From: Halovivax gelatinilyticus
GTDB lineage: Archaea; Halobacteriota; Halobacteria; Halobacteriales; Natrialbaceae
Length of the DNA stretch: 64,000 bases
Assembly (NCBI RefSeq): GCF_024300625.1
Contig: NZ_CP101322.1
Span: 1,873,992-1,937,991, forward strand
Direction of reading: 5' to 3'
Part shown: piece by piece, positions 1-64,000 of the stretch
Layout: the number at the start of each line of letters is the position of its first letter
Position numbering within the stretch: position 1 is the first letter of the stretch
Made by a program: the position numbers and the translations under genes
Notes under the pieces: generated by a model
Told to the model about the DNA's origin: nothing
Seen by the model: only the letters and a program-made list of their open reading frames with translations
Database searches by the model: none

Positions 1-913
1 CCGTGCCAACGCCGTTTTCTTCCAGGTGGGCCGCCAGTCCGTCTCGGTCCGCACACCGAATCGTGTACTGGTGAAACACGTGTCGCGTGTGATCCGGTTC
101 GACGGGCGTCTGCACCCCGGACACCTCTGCTAACCCTTCGGTCAACCGGTGGGCGTTGGCCCGTCGCTGTTCGTTAAAGTCTGCGAGTCGGTCGAGTTGT
201 GCGTGGCCGATCGCCGCGGCGATGGAGGTCATTCGGTAGTTGGTGCCCACCGAGACGTGCTCGTAGCCGCCCGCACCCGCCTCTCGACCGTGATTGATGT
301 ACGACCGAAGCGCCGACGCGACGTCCGCCCGATCGGTCGTCACCACGCCGCCCTCGCCCGTCGTCATGTTCTTCGTCGGGTAGAGCGAGAAACACGCCGC
401 GTCGCCGATCGAGCCGACGCGTGCGCCGTCGTAGGCCGCGCCGTGGGCCTGTGCGGCGTCTTCGATGAGCGGGACGTCCAGCTCGTCGGCAAGCGCCACG
501 AGTTCGTCCATCTCGCTCGGCAGGCCGTAGAGGTGGACCGTCATGATCGCGTCGACGTCGGTCTCTCGAACCACGTCTCGCGCCGCGTCGGGGTCCAGAT
601 TGAACGTCTCCGGATCGATGTCGGCGAAGACGGGTTCGGCGCCGGTCAGTCGAATCGCGTTCGCCGTCGCGACGAACGAAAACGGCGTCGTCAACACGCG
701 GTCGCCCGGGCCGATGTCGAACGCTTCGAGCGTCGCGTGGAGCGCGGTCGTCCCGTTCGAGGTCGCCACCGCGTGCTCGGTCTCACAAAAGTCGCTAAAT
801 TCGGCTTCGAACTCGCGCACTGGGGGTCCGTCCGCGAGCATGCCGCTGTCGAGGACGTCCTCGACCGCCCGTTTCGCCTCCGCTCCGATGTCCGGTGATG
901 CGATGTGTATCAT
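1..913 (-). CDS. DegT/DnrJ/EryC1/StrS family sugar aminotransferase (partial, C-terminus off the window)
   Basis: A PLP-dependent aminotransferase that should convert a nucleotide-linked keto-sugar to an amino-sugar. About 304 codons are present and the frame runs off the left edge; the family is usually 360-390 residues, so the C-terminal end is missing. The PLP-binding lysine sits in SLYPTKNMTTGEGG, preceded by the family motif EDAAQAHGA. The ATG overlaps the stop of the upstream acetyltransferase by one base (TAATG), so the two are translationally coupled. The acetyltransferase neighbour suggests an acetamido-sugar pathway for surface glycans (compare WbpD/WbpE). The exact sugar substrate is inference. 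Confidence 0.9.
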   Translation of the reverse strand, partial: MIHIASPDIGAEAKRAVEDVLDSGMLADGPPVREFEAEFSDFCETEHAVATSNGTTALHATLEAFDIGPGDRVLTTPFSFVATANAIRLTGAEPVFADIDPETFNLDPDAARDVVRETDVDAIMTVHLYGLPSEMDELVALADELDVPLIEDAAQAHGAAYDGARVGSIGDAACFSLYPTKNMTTGEGGVVTTDRADVASALRSYINHGREAGAGGYEHVSVGTNYRMTSIAAAIGHAQLDRLADFNEQRRANAHRLTEGLAEVSGVQTPVEPDHTRHVFHQYTIRCADRDGLAAHLEENGVGT

Positions 914-1497
914 TAAATCTCGTTCGGGGGTTGCAGTTTGGCGGGAAGCGAGCGATGCGTTGCGGGGGCCCCAACTGCGAGCGTCTCCGGCGGCACGTCT
1001 TCGGTGACGATCGCGCCGGCGGCGACGAACGAGCCTTCGCCGACGGTGACGCCGGGGAGGATCGTCGCGTTGGCGCCGACCGAGACGCCGTCTTCGAGCG
1101 TCGGTCCCTCGAGGCTGACGTCCTGGCGGATGGGGTACGGATCGTTCGTCAACACGGCGTACGGTCCGAGAAAGACGTCGTCGCCGATGGTCGTGTCCGA
1201 GGGAATGTAGACGCCCGATTGGATACTCACGTTCTGGCCAACCGTCGTCCGACCGTCGATCACCGCGTTCGTCCCGACGAGCACGTTGTCGCCGAGTTCG
1301 GTCAACTCGCGGATCAACGCGTAGTGACCGGTCTGACAGCCGGCTCCCATCACGACGTCGTCGTAGACGATCGTCCCGGCCCGTATCGTCGACTCCGCCC
1401 CGATCGCGGGTGGCTCCGTGTCGTCGCCGTAGGCGTAGCCGACGGTCGCCCCGTCGTCGATCGTGCAATCGCCTTCGAGTGTCGCGTTCGCACTCAT
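913..1497 (-). CDS. Left-handed beta-helix (hexapeptide) sugar O/N-acyltransferase
   Basis: The protein is 194 residues and made almost entirely of hexapeptide repeats of the [LIV]-G-x4 type (for example [20 protein letters not shown]), so it should fold as a trimeric left-handed beta-helix. Members such as WbpD acetylate a UDP-amino-sugar using acetyl-CoA. A farther upstream in-frame start exists at 1521, but the ATG at 1497 ([10 protein letters not shown]) fits the usual start of the family. Its stop overlaps the start of the aminotransferase by one base, which points to one operon and one pathway. The specific substrate cannot be read from the sequence. Confidence 0.85.
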
Positions 1498-2140
1498 GTA
1501 TACACCCTCGCCTCGACACACCGTGGCTGATCACCACTAGAAACACCCGTTACTCCCACACCCCCGCGTCCGCTATCCATTCTCACCACCTGAATTCAGA
1601 TAGTCAATCATATTATATTTAACGGCCGACGTTTTTCTCACGTGTTTGCGCCGAGGGCTCGCCCACGCTTTCTGTTGTGTATTCACCAGTTTCGGGTTAA
1701 AGTCCCGTCGGTACGACTGTCTGTCGGGTCGCCCGGATCGAGCGGCTGAATCGCCGCGTACTCCGCGCTCACGTCTGGGGGTCGTTTGCATGGGTTCTCC
1801 GCCCGGGTTCGTCTGGTGTCCACGCTCGCTCTCGCCCGACGAGCGGTGGAATGCGCCGTTCTCGGCGGCCCTGAACCGAGTCAGTGCCATCTAGTTGCCG
1901 ATACCACAAATACCTATCATAGTCCGCTCGTGATAGTCCGAAACTTGTGGGGGTCTCTCGGGCGACACCACCCCGTTTCTCGCCGATACTAATTAGTGTT
2001 AGCGTTCCACATCTGGTAGTACCATACTCACTACCTAACGCGACCGTCGAGCCGTCGCGACGGCGTTCGATCGAGACGAGAGAACGTCGTAGTCGCGATC
2101 TGCGGTTCGGCCCGCCCGACGAATTGCCGGTGGAGGGTTG
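1498..2140. other. Intergenic region, no gene recognised
   Basis: About 640 bases. An AT-rich stretch at 1608-1621 could hold the promoter of the acetyltransferase operon, over 100 bases before its start. A minus-strand open frame at 1573-1890 has low-complexity, arginine-rich composition typical of antisense frames in GC-rich DNA and matches nothing I recognise. Confidence 0.5.
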
Positions 2141-2443
2141 TCAGTCGTCGATCCGGGCGCGAACGGTGTCTTGGGTCACCGTTACGTGGCAGCCGTTGTA
2201 CGGAACCGTCACTGAAGCCTCCGTGATGGTGTCGCTATTGTTCCGATCGGCGAGTAGCTCGTCCAGGTATTCTGGATCGATCGTGTGGTACAACGGGTTC
2301 AGATCGAGGATGGACGAGTCGGTGAGTGTTGCGACGACGTGGACGACCGCTTCGCTCGGGCGTTCGTCCGGATCGAGTTCGTAGCTGAAACTCCCGGTTT
2401 GGGTCGAATCGGTCGGTTCGGCCGGCGTGGTATCGTCAGTCAT
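2141..2443 (-). CDS. HalOD1 output-domain protein
   Basis: A 100-residue protein consisting of the halobacterial output domain 1 (HalOD1): SYELDPDERPSEAVVHVVAT, then SILDLNPLYHTIDPEYLDEL, and a C-terminal beta segment YNGCHVTVTQDTVRARI. In this family the domain is found alone or attached to response regulators; its molecular role is not established. The ATG at 2443 lies inside the end of the upstream regulator gene, with an 8-base overlap, so the two are co-translated. An in-frame start farther upstream (2566) would put unrelated sequence before the domain and is not favoured. Confidence 0.88.
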   Translation of the reverse strand: MTDDTTPAEPTDSTQTGSFSYELDPDERPSEAVVHVVATLTDSSILDLNPLYHTIDPEYLDELLADRNNSDTITEASVTVPYNGCHVTVTQDTVRARIDD

Positions 2444-3296
2444 TATTCGTGAACAGGTGGCGTTGGGTGTCGTCGGTTTGGTAATCGAGGTGGTCGATGC
2501 GGGGTCCGAGCAGTTCGCGTACGAGAACGACGAGCGGGTTCGTCTCCCCGCTACCGACGAGCGCAATCTCTTCGGGAGCGCCCTGCTCGGACGGCGGTTC
2601 GGTGAGGATCGACAGCATGACGTTCCGTCGATCGACGAGAATGAGCCGACCCACTCGCGGATAGGTCGGTGTATTGAGCCAGTCGAGTTGTGGCTCCCAC
2701 ACCGTCGCTTCTGGGAGTCCCTCTCGACACCGTCTCCGAACGATCTCGTTCTGCGAGCCGATAGAAATCGTCACGTTTCGATCGATGGCGCGGCGTCCGT
2801 GTCGCAGACACTCGTCTTCGAGGAGGTCGGTGGTCGCGTACAGTGCGAACAGCTCCGACTCGGCTTCGCCGGCCAGCTTTCGACCGTATTCGACGGCCGA
2901 ATCGAGTCCTTCGATCACGCCCACTTCGTCCTCGTCGCCCTCGTGACCGGGTGGCAGGTGGGTCACCAGCGTGGCGAGCGGTCCCTCGTTCGACCACTCC
3001 ACCACGGACGCCGGTGACGCTTTCTGGGAGACGCGATTCCCCGTCCGGTCGTATTCGATCAGATCGACCTCCGCCAACTTCGGCAATCGGTTGTGGTGCA
3101 GTTCGAACAACTGGGTGTCGAGTGCGTCGTCGTAGGTTGCGCCACTGACGACGTTCACGTCACGAGCCACGATCTCCTCCGCTAATTCGGTGACGTGGAG
3201 GGTGCCGTCCGTCTCGGTGAGGATATCGCAGATCGTGCGATTTCGGCCGTCACAGAGGAGTCGAAGTTGATCTTCGGTGCGCGGATCGAGACCCAT
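2436..3296 (-). CDS. Haloarchaeal winged-helix regulator (DUF7344-type) with C-terminal sensor-like domain
   Basis: A 286-residue protein. Residues about 1-95 form a winged-helix domain with the pattern common to haloarchaeal DUF7344 proteins (RNRTICDILTETDG, LFELHHNRLPKLAEVDLIEYD). Residues about 105-270 form an alpha/beta domain (SELFALYATTDLLEDECL, VGRLILVDRRNVMLSIL) resembling the effector domains that sit behind archaeal winged helices. It probably regulates transcription. It overlaps the HalOD1 gene by 8 bases. AT-rich sequence at 3317-3328, about 25 bases upstream of the ATG, is a plausible TATA box. Ligand and targets are unknown. Confidence 0.8.
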   Translation of the reverse strand: MGLDPRTEDQLRLLCDGRNRTICDILTETDGTLHVTELAEEIVARDVNVVSGATYDDALDTQLFELHHNRLPKLAEVDLIEYDRTGNRVSQKASPASVVEWSNEGPLATLVTHLPPGHEGDEDEVGVIEGLDSAVEYGRKLAGEAESELFALYATTDLLEDECLRHGRRAIDRNVTISIGSQNEIVRRRCREGLPEATVWEPQLDWLNTPTYPRVGRLILVDRRNVMLSILTEPPSEQGAPEEIALVGSGETNPLVVLVRELLGPRIDHLDYQTDDTQRHLFTNND

Positions 3297-3492
3297 ACCC
3301 GCTGCCCACTGTCTAAAAAGTTAACACTTATCGTATACATCTCACTCTCTCGGGATTATCTAACCGTCTGAAATACTGCATTTTTAGTTACAGATTTTTT
3401 ATTCTCGAGATGCACGCCGGCCAATACACCCACAGCTCCGTCGAATCAACCGACGCGTCTCTGCCCGACAGCCAGTCGCCACGTGCCAACTC

Positions 3493-3690
3493 GCCGACCA
3501 GCTACCCTACAGCCCACCGACCATCGACTACCTCCCGCCGACCGGCCACTACAGCCCACCGACCGGCCACCAACCACCCACTGCCACCTGCCGACCGGCC
3601 ACCAACCACCCACTACCACCCGCCGACCGGCCACTACCACCTACCGACCACCAACCACCCACTGAGCAACAGCCCACTGGACCACGCTCC
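3493..3690 (+). repeat. CCGACC-rich dispersed/tandem repeat, copy 1
   Basis: Irregular tandem copies of a 13-16-base unit around CCGACCGGCCACTA and CCAACCACCCACT. The first 31 bases (3493-3523) match 5608-5638 with one difference. Related copies lie at 5608-5660, 9842-9940 and, more weakly, at 46783-46815, always between genes. Confidence 0.75.
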
Positions 3691-3738
3691 GTCCGCCTAT
3701 TGGCGACGCTACATCGCCACCAGTGATTGCCGTTTCAG

Positions 3739-3752
3739 CTATACTGTTTTAG
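3739..3752 (+). promoter_or_regulatory. TATA box of the FilR1-type regulator
   Basis: CTATACTGTTTTAG lies about 25-33 bases before the ATG at 3775. That is the spacing expected for a leaderless haloarchaeal transcript, and it excludes the earlier in-frame ATG at 3727, which lies upstream of the box. Confidence 0.55.
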
Positions 3753-3774
3753 CGTGCCAATGCGTACCACTAGT

Positions 3775-4593
3775 ATGGACGGAAAACGTGACGATATTGT
3801 GTTTCTTGCCAGTTCTACCCATCGCGTCGACGTCCTGAACGAATTGGCGGTGACCAAGTGCGACAGGCACGACTTGCGTGAGGTTACGGGAGCATCCTCT
3901 CCGACCATTGGTCGGATTCTTGCCGACTTCGAAGAACGACACTGGATCGAGCGCGACGGGAGGTGGTATCGGCTGACCGGATTGGGTGCGTTCGTCGCCG
4001 AACGGTTTGGTGAGTTCGTGGACGCGATGTCGATCGAACGGCGCCTGCGTGAAATCGCTCCGTGGTTACCATACGAACTCGATGGCTTCAGCGTGGACTT
4101 ACTCACCGATGCAGTGGTATCGGTTCCCGGTCCGGGGTACCCATACGAACCCATGGAGCGGAATGAGCAACTGATGGACGAAACCGAAACGATTCGAATC
4201 TTCGGGATGGTGCTGGTAAAGGCGAGCGTCCTAGAACACTTCTTCGAGACCGTCTTCGATGGACTGTCGGTTACGATGATCTATCCGCCGACGGTGTTCG
4301 AAACCATGTACGCCTGGGATCCCGATCTCGTCACCGACGCGCTCGAGCTAGACAACCACGACGTATACATTCACGACGACCTTCCGAACAGCGAGTGGTG
4401 TGGAATCTGTCTCACCGACTCCCACGTCAGCATCTGCTGCTACGAGCCGGATACCGGTCTGTTACGGTCTCTCGTCGATACTGATGCGCCGTCAGCGTAC
4501 GCGTGGGGTGAAACAGTCTTCGACCGATACCACGCGGAGGCCCACCCGCTCGACGAAGCGAGCGACCTCCTCTCGGTGGACCTGCTCGCGTGA
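3775..4593 (+). CDS. FilR1-domain helix-turn-helix transcriptional regulator
   Basis: A 272-residue regulator. An N-terminal winged helix (residues about 5-75: FLASSTHRVDVLNELAV, ASSPTIGRILADFEERHWIE) is followed by the middle/C-terminal domain of the FilR1 (DUF1724) type: ERRLREIAPWLP, VLEHFFETVFDGLSVTMIYP, WCGICLTDSHVSICCYEPDTG. Family members are cytoplasmic archaeal regulators with a ligand-sensing domain. The start at 3775 follows the TATA box. It lies 128 bases before a nitroreductase gene that has a palindromic operator, so it may regulate that gene; this is inference. Confidence 0.85.
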   Translation: MDGKRDDIVFLASSTHRVDVLNELAVTKCDRHDLREVTGASSPTIGRILADFEERHWIERDGRWYRLTGLGAFVAERFGEFVDAMSIERRLREIAPWLPYELDGFSVDLLTDAVVSVPGPGYPYEPMERNEQLMDETETIRIFGMVLVKASVLEHFFETVFDGLSVTMIYPPTVFETMYAWDPDLVTDALELDNHDVYIHDDLPNSEWCGICLTDSHVSICCYEPDTGLLRSLVDTDAPSAYAWGETVFDRYHAEAHPLDEASDLLSVDLLA

Positions 4594-4652
4594 ACCGCAG
4601 CCGCCCAATCGACGCGGAGTCGGTGACCTGACTATCGTGACCGATGGGGGGC

Positions 4653-4677
4653 TTTCACGGCGTGAAATCGTTTCACG
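4653..4677 (+). promoter_or_regulatory. Candidate operator with three TTTCACG half-sites
   Basis: TTTCACG-G-CGTGAAA-TCG-TTTCACG: three perfect 7-base half-sites in alternating orientation, forming two overlapping dyads (4653-4667 and 4661-4677). It ends 44 bases before the nitroreductase ATG, an operator-like position. The neighbouring HTH regulator is the obvious candidate ligand, by proximity only. Confidence 0.6.
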
Positions 4678-4721
4678 CGGGCGATTGACGCTGGGTTGCG
4701 GTGTAGCAAGTCCCGGAAACG

Positions 4722-5465
4722 ATGCCAACTACCGATACGCAGACGGCGAACACGGAGGACGAACCGATACGGATCGAAGACCTCGACCGGCGCAGTATCG
4801 ATCACGTGCTAACGACGACGCGAGCGGTCCGACGCCGACTCGACCTCGACCGGCCGGTCCCACTGGAGGTGATCGACGAGTGTCTGGAGATCGGACTCCA
4901 GGCACCAACCGGCTACAATCTGCAGAACTGGCGCTGGCTGGTGATCTCCGACGAGGAGAGTCGCCACGAACTCGCGGACAGCTACAGACGGTCGCTCGAA
5001 CCGTTCGTCGAGATGATGGAAGGCGAACTCCCGGAGGACGAACAGACCCAGAAGGTCGCCGCTTCGTCTACGTATCTCGCCGAACACCTGCACGAAGTGC
5101 CGGTCCACGTGATCCCCTGTACAACCCTTTCGGTCAGAGAGGAACGCGAGATGTGGGAGCAGATGGAGTACGAGTCGGATCCGTTGAATATGGCGGCCTC
5201 GTCCGTTTACGGGGAGGTGTGGCCCGCCGCGTGGAGCTTCATGCTCGCCCTGCGCAGCCGTGGACTGGGATCGTCGCTGACCATGATACACCTGGCCCAA
5301 GAACCGACGGTGGCCGAACTACTCGGTGTTCCCGACGGCATTTCACAAGCCGGGCTGATCCCGGTCGCGTACTTCGAAGGAGAGGACTTCAGACGCGGGA
5401 CCCGGCGTCCGCTTGAAGACGTCGCATTCTACGACCAGTGGGGACAAACTAGCCCATTCAACTGA
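4722..5465 (+). CDS. Nitroreductase family flavoprotein
   Basis: A 247-residue FMN-dependent reductase of the nitroreductase superfamily. Family landmarks are the N-terminal TTRAVRRRLDLDRPVPLEVI, QAPTGYNLQNWRWLVI (FMN-binding segment), the central helix AWSFMLALRSRGLGSSLT and the final VAYFEGEDFRRGTRRPLEDV. Members reduce nitro compounds, quinones or flavins with NAD(P)H in the cytoplasm as homodimers; the true substrate cannot be deduced. The start at 4722 lies just downstream of the palindromic operator, which suggests inducible expression. It is probably a single-gene transcript. Confidence 0.9.
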   Translation: MPTTDTQTANTEDEPIRIEDLDRRSIDHVLTTTRAVRRRLDLDRPVPLEVIDECLEIGLQAPTGYNLQNWRWLVISDEESRHELADSYRRSLEPFVEMMEGELPEDEQTQKVAASSTYLAEHLHEVPVHVIPCTTLSVREEREMWEQMEYESDPLNMAASSVYGEVWPAAWSFMLALRSRGLGSSLTMIHLAQEPTVAELLGVPDGISQAGLIPVAYFEGEDFRRGTRRPLEDVAFYDQWGQTSPFN

Positions 5466-5972
5466 TCCGGCGAACCCCTCTCGGTCTGATAAACTGTCCA
5501 GCGATTACCCGTGCGGGTTACGTTACCGGTGGTTCACCGACCCGACCTGATCGGTTCGACCTCTCGACCGATCTGTAGCGGTCCGATCACCCGCTCCGTC
5601 ACGGCCCGCCGACCAGCTACCCTACAACCCACCGACCAGCCACTCCGCCCGCCGTCGTGCGAGCAGGACGCCATCCCACCCAGTATTCGAACGCACACCA
5701 CAATCCTGTTCAGTACGGCGGATGTATCGAACATCGGTGTTTGCCACACTCGTGGTTCGGTACGTACGGTCGCCGAACGCGTATCCGTTCTTCGAGCAGC
5801 CGTTTCTGGCTGTCCACGAGTAGATGGATAATTCCTCTCTCGTCGGGAGAGATGGCGGCCGATAGAATCGATTCTCCCGAGAAGGCGTGGATGGACCGAA
5901 GCAACCCATTCTCTTCTGAACTGAACGGTCCTGTCGATACCATCGTTTAGGTGATAAATCGGCACGTTGCAG
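5466..5972. other. Intergenic region with repeat copy 2
   Basis: About 500 bases without a convincing gene. It contains the dispersed repeat at 5608-5660 and small dyads such as CTCTCGTCGGGAGAG near 5836-5852. Open frames here have no recognisable domain. Confidence 0.6.
5608..5660 (+). repeat. CCGACC-type dispersed repeat, copy 2
   Basis: Positions 5608-5638 match 3493-3523 with one difference. The following segment, ending with CCGTCGTGCGAGC, is shared with copy 3 near 9921-9951. The mosaic of shared blocks argues for a repeat family, not chance composition. Confidence 0.7.
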
Positions 5973-6776
5973 TTATTCCGGCAGACGGATGGTTTCGCCA
6001 TCGTGTGCGATTCGATCGAACTCCACGAGATAGCTAACCCGATCTCGGACCGCAGCGACGTCTATGTCTAGATCGGCCGCTAGTTCGTCGACGGTCGTCG
6101 GGCCGTCGAGCGCCTGGAGCGCTTCGAGCCCGCGATAGTACCGCGTCGTCAGCTCCCGGACGCGGTCCTCGATCGGTGTCGTCACGCCGTACTGCTCCGC
6201 TAGATCAACCAAGGCTTCGTTCGCGAAGGTGGCGAACTGGTCGTCACCGAGTTGGTCGATCTGTGCCTCGAGTTCGTCTCGGATGACGTCGTAGTCGAGG
6301 CCAGTCTGTACGAGCATATTCATGTCTTCGATGTCGTCGTCCCGTCCTGCAACCGACTTGAACAGGAAGATATCCGCGGTGCTGATCAGGCGGACGGACA
6401 GTTGATCCGTCGCGAGGAACGACTCGCTGCGTTCTCGCATTCCCTCGGTCAGCACGAGCTTGTTTGCGACCTGCTAGTTGAAGATGTCGAGGCGGCATCC
6501 GTCTGCGTTCTCGACGCAGCTGGTCGCGCCCAGCGCCCGGTAATCGGCGTTCAGCGATTGTACCGGTTCGTACCCGAGATCCATCAGGACGGTCCACAAC
6601 CGGCCGTATGCGTCACCGTCATCGACGACGAGGTCGATGTCCTTCGTCGCGCCCTTGAGATCGCGAAGCGACATCGCGCCACCGCCGATCAGGTATACCG
6701 TGAGCGTTTCAGATAGCTCATCTGCGATTCGCTGGAACTCGTTTTCGATGTACTCGCGTCCGAACGTCGGTCTCAT
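5973..6776 (-). pseudogene. DUF6036-type nucleotidyltransferase interrupted by an in-frame TAG
   Basis: Two open segments in the same frame (6776-6474 and downstream to 5973) are separated by one TAG at 6474-6476, between CRLDIFN and QVANKLVL. Together they make one protein of about 267 residues with nucleotidyltransferase landmarks: VYLIGGGAMSLRDLK and the acid pair in KDIDLVVDD, then the C-terminal helical half (DIFLFKSVAGRDDDIEDMN). The ATG at 6776 overlaps the stop of the HTH gene (ATGA), so it was co-translated. Homologous pairs resemble AbiE-like toxin-antitoxin arrangements, but that role is inference. It is either a recent pseudogene or a sequencing error. Confidence 0.8.
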
Positions 6777-7699
6777 CGGGGCAGGCTCACCTCGTAGTCA
6801 GCAGCCAGCTCCTGGAACTCGTCCCACTCGGGGAGGCGTTCGCCGTCGACTGCTCCCCTCGTCTCGATATAGGTGAGGAGGGTGTCGATTTCGGCTTCGA
6901 GGCCGTATTTCGCGGCCTGTTCTCGGAGGTCGCGTTCGTCGATGTCGACGCGACAGAGCAACAATAGACAGTACGAGCGATGGCGGGGCCCGTCGTCGAT
7001 CAGCAACGTGTGACAACAGAGCTCCGACGGAGAGACGTCCGCTAGCTCTACAGCGTAGCGGTAGTACCGATGGTGGGTGAGTAGAAACTGGAGATCGAAG
7101 GCCGCGAACCGCGCGAGCCCGGTCTCGTGGAAGTGTTCGGCGTCGATCTCCGTTGTCGTTTGCGCGAGAAATTCGTCGTAGTCCTCCCATAGAATCGTCC
7201 CGTTCGACGCGACTGATTCGAGGCGTTGTCGATGGCGATGGTGAACAAGTTCGCGAGCAAACTCGTGTAGTCGGTCGAAATCACCGTTGAAGTGGTAGCG
7301 GCTGTCGTCGGTACCGACGAGGCCACGAACTCGCAGCCGCTTGAGTATCCGGTTGACGGTGTTTCGATAGTTTCCGCTCCGTTGGGCGACGTCTGTGACG
7401 GTTCGTGGCCGGTCGAGGTAATAGCACACCTCGAGAGATTTGCCCGTCAACAGTTCGGAAAAGTCGATGTGAGCGTGCTGACGGACGAGATCCTGGTATA
7501 TTTCGACTGCCCGGGAATCCGACGGCGTGACGTATTTCCGTCGGCCGTCGCGTTCTGCGTAGACCAGCCGCTTCTCGACGAGCGCTCCGACAGCTCGGGA
7601 GAGGTAACTTTCGCTGTGGTCTACCTTCGTCGCGAGTTCCGTGATCGTCTCGCCGCCTTCGATAGTGGCGAGGATCTCGAGTTCGATACGTCGCAGCAC
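6773..7699 (-). CDS. Haloarchaeal tandem winged-helix regulator paired with nucleotidyltransferase
   Basis: A 308-residue protein with two winged helices: residues about 1-60 (LRRIELEILATIEGGETI, SESYLSRAVGALVEKRLVY) and about 85-150 (RTVTDVAQRSGNYRNTVNRI). An all-alpha region rich in aromatic and cysteine residues follows (LSPSELCCHTLLIDDGPRHR type). No good ATG exists; a GTG at 7699 fits the start of the first helix, and AT-rich sequence (TTTAA) about 25-30 bases upstream could be the TATA box of a leaderless message. It overlaps the nucleotidyltransferase gene by four bases. It may be the DNA-binding or antitoxin partner of that enzyme; function is unproven. Confidence 0.72.
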   Translation of the reverse strand: MLRRIELEILATIEGGETITELATKVDHSESYLSRAVGALVEKRLVYAERDGRRKYVTPSDSRAVEIYQDLVRQHAHIDFSELLTGKSLEVCYYLDRPRTVTDVAQRSGNYRNTVNRILKRLRVRGLVGTDDSRYHFNGDFDRLHEFARELVHHRHRQRLESVASNGTILWEDYDEFLAQTTTEIDAEHFHETGLARFAAFDLQFLLTHHRYYRYAVELADVSPSELCCHTLLIDDGPRHRSYCLLLLCRVDIDERDLREQAAKYGLEAEIDTLLTYIETRGAVDGERLPEWDEFQELAADYEVSLPR

Positions 7700-7794
7700 G
7701 GCGTAACATAGGTCGAAACACACAGTTAAAGAAGTTTCGAGTAGAGTTACACCTGCGGGGGAGTTGACGGAGTCCCGTCTCACAGGGGCACTAT

Positions 7795-7890
7795 CTAGTT
7801 CAGCCCCTCCTCGGCCGGCGTTCGGCCATTGAGCGCATGATTCGGACGATCGTGGTTGTGAACCGTTGCGGGAACGCGCACCGGGACGGT
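7795..7890 (-). pseudogene. C-terminal scrap of a DDE transposase/integrase
   Basis: On the minus strand the last about 30 codons read ...HNHDRPNHALNGRTPAEEGLN and stop. This matches the classic end of rve-type transposases (YNxxRPHxALxxxTPAE). Nothing recognisable of the catalytic core remains upstream. It is a leftover of an insertion sequence; the family cannot be assigned. Confidence 0.55.
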
Positions 7891-8142
7891 GCAGGGATGG
7901 TCGTTCGGACCGACCCACCAGTTCCAGCAGCAACCGCGACTAGCGAAGTTGCCTGTGTCCCTCTGTCCGGTTTTTGTGGTGGCTTCAGGAGCGGACACGG
8001 TGGCAGATATCCGGCGGTATCGAAGTTCTCGAGGGCACACTGCCGACACTACAGCGGAGCCGTTCAGCGGGCCATTCACGCCTTCCGGGCGACCTGCTCG
8101 ATCCGATCGCACAGCAGGGGTTCGAACCGAGGCCCGGCCGTG

Positions 8143-9195
8143 CTATCGGTCGGGAGCCGCCAGTATCTCGAACCGAGCGCCACCAGTGTCGCTCTCGCCG
8201 ACCCGTATCTCCCACTCGTGGGCTTCGACGATCCGGTTCACGATCGCGAGGCCCAGTCCGGCCGCGTCCCCGCCCGCCGAGGGCGTCGGGTCGAAGAGCC
8301 CGTTGCTGCCATTGTCGGGGAGGCCGACCCCGTCGTCTTCGACGTAGAATCCACCGTCGCAGGGGCCGACCCGAACGGTGACGTCTTCGCCGCCGTGTTC
8401 GACCGAATTCCGAAAGAGGTTCTCGAGGAGGTGGCGGACGGCGCGCGGGTCGGCCTGGATGACGGGCGGGTCACGCAGCTGCAGGTCGGCGGAGGCCGTG
8501 TCGACGCCCTTCCAGCACGCCTCGGCGAGGCGAGCGACGTCGACCGGCTCCGTCTCGTCGATCAGCTTCCCGTGGCGGGCGAGCGACAGGGTCTGGTTGA
8601 CGATCTGGTCGATCCGCTCCAGCGCGACCGCCACGTCGTCTAGGTGTTCGCTCGAACACTCGGAGCGAGCCGCCTCCAGGTAGCCCTGCGCGATGTTGAT
8701 CGGGTTTCTGAGGTCGTGGCTGACGATGCTCGTAAATTCGTTTAACCGCTCGTGTTGTCGGCGAAGCTCCCGTTCGCGCTTCGTGCGCTCGGTGATGTCC
8801 CGGCCGATCGCCACCGAGCCTCGTAACGCGCCGTCGGCGTCGACGATCGCGTGGGAGTTCCACGAGATCGTTCGCTCGGAGCCGTCCTTGGTCACGATCG
8901 TCGTCCTGAAGCCCTCGACGGCCTCGTTCCCGCGCAAAATCGCGGACACGCGGTCCATAATGTCGTTCCGGCGGGTTTCGTCGGGGTACAACCACGTCCA
9001 GATTTCGTCCGAGCCGACGACCTCGTCGGCCGCGTAGCCGCTGATCTCTTCTGCGGCTTCGTTCCAGAGCGTCACGGTTCCGTCCTCGTCGAGCGCGTTG
9101 ATCCAGACGTTCGCGCTCTGGATGATCGCGTCCCGGAACTGGGTGAGCTCGCTGAACGCTTCGTCGCGCTGTTTCCGGTCACTCTTCGACGCCAT
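8143..9195 (-). CDS. PAS-domain sensor histidine kinase
   Basis: A 350-residue cytoplasmic kinase. Residues about 20-135 form one PAS domain ending in the usual DITERTKRERE linker. The HisKA segment has the phosphorylated His160 in FTSIVSHDLRNP. The HATPase domain shows the N box around Asn263 (LFRNSVEHG), G1 DDGVG at 287-291 and G2 GLGLA at 313-317. There is no transmembrane segment, so it senses an internal signal. No response regulator lies next to it, as is usual for haloarchaeal orphan kinases. The ATG at 9195 gives the normal PAS start; a longer frame upstream has no domain. The ligand is unknown. Confidence 0.92.
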   Translation of the reverse strand: MASKSDRKQRDEAFSELTQFRDAIIQSANVWINALDEDGTVTLWNEAAEEISGYAADEVVGSDEIWTWLYPDETRRNDIMDRVSAILRGNEAVEGFRTTIVTKDGSERTISWNSHAIVDADGALRGSVAIGRDITERTKRERELRRQHERLNEFTSIVSHDLRNPINIAQGYLEAARSECSSEHLDDVAVALERIDQIVNQTLSLARHGKLIDETEPVDVARLAEACWKGVDTASADLQLRDPPVIQADPRAVRHLLENLFRNSVEHGGEDVTVRVGPCDGGFYVEDDGVGLPDNGSNGLFDPTPSAGGDAAGLGLAIVNRIVEAHEWEIRVGESDTGGARFEILAAPDR

Positions 9196-9544
9196 GGGGG
9201 TCAACACACTCCCAGGGGAGACGAACACATTAAGCCGTCGCCGTCTCAGGCCTGCCGCTCGCGTGTCGTCTCGACGGAAGTCGGCGCCCGTGGTGCGTAC
9301 GCGTCGAATACGTATCACGCAGCGAATCTACAGCTGGGCGTTCTGTTCGCTTCGACCACTGACTGCTACATCGCTCCAACGGAGATCGACGAGCGGCTTG
9401 CGGTCGTCGAGGAGAAGGGATCGCTGGGCGGTCGAAATACTCGGATCAGCGTTCTCGACGACCACGTCTTCTCCCACGCAACGAATGGTGGAAATCTGTG
9501 CAGAGTGGCCCGTGTGAATGCGGCGAAGAAACCCATCGACTCGG

Positions 9545-9612
9545 TCACTCGTCGGCGAACGTGCGAGTGACGTCGCCCAGGTCGAACAATCGCAGATCGT
9601 CGCGCGCTGATA
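9545..9612 (-). pseudogene. C-terminal tail of a deleted archaeal ATPase (DUF234-type)
   Basis: The minus strand reads ARDDLRLFDLGDVTRTFADE then stop. The intact ATPase at 49875-51299 ends with the same pattern (KDDRLRLFSLDDVVSSLN). Only about 20 codons remain, and directly upstream lies the 15-bp palindrome array. The gene body seems to have been removed by an internal deletion joining its promoter array to its last codons. Confidence 0.6.
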
Positions 9613-9621
9613 CTGCGTCCC

Positions 9622-9680
9622 GAATAGCCTATTCTGAAGTAGCCTATTTTGAGATAGGCTATTCAAAAAATAGGGTATGT
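9622..9680 (-). repeat. 15-bp tandem palindrome array, locus C
   Basis: Three palindromes centred at 9628, 9643 and 9658, exactly 15 bases apart: GAATAG-C-CTATTC, AAGTAG-C-CTATTT and AGATAG-G-CTATTC. A fourth, degraded unit lies at 9668-9680. The spacing equals that of the arrays at 42635-42679 and 51336-51395, but the sequence differs. Confidence 0.75.
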
Positions 9681-9841
9681 GACATTCGACCACCAGGGTG
9701 GCCTCGTATCGAACAGACGAACGAAACGGGGTGAGAACTTCGGGGGCTCTCTCACGTGTCAACTCTGCCGGTTCGCCAGGGGTTTCTGCTTCGTTCGGTC
9801 GAGTACGCGTTCGGCGAGCCCGTCCGATCGCCCTGGGCAGT

Positions 9842-9955
9842 CCGACCAGCCACTTAGCGACAGTCCACCGACCAACCACTTAGCGACAGTCCACCGACCA
9901 ACCACTCTGTGCCAGCCCACCGACCAGCCACTCGATTACCGTCGTGCGAGCGGGG
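9842..9955 (+). repeat. CCGACC-type dispersed repeat, copy 3
   Basis: Contains a 26-base tandem duplication (ACTTAGCGACAGTCCACC followed by GACCAACC; first copy from 9852, second from 9878), then CCCACCGACCAGCCACTC and CCGTCGTGCGAGC, both shared with copy 2. It lies between the ATPase remnant and the DUF4129 gene. Confidence 0.7.
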
Positions 9956-9969
9956 CACCACTCGGACAA

Positions 9970-12225
9970 TCAGTTCTCGAGCCCGATGCGGCTATCCCGA
10001 CAGAGTCGTCGCGTTCGTGTAAGCACCCGCTTTGCCGTCCGGTCGTCGACTGGGGCCGGGTCGAACGAGGCGCGTTCGTAGGCGTCGGTCACGGTCCGAA
10101 GCGCCTCGTCGTCATCCGCGTCCGGGCGCTCGCGACAGTACGCGTAGAACTCCCAGGGTGTGAGTCCGGCGGGCGCTTCGTGTCGCGTTTCGAGGGCCAG
10201 ACGGGCGGCTGCGTAGGCGCGCTCGATCGCCGTCGCCGGTCGATCGTCGGCCAGCGCCCCCGCGGCGGCCGATAGTAGCGTCGCCGGCTCGACTCCGCCG
10301 CCCGCCTCCGCCACCGCCGATCGATCCACGTCCGGTCGAACCCACTCGTAGCCGTCCACCTCGTGTCCCCGACGCCGACGGCGGTACCACCACGCCCCGA
10401 TCACCACCGCGACCCCACCCACGACGACCCACACCACGGGCGAGGCGAGCATCGACCCCGTCTCCGCCCCGGGGACGAACGAGGTCGCCGTCTCGCTCGA
10501 CCCGGCGAGGTTGGTCCCGCCGCCGTCGAACGAGGCCTCGACCGTCACGTTGCCGCCGTCGATCCCCGGCGGCACGACGACCGTCCCGTTGAAGGCACCG
10601 TCAGCGTCGGTCTCGACGGCGCCGGCGGTGACGCCGTCGATCGCGACGTCCACCGTCCGATTCCCGACGCCGGCCTCGTCGGCCGTCAACCGCCCGGAGA
10701 CGCCCACTCGATCGTCACCGTCCTCGACCGACAGCGACAGCGCCGTCTCCGTCTCCGTTACGGTCACCGTCGTCCGCGACTCGCTCGCCGTCACCGCCCG
10801 ATCGTCCCGCGCCATCGAGACCGTCACCGGCCGGTCTCCGTCTTCGACCGCGGCCGGCACCGTCACGTTCGTCGCTATCGCCCCGCCGTCGGCCTCCACC
10901 GTCTCTGCCGTCCCGCCCTCGCCCGTCGCACCGTCGATCGCCGCACCGCCGGCCCCCGCCGACGCCGCTCCGCCGCCGATCGCCACCCGGAGCGAAACCC
11001 CCTCGACGGGCTCGCCGTCGACCACAATCGAACTCTCCACCCGAAGCTCGTCGCCGAACCCGGCCGATTCGGGCACGACCTCCGGTTCGTCGATCGAGGC
11101 CTCGACCTGCTCGATCGAGACCGGGACCGTCGCGTTCGAGCCGCTGTATCCCGCGAGCGGCGCCGGCTCGTAAGCGACGTCCAGCTCTTCGGCGTCGACC
11201 GGTACGTCGACCGGCCGGTACTCGACGATAAACCGTCCGTCCGCGTCGGTCGTCGCCGACACCGTCTGGTTGCCGACGGCCAGCTGTATCTCCTCGTTCG
11301 CCACGGGCTCGCCCGCCTCGGTCACCAGCAGCCCCGTCGCTTCGAGCGGCTCGACGTACGAGATCGATTCGTCCCACACGGACACCGACAGCTGGGTCGG
11401 CGTAAACTGCTCGCCGCGGATCTCGGCCTGGCGCCGCTGGATGTCTTCGGTGACCGCGACGATCGTCTCGCCGCTCTCGGCGAACTCGGCGGCTTCCGAC
11501 TCGGCGCCCGTCTCGTCGTAGCGCTCCAGGAGCTCCGCACTCGTCTCTTCAACGTCCGCCGCCAGCTCCTCTAGAATACGAGCCAGCTGTCGCGCACGCT
11601 GGTGGTCGCCCGCCGCCTCGGCGCGCTCGTACATCTCGTAGCGTTCCTCGTAGGCTTCGACCGCCTCGGCGAGTTCGAGTTGGCCCTCCTGAATCGTCGC
11701 GTACTCCTCGACGCGGTCGTCGCGGTCGGTCACCTCGGCCAGGTCGACGTACTCGGCGACGAGTTCGGCCACCTCGTCGTCGACGAGTTCGCGCGCTCGC
11801 TCGTAGTCGCCCTCGCTCATCCGGGCCGACCCCTCGCCGAACCGATCGGCGAGCTGGCGCTCGTACCAGTCCGCCAGCCCCTCCGCGTCGCCCGCCTCGC
11901 CGTACGCGTCCGGATCGACGTGTCGCGGCGTCTCGTCGTCCTCGGTCGCGTCGGCTCCCGGCTCGACGCTCGTCGGTTCGGCATCGTCCGTCTCGATCTC
12001 GTCGCTCGCCGACGCGTTCGGTTGGGCGGCGACGTCCGTCGCGCTTCCCGTACCGACCGCCAGCCCGAGGCCGCCGCTCACCACGAACCCGCCGATCACC
12101 AGCAGGCCGACGCAACCGGCGACGAGGAGACAGAGACGTACCCCGACGAGGGGGCGCCCCTCGGGAGGTGAACGTTCGCGCACGTGCACCAGAGACACGG
12201 ACCAATGCACCCCGTTCGCCGCCAT
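9970..12225 (-). CDS. Membrane-anchored Ig-like/coiled-coil protein with C-terminal DUF4129 domain
   Basis: About 751 residues. A signal/anchor helix near residues 29-55 (CLLVAGCVGLLVIGGFVV) is followed by an acidic linker, an E/A/R-rich helical region (about residues 130-270, coiled coil), several beta-rich carboxypeptidase-regulatory or Ig-like modules (GEPVANEEIQLAVGNQ, DADGRFIVEYRPVD), one transmembrane helix (VVWVVVGGVAVVIGAWW) and a cytoplasmic DUF4129 domain (GLTPWEFYAYCRER, DAYERASFD). The same architecture occurs at 31286-33379 next to DUF58/MoxR genes. It probably acts at the cell surface. The ATG at 12225 is chosen over the one at 12264; either is possible. Confidence 0.82.
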   Translation of the reverse strand: MAANGVHWSVSLVHVRERSPPEGRPLVGVRLCLLVAGCVGLLVIGGFVVSGGLGLAVGTGSATDVAAQPNASASDEIETDDAEPTSVEPGADATEDDETPRHVDPDAYGEAGDAEGLADWYERQLADRFGEGSARMSEGDYERARELVDDEVAELVAEYVDLAEVTDRDDRVEEYATIQEGQLELAEAVEAYEERYEMYERAEAAGDHQRARQLARILEELAADVEETSAELLERYDETGAESEAAEFAESGETIVAVTEDIQRRQAEIRGEQFTPTQLSVSVWDESISYVEPLEATGLLVTEAGEPVANEEIQLAVGNQTVSATTDADGRFIVEYRPVDVPVDAEELDVAYEPAPLAGYSGSNATVPVSIEQVEASIDEPEVVPESAGFGDELRVESSIVVDGEPVEGVSLRVAIGGGAASAGAGGAAIDGATGEGGTAETVEADGGAIATNVTVPAAVEDGDRPVTVSMARDDRAVTASESRTTVTVTETETALSLSVEDGDDRVGVSGRLTADEAGVGNRTVDVAIDGVTAGAVETDADGAFNGTVVVPPGIDGGNVTVEASFDGGGTNLAGSSETATSFVPGAETGSMLASPVVWVVVGGVAVVIGAWWYRRRRRGHEVDGYEWVRPDVDRSAVAEAGGGVEPATLLSAAAGALADDRPATAIERAYAAARLALETRHEAPAGLTPWEFYAYCRERPDADDDEALRTVTDAYERASFDPAPVDDRTAKRVLTRTRRLCRDSRIGLEN

Positions 12226-12330
12226 AAAACCAGCACCGGATGGGTGTGAGCGTTCGACGGCCACGAACCCGTGACGGTTCGACGATACCCGACGATCGCG
12301 TTCGGCTCAACGTTCAGTTCCGGCTCGTCT

Positions 12331-12368
12331 CTCACAGTGTCCGGACAATTGCGCTGTGAGCACTCACA
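12331..12368 (+). promoter_or_regulatory. Palindromic site upstream of cetZ
   Basis: TGTGAG-CA-CTCACA at 12355-12368 is a perfect 6+6 dyad, with a further CTCACA half-site at 12331. It lies in the 425-base region between the divergent DUF4129 and cetZ genes and could be a shared operator; function is inferred from position only. Confidence 0.4.
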
Positions 12369-12650
12369 CGCGGTCTTCCACCGAGATCCTTCCACTGTGG
12401 CAGTCTCATCGCGAACGCGCCCCACGGTGACAGCACGACCTCCCGTCACAGAAACTGACAGTATCCGTCTCACGACGGTCTCGAAGCGAGTAGGTTCCGG
12501 TTATCGAGACTATGGCTGTCATAACAATGTCTGAAATCCGTGACCTACCGGTATCGGTCCGATCGGGACCGGCGTCCGGAACCGGCCGTCTCTGAGTCGC
12601 TCGTCGGTCGAGGTAACGCCGCCCGAACTCGAGACCACACGCCACCACCC

Positions 12651-13802
12651 ATGAAGCTCGCACTCATCGGATTCGGCCAGGCAGGGGGAAAGATCGTCGA
12701 CGAATTCCTCGCGTTCGACGAGGAGATCGGCGCCGGAATCGTCGAGTCCGCGCTCGCGGTCAACACGGCGACGGTCGATCTGCAGGGACTCGACTACGTT
12801 CCCGCCGAGGATCGCGTTCTCGTCGGCCAGTCCCGGGTGAGAGGCCACGGCGTCGGCGCGGACAACGAACTCGGTGCGGAGATCACCGCCGCGGACGTCG
12901 ACGAGATACAGTCGGCGATCGACGAGATTCCCGTCTACGACCTGGACGGCTTTCTCATCGTCGCCGGGCTGGGCGGCGGCACCGGCTCCGGTGGCGCGCC
13001 GGTGCTGGCCGAGCACTTACAGCTCGTCTACGACGTGCCCGTTTACGGGCTCGGAATCTTACCCGGCACCGACGAGGGCGGGATCTACACCCTCAATGCC
13101 GCCCGCTCGTTCCGGACGTTCGTCGATGAGGTCGACAACCTGCTGCTGTTCGACAACGACGCCTGGCGACTGACCGGCGAGTCCGTCGGCGGCGGCTACG
13201 ACCGCATCAACCGCGAGATCGTCGAACGCTTCGGCCTGCTGTTCGCCGCGGGTGAAGGGGCCGCCGATGGGACCGTCGGCGAGAGCGTGGTCGACTCCTC
13301 CGAGATCATCAACACCCTTTCGGGCGGGATCTCGACGATCGGCTACGCGACCGAGTCGGTCGACACGGCCGGCGGCCTCCGCGGACGATTTTCGACTACT
13401 GAAGTCGACGCCGGCGCCGCGACCAACCGGATGACGAGCGTCATCCGCAAGGCGACGCTCGGCCGACTGACCCTTCCCTGCGCGGTCGAAAGTGCCGACA
13501 AGGCCCTCGTCGTCGCCACCGGGCCGGGCGAGTACCTGAACCGAAAGGGGATCGAACGCGGCCGGAAGTGGCTCGAAGAAGAGACCGGAAGCATGGAGAT
13601 CCGCGGCGGCGACTTCCCCCGACCCAGCGGCGAGGTCGGCGCCATCGTCGTCCTCTCGGGCGTCACCGACGTCCCCCGGATCGACCGCCTCCAACAGATC
13701 GCCATCGAGAGCCAGGAGACCGCCGCCACCATCGAGTCCCAGCAGCCCGAGGATCACGCCGCGCTCGTGGATACCGGCGGCGAACTCGACGCGCTGTTCT
13801 AA
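12651..13802 (+). CDS. cetZ: CetZ family tubulin-like GTPase
   Basis: A 383-residue cytoskeletal GTPase of the haloarchaeal CetZ family, which shapes cells and supports motility. The nucleotide-binding Rossmann start GFGQAGGKIVDEF (residues 8-20) and the tubulin/FtsZ signature GGGTGSG (108-114) are intact, and the T7-like NAARSFRTF and C-terminal domain follow. Length is typical. CetZ differs from FtsZ in the first motif and lacks the FtsZ C-terminal peptide. The ATG at 12651 begins directly at the first beta strand; the longer frame upstream is not used. Which CetZ subgroup this is cannot be settled without alignment. Confidence 0.92.
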   Translation: MKLALIGFGQAGGKIVDEFLAFDEEIGAGIVESALAVNTATVDLQGLDYVPAEDRVLVGQSRVRGHGVGADNELGAEITAADVDEIQSAIDEIPVYDLDGFLIVAGLGGGTGSGGAPVLAEHLQLVYDVPVYGLGILPGTDEGGIYTLNAARSFRTFVDEVDNLLLFDNDAWRLTGESVGGGYDRINREIVERFGLLFAAGEGAADGTVGESVVDSSEIINTLSGGISTIGYATESVDTAGGLRGRFSTTEVDAGAATNRMTSVIRKATLGRLTLPCAVESADKALVVATGPGEYLNRKGIERGRKWLEEETGSMEIRGGDFPRPSGEVGAIVVLSGVTDVPRIDRLQQIAIESQETAATIESQQPEDHAALVDTGGELDALF

Positions 13803-13857
13803 AACCGGAAAAACGTTCGATCGGCCGATTTAGCCACGCTGTAATCGTCGCGATTGA

Positions 13858-16800
13858 TTACAGCGGTGGGACGATCGCGTTGGTCTGATCGTCGTTGCCT
13901 TCGTCACCAGCGTCGCCTTCACCGGCCTGGTCCTCTGGCTCTTCCTCGTTACCTTCACCTTCCTCGCCAGCGTCGCCTTCACCGTCTTCTGGGGATTCCT
14001 CGTCACCTTCACCGTCTTCTGGGGATTCCTCGTCGCCTTCACCGTCTTCCGGTGCTTCCTCGTCGCCTTCACCGTCTTCCGGTGCTTCCTCGTCGCCTTC
14101 ACCGTCTTCTGGGGCTTCCTCGTCGCCTTCACCGTCTTCTGGGGCTTCCTCGTCGCCTTCACCGTCTTCCGGTGCTTCCTCGTCACCTTCACCGTCTTCC
14201 GGTGCTTCCTCGTCGCCGTTTTCATCTTCGTCGGCGGCCTGCCCGGCGATGGCAGCGGCTCCGCCGTCACCGACCGTCAACGTCGTCGTGACGGAGAGGT
14301 CACCGTCTTCGAATTTCAGGTCAGTCGTTCCGTCGGGGCACGGATTCGCCGGCGTGCGTTCGTCACCGACGAAGGTGCCAACACCAGCCACGACGGTTCC
14401 CGAAGTCGTTCCAGGTTGCTGGAAGATCTGATCGTCGCCGCCGCCGGTCTTGTGAACGATCGCGGTCGGTGCGTCCCCGTCGATTTCGAATTCGACGATT
14501 CTCGGATCGTTCGGATCGTCGACGAACGTGATGGAGACGGTCGCATCGGCGCCATCCGGGTAACAGAACGCGATGAAGCTGATCGCGAACTGTCCCGGTA
14601 TTGGCGGAATGTCCACGACGACCAGTAGCTGCGTGTGGACTTCCTCACCGTCGATCTGGATGCCGACGGTGTAATCGCCGGGCTCGTCGGTTCCTTCCCA
14701 GGTGAGCGTCACGTCACCGGTTTCACCCGGCCCGAGCGTGATTTGCTGGGTGTCGACGACCTGTCCGTCGATGGTCAGCGAGACGTTCGCGGTCCCTTCG
14801 GCGGTCCCGGTGTTCTCAACGGTGACGACCGCCGTGAACTCGTCAGTGGCGTTGATTTGAGTCGGCTTATCGATATCGACGAACTCGAACTCGGAGACGG
14901 GCTCGGGCTCTTCGACGACGGTGAGTTCCTGCGTGTGGACCTCTTCGCCGTCGATCAGGATGCCGACCTGGTAGGTACCTGGTTCGTCCGTCCCTGCCCA
15001 GGTGAGAGTAACCGTCCCCTCCTCACCCGCACCGAGCGTGATCGGCTGCGTATCGACGACCTGTCCGTTGATCGTCAGCGAGACATTTGCGGTACCCTCG
15101 GTGTCGCCGACGTTCTGGACGCTGACGTTTGCGGTGAACGTCTCGGTGGTGTTGATCTCGGTCGGTTTGTCGATATCGACGAACTCGAACTCGGTGACTG
15201 GTTCGGGTTCTTCGACGACGACGAGATCTTGCGTGTGGACTTCTTCACCGTCGATCAGTATCCCGACGGTGTAGGTTCCTGGTTCCTCGGTGCCTGCCCA
15301 GGTGAGGGTGACGGTGCCGGTTTCACCCGGACCGAGCGTGATCGGCTGGGTATCGACGACCTGTCCGTTGATCGTCAGCGAGACGTTCGCGGTGCCCTCG
15401 GTGTCGCCGACGTTCTGGACGCTGACGTTTGCGGTGAACGTCTCGGTGGTGTTGATCTCGGTCGGCTTATCGACCTCGACGAACTCGAACTCGGAGACGG
15501 GTTCGGGCTCTTCGACCACGACGAGATCTTGCGTGTGGACCTCTTCGCCGTCGATCAGGATGCCGACCTGGTAGGTACCTGGTTCGTCCGTTCCGGCCCA
15601 GGTGAGCGTCACGTCACCGGTTTCACCCGCTCCGAGCGTGATCTGTTGGGTATCGACAACCTCGCCGTTGATGGTCAGCGAGACGTTCGCGGTGCCCTCG
15701 GTGTCGCCGACGTTCTGGACGCTGACGGTGGCGTTGAACGTCTCGGTGGTGTTGATCTCGGTCGGCTTGTCGACGTCGACGAACTCGAACTCGGTAACGG
15801 GTTCGGGCTCTTCGACCACGACGAGATCTTGCGTGTGCACTTCTTGATCGCCGATCAGTATCCCGACGGTGTAGGTACCTGGTTCGTCCGTTCCGGCCCA
15901 GGTGAGGGTGACCGTACCGGTTTCACCCGGTCCGAGCGTAATCTCGGCCGAATCGACGGTTTCGCCGTTGATCTGTAGGCTGATCGTTTCGGTGCCTTCG
16001 GCGTCACCGACGTTTTCTATCGTAACCGTCGCTTCGAACGTCTCGGTGGTGTTGATCTCGGTCGGCTTGTCGACGTCGACGAAGCGGAAGTCCGAGACCT
16101 CGTCAGGATCGGGAACCGGCTCTAGCACATCGATCTTCTGCCAGTCGTAATCGTCGTCGCTGAGGACTTTGACGAGGTGTTTGCCGACGTCGTGTTCGTC
16201 GCTCTGCCACGTCAACTCGACTGTCGTACTCTCGCCGGGCTCGAGCGTGACGTCGGCGACGCGGTCGACTTCGATGCCGCCGATCTGGAGTCTGATATCC
16301 TGCGTGTCGGTTGCGTCACCGGTGTTGGTGATCTCGGCGGTGACGTAGAGCGTCTCCGTGGCGTTGATCGGATCGTTCTTCTCGACGATCTCAACGTCGA
16401 AGAACGCCTCGTCGACGGGCCGTTCGACGACCTCGATATCCTGTGAGACGGTGTCGTCGTCGCTGTGGGCGGTCACCGTGTGTCCGCCGATGTCGTCTTC
16501 GGTAGTCGCCCACGTCAGCACGACTTTCTCGCGCTCGCCGGGCCCGAGTTCGACACCGGTGGCCACGTCGACCTGTTCGCCGCCGATCTCGAGGCGGATG
16601 TCTTGCGTGTCGGCCTCGTCTCCCGTGTTGGTCACCAGCACCGTGGCTTTCAGCTCGTCACCCGCAGTCACCGGGTCGTTCTTGTGAACGAAGTCCACGT
16701 CGAAGAACGGACCCTCTTCGACGACGATTCGCTCTTTGACTTTTTCTTTGACTTTCTCGACCTCGACGACCTCTTTGACGTCTTCGTCGACTTCCTCCTC

Positions 16801-18522
16801 GTCGACGACGATCTCTTTGACGCGTTCTTTCTTGACGACCTCCTCGACGTCGATGCGCTCTTTGGGCTCTTCTTTGACCTTCTCGACGTCGACGATCTCC
16901 TCGACGTCGATGTGCTCTTCCTTCTCGATTTTCTCCTCGTCGATCTTCTCCTCTTTGATGACTTCGCGGACCTCTACCTCGTCGACCTTCTCATCGCGTG
17001 GTTCGTCGACTTTCTCTACTTTCGGGTCGTCCCCGACGATGTACGCGGCGCCCGCGTCACCGTGTCCGGGCGCGCCGACGAGGACGTCGACCTCGCCGGT
17101 TCCGGAGACGTCGCCCGACGTCGCGACCGAGTATCCCGCTTCGTCGCCGGCGGCCTCGCCGGTGAACGTCGCCTGGGCGTCGCTGAGACTCACCTCGCCG
17201 GAGACCGACGCGCCGTCTACGAGGTACGCCGCGCCGGCGTCGTCCGCGTCGACGGATCCCGGTGCGCCGACGAGGATGCCGGCGTGCTCGCCGTCGAGCA
17301 GGTCGTTCGAGCCCGCGAGCGAGTAGCCCGCCCGCTCGCCGTCTGTCACGCCGTGCATGGTCGCGTCGGCATCGCCGAGGCTGACGACGCCCTCGTGGGC
17401 GGACTCGGCGAACAGGACGTACGCGGCGCCCGCGTCGGTGCCGTGCCCGTCGTCGTGGGGCGCCCCGACGACGAGGTCGTTTCTGTCGTCGCCGGTGACG
17501 TCGCCCGCGTTCGCCACGGCCCAGCCGGCGGTTCCCGCGCCCTCTCCCTCGAGGGTCAGGTGGGCGTCGGCGAGCGAGCCGTCGGCCTCGAAGTCGGTCA
17601 GTGCGTAGACCGCCCCGGCATCCTCGCCGGCGTGGGGTGCGCCGACGGCGACGACGCCGTGGCCGTCGTCAGTGTGCTCGGGAACGACCGCGACCGAGAA
17701 GCCGGCGTGATCGCCGGCTGCGTCGCCCGCGAACGTCGCGTCGGCGTCGGCGGCAGACGTCGCGCCGTCGAGGCGCTCGAACACGTGTGCGGCGCCGGTG
17801 TCGTCGTCCGTTCCTGGGGCGCCGACGGCGAGGACCGCTGCGTCGGCGTCCTCGTCCGTGACGTCCGCAGCCACGGCGTGGCCGAACTGCGAATCCGGGC
17901 TATCCCCGGACAGCATCACGGACGCGTCCGCGAGACTCAGTTCGGCCGGTCCGTCGCCCTCGCTGTGTTCGTGTAGGTCCGCGCCGTAGAACACGTACAC
18001 GGTGCCGTCCTCGGCGTGTGGTGCGCCGACGACGAGATCGTTCATCCCGTCTCCGGTGAGGTCGGCTGCGTCGACGGCGTAGCCCGCCCAGTCGCCCGCG
18101 TTCTCGCCCGTCAGGGTGAGGTCGGCGGCGGATGCTTCGATCTCGCCGGCGTCGACGGGGCCGAAGAACAGGGCGACGGCGCCGGTTTCTTCGTCGTGGT
18201 CGGGGATGCCGAGTGCGACGTCGTCGCTCCCGTCGCCGGATAGATCCCCGAGACTGGCGACGCTTTTCCCGAGTGCGTCGCCGTCTGTCTCACCTGTAAA
18301 TTTCGTCCGTGCCTCAGAAAGCGGTATGTCGCCGCTGAATCCGTCGACGTGTTCGTCGAGACTCGCGTGTGCGTCCGGTGACGCGTCCGCGGGAGTCGAG
18401 TCCGTCGGCACGGCGGCCATCGCCGCTGGCCCGAACGTCATGCCGATAACCGCGACGAGTACGATGAAAATTGTTAGAACGTTACGTGATACCCCCTTCG
18501 ATGTGCCGGTCGCTGGATTCAT
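13858..18522 (-). CDS. Giant surface protein: FG-GAP propeller, charged stalk, CARDB repeats, acidic repeat tail
   Basis: About 1554 residues. A signal peptide (VLTIFIVLVAVIGMTFGPAAMA) precedes seven FG-GAP repeats (GDxTGDGxxDLVVGAPH type), enough for one beta-propeller. Next is a stalk of about 105 residues made of E/K/V runs (coding 16720-17030), then seven CARDB modules of about 100 residues. Five of these are near identical (DKPTEINTTETF, TLTWAGTDEPGTY). The tail holds eight EEAPEDGEGD-type decapeptides. The protein is exported and very acidic. No PGF-CTERM or clear membrane anchor ends it, so attachment is unknown. The ATG at 18522 fits the signal peptide. A role in adhesion or surface structure is inferred. 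Confidence 0.88.
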   Translation of the reverse strand: MNPATGTSKGVSRNVLTIFIVLVAVIGMTFGPAAMAAVPTDSTPADASPDAHASLDEHVDGFSGDIPLSEARTKFTGETDGDALGKSVASLGDLSGDGSDDVALGIPDHDEETGAVALFFGPVDAGEIEASAADLTLTGENAGDWAGYAVDAADLTGDGMNDLVVGAPHAEDGTVYVFYGADLHEHSEGDGPAELSLADASVMLSGDSPDSQFGHAVAADVTDEDADAAVLAVGAPGTDDDTGAAHVFERLDGATSAADADATFAGDAAGDHAGFSVAVVPEHTDDGHGVVAVGAPHAGEDAGAVYALTDFEADGSLADAHLTLEGEGAGTAGWAVANAGDVTGDDRNDLVVGAPHDDGHGTDAGAAYVLFAESAHEGVVSLGDADATMHGVTDGERAGYSLAGSNDLLDGEHAGILVGAPGSVDADDAGAAYLVDGASVSGEVSLSDAQATFTGEAAGDEAGYSVATSGDVSGTGEVDVLVGAPGHGDAGAAYIVGDDPKVEKVDEPRDEKVDEVEVREVIKEEKIDEEKIEKEEHIDVEEIVDVEKVKEEPKERIDVEEVVKKERVKEIVVDEEEVDEDVKEVVEVEKVKEKVKERIVVEEGPFFDVDFVHKNDPVTAGDELKATVLVTNTGDEADTQDIRLEIGGEQVDVATGVELGPGEREKVVLTWATTEDDIGGHTVTAHSDDDTVSQDIEVVERPVDEAFFDVEIVEKNDPINATETLYVTAEITNTGDATDTQDIRLQIGGIEVDRVADVTLEPGESTTVELTWQSDEHDVGKHLVKVLSDDDYDWQKIDVLEPVPDPDEVSDFRFVDVDKPTEINTTETFEATVTIENVGDAEGTETISLQINGETVDSAEITLGPGETGTVTLTWAGTDEPGTYTVGILIGDQEVHTQDLVVVEEPEPVTEFEFVDVDKPTEINTTETFNATVSVQNVGDTEGTANVSLTINGEVVDTQQITLGAGETGDVTLTWAGTDEPGTYQVGILIDGEEVHTQDLVVVEEPEPVSEFEFVEVDKPTEINTTETFTANVSVQNVGDTEGTANVSLTINGQVVDTQPITLGPGETGTVTLTWAGTEEPGTYTVGILIDGEEVHTQDLVVVEEPEPVTEFEFVDIDKPTEINTTETFTANVSVQNVGDTEGTANVSLTINGQVVDTQPITLGAGEEGTVTLTWAGTDEPGTYQVGILIDGEEVHTQELTVVEEPEPVSEFEFVDIDKPTQINATDEFTAVVTVENTGTAEGTANVSLTIDGQVVDTQQITLGPGETGDVTLTWEGTDEPGDYTVGIQIDGEEVHTQLLVVVDIPPIPGQFAISFIAFCYPDGADATVSITFVDDPNDPRIVEFEIDGDAPTAIVHKTGGGDDQIFQQPGTTSGTVVAGVGTFVGDERTPANPCPDGTTDLKFEDGDLSVTTTLTVGDGGAAAIAGQAADEDENGDEEAPEDGEGDEEAPEDGEGDEEAPEDGEGDEEAPEDGEGDEEAPEDGEGDEEAPEDGEGDEESPEDGEGDEESPEDGEGDAGEEGEGNEEEPEDQAGEGDAGDEGNDDQTNAIVPPL
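13972..14221 (-). repeat. 30-bp tandem repeat coding acidic decapeptides
   Basis: Eight in-frame 30-base units encode EEAPEDGEGD or EESPEDGEGD near the C-terminus of the giant surface protein. Third-position variants (TCTGG/TCCGG) alternate between neighbouring units, a pattern expected from unequal crossing over. Confidence 0.9.
14630..16140 (-). repeat. 300-bp tandem repeats coding CARDB modules
   Basis: Five units with a strict 300-base period (compare the bases near 14641, 14941, 15241, 15541 and 15841). Each encodes a 100-residue CARDB module. DNA identity between adjacent units is high, indicating recent duplication or gene conversion. Confidence 0.88.
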
Positions 18523-18546
18523 GTCTCGGACGAATTGCCGACCCAC

Positions 18547-19119
18547 CGCCCTTTAGTTATGGTAACTCGACATGAAGAAATTGGGATACGAATTGGATGG
18601 GAATTAAGGCAGAGTATACGAGACAAGTAGGAACGTCTCTGGATTTGGTGCTTACTCACGGTTTCACGGCCATTCCGTCCCCGAAATTGCTGTTTGCCAG
18701 TTTACTTATTTCCGATTACCGATTCACTCTGAACCACGTGAGCGGCTGAGTATAATGAACATTGACAATCTCTCCGAATACAGCTACGCGATACTGCAGA
18801 TTACCGTATCTAAGAACCATCCGTTACAAAACGTCGAACCATAGTTTAACCGATACGTTCACGTAACACGTGTTTACCCGGACTTCGCGTACCTGGCCAT
18901 CTACCCGCTCCGATGCTATCCGTGAGTTTACCCGCCGTTCACGTCGGGCCAATTCGACCGAGAACTCCGTCTCTCCGACGAGTTCTCCTGGTAGAACGGG
19001 TACACCGGACGTTTCGAATGGGCCACTCGCTGGGGGGTCGGACCCGAACCAATGGGCGAACGAGACGTTCGGTTCCCAGTTCAGAATACGTTGGTCTGTG
19101 GCCTATCGACGCCTACCGA
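18547..19119. other. Intergenic region, no gene recognised
   Basis: About 570 bases between two minus-strand genes. It is less GC-rich than its surroundings and carries the promoter of the giant surface protein. I see no conserved gene or RNA. Confidence 0.5.
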
Positions 19120-20580
19120 TTACTCGTGACCGACGCCGAGTTCCTTGTAGACCAGGTTCAGGTAGGTGAGCTCCGGGGGCTGGACGGGATCGCCGATGTC
19201 GGGGTCGGTCCACTTGAGCTCGTCGTGGTGATGAATAGTCGGCGTTCCTCCCGCTTCAACCGATCCAATGACCAGCGAGCCGTCGATGTAGGCGTTCCCG
19301 TTCTCGACGTACTTCGAGGTACCGTCCTCTCCCGCCGGTGCGTAAATCACACCTTCGAAGTACGTTCCACCACTCATATCGAGTTCAAACGAGGAGGTGC
19401 CGTAGACCTGCAACTGGCTCGGATTGATCGCGTCGGGTTCGTGTTGATTGTTCCCGCCACGGTCGGAGTGTGCTCCCTCGCACTCGGTTTCGTCGAGACA
19501 CATCTGGTCTTCTATCGTCAGATCTCCGGTCGTGTAGATTTGCAGTTCGTTATCACCCCAGTTTGTGACGCGGAACTCCTGATCGACGTTGATATCGCCG
19601 TCCACGACGAGCGTAACGTCCCCATCGGTGAGATCGACGACAGTAGGTTCGTCAATTGTGAGCGATCCATCCACGTAGTACTCGCCGGCTTCGATCGGTC
19701 CCTCAGGGTCTGTGAGTTCGGTGTAATTCTCTCTCGCCGACTCGACCATTTCGTCGATCTCGTCGTCGATCGGATCGATCTCGGATCCGTCTACCGCGGA
19801 ACCGGTAACGTTAGCGTTTCCGTCCAGTTCGATCTCGTCTCGCACCGTCACCGCGTTCTCGAACGGCGTCGGCGTGTCGATGCGTCCGAGGTTCACCTCG
19901 ACCGTCCCAGTGTCCTCGCCCTCGTTGTCGTAGGCGATGACGCCGCGCTCTCCGACCTCGCGGAGGAAGTACTCCTCCCAGCCGCCCCAGTACTTGCTTT
20001 CGATCTCGATCACGACCTCTTCGTTCTCGACGACGTCGCTCTGGCTGGCGACGTCGGCCGAGCGGACGGTGATCCGATCGTCTCGCAGCTGTTCGTCGCC
20101 GACGGCTTCGAGGATCGGGAAGTTGAGCGTGTTCGTCTCGTTGTCGTACGTGATCGACGGTCCGGAGACGAGCTGGGAGGCCTCGCCGGTGCCGCGGAAG
20201 ACGGCGCCGGCCTCGACGGCGATGAGCGAGCCGTCGTTCGCCTCGTACTCGATCGCGCCGAACGTAATGGTGTCTTCGAACTCGGCGCTGACGTTGTCGT
20301 AGTCGATGGTGACCGAACCGGTGTCGTCTCTGATGATGGCGCCGCCCTCGCCGACGTCCAGGTCGACCGAGCCCGTCCCGTCGGCCTGATTGCCCACCGT
20401 GTTCATCGTGTGGGTGAGCTCGACGAGGCTGCTCTGGGCGCGTTCGGTTTCGGCTTCCTGCTGGGTGTTCGCCACCACGTCGAGCGAGACGGCCAGCACG
20501 CCAAGAGCCGTGACGCTCACCAGACCGATGATGAGGATGCCGCCTACAATCGGCGTCACCGCTCGATCGGCGCTCGTCAT
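19120..20580 (-). CDS. Pilin-like exported protein (DUF7289-type)
   Basis: A 486-residue protein that starts like archaeal type IV pilins and related exported proteins: RAVTPIVGGILIIGLVSVTA within the first 30 residues, a positively charged lead then one hydrophobic helix. The rest is a long beta-rich, acidic extracellular domain with several VDGSLTIDEPTVV/GDLTIEDQ strands that look like a beta-solenoid. The short gap between charged residue and helix fits a PibD-type prepilin peptidase site, though this is not certain. The ATG at 20580 is chosen because it starts the pilin-like leader. A surface filament or matrix role is inferred. Confidence 0.75.
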   Translation of the reverse strand: MTSADRAVTPIVGGILIIGLVSVTALGVLAVSLDVVANTQQEAETERAQSSLVELTHTMNTVGNQADGTGSVDLDVGEGGAIIRDDTGSVTIDYDNVSAEFEDTITFGAIEYEANDGSLIAVEAGAVFRGTGEASQLVSGPSITYDNETNTLNFPILEAVGDEQLRDDRITVRSADVASQSDVVENEEVVIEIESKYWGGWEEYFLREVGERGVIAYDNEGEDTGTVEVNLGRIDTPTPFENAVTVRDEIELDGNANVTGSAVDGSEIDPIDDEIDEMVESARENYTELTDPEGPIEAGEYYVDGSLTIDEPTVVDLTDGDVTLVVDGDINVDQEFRVTNWGDNELQIYTTGDLTIEDQMCLDETECEGAHSDRGGNNQHEPDAINPSQLQVYGTSSFELDMSGGTYFEGVIYAPAGEDGTSKYVENGNAYIDGSLVIGSVEAGGTPTIHHHDELKWTDPDIGDPVQPPELTYLNLVYKELGVGHE

Positions 20581-20845
20581 CCCATCCCCAGCTCGCAACA
20601 TGTGCACGTATAATCAAACCAGATATATGAGGATAGTGGCCATTCTCGTATAGAATCGGATCCATCCGTCTCGAGAGCCATTGAGATAGTTTTCACCGCT
20701 TCTGGTCCAACGAGGCCGGTCGTTATTTCTAGCCAACAAACTATCACGAACTGGAGATACTCGGCTGGATTTAGGACTGAACGGAGAGCGATTCAGCGCC
20801 ACCAGTGTCATCCGCAACTGGATCCAGGTTCCGGCTACCGTCGAC

Positions 20846-22690
20846 TCACTCCACCGTGACGCTCTTGGCCAGATTACGCGGTTTGTCGATCGACCGGCCG
20901 AGTTCGTTCGCGACCCAGTACGACACCAGCTGCAGTTGCACGTTCGCCAGGATCGGCGTCTGTGCCGGTCCGATCGAGGGCACCTCCAGGACGTGATCGG
21001 CGAACGGCTCGACTAGATCGCGCCGGTCGGTCACCGCTACGACGGGTGCGCCCCGGGCTTCGACCTCTTTGACGTTGCCGAGCGTCTTCGAGACGTCGCC
21101 CTCCGCGTGATCGGTGATCGTCGCGAAGACGGGCGTGCGGTCGGTCACCAGCGCGAGCGGGCCGTGTTTCAGTTCGCCCGCGGGAAAGCCCTCCGCGTGC
21201 TTGTACGTGATCTCCTTCATCTTCAGCGCGCCCTCGAGCGAGACCGGCGCGTCGTAGCCCCGGCCGATGAAGAAGTAGGCGTCACTGTCGACGTACTCGC
21301 GGGCGATCTCACGGGCGTCGGACTCGTCGAGGACGCGCTGGATGCCGTCGGGAATCGCCCGCAACGACTGGACCAGCCCCTGCGAGCCGCCGTCGGTGAG
21401 CGCCGCCGCGAGCATCGACAGCGCGACCTGCTGGCTGGCGAACGTCTTCGTCGCGGCGACGCCGATCTCGGGGCCGGCGCGAATGTAGACGACGTGGTCG
21501 CACTCGCGGGCGGCCGAGCTGCCGACGACGTTGGTCACCGCGAGCGTCTCGGCGCCCGCGCGACCCGCCTCGCGTAGCGCACGCATGGTGTCGGCCGTTT
21601 CGCCGCTCTGGGTGACGCCGACGACGGTCGTCCCCTCGGAGACCGGCACTCGCTCGGTGGCGTACTCGCTCGCGATGAAACACTGGGCCGGGACGCCCCG
21701 GTCGCGGAGCAGTCGGGCGCCGTACAGCGCGGCGTGATAGGAGGTACCACAGGCGACGAACTGGATCGGGCGCGGACGCCCGTCGCGGGCGTCGACTGTG
21801 GGGATCGTCGTCGAGATCCCGTCGAGTTCGGGGATCTCGACCGACCCCGAGAGCTCCGCGACGCGCTCGCGCAGACAGCCCCGGATCGCGTCGGGCTGCT
21901 CGTAGATCTCCTTTAGCATGTAGTGGTCGTAGCCGCTCTTACCCGCATCTTCGGGATCCCAGGCGATCGTCTCGACGCTCGTCTCTATCGTGTTACCGCG
22001 CGCGTCGGTCACGCTGACGCCGTCGGGCGTCACGGTCGCGAACTCGCCGTCGTCCAGGTAGATCACCCGGTCGGTGTACTCGATGAACGCGGGGACGTCG
22101 CTCGCGAGGAAGTGACCCGCCTCGCCGACGCCGAGGACGAGCGGTGACTCGTGACGCGCGGCGTATACCGTCTCGTCGCCGGCGACGACCGCCGCCACCG
22201 CGTAGCTGCCTTCCAGGCGCGCCACCGCCGTCCGGAACGCCTCTTCGGGCGATTCGCCCGCCGCCAGCGCGTCCTCGATCAGGTGCGGGACGACCTCGGT
22301 GTCCGTCTCGCTCTCGAAGTCGTGGCCCGCCGACTCGAGGTCCTCGCGCAGCTCGCGGAAGTTCTCGATGATGCCGTTGTGGACGACGGCGACCTGACCC
22401 GTACAGTCGGTGTGCGGGTGTGCGTTCGCGTCCGATGGCGGCCCGTGCGTACTCCAGCGGGTGTGACCGATGCCGGCCGCTCCGTCGACGCTGCCGTCCG
22501 GCAGGGCCGCTTCGAGCGAGGATAGTTCGCCCTCGCGCTTGAAGAGCGAGACGTCGCCCGAAGAGCGGGCCCGATCCGTGACGGCCACGCCGGCCGAATC
22601 GTAGCCGCGATACTCCAGTCCCGACAGCCCCGTCATGAGGACGTCCATCACGGGATCGCCCTCGCCCGTGTAGCCGATGATGCCACACAT
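20846..22690 (-). CDS. glmS: Glutamine-fructose-6-phosphate aminotransferase (isomerizing)
   Basis: A 614-residue enzyme that makes glucosamine-6-phosphate from fructose-6-phosphate and glutamine, the entry to UDP-GlcNAc for surface glycans. The nucleophile Cys2 follows the initiator Met (MCGIIGYTG). The glutaminase half includes YRGYDSAG and HTRWSTHGPPS, and two SIS domains follow (CGTSYHAA, GVTQSGETADT, FIGRGYDAPVSLEGALKMKE). It ends in the conserved KPRNLAKSVTVE. Its ATG overlaps the stop of a 32-codon micro-ORF (TAATG), which in turn overlaps the end of glmU. Confidence 0.96.
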   Translation of the reverse strand: MCGIIGYTGEGDPVMDVLMTGLSGLEYRGYDSAGVAVTDRARSSGDVSLFKREGELSSLEAALPDGSVDGAAGIGHTRWSTHGPPSDANAHPHTDCTGQVAVVHNGIIENFRELREDLESAGHDFESETDTEVVPHLIEDALAAGESPEEAFRTAVARLEGSYAVAAVVAGDETVYAARHESPLVLGVGEAGHFLASDVPAFIEYTDRVIYLDDGEFATVTPDGVSVTDARGNTIETSVETIAWDPEDAGKSGYDHYMLKEIYEQPDAIRGCLRERVAELSGSVEIPELDGISTTIPTVDARDGRPRPIQFVACGTSYHAALYGARLLRDRGVPAQCFIASEYATERVPVSEGTTVVGVTQSGETADTMRALREAGRAGAETLAVTNVVGSSAARECDHVVYIRAGPEIGVAATKTFASQQVALSMLAAALTDGGSQGLVQSLRAIPDGIQRVLDESDAREIAREYVDSDAYFFIGRGYDAPVSLEGALKMKEITYKHAEGFPAGELKHGPLALVTDRTPVFATITDHAEGDVSKTLGNVKEVEARGAPVVAVTDRRDLVEPFADHVLEVPSIGPAQTPILANVQLQLVSYWVANELGRSIDKPRNLAKSVTVE

Positions 22691-22788
22691 TATCGACGCA
22701 CCTCCGCGCTCGCGGTTGCACCGCTCGCGATACTGCGTTTCTCGCTCGCTCCGAACCGCACCTCCGTCGTCCGCGTTCGCTCGGTCAT
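22690..22788 (-). CDS. Candidate 32-residue micro-ORF bridging glmU and glmS
   Basis: The ATG overlaps the GlmU stop (ATGA at 22785-22788) and the TAA overlaps the GlmS start (TAATG at 22688-22692), so ribosomes could pass through all three frames without leaving. The peptide (MTERTRTTEVRFGASEKR...) is basic and hydrophilic with no known domain. It may be a real small protein, a coupling device, or chance in a spacer. Confidence 0.35.
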   Translation of the reverse strand: MTERTRTTEVRFGASEKRSIASGATASAEVRR

Positions 22789-23972
22789 GATCGCACCTCC
22801 GTCTCCGCGTCCACCACGCCGTCGACGCGCGTTCCCGTCGCGATCTGCGCGTTGGCTCCGACGACGGCCCCTGGGACGTAGGTGACGGCCCCCTCGTCGG
22901 TCACCCGATCGGCGAGCACCGCACCCAGCCGGACGTCCGTCGCGACCTCCTCGCCGATGCGGACGTCGGCGAGGCCGCCCGGAATCGTCGAACCGGCACC
23001 GATCTCGACGGCGGCTCCGGCGACGCAATCGCGGACCGTCGCGTTCGCGCCGACGCGGACGTCCCGGTCGAGGACGCTGTGCGTGACGACGGCGTTCGAC
23101 TCGACGGTCGCGTTCTCGCCGAGTGCGACCGACGGCCCGACGACGGCGCCGGGGCCGATCTCGCAGTCGGCGTCGATCTCGACCGGTTCGCGCACGACGG
23201 CCGACTCGGCGACGACGGCCTCCTCGGACGTCGATCGCTCGTCGCCCCCGCATTCGCCGGCCAGTCCGGCCTCGAACAGCGCGTCGGCCACGGTGAGCAG
23301 GTCCCACGGGTAGGTCGCGTCGACCCACAGCCCGGACGTTCGGACGCCAGAGACTGGCTCGCCCGACTCGACCAGGTGCGAGATCCCGGAGACGAGCGAC
23401 TGTTCGCCCGGCGTCGACTCCGCCGCATCGATCGCCGAGAGCAGCCGTTCGTCGACGACGTAGACGCCGGCGTTCAGCAGGTAGGCCTCCGCCTCGTGGG
23501 GTCGTTCGGCGATATCGACCACGCGGTCGCCGTCGACGCGAACGCCGCCGTAGGCGGTCACGTCCGGGTGATCGAGCGCGCCGAGCGTGACCGCCGCGTC
23601 GTCGTGAGCGGCGAGCACGTCGGCGATCACGGGCGTGCCAACCAGCTGGTCGCCGTAGACGACGAGCGTCGGCCCGTCGACGGCCGATTCGGCCTGCAAC
23701 AGGGCGTGGCCGGTTCCGAGCTGTTTCTCCTGCGTGACGTACGAGAGTGAAACGTTGCGGTAGGTCGGTCCGAAGTGTGACTGGACGCGCCTGCGCCCGT
23801 GACCGACCACGATCGTCACGTCCGTCACCCCCGCCTCGATGAGGTGATCGAGGACCCGTTCGAGAATCGGCGTCGTCGCTCCTGGAAGCATCGGTTTCGG
23901 CCGATTCCGCGTCAACGGCCGCAGCCGCGTCCCCTCCCCGGCGGCGAGGACGATCGCCGACGTGTCGTTCAT
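22785..23972 (-). CDS. glmU: GlmU-like bifunctional sugar-1-phosphate nucleotidyltransferase/acetyltransferase
   Basis: A 395-residue protein. The N-terminal nucleotidyltransferase (residues 1-230) has the signature LAAGEGTRLRPLTRNRPKPM and the metal-binding VVYGDQL. The C-terminal half is a left-handed beta-helix of hexapeptides (IGPGAVVGPSVALGENATVE). In archaea such proteins acetylate glucosamine-1-phosphate and form UDP-GlcNAc. The gene sits directly before glmS in the same operon, consistent with that role. Some paralogues act on glucose-1-phosphate, so the exact substrate stays inferred. The start at 23972 begins at the nucleotide-binding strand. Confidence 0.88.
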   Translation of the reverse strand: MNDTSAIVLAAGEGTRLRPLTRNRPKPMLPGATTPILERVLDHLIEAGVTDVTIVVGHGRRRVQSHFGPTYRNVSLSYVTQEKQLGTGHALLQAESAVDGPTLVVYGDQLVGTPVIADVLAAHDDAAVTLGALDHPDVTAYGGVRVDGDRVVDIAERPHEAEAYLLNAGVYVVDERLLSAIDAAESTPGEQSLVSGISHLVESGEPVSGVRTSGLWVDATYPWDLLTVADALFEAGLAGECGGDERSTSEEAVVAESAVVREPVEIDADCEIGPGAVVGPSVALGENATVESNAVVTHSVLDRDVRVGANATVRDCVAGAAVEIGAGSTIPGGLADVRIGEEVATDVRLGAVLADRVTDEGAVTYVPGAVVGANAQIATGTRVDGVVDAETEVRS

Positions 23973-24341
23973 ATAACAGGCGAATGTCGAGCTGATATGT
24001 TAGTCTTGTGGCTTTTTCGTTTCGACCGGGTGGGCGGGGAATATTCGACCGGTCGATTCGGACCCGTATTGGGGATCGGTAGTTACGAACTATTACACCG
24101 CCTATAGAACAGTAAGAAAGATTTAACAATTTTGATGAACGTCTCTTCGAGAACATACTCTATGAATGGGTGGGGGAAGTGAAACGTTTTCAGAAACTTT
24201 GCTGGATCCAAGATACGTTGGTGGAGTTCGTCTTGCCAATACGCAAGTTAGGGTGTAACTCTACGACCGTCGAGGGCCTTTCGGCCGATGGCCGAGAACC
24301 ACTGGCGACAGGAGACTGGAGAACGCCATGAGGGGGTCTGT
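23973..24341. other. Divergent promoter region between glmU and the protease gene
   Basis: About 370 bases, AT-rich at 24090-24150. AT-rich motifs such as AACATATC (minus strand, near 23993-24000) could be promoter elements for the glmU operon. No gene is seen. Confidence 0.45.
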
Positions 24342-27300
24342 ATGACGCCTTCGAAACGCGATCTTTTCTCCCGATCGAAATCGATGAGTGGACTCTTGGT
24401 TGGGATTGCATCTGTTCTGGTTCTATTCGTGATCCTCATTTCCGCTACCGTTGTGGGTGGAGCGGTGGAATATTCTTCTTCACCAGCACCCGAACCAACG
24501 ACCGATTCCGCTGCAAGCGTTGACGGTATCGAGCACCTTCCACAACAGCTGAGCATCCCCGACCACGCAGATGGTGCGCTTAGACCGATGAGTGACCAAC
24601 CAGGTCCGACCTGGAAATCGCTCGACGAATTGACGACGACTGACCCGTTGAGCGATCGACCGGACGAACGAAATCGGACGTCAACTCGACTCGAGACGAC
24701 CGACGCAACGACGAATTCGGACTTAACAGTCGTCGTATACGACTTTCGGGAGGACGAAATCATCGATGAGTTCGACTCTAGCATGGCAGCGGACGTGATG
24801 GATCGGGACGAAATTGAGGATGTCAAGCCAGAGGCGATTATCGGAGATGAGGACGAGAGAGAACGTGTCGATGACCCGAAAGACAGCGACTACTTTCATG
24901 GACAGGTCGACGGAATAGTTCAGCTATCGACCTTCTGTTCAGGGACGGTAGTCGACGAGTATCACGTGCTCACTGCCGCCCATTGCATTTACGATACCGA
25001 CGGCGGTGGGTGGGTGGACGATGTCTCAGTTCGACCGGCCGCGGATAGTTACGACGAGTGGACCGAAGTGTACCCGTATTCGGACATCGACGTCACCCTC
25101 GCCAGAACGTACACGGAGTACACCGAAGGTGAACTCCGTCGCCACGATTTCGCCTTGCTCACGCTCGATAGGTCGATCGGTGACTACGTTTCGGAGTGGG
25201 AGTACTGGTCGTACGATGTTGGTGCCGAACCATACGAGGACGCGATAAATTACGTCGCCGGCTACCCCTGTGACCAAGAAGGATATTGTCCGGATAACGA
25301 CGATGCCTTCTCGAAGCCCTATCCATCGATGTGGTGGGATGATGGACCAGGACAAGGGACGCACTACATCTACGACCCAACCCACACGTACGAACTAGAC
25401 ACCACCGGAGGGCAAAGTGGCTCTCCCGTAATCTGGTACAACGAGGACTTCAACGTGTGGGAGGTCATCGCCGTCCACGGCTACGGGGGCTCTTCCGCAA
25501 ATTGGGGGGCGCGAGTCACGCATGGGAAGTTCAGCGACCTCGTTGATTGGATAGGCCAAGATCACTCTGAAACCTATATTGACGAACCCGAAAATCTGCC
25601 ACATTTCGTCCACGAAGACGTCCAGTGGACGAACGAACAGGACGATTGGTTCACTGTTGATGCACCCGGTGAAATAGTTGCGACAGAATCCGAAATCGAA
25701 CTCGAACACCGGATCAGAAACGTTGGGACGGAGACGGCCGGATCCGTAGAGATCGGATATTATCTGAGCGAGCACTCCAATTGTGAAATACCGGATGGTG
25801 ATTGGATCGCCACGCACTCCATCTCTCCACCGGATCCGTTCGAAGCGAAAGATGTGACGTGGGACGGAACGCTCTCCGAAACTCACGCTGGGGAGACTGG
25901 ATGGATCTGCATGATGATCGATCCGACGAATCAGGTGACTGAATTCGATCAGTTCGATGGCCAGTTCGACCGGCACACATCAGGTACACAGATCGAAGTC
26001 GTCGAACCCGCAGAGTTCGACGTTGATATCACGGACATCTCGGTTGACGACGGGACGGTTGACGTCGACTACAGCGTCGAAAACGTCGGTGGCACCGACG
26101 ACACGCAGAGCATCGAGTTCGATGTCGACGGTGCCACGGAAGAGACCGAGTGGAACGTGTACATCACTGCTGGAGGCGTCCAACACGACTCCTTCAGTTA
26201 CGACCTCGCGTACGGTGACGATCCGAGTGTCGACGTCGCGGTGCGAAGCGACGATAATGAGGACGTTGAAACCGTCGACGGTATAGAGTCCCGGTTCGAC
26301 ATCGAAATCGGAACCAGCGTTGATGACGGCGAGGTCGAGGTCGTCTATCTCGTGGAGAACACTGGTGACGTACCAGATGTTCAGGACATCGTTTTAATCG
26401 TCGAAGGGAGCGAAGCGGACCGACATTCCGACGTGTTCGTTGACACCGGCGGTCACGAGGAAACTGACACGTTCGACTACGATATTCAACCCGGCGATGC
26501 CCCAAGCGTCTCCCTCGAGGTGGAGACCGAGGACGATTCCGACGGCGAGTCCGTCTCGATTGACGAAGCCGACTTCGACGTCGACATCACTGACACGGAC
26601 GACCCGATCGTCGAGGAGGACGACGTCGACATCGATATCCAAGTCGAGAATCTTGGCGACGAACCGGACGCACAGACGATAGCGCTGGAGCGATCCGACA
26701 TCGACCAGCAATGTGATTCCACAACGGTCTCGCTTGAAGGGGAAGATACCGACGAGGTCGAACTCACCTGTTCGACGTCCTCGGGCGATGCACCTGGGTT
26801 CGACGTCACCGCGTTCTCGGACGACGACAGCGATTCCGACTCGATCACCGTCGACGAACCGCCGCACTTCGAGATCGAGGTGACTGACACGACCGTCGAG
26901 GCCGGCGACCTCGACGTCGAGTACCGCGTCGACAACACCGGCGACGTCACCGGCACGCAGGACGTCACGTTTGCGGTCGACGGCGCGAACGAGGATACCC
27001 ACCACGACGTCGCGATCGACGCCGGCGACGACGAGACCGACACGTTCACCTATGGTCTCGAGGCGAGCGACGTTGGCGACCTCCCGATCGAGGTGGGAAC
27101 CGACGACGATGCCGACTCGCGGACGGTCGCGATCGACGAACCCGATCTCTCGATCTCGATCACCGATACGAGCGTTAGCAACGGCGTGATCGCGGTCGAC
27201 TACGCGGTCGAAAATGTCGGCGACGTCCCGGCCGAAACCGACGTCTCGTTCGCGATCGAAGGCGGCCACGAAACGACCCACGACGACCGGGAAGTCGAAG

Positions 27301-29711
27301 CCGACGGGGAGTACAGCGATTCGTTCGAGTACGAACTCGAATTGGGTGACGAGTCGCCCGTTTCCGTCGCGGTCGAACTCGATGACGATGCGGACGACGA
27401 AACGGTCACTCTCGAACCGGCGACCGTTACGACTTCGATCACCGACACGAACGACCCGGTCACGGCCGGCGAGCCGATCGAGGTCGAAACCACCGTCGAG
27501 AACGAAGGCGACGAGCCGACTGGCGCGACGATCGAACTCGAAGCGCCAGACGGGTCGATTGCAGACGAGCAGAGTGTCGACCTCGGCGGCGAGGAGACGC
27601 GCTCGCTCACTCTCGAGTGGGAGACGACCGTCGACGACGTCGGCACCGACGACCTCACCGTCCGGAGCCCGGACGACGTCGACGAGACGACGGTCACCGT
27701 CGAGCAACCGCCCGAGTACGTGGTTGAATCCGTTGTGACGAACGACTCCATCGAGGAGGGTGAGACGTTGACCGTCGAGCCCACCGTCATCAATGAGGGC
27801 GATGTCGCCGGCGAGGAGAACGTCTCGCTCGCGGTGGAAGACGAGGTCGTCGACGAGCGGATCGATCTCGCGCTCGAGCCGGATGAAGCGGAGACGGTTT
27901 CGCTCGAATACGAGACCGTCCACGGCGACGCGCCAGCCCTCGATCTAACGGTCGAAACGCCGCACGACGCGGCGTCCGAGACGGTCCCCGTCGACGAGAT
28001 GCCGTTTCTCGCGGTCGAGACTGACGAGACGAACGCGCCGGTCTTCGTCGGCGACGAGATCGAAGTGATGGTTGCCGTCGAGAACACGGGCGACGGCGAA
28101 ACGACCCAGGACGTCGAGTTGTTCGAAAGCGGAGCGGACGACCCGATAGATGTCGTCGAAGACGTCACCCTCGCGGGCGGAGAGACTGATTCGGTTACCC
28201 TGCGCTACGATACCGATGACGGGGACGTCCCGTCGATCGACCTGACGGTCGCGAGCGAGGACGACGAGGCCAACACGACGGCGACGGTCGACAGACCGCC
28301 GCACTTCGCGCTGAGCGATACGGAATTCCCCGAATCGGTGCCGGCCGGCTTCGATATCGTAGCCGAGACGACGGTCACGAACGAGGGGACGATCGCCGAG
28401 ACACAATCGGTCACGCTTTCGGTCGACGACGAAGTCGTCGAATCGACCGATTTGACACTCGATGGCGGCGAGAACGAATCCGTCGCACTCGAATCGAAGA
28501 CCCCCGGCGATGTGGGTGACGACGTGACGATACGACTCTCCTCGGACAACGAGTCTGCTGAGTCCGAGGTCTCGATCGTCGAACCCGGGCCGCCGTTCGT
28601 CGAGATAACCGAGTACACGCTGTCAGAAACTGTGGCGGCCGGTGGACCGATCGAGGTGACGGCGACCGTCACGAACACGGGTGATCTCACGGCGGAGCAG
28701 GGTATCGCCTTCGAGACAGCCGAACTGAATGCCTCGACTGAGACGAGCGTGGCGCTAGAGCGCCACGAATCGGAAACGCTGACGCTCTCGGTTCCGACCG
28801 ATCCAGACGACGCGGGACAGACGGTGACGGCCACCCTTGCGAGCGAGAACGAGTTAGTGGCCGAACCGATCACGATCGACGACCCGATCCCAGCGACGTT
28901 CTCCCTCGATCTCGTCGACGTGACGGAGACGGTCGAAGCGGGGGACCCGGTCGCTGTGACCGTCGCCGTTACGAACGAGGGCACACTAGCAGGCACGCAG
29001 CCGCTCGAACTCTCGGCCGACGAAGACGACACTCTCGTCGCGAACGAATCAGTGACGCTGTCGCCGGGCGAGACGGACGAACGCACGTTCGCGTACGAGA
29101 CGGACGAAGGCGACGTCGGCGACGTCTCGATCGAACTAACTTCGGAAAACGACTCCGTTTCGACGGCCGTCTCCGTCGACGAAGCGGACGACGGATCTCC
29201 GTCGCTTCCCCCGCTACCGCCAGCCCCGGGTGAACCGGCGATCGAACTCGTCGAGGTCGAGCTGCACAACGGGACCGTTTCGGTGGACGATGCGGTGCTG
29301 ATCGCCGTCACACTCGAAAACCGTGGCGACGCCGACGGTACCGTCGAACTTCCGCTCGCGTTCGACGGCGAGACGGTGACGGAGGAGACGGTCGCCGTCG
29401 AGGCCGGCGAGACCGAGACCAACATCCTCACCGCACCGATCGAGCAACCCGGAACGGTGTCGGTCACGGTGGCCGACGAGCCCGCCGGGACGGTCGAGGT
29501 CACCGACCCTGACGACGAGAGAACGGACGACGCCGACGACGATTCCGACAGCGGCACGGACGACCATACCGACGATGGTGCGGCAAGCGACGGTACGCCC
29601 GACGACACGGTCACCGCCGACGATGACGACTCGTTCGCGGTCCCCGGTTTCGGCCTCGGCGCCGCCTTCCTGGCGCTGTTCGTCGCGACGCTCGTCGCTC
29701 GTAGACGCTGA
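24342..29711 (+). CDS. Secreted trypsin-like serine protease with CARDB repeats and PGF-CTERM anchor
   Basis: About 1789 residues. A signal/anchor helix (LLVGIASVLVLFVILIS) leads into an S1/V8-like protease domain with triad His214 (LTAAHC), Asp269 (HDFALLTLD) and Ser359 (GGQSGSPVI). About thirteen CARDB-type modules of 80-90 residues follow, then an Asp/Thr-rich linker and the tail FAVPGFGLGAAFLALF...ARRR, a PGF-CTERM signal cut by archaeosortase for lipid attachment. The ATG at 24342 is preferred because AGGGGG lies 6 bases upstream; an ATG at 24288 is possible. It is probably a cell-wall-attached protease. Substrate is unknown. Confidence 0.88.
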   Translation: MTPSKRDLFSRSKSMSGLLVGIASVLVLFVILISATVVGGAVEYSSSPAPEPTTDSAASVDGIEHLPQQLSIPDHADGALRPMSDQPGPTWKSLDELTTTDPLSDRPDERNRTSTRLETTDATTNSDLTVVVYDFREDEIIDEFDSSMAADVMDRDEIEDVKPEAIIGDEDERERVDDPKDSDYFHGQVDGIVQLSTFCSGTVVDEYHVLTAAHCIYDTDGGGWVDDVSVRPAADSYDEWTEVYPYSDIDVTLARTYTEYTEGELRRHDFALLTLDRSIGDYVSEWEYWSYDVGAEPYEDAINYVAGYPCDQEGYCPDNDDAFSKPYPSMWWDDGPGQGTHYIYDPTHTYELDTTGGQSGSPVIWYNEDFNVWEVIAVHGYGGSSANWGARVTHGKFSDLVDWIGQDHSETYIDEPENLPHFVHEDVQWTNEQDDWFTVDAPGEIVATESEIELEHRIRNVGTETAGSVEIGYYLSEHSNCEIPDGDWIATHSISPPDPFEAKDVTWDGTLSETHAGETGWICMMIDPTNQVTEFDQFDGQFDRHTSGTQIEVVEPAEFDVDITDISVDDGTVDVDYSVENVGGTDDTQSIEFDVDGATEETEWNVYITAGGVQHDSFSYDLAYGDDPSVDVAVRSDDNEDVETVDGIESRFDIEIGTSVDDGEVEVVYLVENTGDVPDVQDIVLIVEGSEADRHSDVFVDTGGHEETDTFDYDIQPGDAPSVSLEVETEDDSDGESVSIDEADFDVDITDTDDPIVEEDDVDIDIQVENLGDEPDAQTIALERSDIDQQCDSTTVSLEGEDTDEVELTCSTSSGDAPGFDVTAFSDDDSDSDSITVDEPPHFEIEVTDTTVEAGDLDVEYRVDNTGDVTGTQDVTFAVDGANEDTHHDVAIDAGDDETDTFTYGLEASDVGDLPIEVGTDDDADSRTVAIDEPDLSISITDTSVSNGVIAVDYAVENVGDVPAETDVSFAIEGGHETTHDDREVEADGEYSDSFEYELELGDESPVSVAVELDDDADDETVTLEPATVTTSITDTNDPVTAGEPIEVETTVENEGDEPTGATIELEAPDGSIADEQSVDLGGEETRSLTLEWETTVDDVGTDDLTVRSPDDVDETTVTVEQPPEYVVESVVTNDSIEEGETLTVEPTVINEGDVAGEENVSLAVEDEVVDERIDLALEPDEAETVSLEYETVHGDAPALDLTVETPHDAASETVPVDEMPFLAVETDETNAPVFVGDEIEVMVAVENTGDGETTQDVELFESGADDPIDVVEDVTLAGGETDSVTLRYDTDDGDVPSIDLTVASEDDEANTTATVDRPPHFALSDTEFPESVPAGFDIVAETTVTNEGTIAETQSVTLSVDDEVVESTDLTLDGGENESVALESKTPGDVGDDVTIRLSSDNESAESEVSIVEPGPPFVEITEYTLSETVAAGGPIEVTATVTNTGDLTAEQGIAFETAELNASTETSVALERHESETLTLSVPTDPDDAGQTVTATLASENELVAEPITIDDPIPATFSLDLVDVTETVEAGDPVAVTVAVTNEGTLAGTQPLELSADEDDTLVANESVTLSPGETDERTFAYETDEGDVGDVSIELTSENDSVSTAVSVDEADDGSPSLPPLPPAPGEPAIELVEVELHNGTVSVDDAVLIAVTLENRGDADGTVELPLAFDGETVTEETVAVEAGETETNILTAPIEQPGTVSVTVADEPAGTVEVTDPDDERTDDADDDSDSGTDDHTDDGAASDGTPDDTVTADDDDSFAVPGFGLGAAFLALFVATLVARRR

Positions 29712-29772
29712 GGACCGCCGGGAGTTGGCCGCGGTACGCGCGCCAACACACGGTATCAAACCGACGTCACCA

Positions 29773-29790
29773 GAGGGGTTCGAACCCCTC
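29773..29790 (+). promoter_or_regulatory. 18-bp perfect palindrome resembling a tRNA T-arm
   Basis: GAGGGGTTCGAACCCCTC lies 62 bases after the protease gene. It could form a terminator-like hairpin, but no T-tract follows. The core GGTTCGAACC looks like a tRNA T-loop, yet no tRNA can be folded around it. Confidence 0.35.
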
Positions 29791-29858
29791 GTCCGATCTC
29801 CCGACAGCTCCCACCCGTTCTTCAGAAGAATTATGAATCCGCACCCGGTGTCTCTCCC

Positions 29859-30038
29859 ATGGCAACGAGGCGAACCGGGCGGCAGCGAGACGCGATCTTG
29901 CTGTTGCTAGGGATTCAACTTTCCATCTTCGTGATTTTCGTCCCCGACCTGTTTCCCGTGTTTTTCGTCTCCGTCGGGCTCTTTACGTTCGTCCTGTACA
30001 ACGAGGTCGCGTTCTACGTCGAGAATCGGATGGGGTAG
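29859..30038 (+). CDS. Small two-helix membrane protein
   Basis: A 59-residue frame with a basic N-terminus (ATRRTGRQRD) and two hydrophobic segments separated by a short proline-containing turn (LLLLGIQLSIFVIFV / LFPVFFVSVGLFTFVLY), ending NEVAFYVENRMG. Composition and codon use are those of a real haloarchaeal membrane protein. It lies between the protease and the convergent DUF1616 gene. Function is unknown. Confidence 0.6.
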   Translation: MATRRTGRQRDAILLLLGIQLSIFVIFVPDLFPVFFVSVGLFTFVLYNEVAFYVENRMG

Positions 30039-30099
30039 TAACGCGAGTTCGACGCCGGTCGTGAGTGCGTCTCTGGTACCGTCCGATCACGGTGAGTTC

Positions 30100-30163
30100 C
30101 CGTCTTCGAGTGGACTCCGTTATTCGCCGTCTTCGAGTGGACCCGTTACTCGCCGTCTTCGAG
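30100..30163 (-). repeat. Triplicated 3' end of the DUF1616 gene
   Basis: CCGTCTTCGAG (plus strand) recurs at 30100, 30127 and 30153, a period of 26-27 bases. On the minus strand this repeats the last codons LEDGE and the stop. Two decayed copies of the gene end lie downstream of the true stop at 30146. Confidence 0.65.
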
Positions 30164-31207
30164 CACGTCGATCCAGAGGTGGACGGTGTACTCAGTGTCG
30201 TCCATCGTCGGCTCGGCCGGCACCTCGTCGGGAAAGAGCAGCCAGGCGACGCGGACGTTCTCGCCGGTGAACGTCGGCGTCACGTTGTGAGGATGGTGCC
30301 AGGACTCGTCGTGGTCGAGCGTGGTCTCGAACCGATCCAGCTCGCGCTGGTCTCTCACCGTCGTCTCGTTTCCGTCGATCGCGACGTCCTGTTCGATCAC
30401 CACCACGGTGTAGGCGGTTTGCTCGTGTTCGTGGTTGTCGACGCCGACGACGATCTCGGCCGATTCGCCGGCGACGAGTTCCTCGGGATAGTCGGCCGCG
30501 ACGAGTTCTTCATCGTCGTCTTCGGTGAGGATGTAGACGGCCGAGAACTGCTCGCCCTGCGGGGGAACCATGATCGCGAAGCCGACGGCGCCGACGGCCA
30601 GCACGATCGAGGCGGCGAGCGCGACGTTCAGGACGGCGTCGGTCCGCGTCTCGGGGTCGAACACCTCGTCGTAGCCGGCCGCGTACCACTCGCGGTAGGG
30701 AACCCTGAATCGCTCTTCGGCGGGCAGTTCCCACCGCCTGACGGTCGCGACGACCGCGGCGACGACCGTGAAGCCGGAGACGGCGACCATGATCGGTACC
30801 AGCCGGATGCCCCAGGGCGTGAAGTTCAACGCGAGCCCGATCAGCGGAACGATCGCGATACTCAGACCGAAGGAGAGGGCGACGCGTTCGATGCCGTCGA
30901 TGCCCGACCGGCCGAGTCCGCCGCCCAGCCAGGCTGCATCGTCCTCGTCGCTTTCTTCCGCATCGTCTTCCGATTCGCCCGTCGGCGACTCGCCCGCCTC
31001 CGGAAAGAGCGCCGCGATGAACGCGTAGCCGGGGACGAAGAGGACGAACGAAAGACCGAGGGGAATCCGAAGCGGCGTCTCCCGGATCAGCGGCGCCAGT
31101 ACGGCGACGTTGGTGGCGGCGACCAGGACGAAGACGGCCGCGAGGTCCGCCGGGAGTCGCCGGACTGGCGCCGGAATAGCCAGCCACACCGATCGGGGGA
31201 CGCGCAT
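30146..31207 (-). CDS. DUF1616 membrane protein
   Basis: A 353-residue integral membrane protein. The DUF1616 part has four or so transmembrane helices (AVFVLVAATNVAVLAPLI, SFVLFVPGYAFIAALFP, LSIAIVPLIGLALNF, FTVVAAVVATV). An acidic loop lies between helices 2 and 3, and an extracellular beta domain with a DUF1616-type pattern follows (AVYILTEDDDEELVA, VVIEQDVAIDGNET). The family is of unknown function and often sits near glycosylation or cell-surface genes. Here it follows the DUF4129 gene on the same strand, 78 bases away, and probably shares its transcript. Confidence 0.85.
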   Translation of the reverse strand: MRVPRSVWLAIPAPVRRLPADLAAVFVLVAATNVAVLAPLIRETPLRIPLGLSFVLFVPGYAFIAALFPEAGESPTGESEDDAEESDEDDAAWLGGGLGRSGIDGIERVALSFGLSIAIVPLIGLALNFTPWGIRLVPIMVAVSGFTVVAAVVATVRRWELPAEERFRVPYREWYAAGYDEVFDPETRTDAVLNVALAASIVLAVGAVGFAIMVPPQGEQFSAVYILTEDDDEELVAADYPEELVAGESAEIVVGVDNHEHEQTAYTVVVIEQDVAIDGNETTVRDQRELDRFETTLDHDESWHHPHNVTPTFTGENVRVAWLLFPDEVPAEPTMDDTEYTVHLWIDVLEDGE

Positions 31208-31285
31208 TCGTCACTACCTAGCCAGGAGGTGACCAAAAGTCGGTCGGTCCGGCGACCGCATCGCCATCGCGTCATGGCCGTCGAC

Positions 31286-33379
31286 TCAATCGTCTGCGAT
31301 GACCGCCTTCGGCTCGGTTCGGCCGGAAATGGCCCGTGCCCCGGCGAGTACGTCCCTGGCGGTCGCCTCGTCGACGGGTGACGGATCGAACGTCGCGCGC
31401 TCGTACCCCTCGGTCACCGAACGGAGCGTCGAGTCGTCCGTCGCGTCGCGTCGAGCGTCGTAGAACTCCCAGTGGGTGAGTCCGGTGTCCGCGCCCTCTG
31501 CCGCCAGTTCGACCCGCGTCGCCGCGTAGGCGCGCTCGACGGCCCGCGCCGGCTGTCCCGCTGACAGGGCCGACTCCGCATCTTCGAGCAGGGAGTCGCC
31601 GATCACTCGCGCGTCTTCCGTCGGGTCGACGCGCACGCCGGCCGGTTCATCGACGGAGTCGCCCGCGCGGGAGTCCCCACCGTCTCCGCCTGCCCGTCGC
31701 CACCGCCAGTACCACCAGCCACCGCCGAGAAGCGCCCCAACGCCGGCGGCCAGGCCAACCCAGATGAGCGCCGAACTCGACCCCGTCCCGCCGGCACCGG
31801 TCTCGATGGTAGCCGACTCCGTCGCGCTCGCCAGGTTCGTTCCCGTCCCGTCGAACGTGACGGAGACGGTGACGTCCACTTCACTGGGCGAGAAATCGAC
31901 CGTGGTCTCGAACGCACCCTCGGCGTCAGTCTCGACCGTCTCGACGGTCGTTCCGTCGACGCGAACCTGTACGGACTGGTCGGCGACGCCAGTGCCATCG
32001 GCCTCGAGCGCGCCGGTCACCGACACCGATCGCGCACCGTCTCGCTCCGTCGAAAGCGAGAGCGACGTCTCGGTCTCCTCGACGGTGATCGGGTGGCTCG
32101 TCGGGTCGGCGTCGACCGCCCGATCCTCGAACGGCAGCGAGACCGTAACCGTCACCTCCCCGCTCGCGACCGACGCCGGCACGTCGATCGACCCGTCGAC
32201 GAGTTCCCCGTCCTCGGTGTCGACCGTGCCGATCGTCTCCCCGTCGGCGGTGACCGAGAGCGAGACGTCGTCTACGCCGACGCCGTCCACTGAAAGGGTC
32301 CCCGTCACGTCGATCGCCTCGCCGAAGGCGACCGTCGACGGCTCGACGCTCGTCTCGAGCGGTACCGTGACGGGTTCGATCGAGACGTTCGTCTCCGTCT
32401 CGCTCTCGAGATACGGGGCGGCCGGTTCCGGTTCGTACGCGATCGCAATCGCGTCGGCGTCGGCCGGAACGGCGATCGGCCGGTACTCGACCGAGAACGC
32501 CCCATCGTCGTCAGTGGCCGTCTCGATCGTCTGAGCGCCGATCGCGAGGGCGATCGACTCGTTCGCGATCGGCGCTCCGTCGACCGTCTCGAGCGAGCCC
32601 GTCGCGGTCATCGGATCGAGAAACGAGATGGACTCGGCGTCGGTCGTCACCGTCAGCGACGTCTCCTCGAACACGCGGTCGCGGACCGACGCCTGCTCCG
32701 ACTGGATCCGCTCGTTCGTCCGCTCGATCGAGTCGATCGTCTCGGAGAGATCGAGGTCGTCTTCGGCCTGCATCGACTCGTAGCGGTCGACGATCGACGC
32801 GCTCGTGGCGTTGATCTCGGCGGCCAGCGCTTCCAGCTCGCGAGCGGTCTCCCGGGCTCGGTCCGTCTCGTCGGCATCGAGCAGCGACTCGTAGGAGGCG
32901 TGGTACTCGTCGTACCGTTCCATCGCGTCTACGAGCGAGTCGTACTCGTCGCTCGCGTGCTCGATCTGTTCGGCGCGTGCTTCGCGTTCGCTTCCGTCCG
33001 CCACGTCGACGTAATCTTCGAGCAACCGCTCGAACTCCTCGTCGACGAACGCCCTCGCGAGGTCGTACTCGCCCTCGCTCAGGTGGGCCGCACTATCGCC
33101 GAGGCGGTCGCCGAGCGCCCCTTCGAGCCAGTCAGCCAGCCCATCACCGTCGGCCTCGTCGGCGTACTCGTCCGGGTGGCGGTGTCTGACGGTCTCGTTG
33201 TCGTCGTCAGTTTCGAGACCGATGGCGGACGCTACCGCCGGCTCGCCCGCATCGGTCGCGCCGGTCGCTCCCGACGGCGCCACGCCGCCGGCGAGGAGGA
33301 GCCCGACGGCGAGTGCGGCGAGGAGGGCGGCGCGACCCGGAGACGCTGTCACAGACGCCGAATTCGCCGCAGGCGCCAT
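31286..33379 (-). CDS. Exported Ig-like/coiled-coil protein with C-terminal DUF4129 domain
   Basis: About 697 residues, paralogous to the protein at 9970-12225. Order: signal peptide (RAALLAALAVGLLLAGGVA), acidic linker, helical coiled-coil (about 60-230), beta-rich modules (DDDGAFSVEYRPIAVP, DAEGAFETTVDFSP), one transmembrane helix (LIWVGLAAGVGALLGGGWW) and DUF4129 (GLTHWEFYDARRD, EGYERATFD). DUF4129 proteins commonly sit beside MoxR and DUF58 genes, as here (33528, 37242), and are thought to act with them in envelope assembly. The ATG at 33379 begins the signal peptide. It runs divergently from DUF58. Confidence 0.85.
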   Translation of the reverse strand: MAPAANSASVTASPGRAALLAALAVGLLLAGGVAPSGATGATDAGEPAVASAIGLETDDDNETVRHRHPDEYADEADGDGLADWLEGALGDRLGDSAAHLSEGEYDLARAFVDEEFERLLEDYVDVADGSEREARAEQIEHASDEYDSLVDAMERYDEYHASYESLLDADETDRARETARELEALAAEINATSASIVDRYESMQAEDDLDLSETIDSIERTNERIQSEQASVRDRVFEETSLTVTTDAESISFLDPMTATGSLETVDGAPIANESIALAIGAQTIETATDDDGAFSVEYRPIAVPADADAIAIAYEPEPAAPYLESETETNVSIEPVTVPLETSVEPSTVAFGEAIDVTGTLSVDGVGVDDVSLSVTADGETIGTVDTEDGELVDGSIDVPASVASGEVTVTVSLPFEDRAVDADPTSHPITVEETETSLSLSTERDGARSVSVTGALEADGTGVADQSVQVRVDGTTVETVETDAEGAFETTVDFSPSEVDVTVSVTFDGTGTNLASATESATIETGAGGTGSSSALIWVGLAAGVGALLGGGWWYWRWRRAGGDGGDSRAGDSVDEPAGVRVDPTEDARVIGDSLLEDAESALSAGQPARAVERAYAATRVELAAEGADTGLTHWEFYDARRDATDDSTLRSVTEGYERATFDPSPVDEATARDVLAGARAISGRTEPKAVIADD

Positions 33380-33527
33380 AAACTTGTTCGCTCGTCGTGA
33401 CACGACCCGGGGGCCGAACGTCCCCACGACCGTCGGGTCGGCCGGCGTGTGATCCGCCCGACGACGGACCTCGGGTATCCTGTCGTGAACCAGTAGGTTC
33501 AACACCGCTCCGAGGGATCACGCTATC

Positions 33528-35006
33528 ATGCGACCCACGCGTCGGGGGCTGACGGGCTACGCGCTCGCGGCAGTCCTCGCCGGCTACGCCGTCGTGCTCG
33601 CCGAGCCGATCGCCCTCGCCGGAGCGATTCTCGTCGGCGCGTGGATTCTCACGGTCCAGTATCGCTTCTTACAGCAGGTGAGCGCGGTTTCGCATTCGCT
33701 CACCGTCGCCCAGCGTCCGGCACAGCGATCCGTCAGGACCGGCGCCCGGACGCCCGTAACGCTGTCTGCGACCGCCGACGGACCGCTCCCTCCGCTCTCG
33801 ATCGACGTCGAGGGGCGCCTCCCGACGGCCGCCGTCGCCGACGACGCGCTCTCCCTGTCGGTGGATCCGGACGAACCGGCCGCGAGCGAGTCGATCGACG
33901 TCGAGTGGCCGATCGCCGGCCGCCACCGATTCGATCGACCGGTACTCTCCCTGTCCGACGGGTTTTTCACCCAATCGTTGCCGACGGGCGAGCGGTCGAC
34001 GCTCACCGTCGAACCGCGCGGCCCGCGCGCCGTTCACGTCGGCGCCGGCGGCGATAAACTCGCCAGCACGTTCGGCGAACACGCCTCCGGTCGCCGCGGC
34101 TCCGGCATCGAAGCCGCCGAACTGCGCGAGTACCGACCCGGCGATCGGCTCCGCCAGATAGACTGGAAAGCCACCGCCAGGCTCGCGAGCCCGCACGTCC
34201 GGGAGTACGAAACCGAGACCGATCGACGGACGCTCCTCGTCGTCGACCACCGCCGGTCGCTCGCCACCGGGCCGCCCGCCGAAACCAAGCTCGATTACCT
34301 GCGCGACGTCGCCCTCTCGATCGCCGCGAGCGCCAGGCGCCTCGGCGATCCGACCGGCCTCACCACCGTCGGCGACGACGGCTTTCGGACGGTACCGAGC
34401 GCATCGACGCCCGACGTGTACGCGCGGATTCGGCGGACGCTACTCGAACTCGAACCGTCGACCGAACCGGTGAACGCGGCCCGGCCCAGTCCGGACCGAT
34501 CGACGCCGACCGACCGGCGGCGAGCGGTCGCCTCGCTCGACGGCGACTCGGCGTTCGACCGCCGGCTGCGGCCGTTCTACGCGGATCGGGCTCCGGTCGC
34601 CGAACGCGTCGGCGAGGAACCGCTCTTCGAGGCGGTCCGTCGAACGCTGGCGCGTGAGCCGGGTGACGCCTGGCTCGTCGTCTTCACGGACGACGACGCG
34701 CGCGACGAACTTCGCGAAACCCTCACCTACGCTCGGCGTCGGGGAGCGACCGTTCTCGTCGTGCTCGCACCGACCGTCCTCTACGAACCGGGCGGGCTCG
34801 CGTCGATAGATCGTGCCAACGAGCGCTACGCCGCGTTCGAGCGCTACCGGCGCGATATCGGTCGGCTCGAGGGGGTGACGGCGCTCGAAGCCGGCCCCGC
34901 AGACCGGCTCTCGGCCATCCTGGCGGGCACCGCCGGCGTCTCGATCGACGGGCGCTCGCGCCCGTCCCATCAGACGGGGGCGCAAAACCGAGGTGATAGC
35001 GCGTGA
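33528..35006 (+). CDS. DUF58 domain protein (MoxR partner)
   Basis: A 492-residue protein. Two N-terminal membrane helices (GYALAAVLAGYAVVLA, IALAGAILVGAWILTV) are followed by a beta domain and the DUF58 signature around residues 195-225 (IEAAELREYRPGDRLRQIDW, KATARLASPHVREYE). The C-terminal half is a degenerate von Willebrand A fold (TLLVVDHRRSLATG, WLVVFTDDDARDEL). DUF58 proteins work with MoxR AAA+ ATPases in folding or metal insertion at the membrane. It starts a three-gene plus-strand operon; the next start overlaps its stop by four bases (GTGA). Confidence 0.9.
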   Translation: MRPTRRGLTGYALAAVLAGYAVVLAEPIALAGAILVGAWILTVQYRFLQQVSAVSHSLTVAQRPAQRSVRTGARTPVTLSATADGPLPPLSIDVEGRLPTAAVADDALSLSVDPDEPAASESIDVEWPIAGRHRFDRPVLSLSDGFFTQSLPTGERSTLTVEPRGPRAVHVGAGGDKLASTFGEHASGRRGSGIEAAELREYRPGDRLRQIDWKATARLASPHVREYETETDRRTLLVVDHRRSLATGPPAETKLDYLRDVALSIAASARRLGDPTGLTTVGDDGFRTVPSASTPDVYARIRRTLLELEPSTEPVNAARPSPDRSTPTDRRRAVASLDGDSAFDRRLRPFYADRAPVAERVGEEPLFEAVRRTLAREPGDAWLVVFTDDDARDELRETLTYARRRGATVLVVLAPTVLYEPGGLASIDRANERYAAFERYRRDIGRLEGVTALEAGPADRLSAILAGTAGVSIDGRSRPSHQTGAQNRGDSA

Positions 35007-35515
35007 GCGCCCGCATTCGAGGGCAGGTCCCGGAGGCCGCCGCACTGGTCGTTCTCACCGCCCTCCTGGGACTCGCGCTCGGTCCGGCCGGCGTCCTCGT
35101 CGCGCTCGTGACGATCGCCTGCCGGGTCACCCTTTCGCTCCCGTTCGCGATCGCCGGCGGTCACGTCGCCCTGGCCGCGCTGATCGGCTCGGAGGTCGAC
35201 CCGCTCGCGTTCGTCGCCGTGGAAGCCGCCTTCGTCGGCTGGCTGGTCCTTACCGTCCGGCCGTTTGGTCGTCCGACGGTCGTGGCGATCGCGGCCGTCG
35301 TCGGCCTCGGTAGCGTCACCTGGCTCGCCGTTCGGGGCGTCTCGCTGTGGCTCGCCGCCCTCACCACCGTGCTCGCACTCGCGCTGGCCAGTTACGCCAT
35401 CCACCGCGTCGCACTCGTCCGCGTTGGCCTCGTGACCGACTCGGACTCGCCGAACGCGGACGCCGACGCGGACTCGCCCGATCGACTACCGACCAACACC
35501 CCCGACGAACAATGA
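35003..35515 (+). CDS. Integral membrane protein of the DUF58/MoxR cluster (DUF7519-like)
   Basis: A 170-residue protein with about five hydrophobic helices (ALVVLTALLGLALGPAG, VLVALVTIACRVTLS, AFVGWLVLTVRPF, VVAIAAVVGLGSVTWLAV, WLAALTTVLALALASYAI) and an acidic tail. It starts with GTG inside the DUF58 stop and ends in an ATGA overlap with the next gene, so the three are tightly coupled. Position and size match the membrane protein usually found there in haloarchaea. The family name is a tentative recall and the function is unknown. Confidence 0.75.
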   Translation: MSARIRGQVPEAAALVVLTALLGLALGPAGVLVALVTIACRVTLSLPFAIAGGHVALAALIGSEVDPLAFVAVEAAFVGWLVLTVRPFGRPTVVAIAAVVGLGSVTWLAVRGVSLWLAALTTVLALALASYAIHRVALVRVGLVTDSDSPNADADADSPDRLPTNTPDEQ

Positions 35516-36372
35516 GTCACACCGATTCACCCGCCGACGAAATGGACGACGCCGACCGAGACGCATCGACTACGACCGATCCGTCTCTCGACCTCGAGAC
35601 GCTCGCCACCCAGCGCGACGTGCTGGCCGCCGAGAACCGTCGCCTCAGGACGGAGTACGCCCGCGCACAGCGAGCCCGCTACCGTCGGACGGCCCTCGGC
35701 CTCGCCGCGTTCGGTCTCCTCGCGATCGCCGGCGCCCTCGTCTTCCCGGCCGGTCGGGACGTCCTGCTCGCGCTCGCCGGCGTCGGGCTCATCGGCGGTC
35801 TGCTCACCTACACGCTCGCACCCGGCCACTACGTCGCCGCGGACGTCGGCGAGCGCGTCTACGCCGCCCAGGCGCGAAACGCCGACGCCCTCGCGACCGA
35901 ACTCGATCTCCGGGACGAGCCCGTCTACCTGCCGGGCGAGGGAACCGCTCGGCTGTTCGTTCCACAACGCGCCGATCCGACCGACCCGGATCCGGCCGAC
36001 GGCCCGATCGTCACCGATCCGGACAGCCGCGGACTCCTCCTCGAACCGACCGGGCGTCCCCTCTACGAGGCGTTCGAGCGCGCCGTCACCGGCGAGCCGG
36101 CGTCCGACCCGCCGGTCGTCGCCACCCAGCTCGCCGACGCGATCGTCGAACAGTTCGAACTCGCCCGCTCGGCGACGGTCGACGCCGAGGTTGACCGGCT
36201 CACGGTCGCCGTCTCGAACAGCGCATTCGGCGACCTCGATCGGTTCGACCACCCGATCCCGTCCCTGATGGCCGTCGGGCTCGCCACCGTCCTCGACCGA
36301 CCCGTCACCGTCGACGTCGACCCTGGCGACGACCGATCCGACTGGCTCGTCACCTGTCGCTTCGAGGGGTGA
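35512..36372 (+). CDS. Coiled-coil membrane protein of the DUF58/MoxR cluster
   Basis: A 286-residue protein. After an acidic lead there is a short coiled coil (ETLATQRDVLAAENRRLRTE), two membrane helices (ALGLAAFGLLAIAGALVFP, VLLALAGVGLIGGLLTYTLA) and a cytoplasmic alpha/beta domain of about 180 residues (YAAQARNADALATELDLRDE, ATQLADAIVEQFELARS). It begins in an ATGA overlap with the gene before. Conserved as a gene neighbour of DUF58 in haloarchaea; function unknown. Confidence 0.75.
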   Translation: MSHTDSPADEMDDADRDASTTTDPSLDLETLATQRDVLAAENRRLRTEYARAQRARYRRTALGLAAFGLLAIAGALVFPAGRDVLLALAGVGLIGGLLTYTLAPGHYVAADVGERVYAAQARNADALATELDLRDEPVYLPGEGTARLFVPQRADPTDPDPADGPIVTDPDSRGLLLEPTGRPLYEAFERAVTGEPASDPPVVATQLADAIVEQFELARSATVDAEVDRLTVAVSNSAFGDLDRFDHPIPSLMAVGLATVLDRPVTVDVDPGDDRSDWLVTCRFEG

Positions 36373-36400
36373 CAGCACTGTTGCCGGGGAACGATTCCGA

Positions 36401-36838
36401 TCACACACCGTGCGCTCGAAATCGCCTGATATCGATGTCCAGCGAAAGCTCGTCGAAGTCATCGTCGGCCCCGGCGACTAACGTTGCGTCACGCTCGTAC
36501 GCTAGCGCGACCGCGAACGCGTCGGCGAGGGAGAGCTGACCGTGAGCTTTCACTTCGGCCGCGAGTCGCCAATTCGCTGATTCGAGTCGGAGTCCGCGCC
36601 GTTCGAGTGCGCGAAGGTCTCGATCTGCGATTCGAAACGACGACTGAGTAGGGTTGTCGTCGACGCCCTCAAATCGGGAGACGAGATAAAACACCTCACT
36701 CGCGTTCGTCTCGGTGAGAAATCCGTCTGTTTCGTCTGCGAACACGGGATCGAGTAACGACGCGATCTCCTCGTGACCCGGCTCGCCGTAGAGGAAGGCG
36801 ATGACTGCCTCGGTGTCGAACACGTACCCGCCGCTCAT
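36401..36838 (-). CDS. vapC: PIN-domain toxin (VapC-like)
   Basis: A 145-residue PIN-domain ribonuclease. The acidic metal-binding residues expected of the fold are present: Asp8 in VFDTEAVIAFL, Glu43 or Glu48 in TETNASEVFY, Asp106 in SLADAFAVALA and acids at 125-127 (AGADDDFDEL). VapC toxins cut tRNA or rRNA when freed from the antitoxin. The ATG overlaps the antitoxin stop (ATGA at 36835-36838). It appears intact, in contrast to the frameshifted copy at 48.1 kb. Confidence 0.88.
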   Translation of the reverse strand: MSGGYVFDTEAVIAFLYGEPGHEEIASLLDPVFADETDGFLTETNASEVFYLVSRFEGVDDNPTQSSFRIADRDLRALERRGLRLESANWRLAAEVKAHGQLSLADAFAVALAYERDATLVAGADDDFDELSLDIDIRRFRAHGV

Positions 36839-37131
36839 GCGTCCTCGGATGGATGCAACCGCTCGAATCGCGCGTTCTCATCGCTCACTTCTTCATCTTT
36901 CAACTCTCGAACGCGGTCTAACACCGAACCTCGTTCTCTCTCGCTGGCGTGGATTCCGTGGAGTTCGTCGGGCGATGGCACTGGTTCGATGACGATCCGT
37001 CCCTCCGCCTCGTATACGAACACCTCGCCCGGGGCCTCGATTCCGAACTTTTCTCTGAGTCGTTTCGGAATCGTCGCCTGTCCCTTCTGGGAGACGTGTA
37101 TCACGGTCGGTTCGGCTGTACTACTGGACAT
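36835..37131 (-). CDS. vapB: AbrB/MazE-type antitoxin (VapB-like)
   Basis: A 98-residue protein. The N-terminal swapped-hairpin AbrB domain (VIHVSQKGQATIPKRLREKF, EVFVYEAEGRIVIEPV) binds DNA, and the C-terminal acidic helix (GSVLDRVRELKDEEVSDEN) should cover the toxin. It precedes and overlaps the PIN toxin by four bases, the standard order for autoregulated VapBC. The module sits between the convergent DUF58 and MoxR operons, a neutral insertion point. Confidence 0.88.
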   Translation of the reverse strand: MSSSTAEPTVIHVSQKGQATIPKRLREKFGIEAPGEVFVYEAEGRIVIEPVPSPDELHGIHASERERGSVLDRVRELKDEEVSDENARFERLHPSEDA

Positions 37132-37241
37132 CTGTGGTTGTACTTTATTGACTCTGTAATACTAAGCGTGTCGCTCACATACAACCTCACGTCGGTCCTG
37201 CGGGCTGTTCGATACGACTCAGCGAGTCGAATTGAACGTTC

Positions 37242-38240
37242 TCACGCCTCGTCGACGGACGCCTCGAACCGGGTATCCGCCCCCGGCGGATCGACCGACG
37301 CGAGCAGATCCGAGACCAGGTCGGCGGTCGTCACGTCGCTCAACTCGGCGTCCGTACTCGGAATGAGCCGGTGGACGAGCGTCGGCTCGGCGAGCGCCTT
37401 GACGTCGTCGGGAATGACGTACGACCGGCCGTGTATCGCGGCTCTGGCTTTCGCCCCGTCGAGGAAGGTGAGCGTCGCACGCGGCGAACTCCCGTGGACG
37501 ACGTCCGGGTGCTCGCGCGAGGCGCCCGTCAGGTCGAGGATGTACTCCTTTACGGGATCGGCGACGTGAACGGCGGCGACCGCCTCGCGGGCGGCGGCGA
37601 TCGCGTCCCCGTCGACGACCTGAGAGACGTCGTCGGGGCCGAGTTCCGGCGCGTCGTCGAATCGGTCGAGCACCTCGCGTTCGTGGGCTCGATTCGGCAG
37701 ATCGACGGTGAGCTTGAACGAAAACCGGTCTCGCTGGGCTTCAGGGAGCTCGAAGACGCCCTCCATCTCGATGGGGTTCTGGGTCGCGATGACCATAAAC
37801 GGCGTCGGTAGCCTGAGGGTCTCGCCTTCGAGCGTCACCGTTCGCTCTTCCATGGCCTCTAAGAGCGCGCTCTGGGTCTTCGGCGTCGCCCGGTTGATCT
37901 CGTCGGCGACGACCAGGTTGGCGAAGATCGGGCCGCGCTGGAGGGTAAACTCGCCGGTCGCCTCCCGATAGATGTGCGTTCCCGTGATATCGGCTGGCAG
38001 CACGTCCGGCGTCAGCTGAATACGGGTGTACTCGAGGCCGCTCGCCCGCGCAAAGAGGTTCGCTAGCGTCGTTTTCGCCACGCCAGGAACGCCCTCTAAG
38101 AGGACGTGCCCTCGCGTCAGCGCCGCGATCGTCAGAAACTCGACGACGCGCTCGTTGCCGACCAGTACGCGCTCTACCTCCGCTTGCACCTGCTCGTACA
38201 GTCTCCGGGGGTCCGTCTCGGCGTCCGTCCGCTCGCTCAT
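37242..38240 (-). CDS. MoxR-family AAA+ ATPase
   Basis: A 332-residue ATPase. Walker A is GVPGVAKT (residues 50-57), Walker B LVVADEINRATPKTQSALLE, then the sensor region TPFMVIATQNPIEMEGVFEL and the arginine-containing DRFSFKLTVDLP; the lid domain ends with VHRLIPS. MoxR proteins act as chaperones with DUF58/vWA partners, here encoded at 33528. The gene is last in a minus-strand operon: its ATG overlaps the DUF4350 stop (38237-38240). Confidence 0.93.
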   Translation of the reverse strand: MSERTDAETDPRRLYEQVQAEVERVLVGNERVVEFLTIAALTRGHVLLEGVPGVAKTTLANLFARASGLEYTRIQLTPDVLPADITGTHIYREATGEFTLQRGPIFANLVVADEINRATPKTQSALLEAMEERTVTLEGETLRLPTPFMVIATQNPIEMEGVFELPEAQRDRFSFKLTVDLPNRAHEREVLDRFDDAPELGPDDVSQVVDGDAIAAAREAVAAVHVADPVKEYILDLTGASREHPDVVHGSSPRATLTFLDGAKARAAIHGRSYVIPDDVKALAEPTLVHRLIPSTDAELSDVTTADLVSDLLASVDPPGADTRFEASVDEA

Positions 38241-39346
38241 TCGCGCTCACCTTCCCGCTCGGACCGGTTAAGCGCTGTTATCGATCGACGGACGCGCTCG
38301 TCAGACCACTCCGGGTTGCGCTCGCGCACCAGCGCGGCCCGCTCGGCCGGTGACAGGCCGACCGCTTCGGGTTCCGGTCGCTGCCCACCGGGTCGGAGCC
38401 GGCCCCAGAACGCCCGCAGCACGCGGTCGCCCATCCCGCGATTGCGGCCCGCGATGGCCAGCGTGCCGATCAAACCGAGCCCGACCAGCAAGGCGAGCGT
38501 CGACGACCCCCGAACCGTCAGGACCGCAGCCCACAGCGGCGGCAGGCTCTCGGCGTGCGAGACGTCGATAATTGCCCGTTCGTCGGCGAGACCGGTGAGA
38601 AACGCCGCGTTATCTTCCTCGTCGAACATCGCGTTGATCGTCACGCTGGGATCGGCCACCGCGATCACCGTTCCGTCGCCGACGGACTCGACCGTCGCGA
38701 CGGGGTAGCTCCCCAGCTCCACCTCGTCGAGGTCTGCGTCCGCGGGCCCGAGGTAGGCGTACGGGCTCGTCTCCGCCACCACCGTCGCCCCGTTCGGCTC
38801 GATCGCCGTCGCGTAATTCAGCGCCAGCGCCTCGACGCCCTCGGTGGCCGGGTGCTCGCCCTCGACCGACGCGACCGGCATCGCCGGACCCACGCTGTAC
38901 TCGCGCTCGTCGCGCAACAGTTCCCCGTCGAAACGCGCCTGCGCGCCGACGTCGGTGAGCAACGCGTTGCCGGCCGTCCCGAAATTCTCGAAGACCACCA
39001 GCGTGCCGCCAGCATCGACGAACCGAGCCAGCCGCTCGGCGTCCTCTCCCGCGTAGTGGTCCGTCGGCGCCACGACGAACGCGACGGTTCCGTCGGGCTC
39101 ACCCTCGTCGTAGACGCTCGTCGACTGCGCCATCTCGACATCGTTCTCGGCTTCGAGCGCACTCCGGAAATCCGAACTGCCCTCCCAGCCGGGATTGTAC
39201 GCCCCGAACGCCGCCGTCGACGTCGCCAGCAGGACCACCAGCGCGACGACGACGGTCACACCCAGCCCCGAAAGCAGGACTCGCGGCCACGCCACCTCGC
39301 CCCGAACCAGCCGCCGAAGCCACGACACGACCGGCCCGTCGCTCAC
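38237..39346 (-). CDS. DUF4350 membrane protein
   Basis: About 369 residues. An N-terminal helix (VLLSGLGVTVVVALVVLLA) anchors an extracellular DUF4350 domain with a glutamine-amidotransferase-like fold (RLARFVDAGGTLVVFENFG, GDGTVIAVADPSVTIN). A second helix (TLALLVGLGLIGTLAIA) leads to a basic cytoplasmic tail. DUF4350 proteins accompany MoxR/DUF58/DUF4129 clusters. No ATG is near; the GTG at 39346 forms GTGA with the upstream stop and starts just before the conserved VSDGPVVSWLRR, so it is chosen. Function unknown. Confidence 0.85.
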   Translation of the reverse strand: MSDGPVVSWLRRLVRGEVAWPRVLLSGLGVTVVVALVVLLATSTAAFGAYNPGWEGSSDFRSALEAENDVEMAQSTSVYDEGEPDGTVAFVVAPTDHYAGEDAERLARFVDAGGTLVVFENFGTAGNALLTDVGAQARFDGELLRDEREYSVGPAMPVASVEGEHPATEGVEALALNYATAIEPNGATVVAETSPYAYLGPADADLDEVELGSYPVATVESVGDGTVIAVADPSVTINAMFDEEDNAAFLTGLADERAIIDVSHAESLPPLWAAVLTVRGSSTLALLVGLGLIGTLAIAGRNRGMGDRVLRAFWGRLRPGGQRPEPEAVGLSPAERAALVRERNPEWSDERVRRSITALNRSEREGERE

Positions 39347-39624
39347 CACGGCACCACCTCCGGCGGCAAAATCGCGAGTATCCGACGGACGACGACGACC
39401 GCGAACCCGACCAGCCCGAGCCCGATCACCCACCGTAATCGCTTGCGCCAGGCCGGCGTCACGTTGATCGGCGCCGTCAACTCCGTGACGATCAACAGCC
39501 CGATCAGCGAACAGACGAAAAACAACTCGAGCGAAACCGACCCCAACACGGCGAGTACGAGAACCGTCCCGAGCATCCAGGCGACGGTCCCGTGGACGAA
39601 GCGCATCCGCCGGTGGGTTGCCAT
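39343..39624 (-). CDS. Small membrane protein heading the DUF4350-MoxR operon
   Basis: A 93-residue protein with three hydrophobic helices (VAWMLGTVLVLAVLGSVSL, LFFVCSLIGLLIVTE, LRWVIGLGLVGFAVVVV). Its stop overlaps the DUF4350 GTG start. The ATG at 39624 is chosen because the longer upstream frame only reads the 26-bp repeat. A TTTAGGG element about 28 bases upstream fits a leaderless promoter. It is a usual member of this haloarchaeal cluster; function unknown. Confidence 0.75.
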   Translation of the reverse strand: MATHRRMRFVHGTVAWMLGTVLVLAVLGSVSLELFFVCSLIGLLIVTELTAPINVTPAWRKRLRWVIGLGLVGFAVVVVRRILAILPPEVVPW

Positions 39625-39664
39625 TATCACCGTGTAGTTCGGAATCACCCTAAAGGTTGCCGAC

Positions 39665-39718
39665 CGAACTTTTTGCAGTTCGGGGTCGCGGAGCGACCCA
39701 CTCACTGCAAAAACTTCG
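39665..39718 (-). other. Two-tier hairpin
   Basis: Outer arms of 15 bases with one mismatch (CGAACTTTTTGCAGT at 39665-39679 against 39704-39718) enclose inner arms GGGTCGC/GCGACCC (39683-39689, 39693-39699) with a GGA loop. It would form a cruciform or a stable RNA stem just upstream of the 93-residue gene. Confidence 0.65.
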
Positions 39719-39729
39719 ATGAAAAAGGG

Positions 39730-39760
39730 CCGTCTCCGCGGGCGACGCCCGCTCCGACGG
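39730..39760 (-). other. GC-rich hairpin
   Basis: Inner arms GCGGGCG-A-CGCCCGC (39738-39752) with an outer pair CCGTC/GACGG separated by TCC internal loops. It lies between the first hairpin and the minisatellite. Confidence 0.55.
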
Positions 39761-39787
39761 TACAACACATCGAAACGACCGCGCCGC

Positions 39788-39917
39788 CACCGCGACCGCC
39801 GCAACCGCTCCGCCACCGCGACCGCCGCAACCGCTCCGCCACCGCGACCGCCGCAACCGCTCCGCCACCGCGACCGCCGCAACCGCTCCGCCACCGCGAC
39901 CGCCGCAACCGCCCCGT
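39788..39917. repeat. 26-bp minisatellite, five copies
   Basis: Units start at 39788, 39814, 39840, 39866 and 39892; each begins CACCGCGACCGCCGCAACCG and four are identical, the fifth diverging in its last bases. The 26-base period is not a multiple of three, so the tract does not encode a repeated peptide. Confidence 0.92.
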
Positions 39918-40059
39918 TACCGCTGGCGTGCAACCGCTTGGATTGTGTTCCGTGCGAGCTGGTTCCGCATACTCGACGTGGAGTGCGATGGCACCGTTGT
40001 GGGTTACTCGGCTGCTGCCCGTTGCCGTACTCGCTCGCACGAACTACCGTTTCGCCGCC

Positions 40060-41139
40060 TCACTCTTCGAAGACGAACGTGCCGTTTTCCTGGACGACTT
40101 CGCCGTCGACTTCGATTCGGGAATCGTCGCTCATGTCGACGATCATGTCCATGTGCATCGCGCTGTCGTTACCCTCGTTCTCGTCGCCGACGGTGTCGTC
40201 GTAGGCGCGACCGACCGCCAGGTGGACGGTGTCGCCCATCTTCTCGTCGAAGAGCATGTTGTAGGTGAAGCGATCGATGTCGCGGTTCATCCCGATTCCC
40301 AGCTCGCCCAGGCGTTTCGCCCCCGGATCGGTGTTCAACACCGCCGTGAGGACCTCCTCGTTCTTTCCGGCCGAGTGGGAAACGACCTCACCATCCTCAA
40401 ACTGCAAGAAGACGTCCTGGACCTCCCGACCCTGTGCCATCAGGGGCTTATCGAAACGAACCGTCCCCTCGACGCTGTCGGGGATCGGCGCCGTGAACAC
40501 CTCGCCGCCCGGAAGATTCCGCTTCGCGTAATCGTTTTTCACCGGATTGCCGGCGATCGACATCGTGACGTCCGTCTCGTCGCCGCTTTTGATACGGACC
40601 TCGTCGGCGGGTTCGAGGATGTCGACCAGCTGTTGCTGGTGTTCGCGGACGGCGTCCCAGTCTTTGCTGACCGCGTTCCAGACGAACTCCTCGTAGGCGG
40701 GCGTACTCATCTCGGCGTCCTGCGCGTTCGCCGGCGCGGGGTACTGCGTTCCAACCCACCGCGTCTCCATCATGGCGTCCTGGGTTTCCTTGTTGGCCTG
40801 GGCCAGCGCACTGTTCGTCTCGGGGTTGACGTCGCTCATCTCGAACGTATTGTCGCCCGCCCGAATCATGATCGCCACGTCGGCCGCTTCGACCGCCGCG
40901 CGCGAAACGCCCGACTCCGTTATGTCGTCCGGATCGATCGCGTTCCGGTACGCCCGTTGCGGTCGATCCGTCGACGTCCGAACCGAGATGTTCGCCCCGC
41001 GCTCGCCGCACAATCGCGCCACCTCGACGACCAGATCCTCGGCGATCGGATGGCCACTGATGATGACTTCGTCTCCGGCCTGTACCTCCGTCGAGTGATC
41101 GACGATAATCTCTGCGTGTTCACGAACTCGCGGATCCAT
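40060..41139 (-). CDS. M29 family metallo-aminopeptidase
   Basis: A 359-residue cytoplasmic aminopeptidase of the M29 (AmpS/PepS/AmpT) family that removes N-terminal residues from peptides. The N-terminal domain (HSTEVQAGDEVIISGHP) and the catalytic half are complete. Metal ligands are expected at the Glu of GELGIGMN, the His of VHLAVGRAY and His/Asp of SAMHMDMIVDM near the C-terminus, all present. Length is slightly below the usual 370-410. It stands alone on its strand, with a minisatellite after it and a decayed ATPase gene before it. Confidence 0.92.
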   Translation of the reverse strand: MDPRVREHAEIIVDHSTEVQAGDEVIISGHPIAEDLVVEVARLCGERGANISVRTSTDRPQRAYRNAIDPDDITESGVSRAAVEAADVAIMIRAGDNTFEMSDVNPETNSALAQANKETQDAMMETRWVGTQYPAPANAQDAEMSTPAYEEFVWNAVSKDWDAVREHQQQLVDILEPADEVRIKSGDETDVTMSIAGNPVKNDYAKRNLPGGEVFTAPIPDSVEGTVRFDKPLMAQGREVQDVFLQFEDGEVVSHSAGKNEEVLTAVLNTDPGAKRLGELGIGMNRDIDRFTYNMLFDEKMGDTVHLAVGRAYDDTVGDENEGNDSAMHMDMIVDMSDDSRIEVDGEVVQENGTFVFEE

Positions 41140-41231
41140 ACGAAAACTGAAAACCCCGCTCGGATAGATGTTGTGTTCATCACGTCTTCCGGTCCGACCG
41201 CGTTACGATCGAACTGTCTACCTCGTCGGTA

Positions 41232-42591
41232 TCACAGAACGGATATGATATCGGGTAAACTAAAGAGCGTCACGTCGGTCCGGTCCTCGGCGGTACGCAC
41301 GAGATCGTCTCCAAACCCGGACCGGCTGAATATGACGTATAGGGGGTCCGAACCCGCTGGTTCTCCGCCCCACTGCACCTCGCTCGCCGTTCGTTCGAGA
41401 TCTGCGAGAACACCCTCGCTCACGGGCTGTGAGGTGAATTTACACTCGCCAGCGACGAGACCCTCCTTGCTCAATCCGAGTAGGTCCAACTCGTGCTGTT
41501 TGAACCACCACTGCCCAACGCCGTCGAACTGGTGATCCACGAGCGCTGGCAACGCCCGCTGGCACAGCCGTTCGAACAGTGGACCCACGTGATCTTCGAG
41601 CGCCGGCTCGACCGATTTTTCGAACGCGTTTTCGCCCTGGATGCGAAGCCGGTCCTGATTTCCGTACACGAACCGAAACCAGAACCGAAAGAGGGGTGCG
41701 GCGATTCGATACCGCCCGTGTTTCGACGCGGTCGGTGATTCCGTCACCGGAATGTGCCGTTCGACGAGACGGAGCCGACGGAGTTTCTGGAGGTACGCAC
41801 TCAGCGACTGCGATTCCACGCCGGCCATTCCGGCGATTTCGTTCGGCGTTCGACGACCGTGTGCGAGGGCGCGGAGCACGCTGAAGTAGGTGTTCGGTTG
41901 TCGAAGTTCAGTGCGAAGCAGGAACTCGGGTTCCGCGTACAGGAGGCCGCGCTCTGAGAGTATCGTTTCCCGGACGTTCGCCGCGAGCGATCGATTCGGA
42001 TCGATCGTCTGTAAGTAGTGGGGCGCTCCTCCGTAAATCGCCCACGCGGTGATCGCCGTCTCGGCATCGTACTCCGGAAAGAATTTGTGCGCATCACCGA
42101 CCGAAAGCGGCTGTAGATCGATCGTCGCCGTCCGCCGTCCGTACAACGGCGCACTTCCGGACAGAACCTTCTCTTCTATCACGCTAATCGATGATCCGAC
42201 GAGAACGAGTGTCATTTCGGTCGCTTTTAAGTGTAGGTCCCAGACGCGCTGCAATCGCGACGGAAGCGATGTGTCCTCTTCGATGAGAAACGGAAACTCG
42301 TCGATCACGACGATTGCGTCCGTCGCTCCGAGTGACTCGAGTAATACTTCCCAGTCGCGTCGAACGGTCCGAATCGACGGGAACTGTTCGGTTGCTGCAT
42401 CGACGAACTGCTCGAGTTGATTCTACCGCTTGATAGTACACGGCGTCGGACCGATCTGCGATAGATTGGCGAATCAATTCGCTCGTTCCCAACCGACGCC
42501 GCCCGTATAGAACGACAAATTCTGCCTGGTCGGATTCGAAGTACGACGTCAGTCGTTCGAGTTCCGACTACCGGTCGATGAATCGTTCCAT
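41232..42591 (-). pseudogene. Archaeal AAA+ ATPase with DUF234-type nuclease domain, inactivated
   Basis: Reading from the ATG at 42591: codon 8 is TAG (42568-42570) where relatives have a sense codon (MERFIDR*SELERL). The Walker A reads GRRRLGTS, so the essential lysine is threonine. After VYYQAVES the frame shifts and continues as NQLEQFVDAATEQF in another frame. The rest is sound: Walker B VVIDEFPFL, sensor VLVGSSISV, winged helix TPNEIAGMAGVESQSLSAYL and the nuclease-like ELDLLGL...VAGECKFTS. Three independent lesions show a real pseudogene. A shorter open frame from 42308 lacks the P-loop. A 15-bp array lies 44 bases upstream. Confidence 0.88.
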
Positions 42592-42634
42592 AGCATCCGT
42601 TCGCCGGGCGACACGATAGTACTACCGAAGAACA

Positions 42635-42679
42635 GAAATCACGATTTCGGAAATCGAGATTTCAGAAATTACGATTTCT
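42635..42679 (-). repeat. 15-bp tandem palindrome array, locus A
   Basis: Three adjacent 15-base units at 42635, 42650 and 42665: GAAATC-AC-GATTTC, GAAATC-GA-GATTTC and GAAATT-AC-GATTTC, each plus one base. Every unit is its own palindrome. A weak TATA-like AGTACTAT (42615-42622) lies between the array and the ATPase start, so the array occupies the upstream activator/operator position. Confidence 0.85.
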
Positions 42680-42762
42680 TTATTCACTCCATCGATCGCG
42701 TGACGTGGTATACCATCACCGAGTCGAACCCGACGATTCCGGCAATTGTACGGCGATACCGC

Positions 42763-42787
42763 GGGCCGGGCGCGATTGTGAACCACG
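42763..42787 (+). repeat. tRNA-Lys 3'-end-like fragment 1 (att-like)
   Basis: GGGCCGGGCGCGATTGTGAA and the following CCACG; the first 15 bases equal the tRNA-Lys 3' end (43245-43259). Identical to fragment 2. Confidence 0.65.
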
Positions 42788-42873
42788 TCGAGACGGTCCT
42801 GCTCGGGCTGCGACTCGTCTACTTCAAATCGCTGGTGTTCGCTTCGCTCCTCACGTCCGTTCGTCCCAGAAGC

Positions 42874-42898
42874 GGGCCGGGCGCGATTGTGAACCACG
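42874..42898 (+). repeat. tRNA-Lys 3'-end-like fragment 2 (att-like)
   Basis: A 25-base sequence identical to fragment 1 at 42763-42787, in the same orientation as the tRNA end. The sequence between the copies contains no gene. Confidence 0.65.
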
Positions 42899-43120
42899 CC
42901 CGAGAACCTGCGCTTTGCGCAGACCCTCGGTCTGCTTCAGATTCCTCCAGGGTCGGAATCTGAACACACGGTCGATCGCTTCCTCGCTCACGCTGTTCGC
43001 GAGACTGCGCTCTCCCTGCGTTCAAATCGTGCCTGCCGGTTCGCTACGCTCACCAGTTCGTTGTCTCCGAAAATCTGAGATTTTCGGGATGACGAAAGAG
43101 CTTGCTCTTTCGAACCACAC

Positions 43121-43143
43121 GGGCCGGGCGCGATTTGAACACG
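43121..43143 (+). repeat. tRNA-Lys 3'-end duplicate 3 (att-like)
   Basis: Twenty-three bases identical to the tRNA-Lys 3' part at 43245-43267 (GGGCCGGGCGCGATTTGAAC plus ACG). The segment after it ends in an inverted GTTCAAATC near 43188-43196, so it can also fold as a long imperfect hairpin. Confidence 0.75.
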
Positions 43144-43243
43144 ACCGGAAGACGGTCACTCGCTTCGCTCGCGCTGCGACTTCCGAGCGTTCAAATCCCG
43201 CCGGTTCCGTTTGCACCGCTCACGAGTTGTTCGCGGTGCAGAA

Positions 43244-43317
<74 letters not shown>

Positions 43318-43344
43318 TCGGTATGAACTTCCGGTGAGTCGCGG

Positions 43345-44097
43345 TTAAACGTTTCTGTCTCGGCTCGCGAGGGAGTCGGCGATAACGTCGCCGGGGTCGA
43401 CGCCGTCGAGCGAAGCTCGCCGACGAACTTCCAGATACTCCTCTGCCGGGAGTCGAATCCGAAGTTCGCCGAGCGTGACGCCCTCGTCGGCCAGGGCGTC
43501 TTCGATCTGAACGCCGTCGGCGACGGCGCTCGCGACCCGGCGCACCTGCCTGACCGTCAGGTCGCCGTCGAGCGCCGCCCAGGCCAGCAGGAGGCGATCG
43601 GTCCCGCTCACGCGGGCGACGTGCTTGGCCGCGCTCGGGACGAGGTCGCCGCGGGCGACCTGGAGGCGCACCGACCGCGGCAGGTCGTGAACGCGGCCCC
43701 ACTTGCGAACGAACGAGACGGTCACGTCGCCGCCGGCGCGCTCGACCGCCGCCGTATAGGAACCAACCCCGCGCACCAGCGCCGCACAGGCCGCGGCCCC
43801 GCGGAGCATTTCGATGTGATCTGCGTCGAGGCCGCCGGCCGCGAACGCGCGAACGGTCTCGGCCGCCTCGGCGACGCTCTCGGTATCGCCGGGGTCGAAG
43901 CCGACCGCTCTGGTCGCGTGCTCGCCGGTGATCGTCTCGTCGCCGCGGATGACTGGCGCGCCCACCGGCGACTCGCGGTCTGTCGGAATCGACGATTCGA
44001 GCGATCCGTCCACCGCCCTCGTCCCGTCGGACCGACGATCGACCGCATCGTCCGTTTGGTCGCTATGGCGCTCCCCGCCGGGTCCGCGGTCACTCAT
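43345..44097 (-). CDS. Haloarchaeal conserved protein (DUF7119-type)
   Basis: A 250-residue soluble protein with an acidic, disordered N-terminus (about residues 1-50) and a helical conserved core: VGFDPGDTESVAEAAETVR, LRGAAACAALVRGVGSY, KWGRVHDLPRSVRLQVARGD, AAKHVARVSGTDRLLLAWAA, LTVRQVRRVASAVADGV. The last part suggests ParB-like or helix-turn-helix folding (LVPSAAKHVARV), but no DNA-binding role is established. It is a widespread haloarchaeal family; the DUF name is from memory. The ATG at 44097 is chosen; the frame extends farther without domains. Confidence 0.72.
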   Translation of the reverse strand: MSDRGPGGERHSDQTDDAVDRRSDGTRAVDGSLESSIPTDRESPVGAPVIRGDETITGEHATRAVGFDPGDTESVAEAAETVRAFAAGGLDADHIEMLRGAAACAALVRGVGSYTAAVERAGGDVTVSFVRKWGRVHDLPRSVRLQVARGDLVPSAAKHVARVSGTDRLLLAWAALDGDLTVRQVRRVASAVADGVQIEDALADEGVTLGELRIRLPAEEYLEVRRRASLDGVDPGDVIADSLASRDRNV

Positions 44098-44232
44098 ACA
44101 CCAACTGACGCCCTCGGGAGCCAAAAGTACGCGTTCGGTGGCAGTTTTGTCCCGAATATCTGACGGTCGTGAAAACCGGGCGCGTTCGCGGTGAACCCGA
44201 ATACGTTTCAGTGTCGATCTGCAACGCCCGAT

Positions 44233-44721
44233 ATGGACGACGCCCTCACCCGCCGCCGACTCGTACAAGTCGGTGCGACGGGAACCGCCCTGACGATCGC
44301 CGGTTGCCAGTTCCAGCAGGATGACGACGGAAACGGAGACGACGACGCCGGAAACGGCGTCGATTCCGAGATCGAAGGCGACGCCAGAGTCGCCTTCTCC
44401 CCGCCGATCGACCAGCAAGAGCTCATGATGATCCAGCAGCAGGCGATGCAGGAGGCTCAAGAGGAGGGCCTCTCCGAAGAGGAAGCCCAGGAGGAAGCGA
44501 TGGAGGCGGTCGAATCGGCAATCGACGGCCACCTGGACGACCTCGAATCGGACCTCGGCGAGTCGGGCGACCTCGTCGTGCAGGACACCTCAGCGCAGCT
44601 CGGTCTCGTCCTCGCAGACGGCGACGCCGAGGGCATCCTCGCGGCGCTCGAACTGGACTCGGTCGCCGCAATTCTTCCCGAGGAATCGTTCGAGGAACCG
44701 GAAGAACCGCCCCAGCCCTGA
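44233..44721 (+). CDS. Small Tat-type lipoprotein
   Basis: A 162-residue predicted lipoprotein. The N-terminus has twin arginines (TRRRLVQVGATGTALTI) and a lipobox AGC with Cys25, typical of haloarchaeal Tat-exported, lipid-anchored proteins. After an Asp/Gly/Asn linker comes an acidic domain with a helix rich in E, Q and M (QQELMMIQQQAMQEAQEEGL). No known domain. The start at 44233 gives a standard signal; an ATG at 44191 would lengthen it without sense. Function unknown. Confidence 0.75.
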   Translation: MDDALTRRRLVQVGATGTALTIAGCQFQQDDDGNGDDDAGNGVDSEIEGDARVAFSPPIDQQELMMIQQQAMQEAQEEGLSEEEAQEEAMEAVESAIDGHLDDLESDLGESGDLVVQDTSAQLGLVLADGDAEGILAALELDSVAAILPEESFEEPEEPPQP

Positions 44722-44808
44722 TTCGCCCAGCGTCTCGCTTCTCGGCCGTCTCACGGCCGCGATCCCACACGTCCGGTCACGACCAGACTCCAATCCGCAT
44801 CGAGGCGA

Positions 44809-45012
44809 CTACGATTCGGCTCGACGACGATCGAATAGTCGGAGGCCGATCGCGAACGCCAGCGCGGCGACGCCGGCCGCGATCAGCATCTCGACGACGG
44901 CCGAGAGACCGGTCGCCCCGCTCGCGGCGTACGTGACGAACGCGACGACGAGCGTACCGACGACGAGCCCTGAAAACGCCGTCTCGTCGAGACCGAAGTG
45001 CGCGTTACTCAC
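44809..45012 (-). CDS. Small membrane protein downstream of trpS
   Basis: A 67-residue protein with two membrane helices (GLVVGTLVVAFVTYAASG and VEMLIAAGVAALAFAIGL) and a basic C-terminus. It starts four bases after the trpS stop, so it is in the same transcript. No known function. Confidence 0.7.
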   Translation of the reverse strand: MSNAHFGLDETAFSGLVVGTLVVAFVTYAASGATGLSAVVEMLIAAGVAALAFAIGLRLFDRRRAES

Positions 45013-45016
45013 GGGC

Positions 45017-46621
45017 TCACCCCCGCCGCGGCGACTCGAGTTCGATCTCCGCGGCTTCGAGCAGCTCTTCGACCTCCGCTCGCTTTTCCTGGTGGTCTGC
45101 TAAGAACTCCCGCATCAACTCGGCCGCTTGCTCCTTGCAATTACCGCAGAGGCGCTCGCCGCCGACGCACTCCTCGTACACCAGCGTCGCGAATTCGTCG
45201 TCGTCGCCGGCGAGCAGGTAGGCGTAGAGCTCGTAGACGGGACACTCGTCGGCCTTTCCGCCGAGTTCGCGCTGTTTCTCGGCCGTCTCGCGGCCGCCCG
45301 TCGTCGCCGACTTCACTTTCTCGTAGCCCTCGTCCGGATCGTCGAGCAGCGATATGTGACTCGCCGGCACGGACGAGGACATTTTCCCGCCGGTGAGACC
45401 GGTCATGAAGCGGTGGTAGATCGACGACGGGGCGAGAAAGCCGTAGCCGCCGGCCTCGACCTCGACCGAGCGGGCGAGCTCGGCCGCTTCGGCCGGATCC
45501 ACGTCGAACGCGTCGACGTGGCCCTCGAAGACGCGCTTTTCGCCGTCGATGGCCTCGATCAGCGCCTCGAAGGCCTCGTCGTCGGCCCGTCGGTCGACGA
45601 ACCTCGTACGTGGACGCAGGGGTTCCATTCCGGCGTTCTCGAGCTTCTCGGCGACGGCCTCCAGCGCCACGTCCTCGTCGGGCACGTCCGGCCGGGCGCC
45701 GCCCTCGCCGCGGAGCCACTCGGCGGCCTCGACGCATCGGGGCTGGTCGGGGTCGTCGGCGTACGCTTCGCGGGCGTCGTACGCGTCGGCGACGACGGCG
45801 AGTTCGTCCTCGGTCGCCTCGAAACTCGCGTAGGCCTCGGTGACGCCGAACATCCGCATCCGCTCGGCCAGATCCCGCGCCAGGCGGACGTGCGGGTCCT
45901 GGTCCGGGCCGACGGGGATGACGGTGGGCTTCGGGCCGTCCAGTTGCGGATAGAGGATGTCGGCCATCTGCGTGACGACGCTCTGCATGTGCGAGACGTC
46001 GGTTTCGCCGTCGAAGCCGTAGATCGATCCCAGTTCGGAGAAGTTGGCCTCGATGCCGAGTTCGAACGCCAGATCCTGCACCGCGCGGTTGGTCGATTGG
46101 CGGTAGAGTTCGCCCTCCTCGGGATCGAACCCGAGCGCGAGCAGCGAGAGCAGGTAGTTGCGGGCGTGTTCGTCGATCTCGTCCCAGGAGAGTCCGCGCG
46201 CGGAGTGGGCTTCGAGGTCGGCGATCAGCCCGTAGGCGTCGGCGCCTCGCTCCTGGTGCCAGATGATCTCGTCGAAGACGAGCTTGTGGCCGATGTGGGG
46301 ATCGCCCGTCGGCATGAATCCCGAGAGGACGGCCGCGTCCTCGCCTTCGCGCATCGCTTCGGCGACGGGCCGGTAGTCCCGATGGCCGAAGATGACGCCG
46401 CGACGCATCAGGTAGTGTGGGTTCGGAACCTCGGAGAGAACCTCGTCGAACGCTTCGATGCCGAATTCGGAGAACAGCTTCCGGTAGTCCGAGACGGTCG
46501 ACGATCCCCAGGGATCGAGTGCGACCTCGTCGGCGCCGGCCGCGTCCTCGGTCGTTCCGCCGTCGGGGCGGACGGGAGTCGACCCGTCCGCTGCGTCGTC
46601 GCTCGGCTCGTCTGCGGTCAT
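45017..46621 (-). CDS. trpS: Tryptophanyl-tRNA synthetase
   Basis: A 534-residue class I synthetase of the archaeal/eukaryotic type, charging tRNA-Trp in the cytoplasm. The class I HIGH motif appears as GDPHIGHKLVFDE and the KMSKS loop as GGKMSSSVPAS. Other landmarks are GLIADLEAHSARGLSWDEI and VGPDQDPHVRLARDLAERM. The C-terminus has a CGNCKEQAAELM segment. An acidic insert near the N-terminus (PSDDAADGSTPVRPDGG) is a haloarchaeal adaptation. The ATG at 46621 is chosen; the longer frame upstream is unrelated. Confidence 0.96.
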   Translation of the reverse strand: MTADEPSDDAADGSTPVRPDGGTTEDAAGADEVALDPWGSSTVSDYRKLFSEFGIEAFDEVLSEVPNPHYLMRRGVIFGHRDYRPVAEAMREGEDAAVLSGFMPTGDPHIGHKLVFDEIIWHQERGADAYGLIADLEAHSARGLSWDEIDEHARNYLLSLLALGFDPEEGELYRQSTNRAVQDLAFELGIEANFSELGSIYGFDGETDVSHMQSVVTQMADILYPQLDGPKPTVIPVGPDQDPHVRLARDLAERMRMFGVTEAYASFEATEDELAVVADAYDAREAYADDPDQPRCVEAAEWLRGEGGARPDVPDEDVALEAVAEKLENAGMEPLRPRTRFVDRRADDEAFEALIEAIDGEKRVFEGHVDAFDVDPAEAAELARSVEVEAGGYGFLAPSSIYHRFMTGLTGGKMSSSVPASHISLLDDPDEGYEKVKSATTGGRETAEKQRELGGKADECPVYELYAYLLAGDDDEFATLVYEECVGGERLCGNCKEQAAELMREFLADHQEKRAEVEELLEAAEIELESPRRG

Positions 46622-46999
46622 TATGTCGCTTCTGGTGCTGGTGTGCAAAAAGTCTTCGAGTGTCGGAGCCGCGTGAGATCCCGATATCTTGGCTGTTATG
46701 GCGAGATCGCCCGTGCTGAAACCGGCCTGTGCGGGGCCATTCAATCGCGACGGGGCCGAACCGACCGAGACGGTTCGGCCGGCCGACCAGCCGCCGCGAC
46801 CGCGGTCGTGCGGGCCCTTACCTTTACGCCGGGACGACCTCCGACTCGCGCCGAATGTCGGGCTCGTGCTGAAGGACCAACAGCATGATCAACGGTCACG
46901 GAACTCGCCCCGCTCTCTCGACGGCAATGAGGGCGGCAGGCCGGTCTCCGCCGCGATCGACCGGAACGCCTTACTGTCGATACGCCCAATGTTCATCCG
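46622..46999. other. Intergenic region
   Basis: About 380 bases between the divergent trpS and DCC genes. It holds a weak copy of the CCGACCAGCC repeat at 46783-46815 and otherwise no recognisable gene. Confidence 0.5.
46783..46815 (+). repeat. Possible CCGACC-type dispersed repeat, copy 4
   Basis: CCGACCAGCC...GTCGTGCGGGC: 33 bases that match copy 2 at about 27 positions by my count. Weaker than the other copies and could be chance. Confidence 0.35.
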
Positions 47000-47416
47000 A
47001 TGAGCGAGCCCAGTCCTGAGGAGGATCCGATCGTCCTCTTCGACGGCGTCTGCAACCTCTGTAACGGGTTCGTGCAGTTCATCGCGCCCCGGGACGACGA
47101 TGGGCAGTTCTACTTCGCCTCGCTCCAGTCCGACGTCGGCCAGGAGTTGCTCGCAGCCCACGATCTGCCGACCGACGAACTCGAGTCGGTCGTGCTGGTC
47201 GAGGGCGACCGGGCGTGGGTCAAGTCCGCGGCGGTGATCGAGGTTTCTCGCCGGCTCGGCGGCGTCTACCGACTGCTCTCGCCGTTTCGCTACCTGCCGC
47301 GGATCGTTCGCGATACCGTCTACGATCTCGTCGCGAACAACCGGTACCGTCTCTTCGGGAAGAAAGACCGCTGCGAGATTCCCGAAGGCGACGTTGGTGC
47401 GCGATTCCTGAAGTGA
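47000..47416 (+). CDS. DCC-family thiol-disulfide oxidoreductase-like protein (DUF393)
   Basis: A 138-residue protein of the DCC family, named for the DxxCxxC motif seen here at FDGVCNLCNGFVQFI. The fold is thioredoxin-like, and the later part shows YFASLQSDVGQEL and LLSPFRYLPRIVRDTVYDLVANNRYRLFG-type sequence that is characteristic for the family. Members are proposed redox proteins; the partner is unknown. It is a single gene with its own promoter. Confidence 0.9.
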   Translation: MSEPSPEEDPIVLFDGVCNLCNGFVQFIAPRDDDGQFYFASLQSDVGQELLAAHDLPTDELESVVLVEGDRAWVKSAAVIEVSRRLGGVYRLLSPFRYLPRIVRDTVYDLVANNRYRLFGKKDRCEIPEGDVGARFLK

Positions 47417-47465
47417 GTTCGCTCCCCGGTACCGATCTCCGGAGAAAAATACCGTCTCGATCGGA

Positions 47466-47915
47466 TCAGGCTTCGATCGGCTGTTCGGCCTCGATGAGTT
47501 CCCTGGAGGTCTCGAGCGAGTTCTTGAATTGGCGCTTGTTGAATCGCTTTGCGACCGGCTCGATCACGCGCTCGAGTAGCGAGTCGCCGAACTCGTAATC
47601 GGCGCGCTGGATGACGCGCGTCCCGTCGTCGGTCTCCTCGTAGTGATAGTGGAGCTCGCCGGTCATGCCGGGGCTGTCGAACGTCGTCACCACGTGCTCG
47701 TTCGGTTCGACGATCGTCATCTCCAGCTCGCCGTCCATCGACTTTCCGAGGAGGCGGTACGTCGCATCCATTCGGAGACCGTCATCGGTCTCCTCGATGA
47801 CCTCGATCTCGGTCAGACTCGGGGTGGTTCGTCGCCAGTTCTCCGGGTCGATCCCGAAGGTGAAGACGCGGTTGACGGGCGCTGCAACGTCTACGGTGTG
47901 CTCGAAGGTAGGCAT
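47466..47915 (-). CDS. SRPBCC (START/Bet v1-like) family protein
   Basis: A 149-residue single-domain protein. It starts with FEHTVDVAAPVNRVFTFGID, the usual beta strand and helix of SRPBCC proteins, then IEVIEETDDGLRMDATYRL, GELHYHYEETDDGTRVIQ and a C-terminal helix (LERVIEPVAKRFNKRQF). The fold makes a deep pocket for a hydrophobic ligand; archaeal members are mostly uncharacterised. No operon partner. Confidence 0.88.
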   Translation of the reverse strand: MPTFEHTVDVAAPVNRVFTFGIDPENWRRTTPSLTEIEVIEETDDGLRMDATYRLLGKSMDGELEMTIVEPNEHVVTTFDSPGMTGELHYHYEETDDGTRVIQRADYEFGDSLLERVIEPVAKRFNKRQFKNSLETSRELIEAEQPIEA

Positions 47916-48098
47916 GTTATACTCAACTCCGTCGTCGAACCTGACCGTACCAGCCGTCTCACGGGAGAATCGGTGCGTGGACGTCGGTCGACTACACCGC
48001 TACAGAGGCGCGCTGAGTAGATAAACTCGCCGTGACCCGAGTTCGCCCGTTCCGGTGATGTCGATCAGCTCGTCCGGTCGGGAGGACGGAGTACAATC

Positions 48099-48568
48099 CT
48101 ACCCGTCGATAAGTGATAATTTCTCGGCCGGAACTGGATTGACGTATTTTACGTCTTCACCATTACAGAGGTCGTCGAAGTCGCCGTCCGTCGTGAGCAC
48201 GTAATCGGCGTCGTGTGCCCGAGCGAGCGCAATGATGAACGAATCGTACACGTCGTGATTTTTCTCGACGCTAATCTCGTACGCCTCGAGAAGCGTCGTC
48301 TCAGTGGCGCTGATAATCCGGGCTGGGCTCTGAATGAGCGATTGAATCGCGTTCCGCGCAGCAGCCGCCTCTACGCCGAAATTTCTCGTCATTATATACT
48401 GTGCGCGTAACGGATAATAATCGAACAGAAGCAAGACGTTGGCCCCATCGAGTGCGTCTGCATCCACGGGAACACGTCGTCGTGCGCGGGATGGTCGTCG
48501 GTGAGCCCGATGGCGAGTACGTTGACGTCGGCGAGGATGGACACCTCTGTCGGAAGCGACTCGGTCAT
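48099..48568 (-). pseudogene. Frameshifted VapC-like PIN toxin
   Basis: The ATG at 48568 reads MTESLPTEVSILADVNVLAI, with the first PIN aspartate, to HDDVFPWMQ. The frame then breaks near 48456 and the rest (ALDGANVLLLFDYYPLRAQY through DSFIIALARAHDADYVLTTDG) is in another frame. Restoring one base would give a continuous PIN protein of about 157 residues (WMQDALDGANVLL), so a single-base deletion is likely. It follows the antitoxin gene by 9 bases. Either a dead toxin or a sequencing error. Confidence 0.8.
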
Positions 48569-48577
48569 CGGCTCCGT

Positions 48578-48847
48578 TCACTTCTCCATCGGTCCGAAGA
48601 GTGATTCCCCGGCGTCGGTCGGTGTCGTGTTCTCCCAGCTCTCTCGACCCGCCGTTGCCGTCTCTAGTTTCGAACTCGGTTGCGGGTTAACCTCGAGGAC
48701 GGAGCCGACGAGGGTCGCAGGAATTTCGTCGTTCGATTCGATTCCCAATCGGCTTCGGACCTCTTTTGGGAGAGTTACCCGTCCCCTATCATCTACGGTG
48801 AGTGTAAGTTCCTCTCCGCGGTTAGCTCCATCCGATACATTTCCCAT
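48578..48847 (-). CDS. AbrB-type antitoxin of the broken VapBC pair
   Basis: An 89-residue protein with an AbrB swapped-hairpin domain: GEELTLTVDDRGRVTLPKEV and RSRLGIESNDEIPATLVGSV. The C-terminal segment (KLETATAGRESWENTTPTDA) would bind the toxin. Of three nearby ATGs, the one at 48847 has GAGGTG seven bases upstream, so it is chosen. The antitoxin is intact while its toxin is frameshifted, the order of decay expected for a toxin-antitoxin pair. Confidence 0.8.
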   Translation of the reverse strand: MGNVSDGANRGEELTLTVDDRGRVTLPKEVRSRLGIESNDEIPATLVGSVLEVNPQPSSKLETATAGRESWENTTPTDAGESLFGPMEK

Positions 48848-48964
48848 TTTCATCCACCTCATACCCACTATTCCGTTGACAGACAAAACGCTTGCACCGC
48901 TCGACGCATCCATCGTCGTGCTGAACGACCGCGACTCGATCTGATCTCCTGATTCGAGTGCCTT

Positions 48965-49765
48965 CTACTCGTTCCAGACGGCTGCGTCGGGATCGACCAG
49001 CCGCTCATCGCGCTCGATATCGTCGATCCGCGCCACCGCTTCGTCGCTCAGATCGATCCGGTTCGCTTCGAAGTTCGCCTCGACGTGATCGCCGCTTCCT
49101 TTGGGGATCGCCACGACGCCGTCGCGCTGGAGGTGCCAGGCGAGGGCGATCTGGTGGGCGGTCGCCTCGTGATCGGTCGCGATCGCCGACAGGGTCTCGT
49201 CCTCGTCGGCCCGGCCCTGCATGATCGGACAGTAGGCGACGGTCGCGATCTCGTGTTCGCGGCCGTAGTCGACGAGTTCGTCCTGTTGTAACCAGGGATG
49301 CAGTTCGATCTGGTGGGCCGCCACCGGCGCATCGAGGATCTCGCGGGCCTCCTCCAGGTGTGCGACGTCGAAGTTGCTGAGCCCGACGTGGCGGGTCCAG
49401 CCGCGGTCGGCGACCTCGTCCATCGCGGGCAGGGTCTCCTCGGGATCGTAGGCGTCAGTTGGCCAGTGGACGTACAGCAAGTCGACGGACTCGACGCCGA
49501 GTCGATCCAGGCTCTCCTCGGTCGAGGCGATGACGTCGTCGTGTGCGAGATTGGCCGGTTTCACCTTCGTCGCGAGGTAGACGTCTTCGCGGTCGACGTC
49601 GGCGCGTTCGATCGCTTCGCCGACCTCGCGTTCGTTTCCGTACATCTGGGCGGTGTCGACGTGGCGGTAGCCCGCCTCGAGCGCGCGAACGACGTTCTCG
49701 GTGCAGCTGTCGCCCTCGTGGCCGGAGGTGCCGAATCCGGGGTGTGGAACGTGCTGATCTGTCAT
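48965..49765 (-). CDS. Aldo/keto reductase
   Basis: A 266-residue NADPH-dependent reductase with a TIM-barrel fold. The catalytic tetrad is complete: Asp37 and Tyr42 (HVDTAQMYGNE), Lys67 (LATKVKP) and His100 (YVHWP). The cofactor segment near the C-terminus (VAIPKGSGDHVEANF) is also present. Members reduce aldehydes and ketones such as methylglyoxal or sugar aldehydes; the substrate here is unknown. The ATG at 49765 is chosen over 49828 because it starts right before the first barrel strands. Confidence 0.93.
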   Translation of the reverse strand: MTDQHVPHPGFGTSGHEGDSCTENVVRALEAGYRHVDTAQMYGNEREVGEAIERADVDREDVYLATKVKPANLAHDDVIASTEESLDRLGVESVDLLYVHWPTDAYDPEETLPAMDEVADRGWTRHVGLSNFDVAHLEEAREILDAPVAAHQIELHPWLQQDELVDYGREHEIATVAYCPIMQGRADEDETLSAIATDHEATAHQIALAWHLQRDGVVAIPKGSGDHVEANFEANRIDLSDEAVARIDDIERDERLVDPDAAVWNE

Positions 49766-49874
49766 GGGCGAGGCGACGGTGTCCGGCAACTCCATGGTCC
49801 GGAAAGCGGCAATCGAGGCAGGAATCACGATTCGACCGCGTTCGACTCCACGTATTCGACGGAAACCGACGACT

Positions 49875-51299
49875 TCAGTCGTGGGCCGATGACGACGGTG
49901 CGTTCAGCGATGAGACGACGTCGTCGAGGCTGAAGAGTCTGAGGCGGTCGTCTTTCTCGGCCGCCTCGACGACCGACTGGGTGAAGCCGTTTCGACTGAA
50001 CAGGGCGAACTCGTAGGTTGGCTCTCCGCCACCGCTCGGCGTCCAGTCGATCCGTCGTACCTCTTCTTTGAGACGGGCCAGGACGTCGTATCCAACGGGC
50101 TGGCTCGTATACTTCACTTCACCTGCGACGAGTGTGTCCCCGGTTGTGAGTCCGACCACGTCGATTTCGTGGTGTTTGTACCACCAGCGACCCGGTAGTG
50201 TCGCGAACGTCAGATCGCCGTACAGAGACGGGACGGCCTTTCGACACAGCGACTCGAAGACGGGACTAACGTAGTCGGCTAACTCGGGCTCGACGAGTTC
50301 TGCGTAGGCGTCCTCGCCATACAGTTCGAATCGGCCGTCCTGGCCGTAGACGAACCGGAACCAGAACGTAAAGAGTCGATCGCAAATCCGATACCGCCTG
50401 TTACGGCTCCGGACTGGATCGGCGGTCACCGGCGTTACCGGTTCGAGGAGCGCGAGATCCTCGAGCCGATCGAGGTAGTAGCTCGAACTGTTGGCATCGA
50501 TACCGACGGCGGTGGCGATCTCGTTTCGCGTTCGATTGCCGGCGGCGATCGCTTTCAAAATCGCGAAATATCGACTCACTTCGTCGAACTCCATCCGGAG
50601 GAGAAGCTCCGGTTCTTCGTGGAGACTCCCTCGCTGATCGAGGAGCGTCCGCGTGACGTTCTCGCCGACCGTCTCTGACTCGTCGATGGCCTGGAGATAG
50701 TGTGGGACGCCGCCGAATATGGCGTACGCAACGACCTGCGTCGTTGAATCGTAGCTGGGGACGAACCGGACGGCGTCCGCGAAGTCGAGCGGTTCGATCG
50801 GGAATTTTCCGCTCGGTTGCTGTGAAATTCGCCCGTACAGCGGTGCCGTCCCGTCGAGCGTCAGTTCGTACATCATGCCGATCGATGACCCGGAGAGGAC
50901 GAGTGTTGCAGCCGAGCCTTTAACGTCGTGGTCCCAGAGTCGCTGTATAATCGATGGAAGGCTCGAATCGGCGTCGGCGAGGTACGGAAATTCGTCGAGG
51001 ACGATGATCGCGTCCCGGTCGGTGAGGGACCGGAGTAGCGGTTCCCACGCGCGCTCGACGTGAGAGACCTCGGGGAACTGTCGAGCCGCTGTCTTGCGGA
51101 ATTCGGTGAGCTGGTCGGTCGCCGTCGTCTCGGTCGCCTGATAGTAGACGGCGTCCTCGCGGTTCCGTATGGATTCGGTGAGTAACCGCGTCTTCCCGAC
51201 CCGTCTTCGGCCCCACATAACGGCCAGCGTGGCCGAATCACTCCGATAGAGCGACCGAAGCTGGGCAAGATCGTCATCTCGATTGACGAATTCGCTCAT
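49875..51299 (-). CDS. Archaeal AAA+ ATPase with winged helix and DUF234-type PD-(D/E)XK domain
   Basis: A 474-residue intact member of the archaeal ATPase family (COG1672-type). Walker A GRRRVGKT is at residues 30-37, Walker B IIVLDEFPYL at 98-107, sensor VLSGSSIG at 134-141. A winged helix lies at about 245-290 (RTRNEIATAVGIDANSSSYY). The C-terminal DUF234 domain has the nuclease-like pattern Asp380...Glu394-x-Lys396 (EIDVVGL, VAGEVKYTSQP). Its biological role is not established. A TATA-like CCTATTTTAC about 27 bases before the ATG and three 15-bp palindromes just upstream suggest autoregulation by the winged helix, which is inference. Two decayed relatives lie in this window. Confidence 0.9.
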   Translation of the reverse strand: MSEFVNRDDDLAQLRSLYRSDSATLAVMWGRRRVGKTRLLTESIRNREDAVYYQATETTATDQLTEFRKTAARQFPEVSHVERAWEPLLRSLTDRDAIIVLDEFPYLADADSSLPSIIQRLWDHDVKGSAATLVLSGSSIGMMYELTLDGTAPLYGRISQQPSGKFPIEPLDFADAVRFVPSYDSTTQVVAYAIFGGVPHYLQAIDESETVGENVTRTLLDQRGSLHEEPELLLRMEFDEVSRYFAILKAIAAGNRTRNEIATAVGIDANSSSYYLDRLEDLALLEPVTPVTADPVRSRNRRYRICDRLFTFWFRFVYGQDGRFELYGEDAYAELVEPELADYVSPVFESLCRKAVPSLYGDLTFATLPGRWWYKHHEIDVVGLTTGDTLVAGEVKYTSQPVGYDVLARLKEEVRRIDWTPSGGGEPTYEFALFSRNGFTQSVVEAAEKDDRLRLFSLDDVVSSLNAPSSSAHD

Positions 51300-51335
51300 A
51301 TGCGTTATTCGAAGCCGTCAGTAAAATAGGTTCTC

Positions 51336-51395
51336 CTATTGTAGCTTGAACTATTGTAGTTTGAACTATTGTAGTTCGAACTTTGTTAGCTCGTC
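51336..51395 (-). repeat. 15-bp tandem palindrome array, locus B
   Basis: Units CTATTGTAGCTTGAA, CTATTGTAGTTTGAA and CTATTGTAGTTCGAA start at 51336, 51351 and 51366; a fourth, worn unit starts at 51381. Between successive units the sequence AACTA-TTG-TAGTT forms a dyad. The array abuts the TATA box of the intact ATPase gene. Confidence 0.88.
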
Positions 51396-51445
51396 ACCGC
51401 CGCTGACGCCGTCGATAGGTCACCGAGGCCGAGTCGAAATACGCC

Positions 51446-51859
51446 TCATTCGCCTTCGTCGCCCGCGTACACCTGTTCCCAGGTGACGTCCGTCGAGTGT
51501 TGAACGGGTTCGAGGTAGATCCGCCCCGAGACGATGCGGCCGTCCGATATCGTCTTGATGACGACGCCGCGGACGTCGAGGCTCGTCCCGTCGAGCTGCG
51601 TCCCGTCCATCCGCATCTCGATCCAGGCCGTGTCGCCGTCGATCACCGTTCGCGGAAACTCGACCGACAGGTCGGGGGTCGTCTCGAACATCTCGACCCA
51701 GTTCGCGCGAACCTGCTCGCGACCCGAAAACGCCCGCTCGGGGTGGGTCGGCGTCTCGCTCCGGTAGTCCTCGTCGAAACACGACAGCAACGCCTCGAGG
51801 TCGTGGTCGTTCATCGACCGCAGAAATCGATCTACGACTTGGGTGTTACTCTTTGACAC
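51446..51859 (-). CDS. SnoaL-like/NTF2-fold protein
   Basis: A 137-residue single-domain protein. The pattern VVDRFLRSMNDHDLEALLSC, FDEDYRSETP, GREQVRANWVEMFET and IDGDTAWIEMRMDGTQLDG is that of the SnoaL/NTF2-like superfamily, which includes ester cyclases and many uncharacterised stress proteins. There is no ATG; the GTG at 51859 starts just before the first helix. It is divergent from the VOC gene with 136 bases between. Confidence 0.82.
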   Translation of the reverse strand: MSKSNTQVVDRFLRSMNDHDLEALLSCFDEDYRSETPTHPERAFSGREQVRANWVEMFETTPDLSVEFPRTVIDGDTAWIEMRMDGTQLDGTSLDVRGVVIKTISDGRIVSGRIYLEPVQHSTDVTWEQVYAGDEGE

Positions 51860-51995
51860 ACTAGATCGGACGCCGCTGGCAGCGATAAAGCCGAGGGGTG
51901 GCCGGCCGTTTGAGCACTCGGGTGTCCGATCGGGTTCGCTCGCTTGCGGACCCGCCGAGGGAACGATTATGGGTCGAGCGGGTAACGAAGCCAAC

Positions 51996-52421
51996 ATGGA
52001 CTACGATCACGTTGATCCCGACCACGCCGGCGGGATCCACCACGTCGAACTGTACGCTTCGGACCTCAACGCGTCTACCGACTTCTGGGGCTGGCTGCTG
52101 CGTGAACTCGGCTACGAATCCAAAAACGAGTGGAACGGCGGCCGGTCGTGGATCAACGGTCCGACGTACGTCGTGCTGGTCGAGGCGGACGGCGACGTCG
52201 CCGCTGATCACCCGTTCGATCGACGGGCGCCCGGGCTCAACCACCTCGCCTTCCACGCGGCCTCGCGCGAGCAGGTCGACGAGATCACCGAGGGAATTCG
52301 AGACCGATCGGAGGCATCCGTCCTCTACGAAGATCGTCACCCCTACGCCGGCGGCTACTACGCCCTGTACTGCGAGGATCCGGAAGGGATCAAAGTCGAG
52401 GTCGTCGGGCCCGAGAAATAA
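51996..52421 (+). CDS. VOC family (glyoxalase/dioxygenase-like) protein
   Basis: A 141-residue vicinal-oxygen-chelate protein. The metal-binding strand GIHHVELYASDLNASTDFW opens the fold; PGLNHLAFHAASREQVDE starts the second half, and the last strand ends YCEDPEGIKVEVVGP with the usual metal-ligand glutamate. Substrates vary widely in the superfamily and cannot be inferred. An in-frame ATG at 51969 is an alternative start. Confidence 0.9.
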   Translation: MDYDHVDPDHAGGIHHVELYASDLNASTDFWGWLLRELGYESKNEWNGGRSWINGPTYVVLVEADGDVAADHPFDRRAPGLNHLAFHAASREQVDEITEGIRDRSEASVLYEDRHPYAGGYYALYCEDPEGIKVEVVGPEK

Positions 52422-52452
52422 CCGCTATCGAATTCCACCGACGCGCGCCTCG

Positions 52453-56118
<3,666 letters not shown>

Positions 56119-56373
56119 CGACATTTTTAACCGGCCAAAGCCGCCGTTTCAATCCGTCGGGGTATCTCCGCCGGTGTGTGTTTCGGCAGATATTGGACTG
56201 AGGTGATATACCATATGACACAGCACCCCGTCACAAACCTATAATACAAATCAATAGTTAATTTCTGTCGTCATTTACTCTATTCACGAGGTTTGGTGCA
56301 CAATCCACGAATCACATAACTGATATTAAAAGATCCTATAATCGCCATAAATAAAAAATATTGGGGATATATT

Positions 56374-56404
56374 TATATCTCAAATACACTTATCTATATC
56401 TCAA
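56374..56404 (+). promoter_or_regulatory. Direct repeat TATATCTCAA before the island gene
   Basis: TATATCTCAA occurs at 56374 and 56395, 21 bases (two helical turns) apart, 20-50 bases before the ATG at 56425. The AT-rich surroundings contain several possible TATA boxes. The rest of 56119-56424 holds no gene. Confidence 0.4.
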
Positions 56405-56424
56405 TTGTACAGGATCATGGGCAC

Positions 56425-57408
56425 ATGAAAGATAGATCGAATTATACTAGGCGTGAATATGTGCAGAAACAAATTCCAAGAAGAAAATTACTGCAAACAT
56501 CTTGGGCTACTATGGCTGTCGGATTGATTCCAGTAACTGTATCTGCCAATCAGCAGAACAGATCTGCAGGCCCCAATGATCCTTCTGAACGGGAAATTCA
56601 AACGGATCCCGGAGATGTCTTTAATACTTTCGAGGAACGGTATGGCCGTTCGGAGGCAAAGGCAATCTGGGATGTATTAGAATCCTATATTGAGTCAGTG
56701 GAAAACGGCAGGATGAGTAACGAAGATGCTTACAATCAAGCAACGAAGGAACTCCTTCAGAGTCCAGACACATCGTCAATTGCGGCTGAAATTGAGCGCG
56801 AACACAATTTGTTAGAACGGATCGAATCACAACGATCCGTGCTATCTGATAACTCGAGTGAATCGAAAAATTCTTCGAACCAGTCAACAGATGTATCACT
56901 TCCTATCGTCGATGGTGACGAAGGTAGACAACGATCGGGAAACGGGAGTTACCAAACGAATTATGATATAGATGGCAGAAGCATCAATCAGTACGCTGGT
57001 GCAAGTCTCTACGGCAGTTCGACCGCGTGGGCACGTTTGTATTCCTGGAGTGCTACTGTTAGTAGTGGGAGACATGTCCGACTCACAGCTGAATATTATC
57101 GCCGAGGGAGTTTGAACTCGATGACTGGGGACGCGTCAGCGGAAATTAATTTGTTCATGTGTGAATCGAGTGACAGAGAAGGGACGATGGTGAGAAAGAC
57201 TGTCGAAAACCCGGGGACAGTTCGCGGTACTGTCACACAATCAGCACAGTTCTATATGTCGAATTACACCTCGTACGAATTTGGCATTGAGATCATTGGA
57301 AACGTGTCGGCAATTGGTGGATACACGTACAGTGATTATTGGACTCATCATACTGGGAGGCGGCGCGTTGAACTGGAGGAGAGTCTCTCGCTCACGTACT
57401 TAGACTGA
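56425..57408 (+). CDS. Exported protein of unknown function on the AT-rich island
   Basis: A 327-residue protein with a Tat-like N-terminus (PRRKLLQTSWATMAVGLIPV, then TVSA as a possible cleavage site). A helical segment follows (EAKAIWDVLESYIESVENGR), then a Ser/Asn-rich linker and a C-terminal beta-rich domain with many Ser, Thr and Tyr (ATVSSGRHVRLTAEYYRRGS, EFGIEIIGNVSAIGGYTYSD). Base composition and codon use are far more AT-rich than the neighbouring genes. I do not recognise the family. It is the main cargo of the island and is probably secreted. Confidence 0.7.
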   Translation: MKDRSNYTRREYVQKQIPRRKLLQTSWATMAVGLIPVTVSANQQNRSAGPNDPSEREIQTDPGDVFNTFEERYGRSEAKAIWDVLESYIESVENGRMSNEDAYNQATKELLQSPDTSSIAAEIEREHNLLERIESQRSVLSDNSSESKNSSNQSTDVSLPIVDGDEGRQRSGNGSYQTNYDIDGRSINQYAGASLYGSSTAWARLYSWSATVSSGRHVRLTAEYYRRGSLNSMTGDASAEINLFMCESSDREGTMVRKTVENPGTVRGTVTQSAQFYMSNYTSYEFGIEIIGNVSAIGGYTYSDYWTHHTGRRRVELEESLSLTYLD

Positions 57409-57471
57409 GTAAATACTACCACGCTCCAAACCATACGCTGAAATGTCACTACACCAAATCCCCAATCAAAT

Positions 57472-57672
57472 ATGAAATCATATGAACTCACAGAACTCAG
57501 CAATCTGGCTTATTTAGTTATAACACTTATTTTTTCTATAATAGTTGCCACAGCAATACGAGATTTCTTCACTCTAGATGGCATAGTCGGCGCCAGCACA
57601 ACAGCCGCCATTTTTCTAATGTGCTTTCTAATATCTATGATTTTATACTATAAACTGTTGATGGATGTGTGA
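57472..57672 (+). CDS. Small two-helix membrane protein on the AT-rich island
   Basis: A 66-residue frame with two hydrophobic segments (LAYLVITLIFSIIVATAI and AIFLMCFLISMILYYKLL) around a short acidic loop. It lies 63 bases after the exported protein in the same direction and shares its AT-rich composition, so the two may be co-transcribed. The exported/membrane pairing might be functional (toxin with immunity, for example), but no sequence evidence proves this. Confidence 0.6.
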   Translation: MKSYELTELSNLAYLVITLIFSIIVATAIRDFFTLDGIVGASTTAAIFLMCFLISMILYYKLLMDV

Positions 57673-58193
57673 GTGTATACTCATCGATTTGCCGTAGCTC
57701 ACTAACGCTTTGGTACGGTAGAACGTCTGACTGGCGGTGAAGGCACGATGTCGTCTCCGAGTTCGCTCACCTTGAGGTCGGTCACAATCTGTACACCCGT
57801 GGGCGTCAATTGGACCGGATTCGCTGATCGTCGCGTCATTGACTCTGATAGGCCATCTGGCGTGAAACGTATTGGGTGCCGGGCTGCCTTGAGCACAAAC
57901 CCTGTAGCTGTCCCTTTACCGGCAATACAGCCGGAATGCTATTCCCGCCTGTAGACAAACCGTCGCCGATGGTGCCACTATATTTCCCCGATGACCGACC
58001 CATACGAAGGCACGGAGCAACCAGATCGAGCGACGGCTCGCTCGTTCACATAGAGTGGCGGACGTAAGTCAGGGAATTTCGCAGGGACGGTTCTTAAAAA
58101 ACCCTGAACCATTACGTCTGCCACTATAGACGCTTTGTGACCTGGAAGGCGCGGGTCGACCAACTCCAGTATACCAGCGAAAACGCGAGGATA
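57673..58193. other. Gene-poor right part of the island
   Basis: About 520 bases of higher GC than the cargo. Only short frames without known domains are found. The decamer TGCCACTATA occurs near 57970 and again at 58119, and an inverted repeat lies at 58051-58127; these may be ends of a small non-autonomous transposon. Confidence 0.5.
58051..58127. repeat. Inverted repeat, possible MITE remnant
   Basis: Left arm 58051-58074 (TAGAGTGGCGGACGTAAGTC then AGGG) pairs with the reverse complement of 58102-58127 with a few differences (core GTGGC-GACGTAA and CAGGG). The 27-base loop holds TTCTTAAAAAA. No transposase is linked. Confidence 0.5.
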
Positions 58194-58289
58194 TCGAAAC
58201 AGGATGACGCGGCGGACAATGACGTTCCAGTCATCGACGAGGCCGAGTTCAGGGCGTTGCTCGACGAGCGCGGCATCGACGTCGCGTAG
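58194..58289 (+). repeat. Displaced ligA tail, right copy of the direct repeat
   Basis: It can be read in frame as a complete LigA C-terminus ([20 protein letters not shown] ... then a stop at 58287-58289). Nothing before it codes ligase, so it is an orphan tail. It is probably the original gene end, displaced when the island entered. Confidence 0.88.
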
Positions 58290-58351
58290 CCGTCACACCG
58301 ATCCGAATCGCCTCGTCACACGCGCTGTTGGGGAGACGTTCCCGACTCGGT

Positions 58352-59179
58352 TCACAGTTCCATTCGGTTCATCCGCCAGTAACCGATCGCGAGCGGAAGC
58401 CCGATCCAGACGCCGAGCAGGACGAACGCGAACCAGTGTTGGAGGTAGAACGGGGCGTCTGCGCCGTCGCTGACGATTGTGGAGGCGGAACCGACGTCGT
58501 TGTTCCAGAGCGACTCGACCGCGGTGATGACGTCATCGCCGACGACGCTCAGGTTGAACCGGTGGACGAACAACTCGGCGTTGCCGCTGACCAGGTCGAG
58601 TTGCCAGTTGATGACCGCGAAGATGCTGTCCCAGGCGTACACGAGGACGAAGATGGCGAATCCGGCGACGGTGGCACCCGTTTCCGAGCGCGTCATCGTC
58701 GACGCGCAGAGGCCGATGACGAGGAACGTGAACCCGAACAGCACCAGCACGACCACGGCGGCGACGAGCCACCCGACCGGGAACCCGCTCACGCCGAGGC
58801 CGAGGATGACCGCCGCCGGCACGAACGCGACGAGGATGGCGACAGTCATCAGCGCCGTCCGACCGAGCAACTTACCGAAGAAGACCTCGCCCCGGGTGTG
58901 GGGCTGGACCAGCAGGAGCTTGATCGTCCCGAGCGAGCGCTCTCTGACGATCGACTTGATACTCACCACGAGCGCGGTGACCGGCACGAGAAACACCATC
59001 ACGACGACGAACGCCAGGACGAACGTGACGGGAATTCCGTCTTCCGTACTCGTTCCAGAGACGACGTCGTAGGCGGCGACGACCGGAACGAACAGGACGA
59101 ACAGCGCCGTCAGGAGCCAGAGCGCCTTCGAACGCATGCCGTCTCGAAAATCTTTCTTCGCGACGGTGATGGCGCTCAT
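58352..59179 (-). CDS. ABC-2 type transporter permease
   Basis: A 275-residue permease with six hydrophobic helices: one at the N-terminus (ALWLLTALFVLFVPVVAAY), four in the middle (FVLAFVVVMVFLVPVTALVV, TAVMTVAILVAFVPAAVILG type, WLVAAVVVLVLFGFTFLVI, TVAGFAIFVLVYAW) and one near the end (HWFAFVLLGVWIGLPLAIGYW). The loop SIKSIVRERSLGTIKLLLVQP is the coupling motif typical of ABC-2 (NosY-like) permeases. Its ATG overlaps the ATPase stop. It is a paralogue of 60394-61221. Confidence 0.9.
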   Translation of the reverse strand: MSAITVAKKDFRDGMRSKALWLLTALFVLFVPVVAAYDVVSGTSTEDGIPVTFVLAFVVVMVFLVPVTALVVSIKSIVRERSLGTIKLLLVQPHTRGEVFFGKLLGRTALMTVAILVAFVPAAVILGLGVSGFPVGWLVAAVVVLVLFGFTFLVIGLCASTMTRSETGATVAGFAIFVLVYAWDSIFAVINWQLDLVSGNAELFVHRFNLSVVGDDVITAVESLWNNDVGSASTIVSDGADAPFYLQHWFAFVLLGVWIGLPLAIGYWRMNRMEL

Positions 59180-60108
59180 GCAGTCACCTCCGCTCGCTCC
59201 TCGGTTGTGTAGGCGTAGAAGATGTCCTCGAGCGAGGCTTCCTCGGTGGAGAAGTCTTCGACCACGAGGCCCGCCTCCTCGATAGCCGAGAGGATCGTCG
59301 TCTTCGAGCCGTCGGCCTCGACGACGATGGTGGGGTTGCCGTTTATCTCGCGACCCTCGACCGAGACCGCGCCGGGGACGGATCGGACGTCGTCGAGTGC
59401 GTCGTCGTCGAGACGGTCGACGGTGACGCGCAGGACCGGTCTGTCGGTGGCCGCGTCACGAAGTCCCTCGACGGTGTCGATGGCGACCATCTCCCCGTCG
59501 CGAAGGATGCCGACGCGGTCGCAGACGGCTTCGACTTGCTCCATGATGTGACTGGAGAAGAAGACGGTCGCCCCGCGCTCGTTCTCTTCTCTCACGATCT
59601 GGCGCATCTCTCGAGCGCCGTTTGGGTCGAGGCCGGTCGTCGGTTCGTCCAGGATGAGAAGCTCCGGTTCGCCGACGAGCGCCATCGCGAGGACGAGCCG
59701 CTGGGACATCCCCTTCGAGTAGCCGCCGGCTTTGCGGTCGGCGGCGTCCGAGAGACCAACTCGCGCGAGTAACTCGTCGGGATTATCGTCGGCTTCTTTC
59801 GACTCGATGGCGAATTCGACGTGCTGTCTCCCGGTGAGCCGTCCGTAGGTGTCGAAGCCTTCGGGAAGGACGCCGATCCGCTGGCGAATCGCCGGTCCCT
59901 CCGTCTCGGCGTCCATGCCGAGTACCGAGAGGTGACCGGCCGTCGGCCGCATAAAGTCGAGCAGACTGTTGATGGTCGTCGACTTTCCAGCGCCGTTCGG
60001 GCCCAAAAACCCGAAGACTTCGCCCTGTTCGACCTCGAACGAGAGGTCGTTCGTCGCGACGACGTCGCCGAACCGTTTCGTAAATCCATCCACGCGAATC
60101 GCTTTCAT
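59176..60108 (-). CDS. ABC transporter ATP-binding protein
   Basis: A 310-residue ATPase that should drive the adjacent ABC-2 permeases. Walker A GPNGAGKST (36-44), signature YSKGMSQRL, Walker B LLILDEPTTGLD and the switch histidine in FFSSHIMEQ are intact. The C-terminal extension (residues 220-310) is usual for export systems. A TATA-like GTATAAGA on the minus strand at 60136-60143, about 28 bases before the ATG at 60108, supports that start; a GTG at 60111 is an alternative. Substrate unknown. Confidence 0.93.
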   Translation of the reverse strand: MKAIRVDGFTKRFGDVVATNDLSFEVEQGEVFGFLGPNGAGKSTTINSLLDFMRPTAGHLSVLGMDAETEGPAIRQRIGVLPEGFDTYGRLTGRQHVEFAIESKEADDNPDELLARVGLSDAADRKAGGYSKGMSQRLVLAMALVGEPELLILDEPTTGLDPNGAREMRQIVREENERGATVFFSSHIMEQVEAVCDRVGILRDGEMVAIDTVEGLRDAATDRPVLRVTVDRLDDDALDDVRSVPGAVSVEGREINGNPTIVVEADGSKTTILSAIEEAGLVVEDFSTEEASLEDIFYAYTTEERAEVTA

Positions 60109-60393
60109 CACCCATACAACACATTGCGACTATTCTTATACCTTGTTATTTTTAGAAATTAGGGTTGGTGGGGCTAATATATTGGTATGGTAAATCTGTG
60201 GACGAATCATCCACATTGTTTTCGACTCGGAGCCGGTTTCGGCGTATCGATCGGAACTCGGTCACCGTTCGTCGGTTCCCCCCTCCACGAGGATGCATCA
60301 TGCTGTTGACCACCGAGTTCCCTCATCGATCCGTGAATCGTGACACCCACTGACTATCGATTCGAGTGCCGGTGACACATTGCAATCTGGCAC
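60109..60393. other. Promoter region of the ABC transporter genes
   Basis: Under 300 bases. It holds the TATA box of the ATPase gene at about 60136-60143 and the 3' end region of the upstream permease. No further gene. Confidence 0.5.
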
Positions 60394-61221
60394 TTAGAAC
60401 TCCGTCCGGTTGAACGCCCAGTAGCCGACCGCGAGCGGGACGACGATCCAGGTGGCGAGAAAGAGAATCGAGACCCAGTGGTGGAGGTAGAACGGGACGT
60501 CCCCACCGTTCACCACGGCTTCCGAGGCGATCGTCTCGCTGTGGCCCGTTAGCCACATGATCGTGTTGGCGACGTCCTCGCCGATGATAATAAGCTGAAA
60601 CCGGGAGAGAAATTCGAGTGGGCGTCCATCCACGAGACCGAACTCCGCGTTGATCGTAAAGACGATCGAATCCCACCAGTAAACGAAGACGAAGATCCCG
60701 ATCCCAACGACGGCCGCCATCGATTCTGACTTCATCACCGTCGACGCACAGATGCCGATCACGAGGAAGATGACGCCGAAAAACACCGTCGCGACCATCA
60801 TTCCGACGACGTGTAACGGCTCGAACGAGTCGATCCCGACCATCATGATGGCGATCGACGGAACGAATCCGACGAACACGGCGGTGAGAAACACTGCCAG
60901 TCGACCGAGTACCTTCCCGAAGAATATCTCTCCGCGGGTGTGAGGCAGGCTCAGCAATAGTTTTCCGGTACCGAGCGTTCGCTCGCGTACGATCGATTTA
61001 ACGCTCACCGTCAGGGCGGAAATCGGGGCGAGAAACACCGTGACGAAGGCGGTCGTGAAGAAAAACGCCGTCGGAACGCCGTCTTCGGCATTCGATCCAG
61101 TGACAACGGCGTAGAGGGCGACGACCGGCTGGAGCAGGACGAACAATCCGATCAGTATCAACAGGGTCTGCGACCTGATCGCGTCGTTGAACTCTTTCTT
61201 CGCAACGATCAACACGCTCAT
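60394..61221 (-). CDS. ABC-2 type transporter permease, second copy
   Basis: A 275-residue permease with the same length and architecture as 58352-59179, including the coupling motif SVKSIVRERTLGTGKLLLSL and the final helix ILFLATWIVVPLAVGYWAFN. The two genes came from a duplication. It is 285 bases before the ATPase gene and has its own promoter. It may form a homodimer or a heterodimer with the other permease on the single ATPase. Confidence 0.9.
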   Translation of the reverse strand: MSVLIVAKKEFNDAIRSQTLLILIGLFVLLQPVVALYAVVTGSNAEDGVPTAFFFTTAFVTVFLAPISALTVSVKSIVRERTLGTGKLLLSLPHTRGEIFFGKVLGRLAVFLTAVFVGFVPSIAIMMVGIDSFEPLHVVGMMVATVFFGVIFLVIGICASTVMKSESMAAVVGIGIFVFVYWWDSIVFTINAEFGLVDGRPLEFLSRFQLIIIGEDVANTIMWLTGHSETIASEAVVNGGDVPFYLHHWVSILFLATWIVVPLAVGYWAFNRTEF

Positions 61222-61429
61222 TTTACCAATTTATTATGGGTGTGCTGTGATAAAATATCCTTTGACTGGATTGATTGATAGTAGTGCCGTGCCGACCACA
61301 CCTCTTGTCCCAGCTCACCGCTTTTGATCCACCCGTCAGTGATGTTCTGGGAGTGAGTTTGCACGTAACCGGTCCCTAGTCGACCGTATGGCCGTGATGT
61401 TATTCCCGTCGGCGCTCGAACCCTCGCCG

Positions 61430-62218
61430 ATGGCATCTCGCGACGATCGGTCCGTCCGCACCGACGGAGGAGCCCGCCCGTCCGGCGTGGGGGCAGACTC
61501 GCTCGTCCACGTCGACGAGTCCGCGGACTGGGAAGCGAGGGTCGACGAGTTGCTCTACGCCGGAGAAACGGTCCGCGAGCGAGTTCGATCCGACGATCAC
61601 GAACTGGTCGTGACGAGCCACCGCGTACTGCTGTTTCGGCCCGATTCGACCGACGGCCCCCGGTTTCGACAGGTCGACCGGCCGAACGTCGCCGAGGTCC
61701 GCCTCCAGACCGTCGAGTCGCTCCGGTTGCTCGCCTGGTCGGTCGTCTTCGCCGCGGTCGGCTTCGGGCTGGTCGTCGCCGCGTTCAGCTACGAGTTCGG
61801 CGGCGTCATCCCGGACCTAAACGGCGGCGGGCCGGCGACGGGCGCCGTCAGCGGCACCGTCGAGGCGCTCGAGTCGATCCTCGCGATGTTCGAACTCTTC
61901 GTCCTCGTCACTGGGTTACTCACCATTTGTCTCGCCCTCGGATCGTTCGGCTGGTACCTGCGAACGCGTAGTCAGCGTCTGGTCGTCGCCGTCGTCGGCG
62001 AGGCGGATCTGTCGATTCCGCGACCGGCCGACGCCGAGTCCGTCGCCGCCGCGCTGGAGCGAGCGATCGACGGCACGCCGGTGGCCGAATCGGGCTCGCT
62101 CGTCGGGATCAGATCGCACGCGGACGGCGGTCGATCCGGCGACGAGCGCCCGACGGCGGATGGTGTCGACTCACCGAAGCCGCCCGAGCCGGACGGATCG
62201 GAGTCGGACGACGACTGA
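61430..62218 (+). CDS. Membrane protein with PH-like N-terminal domain
   Basis: About 262 residues. The first 100 contain a small beta-rich domain (EARVDELLYAGETVRERVRS, DDHELVVTSHRVLLFRPDST) that resembles the PH-like domains used in archaeal and bacterial membrane proteins. Two membrane helices follow (LAWSVVFAAVGFGLVVAAF and FELFVLVTGLLTICLALGSF), then a soluble tail with SQRLVVAVVGEADLSIPRPA and a disordered acidic end. The ATG at 61430 is chosen; 61388 is possible. It lies 59 bases before uvrC; function unknown. Confidence 0.7.
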   Translation: MASRDDRSVRTDGGARPSGVGADSLVHVDESADWEARVDELLYAGETVRERVRSDDHELVVTSHRVLLFRPDSTDGPRFRQVDRPNVAEVRLQTVESLRLLAWSVVFAAVGFGLVVAAFSYEFGGVIPDLNGGGPATGAVSGTVEALESILAMFELFVLVTGLLTICLALGSFGWYLRTRSQRLVVAVVGEADLSIPRPADAESVAAALERAIDGTPVAESGSLVGIRSHADGGRSGDERPTADGVDSPKPPEPDGSESDDD

Positions 62219-62277
62219 CCGTGCGAAGCGGTCACACCGCGTCAGGCTGAAAGCCCTCGACACCGTATCCGGGTTCG

Positions 62278-64000
62278 ATGCAGGCCGATCGGGTGCGCGA
62301 GCGCGCGAGCGAACTCCCCGCCGAGCCGGGCGTCTACCAGTTCTTCGACGGGGAGACGACGCTCTACGTCGGCAAGGCCGTCGACGTCCGATCGCGAGTC
62401 CGTTCGTACGCCGATCCGCGCGGTGCCCGGATCCAACGGATGGTCCGCGAGGCCGACTCGATCGACGTCGCCGTCACCGACACGGAGACGCAGGCGCTGC
62501 TCCTCGAGGCGAACCTCATCAAGCGCCACCAGCCCCGGTACAACGTCCGGCTCAAAGACGACAAGTCCTACCCGATGGTCCAGCTCACCGACCACGAGGT
62601 TCCGCGGATCGAGATCACGCGGGATCCCGCCGAAACCGCGACGGTATACGGTCCCTACACCGACAAGGGTCGGGTCGAGACGGTCGTGAAGGCGCTTCGC
62701 GAAACCTACGGTCTCAGGGGCTGTTCCGATCACAAGTATCGCGGGCGGGACCGCCCGTGTCTCGACTACGAGATGGGGTTGTGTACCGCGCCCTGTACGG
62801 GCGAGATCGATCCCGAGACGTACGCGGGCGACGTCGATATCGTCAAACGCTTCCTGGGGGGTGAGACGGGCGTCCTCGCGGATCCGCTCGGGACGGCCAT
62901 GGCCGAGGCCGCCGAGGCGAACAACTTCGAACGCGCGGCCAACCTCCGCGACCGGCTGGCCGCCGTCGAGCGCTTTCACGGCGAGGGCGGCGAGGCCGTC
63001 CAGACCTACGACGACGAGCGGACCGTCGACGTCCTCGGCGTCGCGATCGAGGGCGAGAAAGCGACGGTCGCCCGGCTCCGCTCGGAGGGCGGCAAGCTCG
63101 TCGACCGCGATCGGTTCACCCTCGCCGCGCCGTACGGTGCCGACGAGGGCGTGCCGACCGTGATCGCCGCGTTCATCGTCCAGCACTACGCCGAGCGGAC
63201 GATGCCCGACGCTCTCCTCCTGCCCGAACGCCACGACGACGAGGAGGTCGCCGCCTGGCTCGACGCCGAAGGCGTCGCCGTCCGCGTCCCCGGCGTCGGG
63301 CGCGAGGCCAAGCTGGTCGAGTTGGCGCTGAAAAACGCCCGGCGAAACGTGGGTGGACGCGACGAGTGCGGGCTGCTCGCCGACGCGCTGGGGATCGACC
63401 GCGCCCGGCGGATCGAGGGCTTCGACGTGAGCCACGCCCAGGGGAAGTCGGCCGTCGGCAGCAACGTCACCTTCGTCGACGGCAGCGCCGAGACGGCCGA
63501 CTACCGGCGAAAGAAGCTCGACGATCGGAACGACGATTACGACAACATGGCCCAGCTGCTTCGCTGGCGTGCCGCCCGCGCCGTCGACGGTCGCGACGAC
63601 CGGCCCGACCCCGATCTCCTGCTGATCGACGGCGGAAAAGGACAGCTCGCGGCCGCCTGCGAGGCCCTCGAAGCCGAAGGGTGGGACGTCCCCGCCGTGG
63701 CCATCGCCAAGGCGGAAGAGCGGGTGATCACCCCCGACCGCGAGCACGCCTGGCCGAGCGACGCCCCGCACTTACACCTCCTCCAGCGGGTTCGCGACGA
63801 GTCTCACCGCTTTGCCGTCCAGTACCACCAGACCATCCGCGACGAAGTCAAAACGGTCCTGGACGACGTCCCCGGCATCGGCCCGGAGACGCGAAAGCGC
63901 CTGCTCGGTCGCTTTGGCAGCGTCGAGAACGTCCGCGAGGCGAGCGTCGACGACCTGACGAGCGTGGAGGGCGTCGGTTCCAAGACGGCCGAGACGCTGA
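62278..64000 (+). CDS. uvrC: Excinuclease ABC subunit C (partial, 3' end off the window)
   Basis: 574 codons of UvrC, which makes both incisions in nucleotide-excision repair with UvrA and UvrB. The GIY-YIG nuclease opens the protein ([18 protein letters not shown]). A Cys cluster ([25 protein letters not shown]), the UvrB-binding UVR motif ([20 protein letters not shown]), the RNase H-like C-terminal nuclease ([28 protein letters not shown]) and the first helix-hairpin-helix ([17 protein letters not shown]) follow. The frame is still open at 64000. The bacterial-type UvrABC system is known in haloarchaea. The start at 62278 is the first ATG before the nuclease. Confidence 0.95.

Follow-up and report, generated by a model that had tools for sequence, protein, structure and literature searches.

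Few putative defence genes are commoner in archaea than ATPases of the PDC-S27 type, and we know of no account of their regulation. In the published description, PDC-S27 is a defence candidate that is enriched in archaea, consists of a single gene and still awaits validation; it combines an ATPase with a PD-(D/E)XK domain and was recognised through 'guilt by embedding' (PMC12988326). The ATPase considered here has in common with that candidate a profile match, the fusion of the ATPase to PD-(D/E)XK and an archaeal enrichment with bacterial members; neither a promoter array nor a match between array and protein is mentioned in the accessible part of that account. Its best structural matches are the archaeal ATPases 2QEN (P. 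abyssi PABY2304) and 2FNA (SSO1545), which are chains of 350-352 residues without the C-terminal DUF234 nuclease part, and we found no promoter array reported for them.

Our window is the whole stretch of DNA that was analysed, 64,000 nt of Halovivax gelatinilyticus NZ_CP101322.1 (positions 1,873,992-1,937,991, forward strand). It holds three loci of this ATPase family, one of them with an intact gene, which is arranged as follows:

49875-51299, minus strand: ATPase gene, an open ORF of 474 aa with its ATG at 51299
Residues 1-203 of the product: AAA+/STAND-like ATPase_2 domain (Pfam, E 6e-23)
Residues 241-305: winged helix (AlphaFold model)
Residues 313-474: PD-(D/E)XK DUF234 domain (Pfam, E 1e-16)
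51321-51335, minus strand: TATA-like element CCTATTTTA, in the 15-bp step that follows the array downstream, assigned by inspection
51336-51391, minus strand: operator-like array of three full and one partial 15-bp palindromic units (TRF: period 15, 3.7 copies)

On the forward strand the units start at 51336 (CTATTGTAGCTTGAA), 51351 (CTATTGTAGTTTGAA) and 51366 (CTATTGTAGTTCGAA), with the consensus CTATTGTAG[CT]T[TC]GAA. The coding strand reads GTTCGAACTACAATA GTTCAAACTACAATA GTTCAAGCTACAATA and then the TATA-like CCTATTTTAC, the unit being AACTACAATAGTTCA and its palindrome AACTA-CAA-TAGTT, and a homologous array is present at the same-genus ortholog (L013/L278). An earlier note, made from the letters of this DNA, had placed three tandem 15-bp palindromes at these positions, directly upstream of a TATA box and an intact ATPase gene with a winged helix and a PD-(D/E)XK-like domain. 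The palindromes are confirmed, with perfect period and independently by TRF; their placement is borne out by the sequence, the ORF and the Pfam domains, the winged helix by the model and the PD-(D/E)XK core by invariant residues.

In the AlphaFold model (mean pLDDT 91), the winged helix consists of helices at residues 241-252, 258-265 and 269-281 and a wing at 285-305. The putative nuclease core (E378, D380, E394, K396), the intact Walker A and B motifs and the GxP motif of the helical domain (G196, G197, P199) show no variation across 20 diverse relatives. The PADLOC profile PDC-S27 matches residues 1-365 (E 3.3e-44; a second model gives E 1.1e-24), and the listing of the family as this PADLOC candidate is the one basis for its candidate role in defence. 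A search of NCBIfam with the protein gave no match, and a search of solved structures by sequence gave spurious alpha-repeat matches only. In structural comparison, the ATPase part is closest to 2QEN (Z 22.3) and 2FNA (Z 20.9) over residues 1-316, followed by plant NLR resistosomes at Z ~16 (RPP1: Z 16.3, 284 aligned residues, rmsd 4.2) and ORC/Cdc6 at Z ~13. TPR, LRR and WD40 sensor repeats are absent from the C terminus, which is instead the DUF234/PD-(D/E)XK domain, and for this reason we file the protein as STAND-like rather than as a canonical STAND protein.

Two more loci of the same layout had been proposed for the window. Their arrays are there, with the 15-bp period and with units of their own, but the ATPases are not intact, and the locus near 9.6 kb is weak:

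41232-42591, minus strand: second ATPase, D type, decayed through a stop in codon 8, a frameshift close to codon 60 and replacement of the Walker-A Lys by Thr
42633-42690, minus strand: array of the decayed D-type copy, intact, with 15-bp period and unit GAAATCACGATTTC(C/A)
9557-9619, minus strand: C-terminal scrap of ~21 aa (RDDLRLFDLGDVTRTF) of a third ATPase, a weak match (E 0.02), the remainder being deleted
9623-9680, minus strand: array remaining from the third ATPase, B type, unit GAATAGCCTATTCTG

Delimited slightly differently, the decayed gene covers 41238-42591 and the two arrays 42633-42678 and 9623-9668. An intact D-type relative has 78% identity to the decayed copy, and a fourth paralog, intact and located outside the window (C1:1159876-1161264), has its own distinct unit, AGTACGATACTCTGG. 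When 464 kb of the genome (the window and 20 samples of 20 kb) were scanned at periods of 11-19, three AT-rich palindromic arrays of period 15 were found, whereas all other periods together gave one. We rejected chance as an explanation, because the period-15 arrays are confined to the three ATPase loci of the window. The window also contains near-perfect tandem repeats unrelated to the ATPase arrays, at 13971-14217 (30 bp, 94% matches) and 39778-39923 (26 bp, 96%), about five tandem 300-bp units at 14630-16083, apparently inside a coding region, and three repeats of the motif CGGGCCGGGCGCGATT(GTGAACCAC/TGAACAC) at 42755-43140, downstream of the decayed ATPase locus. A degenerate half-site pattern, also tried on the window, was too loose for use.

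How widespread is this arrangement? Among relatives from 100 genomes, a lag of 15 was best or joint-best upstream of the gene for 70 of the 75 near ones and 23 of the 32 far ones, and the same held for 14 of 107 control stretches located 245-400 bp upstream. For 142 relatives, a set freed of redundancy, we also scored arrays by the sum of periodic self-match and dyad symmetry, with thresholds of at least 19 and at least 22. At the lower threshold an array lies upstream of or over the start codon in 117 of 142 relatives, as against 33 of 447 control genes (~7%); at the higher one the counts are 73 of 142 and 7 of 447, the control genes being from the same contigs, and four of these seven are actually family promoters while three are GC-rich coding repeats. 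Sister ATPases of the DUF4143 type (AAA_14, PDC-S01) lack the 15-bp array in haloarchaea (0 of 9 genes, with scores of 13-17, equal to background). Looked for by self-match and by score, arrays accordingly stand upstream of most relatives, as the earlier note had expected, and they are not equally common at unrelated genes.

The arrays comprise 2-6 units and are present in haloarchaea of many genera, in most of which the array stops ~35 bp short of the start codon and overlaps the BRE/TATA region. It lies over the start region instead, with a median of -29 to +1, in the F subfamily, in methanogens and in bacteria. Relatives from the methanogen phylum carry it on the start codon (TACTCTAAAGTATGATACTCTAAAGTATG, L225/L227/L228; also L220, L246 and L248), and the M. 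jannaschii relative has the same array layout. Bacterial relatives were taken from plasmid and phage records, and their arrays are found in Rhodothermus marinus (ATACTCCAGAGTATAATACTCTCGAGTATAATC), Mesorhizobium, Rhizobium and Firmicutes-like contigs (AAATCACGATTTAGTAAATCACGATTAG); in Bacteroides-type relatives the repeat is 16 bp long, not 15 bp. On the Rhodothermus marinus plasmid pRMAR01 (L303:1-2916), the ATPase follows csm5, a gene of a type III-A CRISPR system, with no other annotated gene in between.

The array and its gene appear to travel without company. Among the neighbours of the 142 loci there is no conserved gene, the most frequent family being a TnpB-like transposon protein at 13 loci, and there is no linked antitoxin or repressor gene, which led us to reject a toxin-antitoxin module. 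Two congeners (G002, G003) lack the ATPase and have the aldo/keto reductase and VOC genes ~90-96 bp apart; the nearest ortholog (G001, 75% identity) occupies this site, and the homology that it shares with the window stops at the array edge. Gene and array are gained and lost together as a single-gene module with no visible transposon ends: at the one boundary that was mapped, by means of the empty sites in the two congeners, there are neither terminal repeats nor a target duplication. A mobile element was rejected on these grounds, and the suggestion of a selfish unit finds no support despite the presence and absence of the single gene.

A scan of the 100 genomes for the D-type array returned 20 places, 14 of them at D-type ATPases or pieces of such genes and two of the other six beside small ATPase remnants, with ~0 for a reversed control pattern. 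We therefore read the arrays as family-only addresses, a specificity that is judged by the D-type scan only, the C-type pattern having also caught a PadR-like operator family; a few arrays do occur away from ATPases. Orphan arrays of D or C type with no detectable ATPase were seen in L250, L251, L254, L257 and L259, small ATPase remnants lie beside the array in L255 and L258, and a clean C-type array with no ATPase or remnant nearby is located ~130 bp upstream of the biotin synthase gene bioB (L256:4046-4090). In haloarchaea, a PadR-like wHTH gene (MSTDVG..., L260:3985-4512; L261, L262, L263, L265) has the 15-bp palindromic array GAGTAAATTACTCTG just upstream. Its half-site frame is as in the ATPase arrays, and the geometry of 15 bp alone can therefore not identify the reader, because it is found at this unrelated gene as well.

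The unit sequence itself varies with the protein. Unit types A-F sort into clades of the ATPase tree, and when the arrays are folded on their two symmetry axes all types fit a single half-site frame of 7 bp, N-R-A-N-W-W-N, in which the base at position four is largely specific to the subfamily (C, A, G or T). Residues 268-271 of the recognition helix and the half-sites pair up as xYNQ with AAGTAT, DGKQ with AAATAG, ES(G/A/Q/S)S with GATTTC, (D/E)SN(A/S) with GATTA, SGP with GATAAT, ANS with AACTAC and ESTN with RACTAT. The unit goes broadly with the recognition helix of the winged helix, and its pairing with its ATPase at the level of subfamilies is well supported. Up to five unit types coexist in one genome, each at its own ATPase, and same-genome paralogs of one type are fewer than expected by shuffling (5 pairs versus 10.9, P 0.02), although single-copy inheritance of each subfamily could be an alternative cause.

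Matching of helix to unit is confounded by shared descent. Two proteins speak against descent as the whole explanation. Leaving the winged helix aside, L025 and its sister clade have 66-67% identity, yet L025 carries the helix changes S257K, E260R, T270R and N271D and has a unit, GAAATGAGTTTC, quite unlike that of the sister clade; L033, with 52-60% identity to every A-group member over the rest of the protein, has the unit AACTAC and 80% of the helix in common with L001/L014. When unit distance was correlated with residue changes and overall protein distance was partialled out, the winged helix was not singled out across all pairs, and for pairs at a distance of 0.3-0.5 the contact set was beaten by 300 of 3000 random sets. 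A specificity ranking gave a mild excess of winged-helix columns, with 274, 253, 246, 258, 280 and 242 in the top 12, which is at most suggestive, having been seen post hoc. Covariation of unit and winged helix, proposed earlier as a check, consequently holds as a grouping of subfamilies with the recognition helix, and we dropped the claim at the level of residues, where the winged helix does not stand out once overall protein distance is removed. The related proposal that each ATPase, or a partner, recognises its own array retains its subfamily-level match, and a partner has become the less likely reader because no neighbour gene is conserved.

How might the array act? Its position, period and symmetry are conserved, its subfamily-specific unit tracks the protein, and no partner gene is conserved. 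We consider it probable that the array serves the ATPase gene behind it as operator and that the ATPase binds it via the winged helix and so represses itself; both the ATPase as reader and repression as effect are what we infer. The ATPase itself would be the simplest reader, because the arrays follow the ATPase family and no partner gene is conserved, and it would bind its array through the winged-helix domain. Each 15-bp unit presents two facing 7-bp half-sites, and subunits would be paired along the array, as its symmetry suggests. Occupancy would exclude transcription factors or polymerase, because the array overlaps the BRE/TATA or start region, and the bound protein would block transcription and so keep the enzyme low and self-limited. 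More speculatively, nucleotide switching or oligomerisation upon activation might free the operator and raise both expression and nuclease activity; the match of the fold to 2QEN, 2FNA, NLR proteins and ORC/Cdc6 is the reason to think of a nucleotide switch that is able to leave the operator in this way. Counting against the ATPase as reader, the equivalent winged helix of NLR/Apaf-1-type STAND proteins is a nucleotide-switch domain and not a DNA reader. A wider picture, in which an NLR/STAND-like immune ATPase-nuclease uses its winged-helix switch also as an evolvable DNA reader of a private promoter address, so that archaea and bacteria would possess insulated single-gene self-regulating immune switches, is one that we entertain tentatively and would not bet on.

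Alternatively, the array may be bound by separate transcription factors, such as small wHTH/PadR-like proteins, that are encoded elsewhere in the genome and control the ATPases. The haloarchaeal PadR-like gene with its array of the same geometry provides a precedent, and arrays so placed are ordinary operator architecture. The unit, however, tracks the ATPase subfamily and not the genome (at most five types per genome), no regulator gene travels with the module, and one unlinked, co-inherited regulator would be needed for each subfamily in archaea and bacteria, all of which makes this explanation distinctly unlikely. It is also conceivable that the ATPase does read the array, but that the array is mainly a parking or assembly site on which the nuclease is inactive or poised until a trigger releases or assembles it. 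The nearest folds belong to switch ATPases that form oligomers (NLR resistosomes, Apaf-1/CED-4) or are assembled on DNA (ORC/Cdc6, MuB, TnsC), and 2-6 units per array would suit an ordered assembly; yet the arrays are consistently found at the core promoter or start codon, the 464 kb of sampled genome hold no further copies, and repression needs no extra assumptions. We regard a primary role of this kind as unlikely.

Array and ATPase might together be a mobile unit of the selfish kind, in which the array is the target or end for transposition or homing, as patchy presence, the two empty congener sites with flanks ~90-96 bp apart, the decayed copies and the array-only remnants could suggest. 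Such a unit is very improbable, given that the mapped boundary has no terminal repeats or target duplication, that homology to the same-genus ortholog stops at the array edge, which is the promoter, that the array is on one side only and that ATPase/DUF234 is not a transposase family. Shared ancestry or compositional noise without function, finally, would account for promoter sequence that close relatives have in common by descent, but not for a period and symmetry that are kept while the sequence is wholly replaced between subfamilies and domains of life, nor for arrays that are missing at the sister DUF4143 ATPases and rare at control genes; its probability is negligible, and for practical purposes it is refuted. 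An autorepressive operator read by the ATPase itself is the explanation that we favour.

Self-operators are an ordinary kind of regulation. What is new, as far as our searches go, is a putative 15-bp tandem operator, private and specific to the subfamily, that accompanies an immune-like ATPase-nuclease and is conserved from archaea to bacteria; in line with the earlier note, we found no described system in the open literature that pairs this ATPase family with such arrays. A private operator beside each gene would offer a direct experimental handle, comprising a putative DNA ligand, the residues likely to read it and natural swaps in L025 and L033, and the arrays are a simple genomic marker of live, decayed and deleted ATPase copies. 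If the winged helix reads the array, then a part of the NLR switch would be a DNA reader, linking DNA-binding ATPases of the ORC/Cdc6 type with immune STAND switches.

With the latter (NLR resistosomes, Apaf-1/CED-4, MalT) the window ATPase has in common the order of nucleotide-binding, helical and winged-helix domains, the Walker A and B motifs and GG(T/V)P; unlike them, it has no C-terminal sensor repeats, and its winged helix is proposed as a DNA reader. Orc1/Cdc6 likewise combines AAA+ with a winged helix, and these initiators bind repeated origin elements, whereas they have no nuclease and the putative target of the window ATPase is its own promoter, with units that diverge by subfamily. 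Mycobacterial IniR has an ATPase domain predicted to be SSO1545-like and acts in promoter control, but it does so with MalT-like and C-terminal DNA-binding domains as an activator of iniBAC, and it has no nuclease and no 15-bp array (PMC5760070). Autoregulated toxin-antitoxin and defence operons resemble the module in that a palindromic operator at their own promoter limits a potentially toxic enzyme; in contrast to such operons, the module contains no antitoxin or repressor gene, and one gene would be both the enzyme and its repressor.
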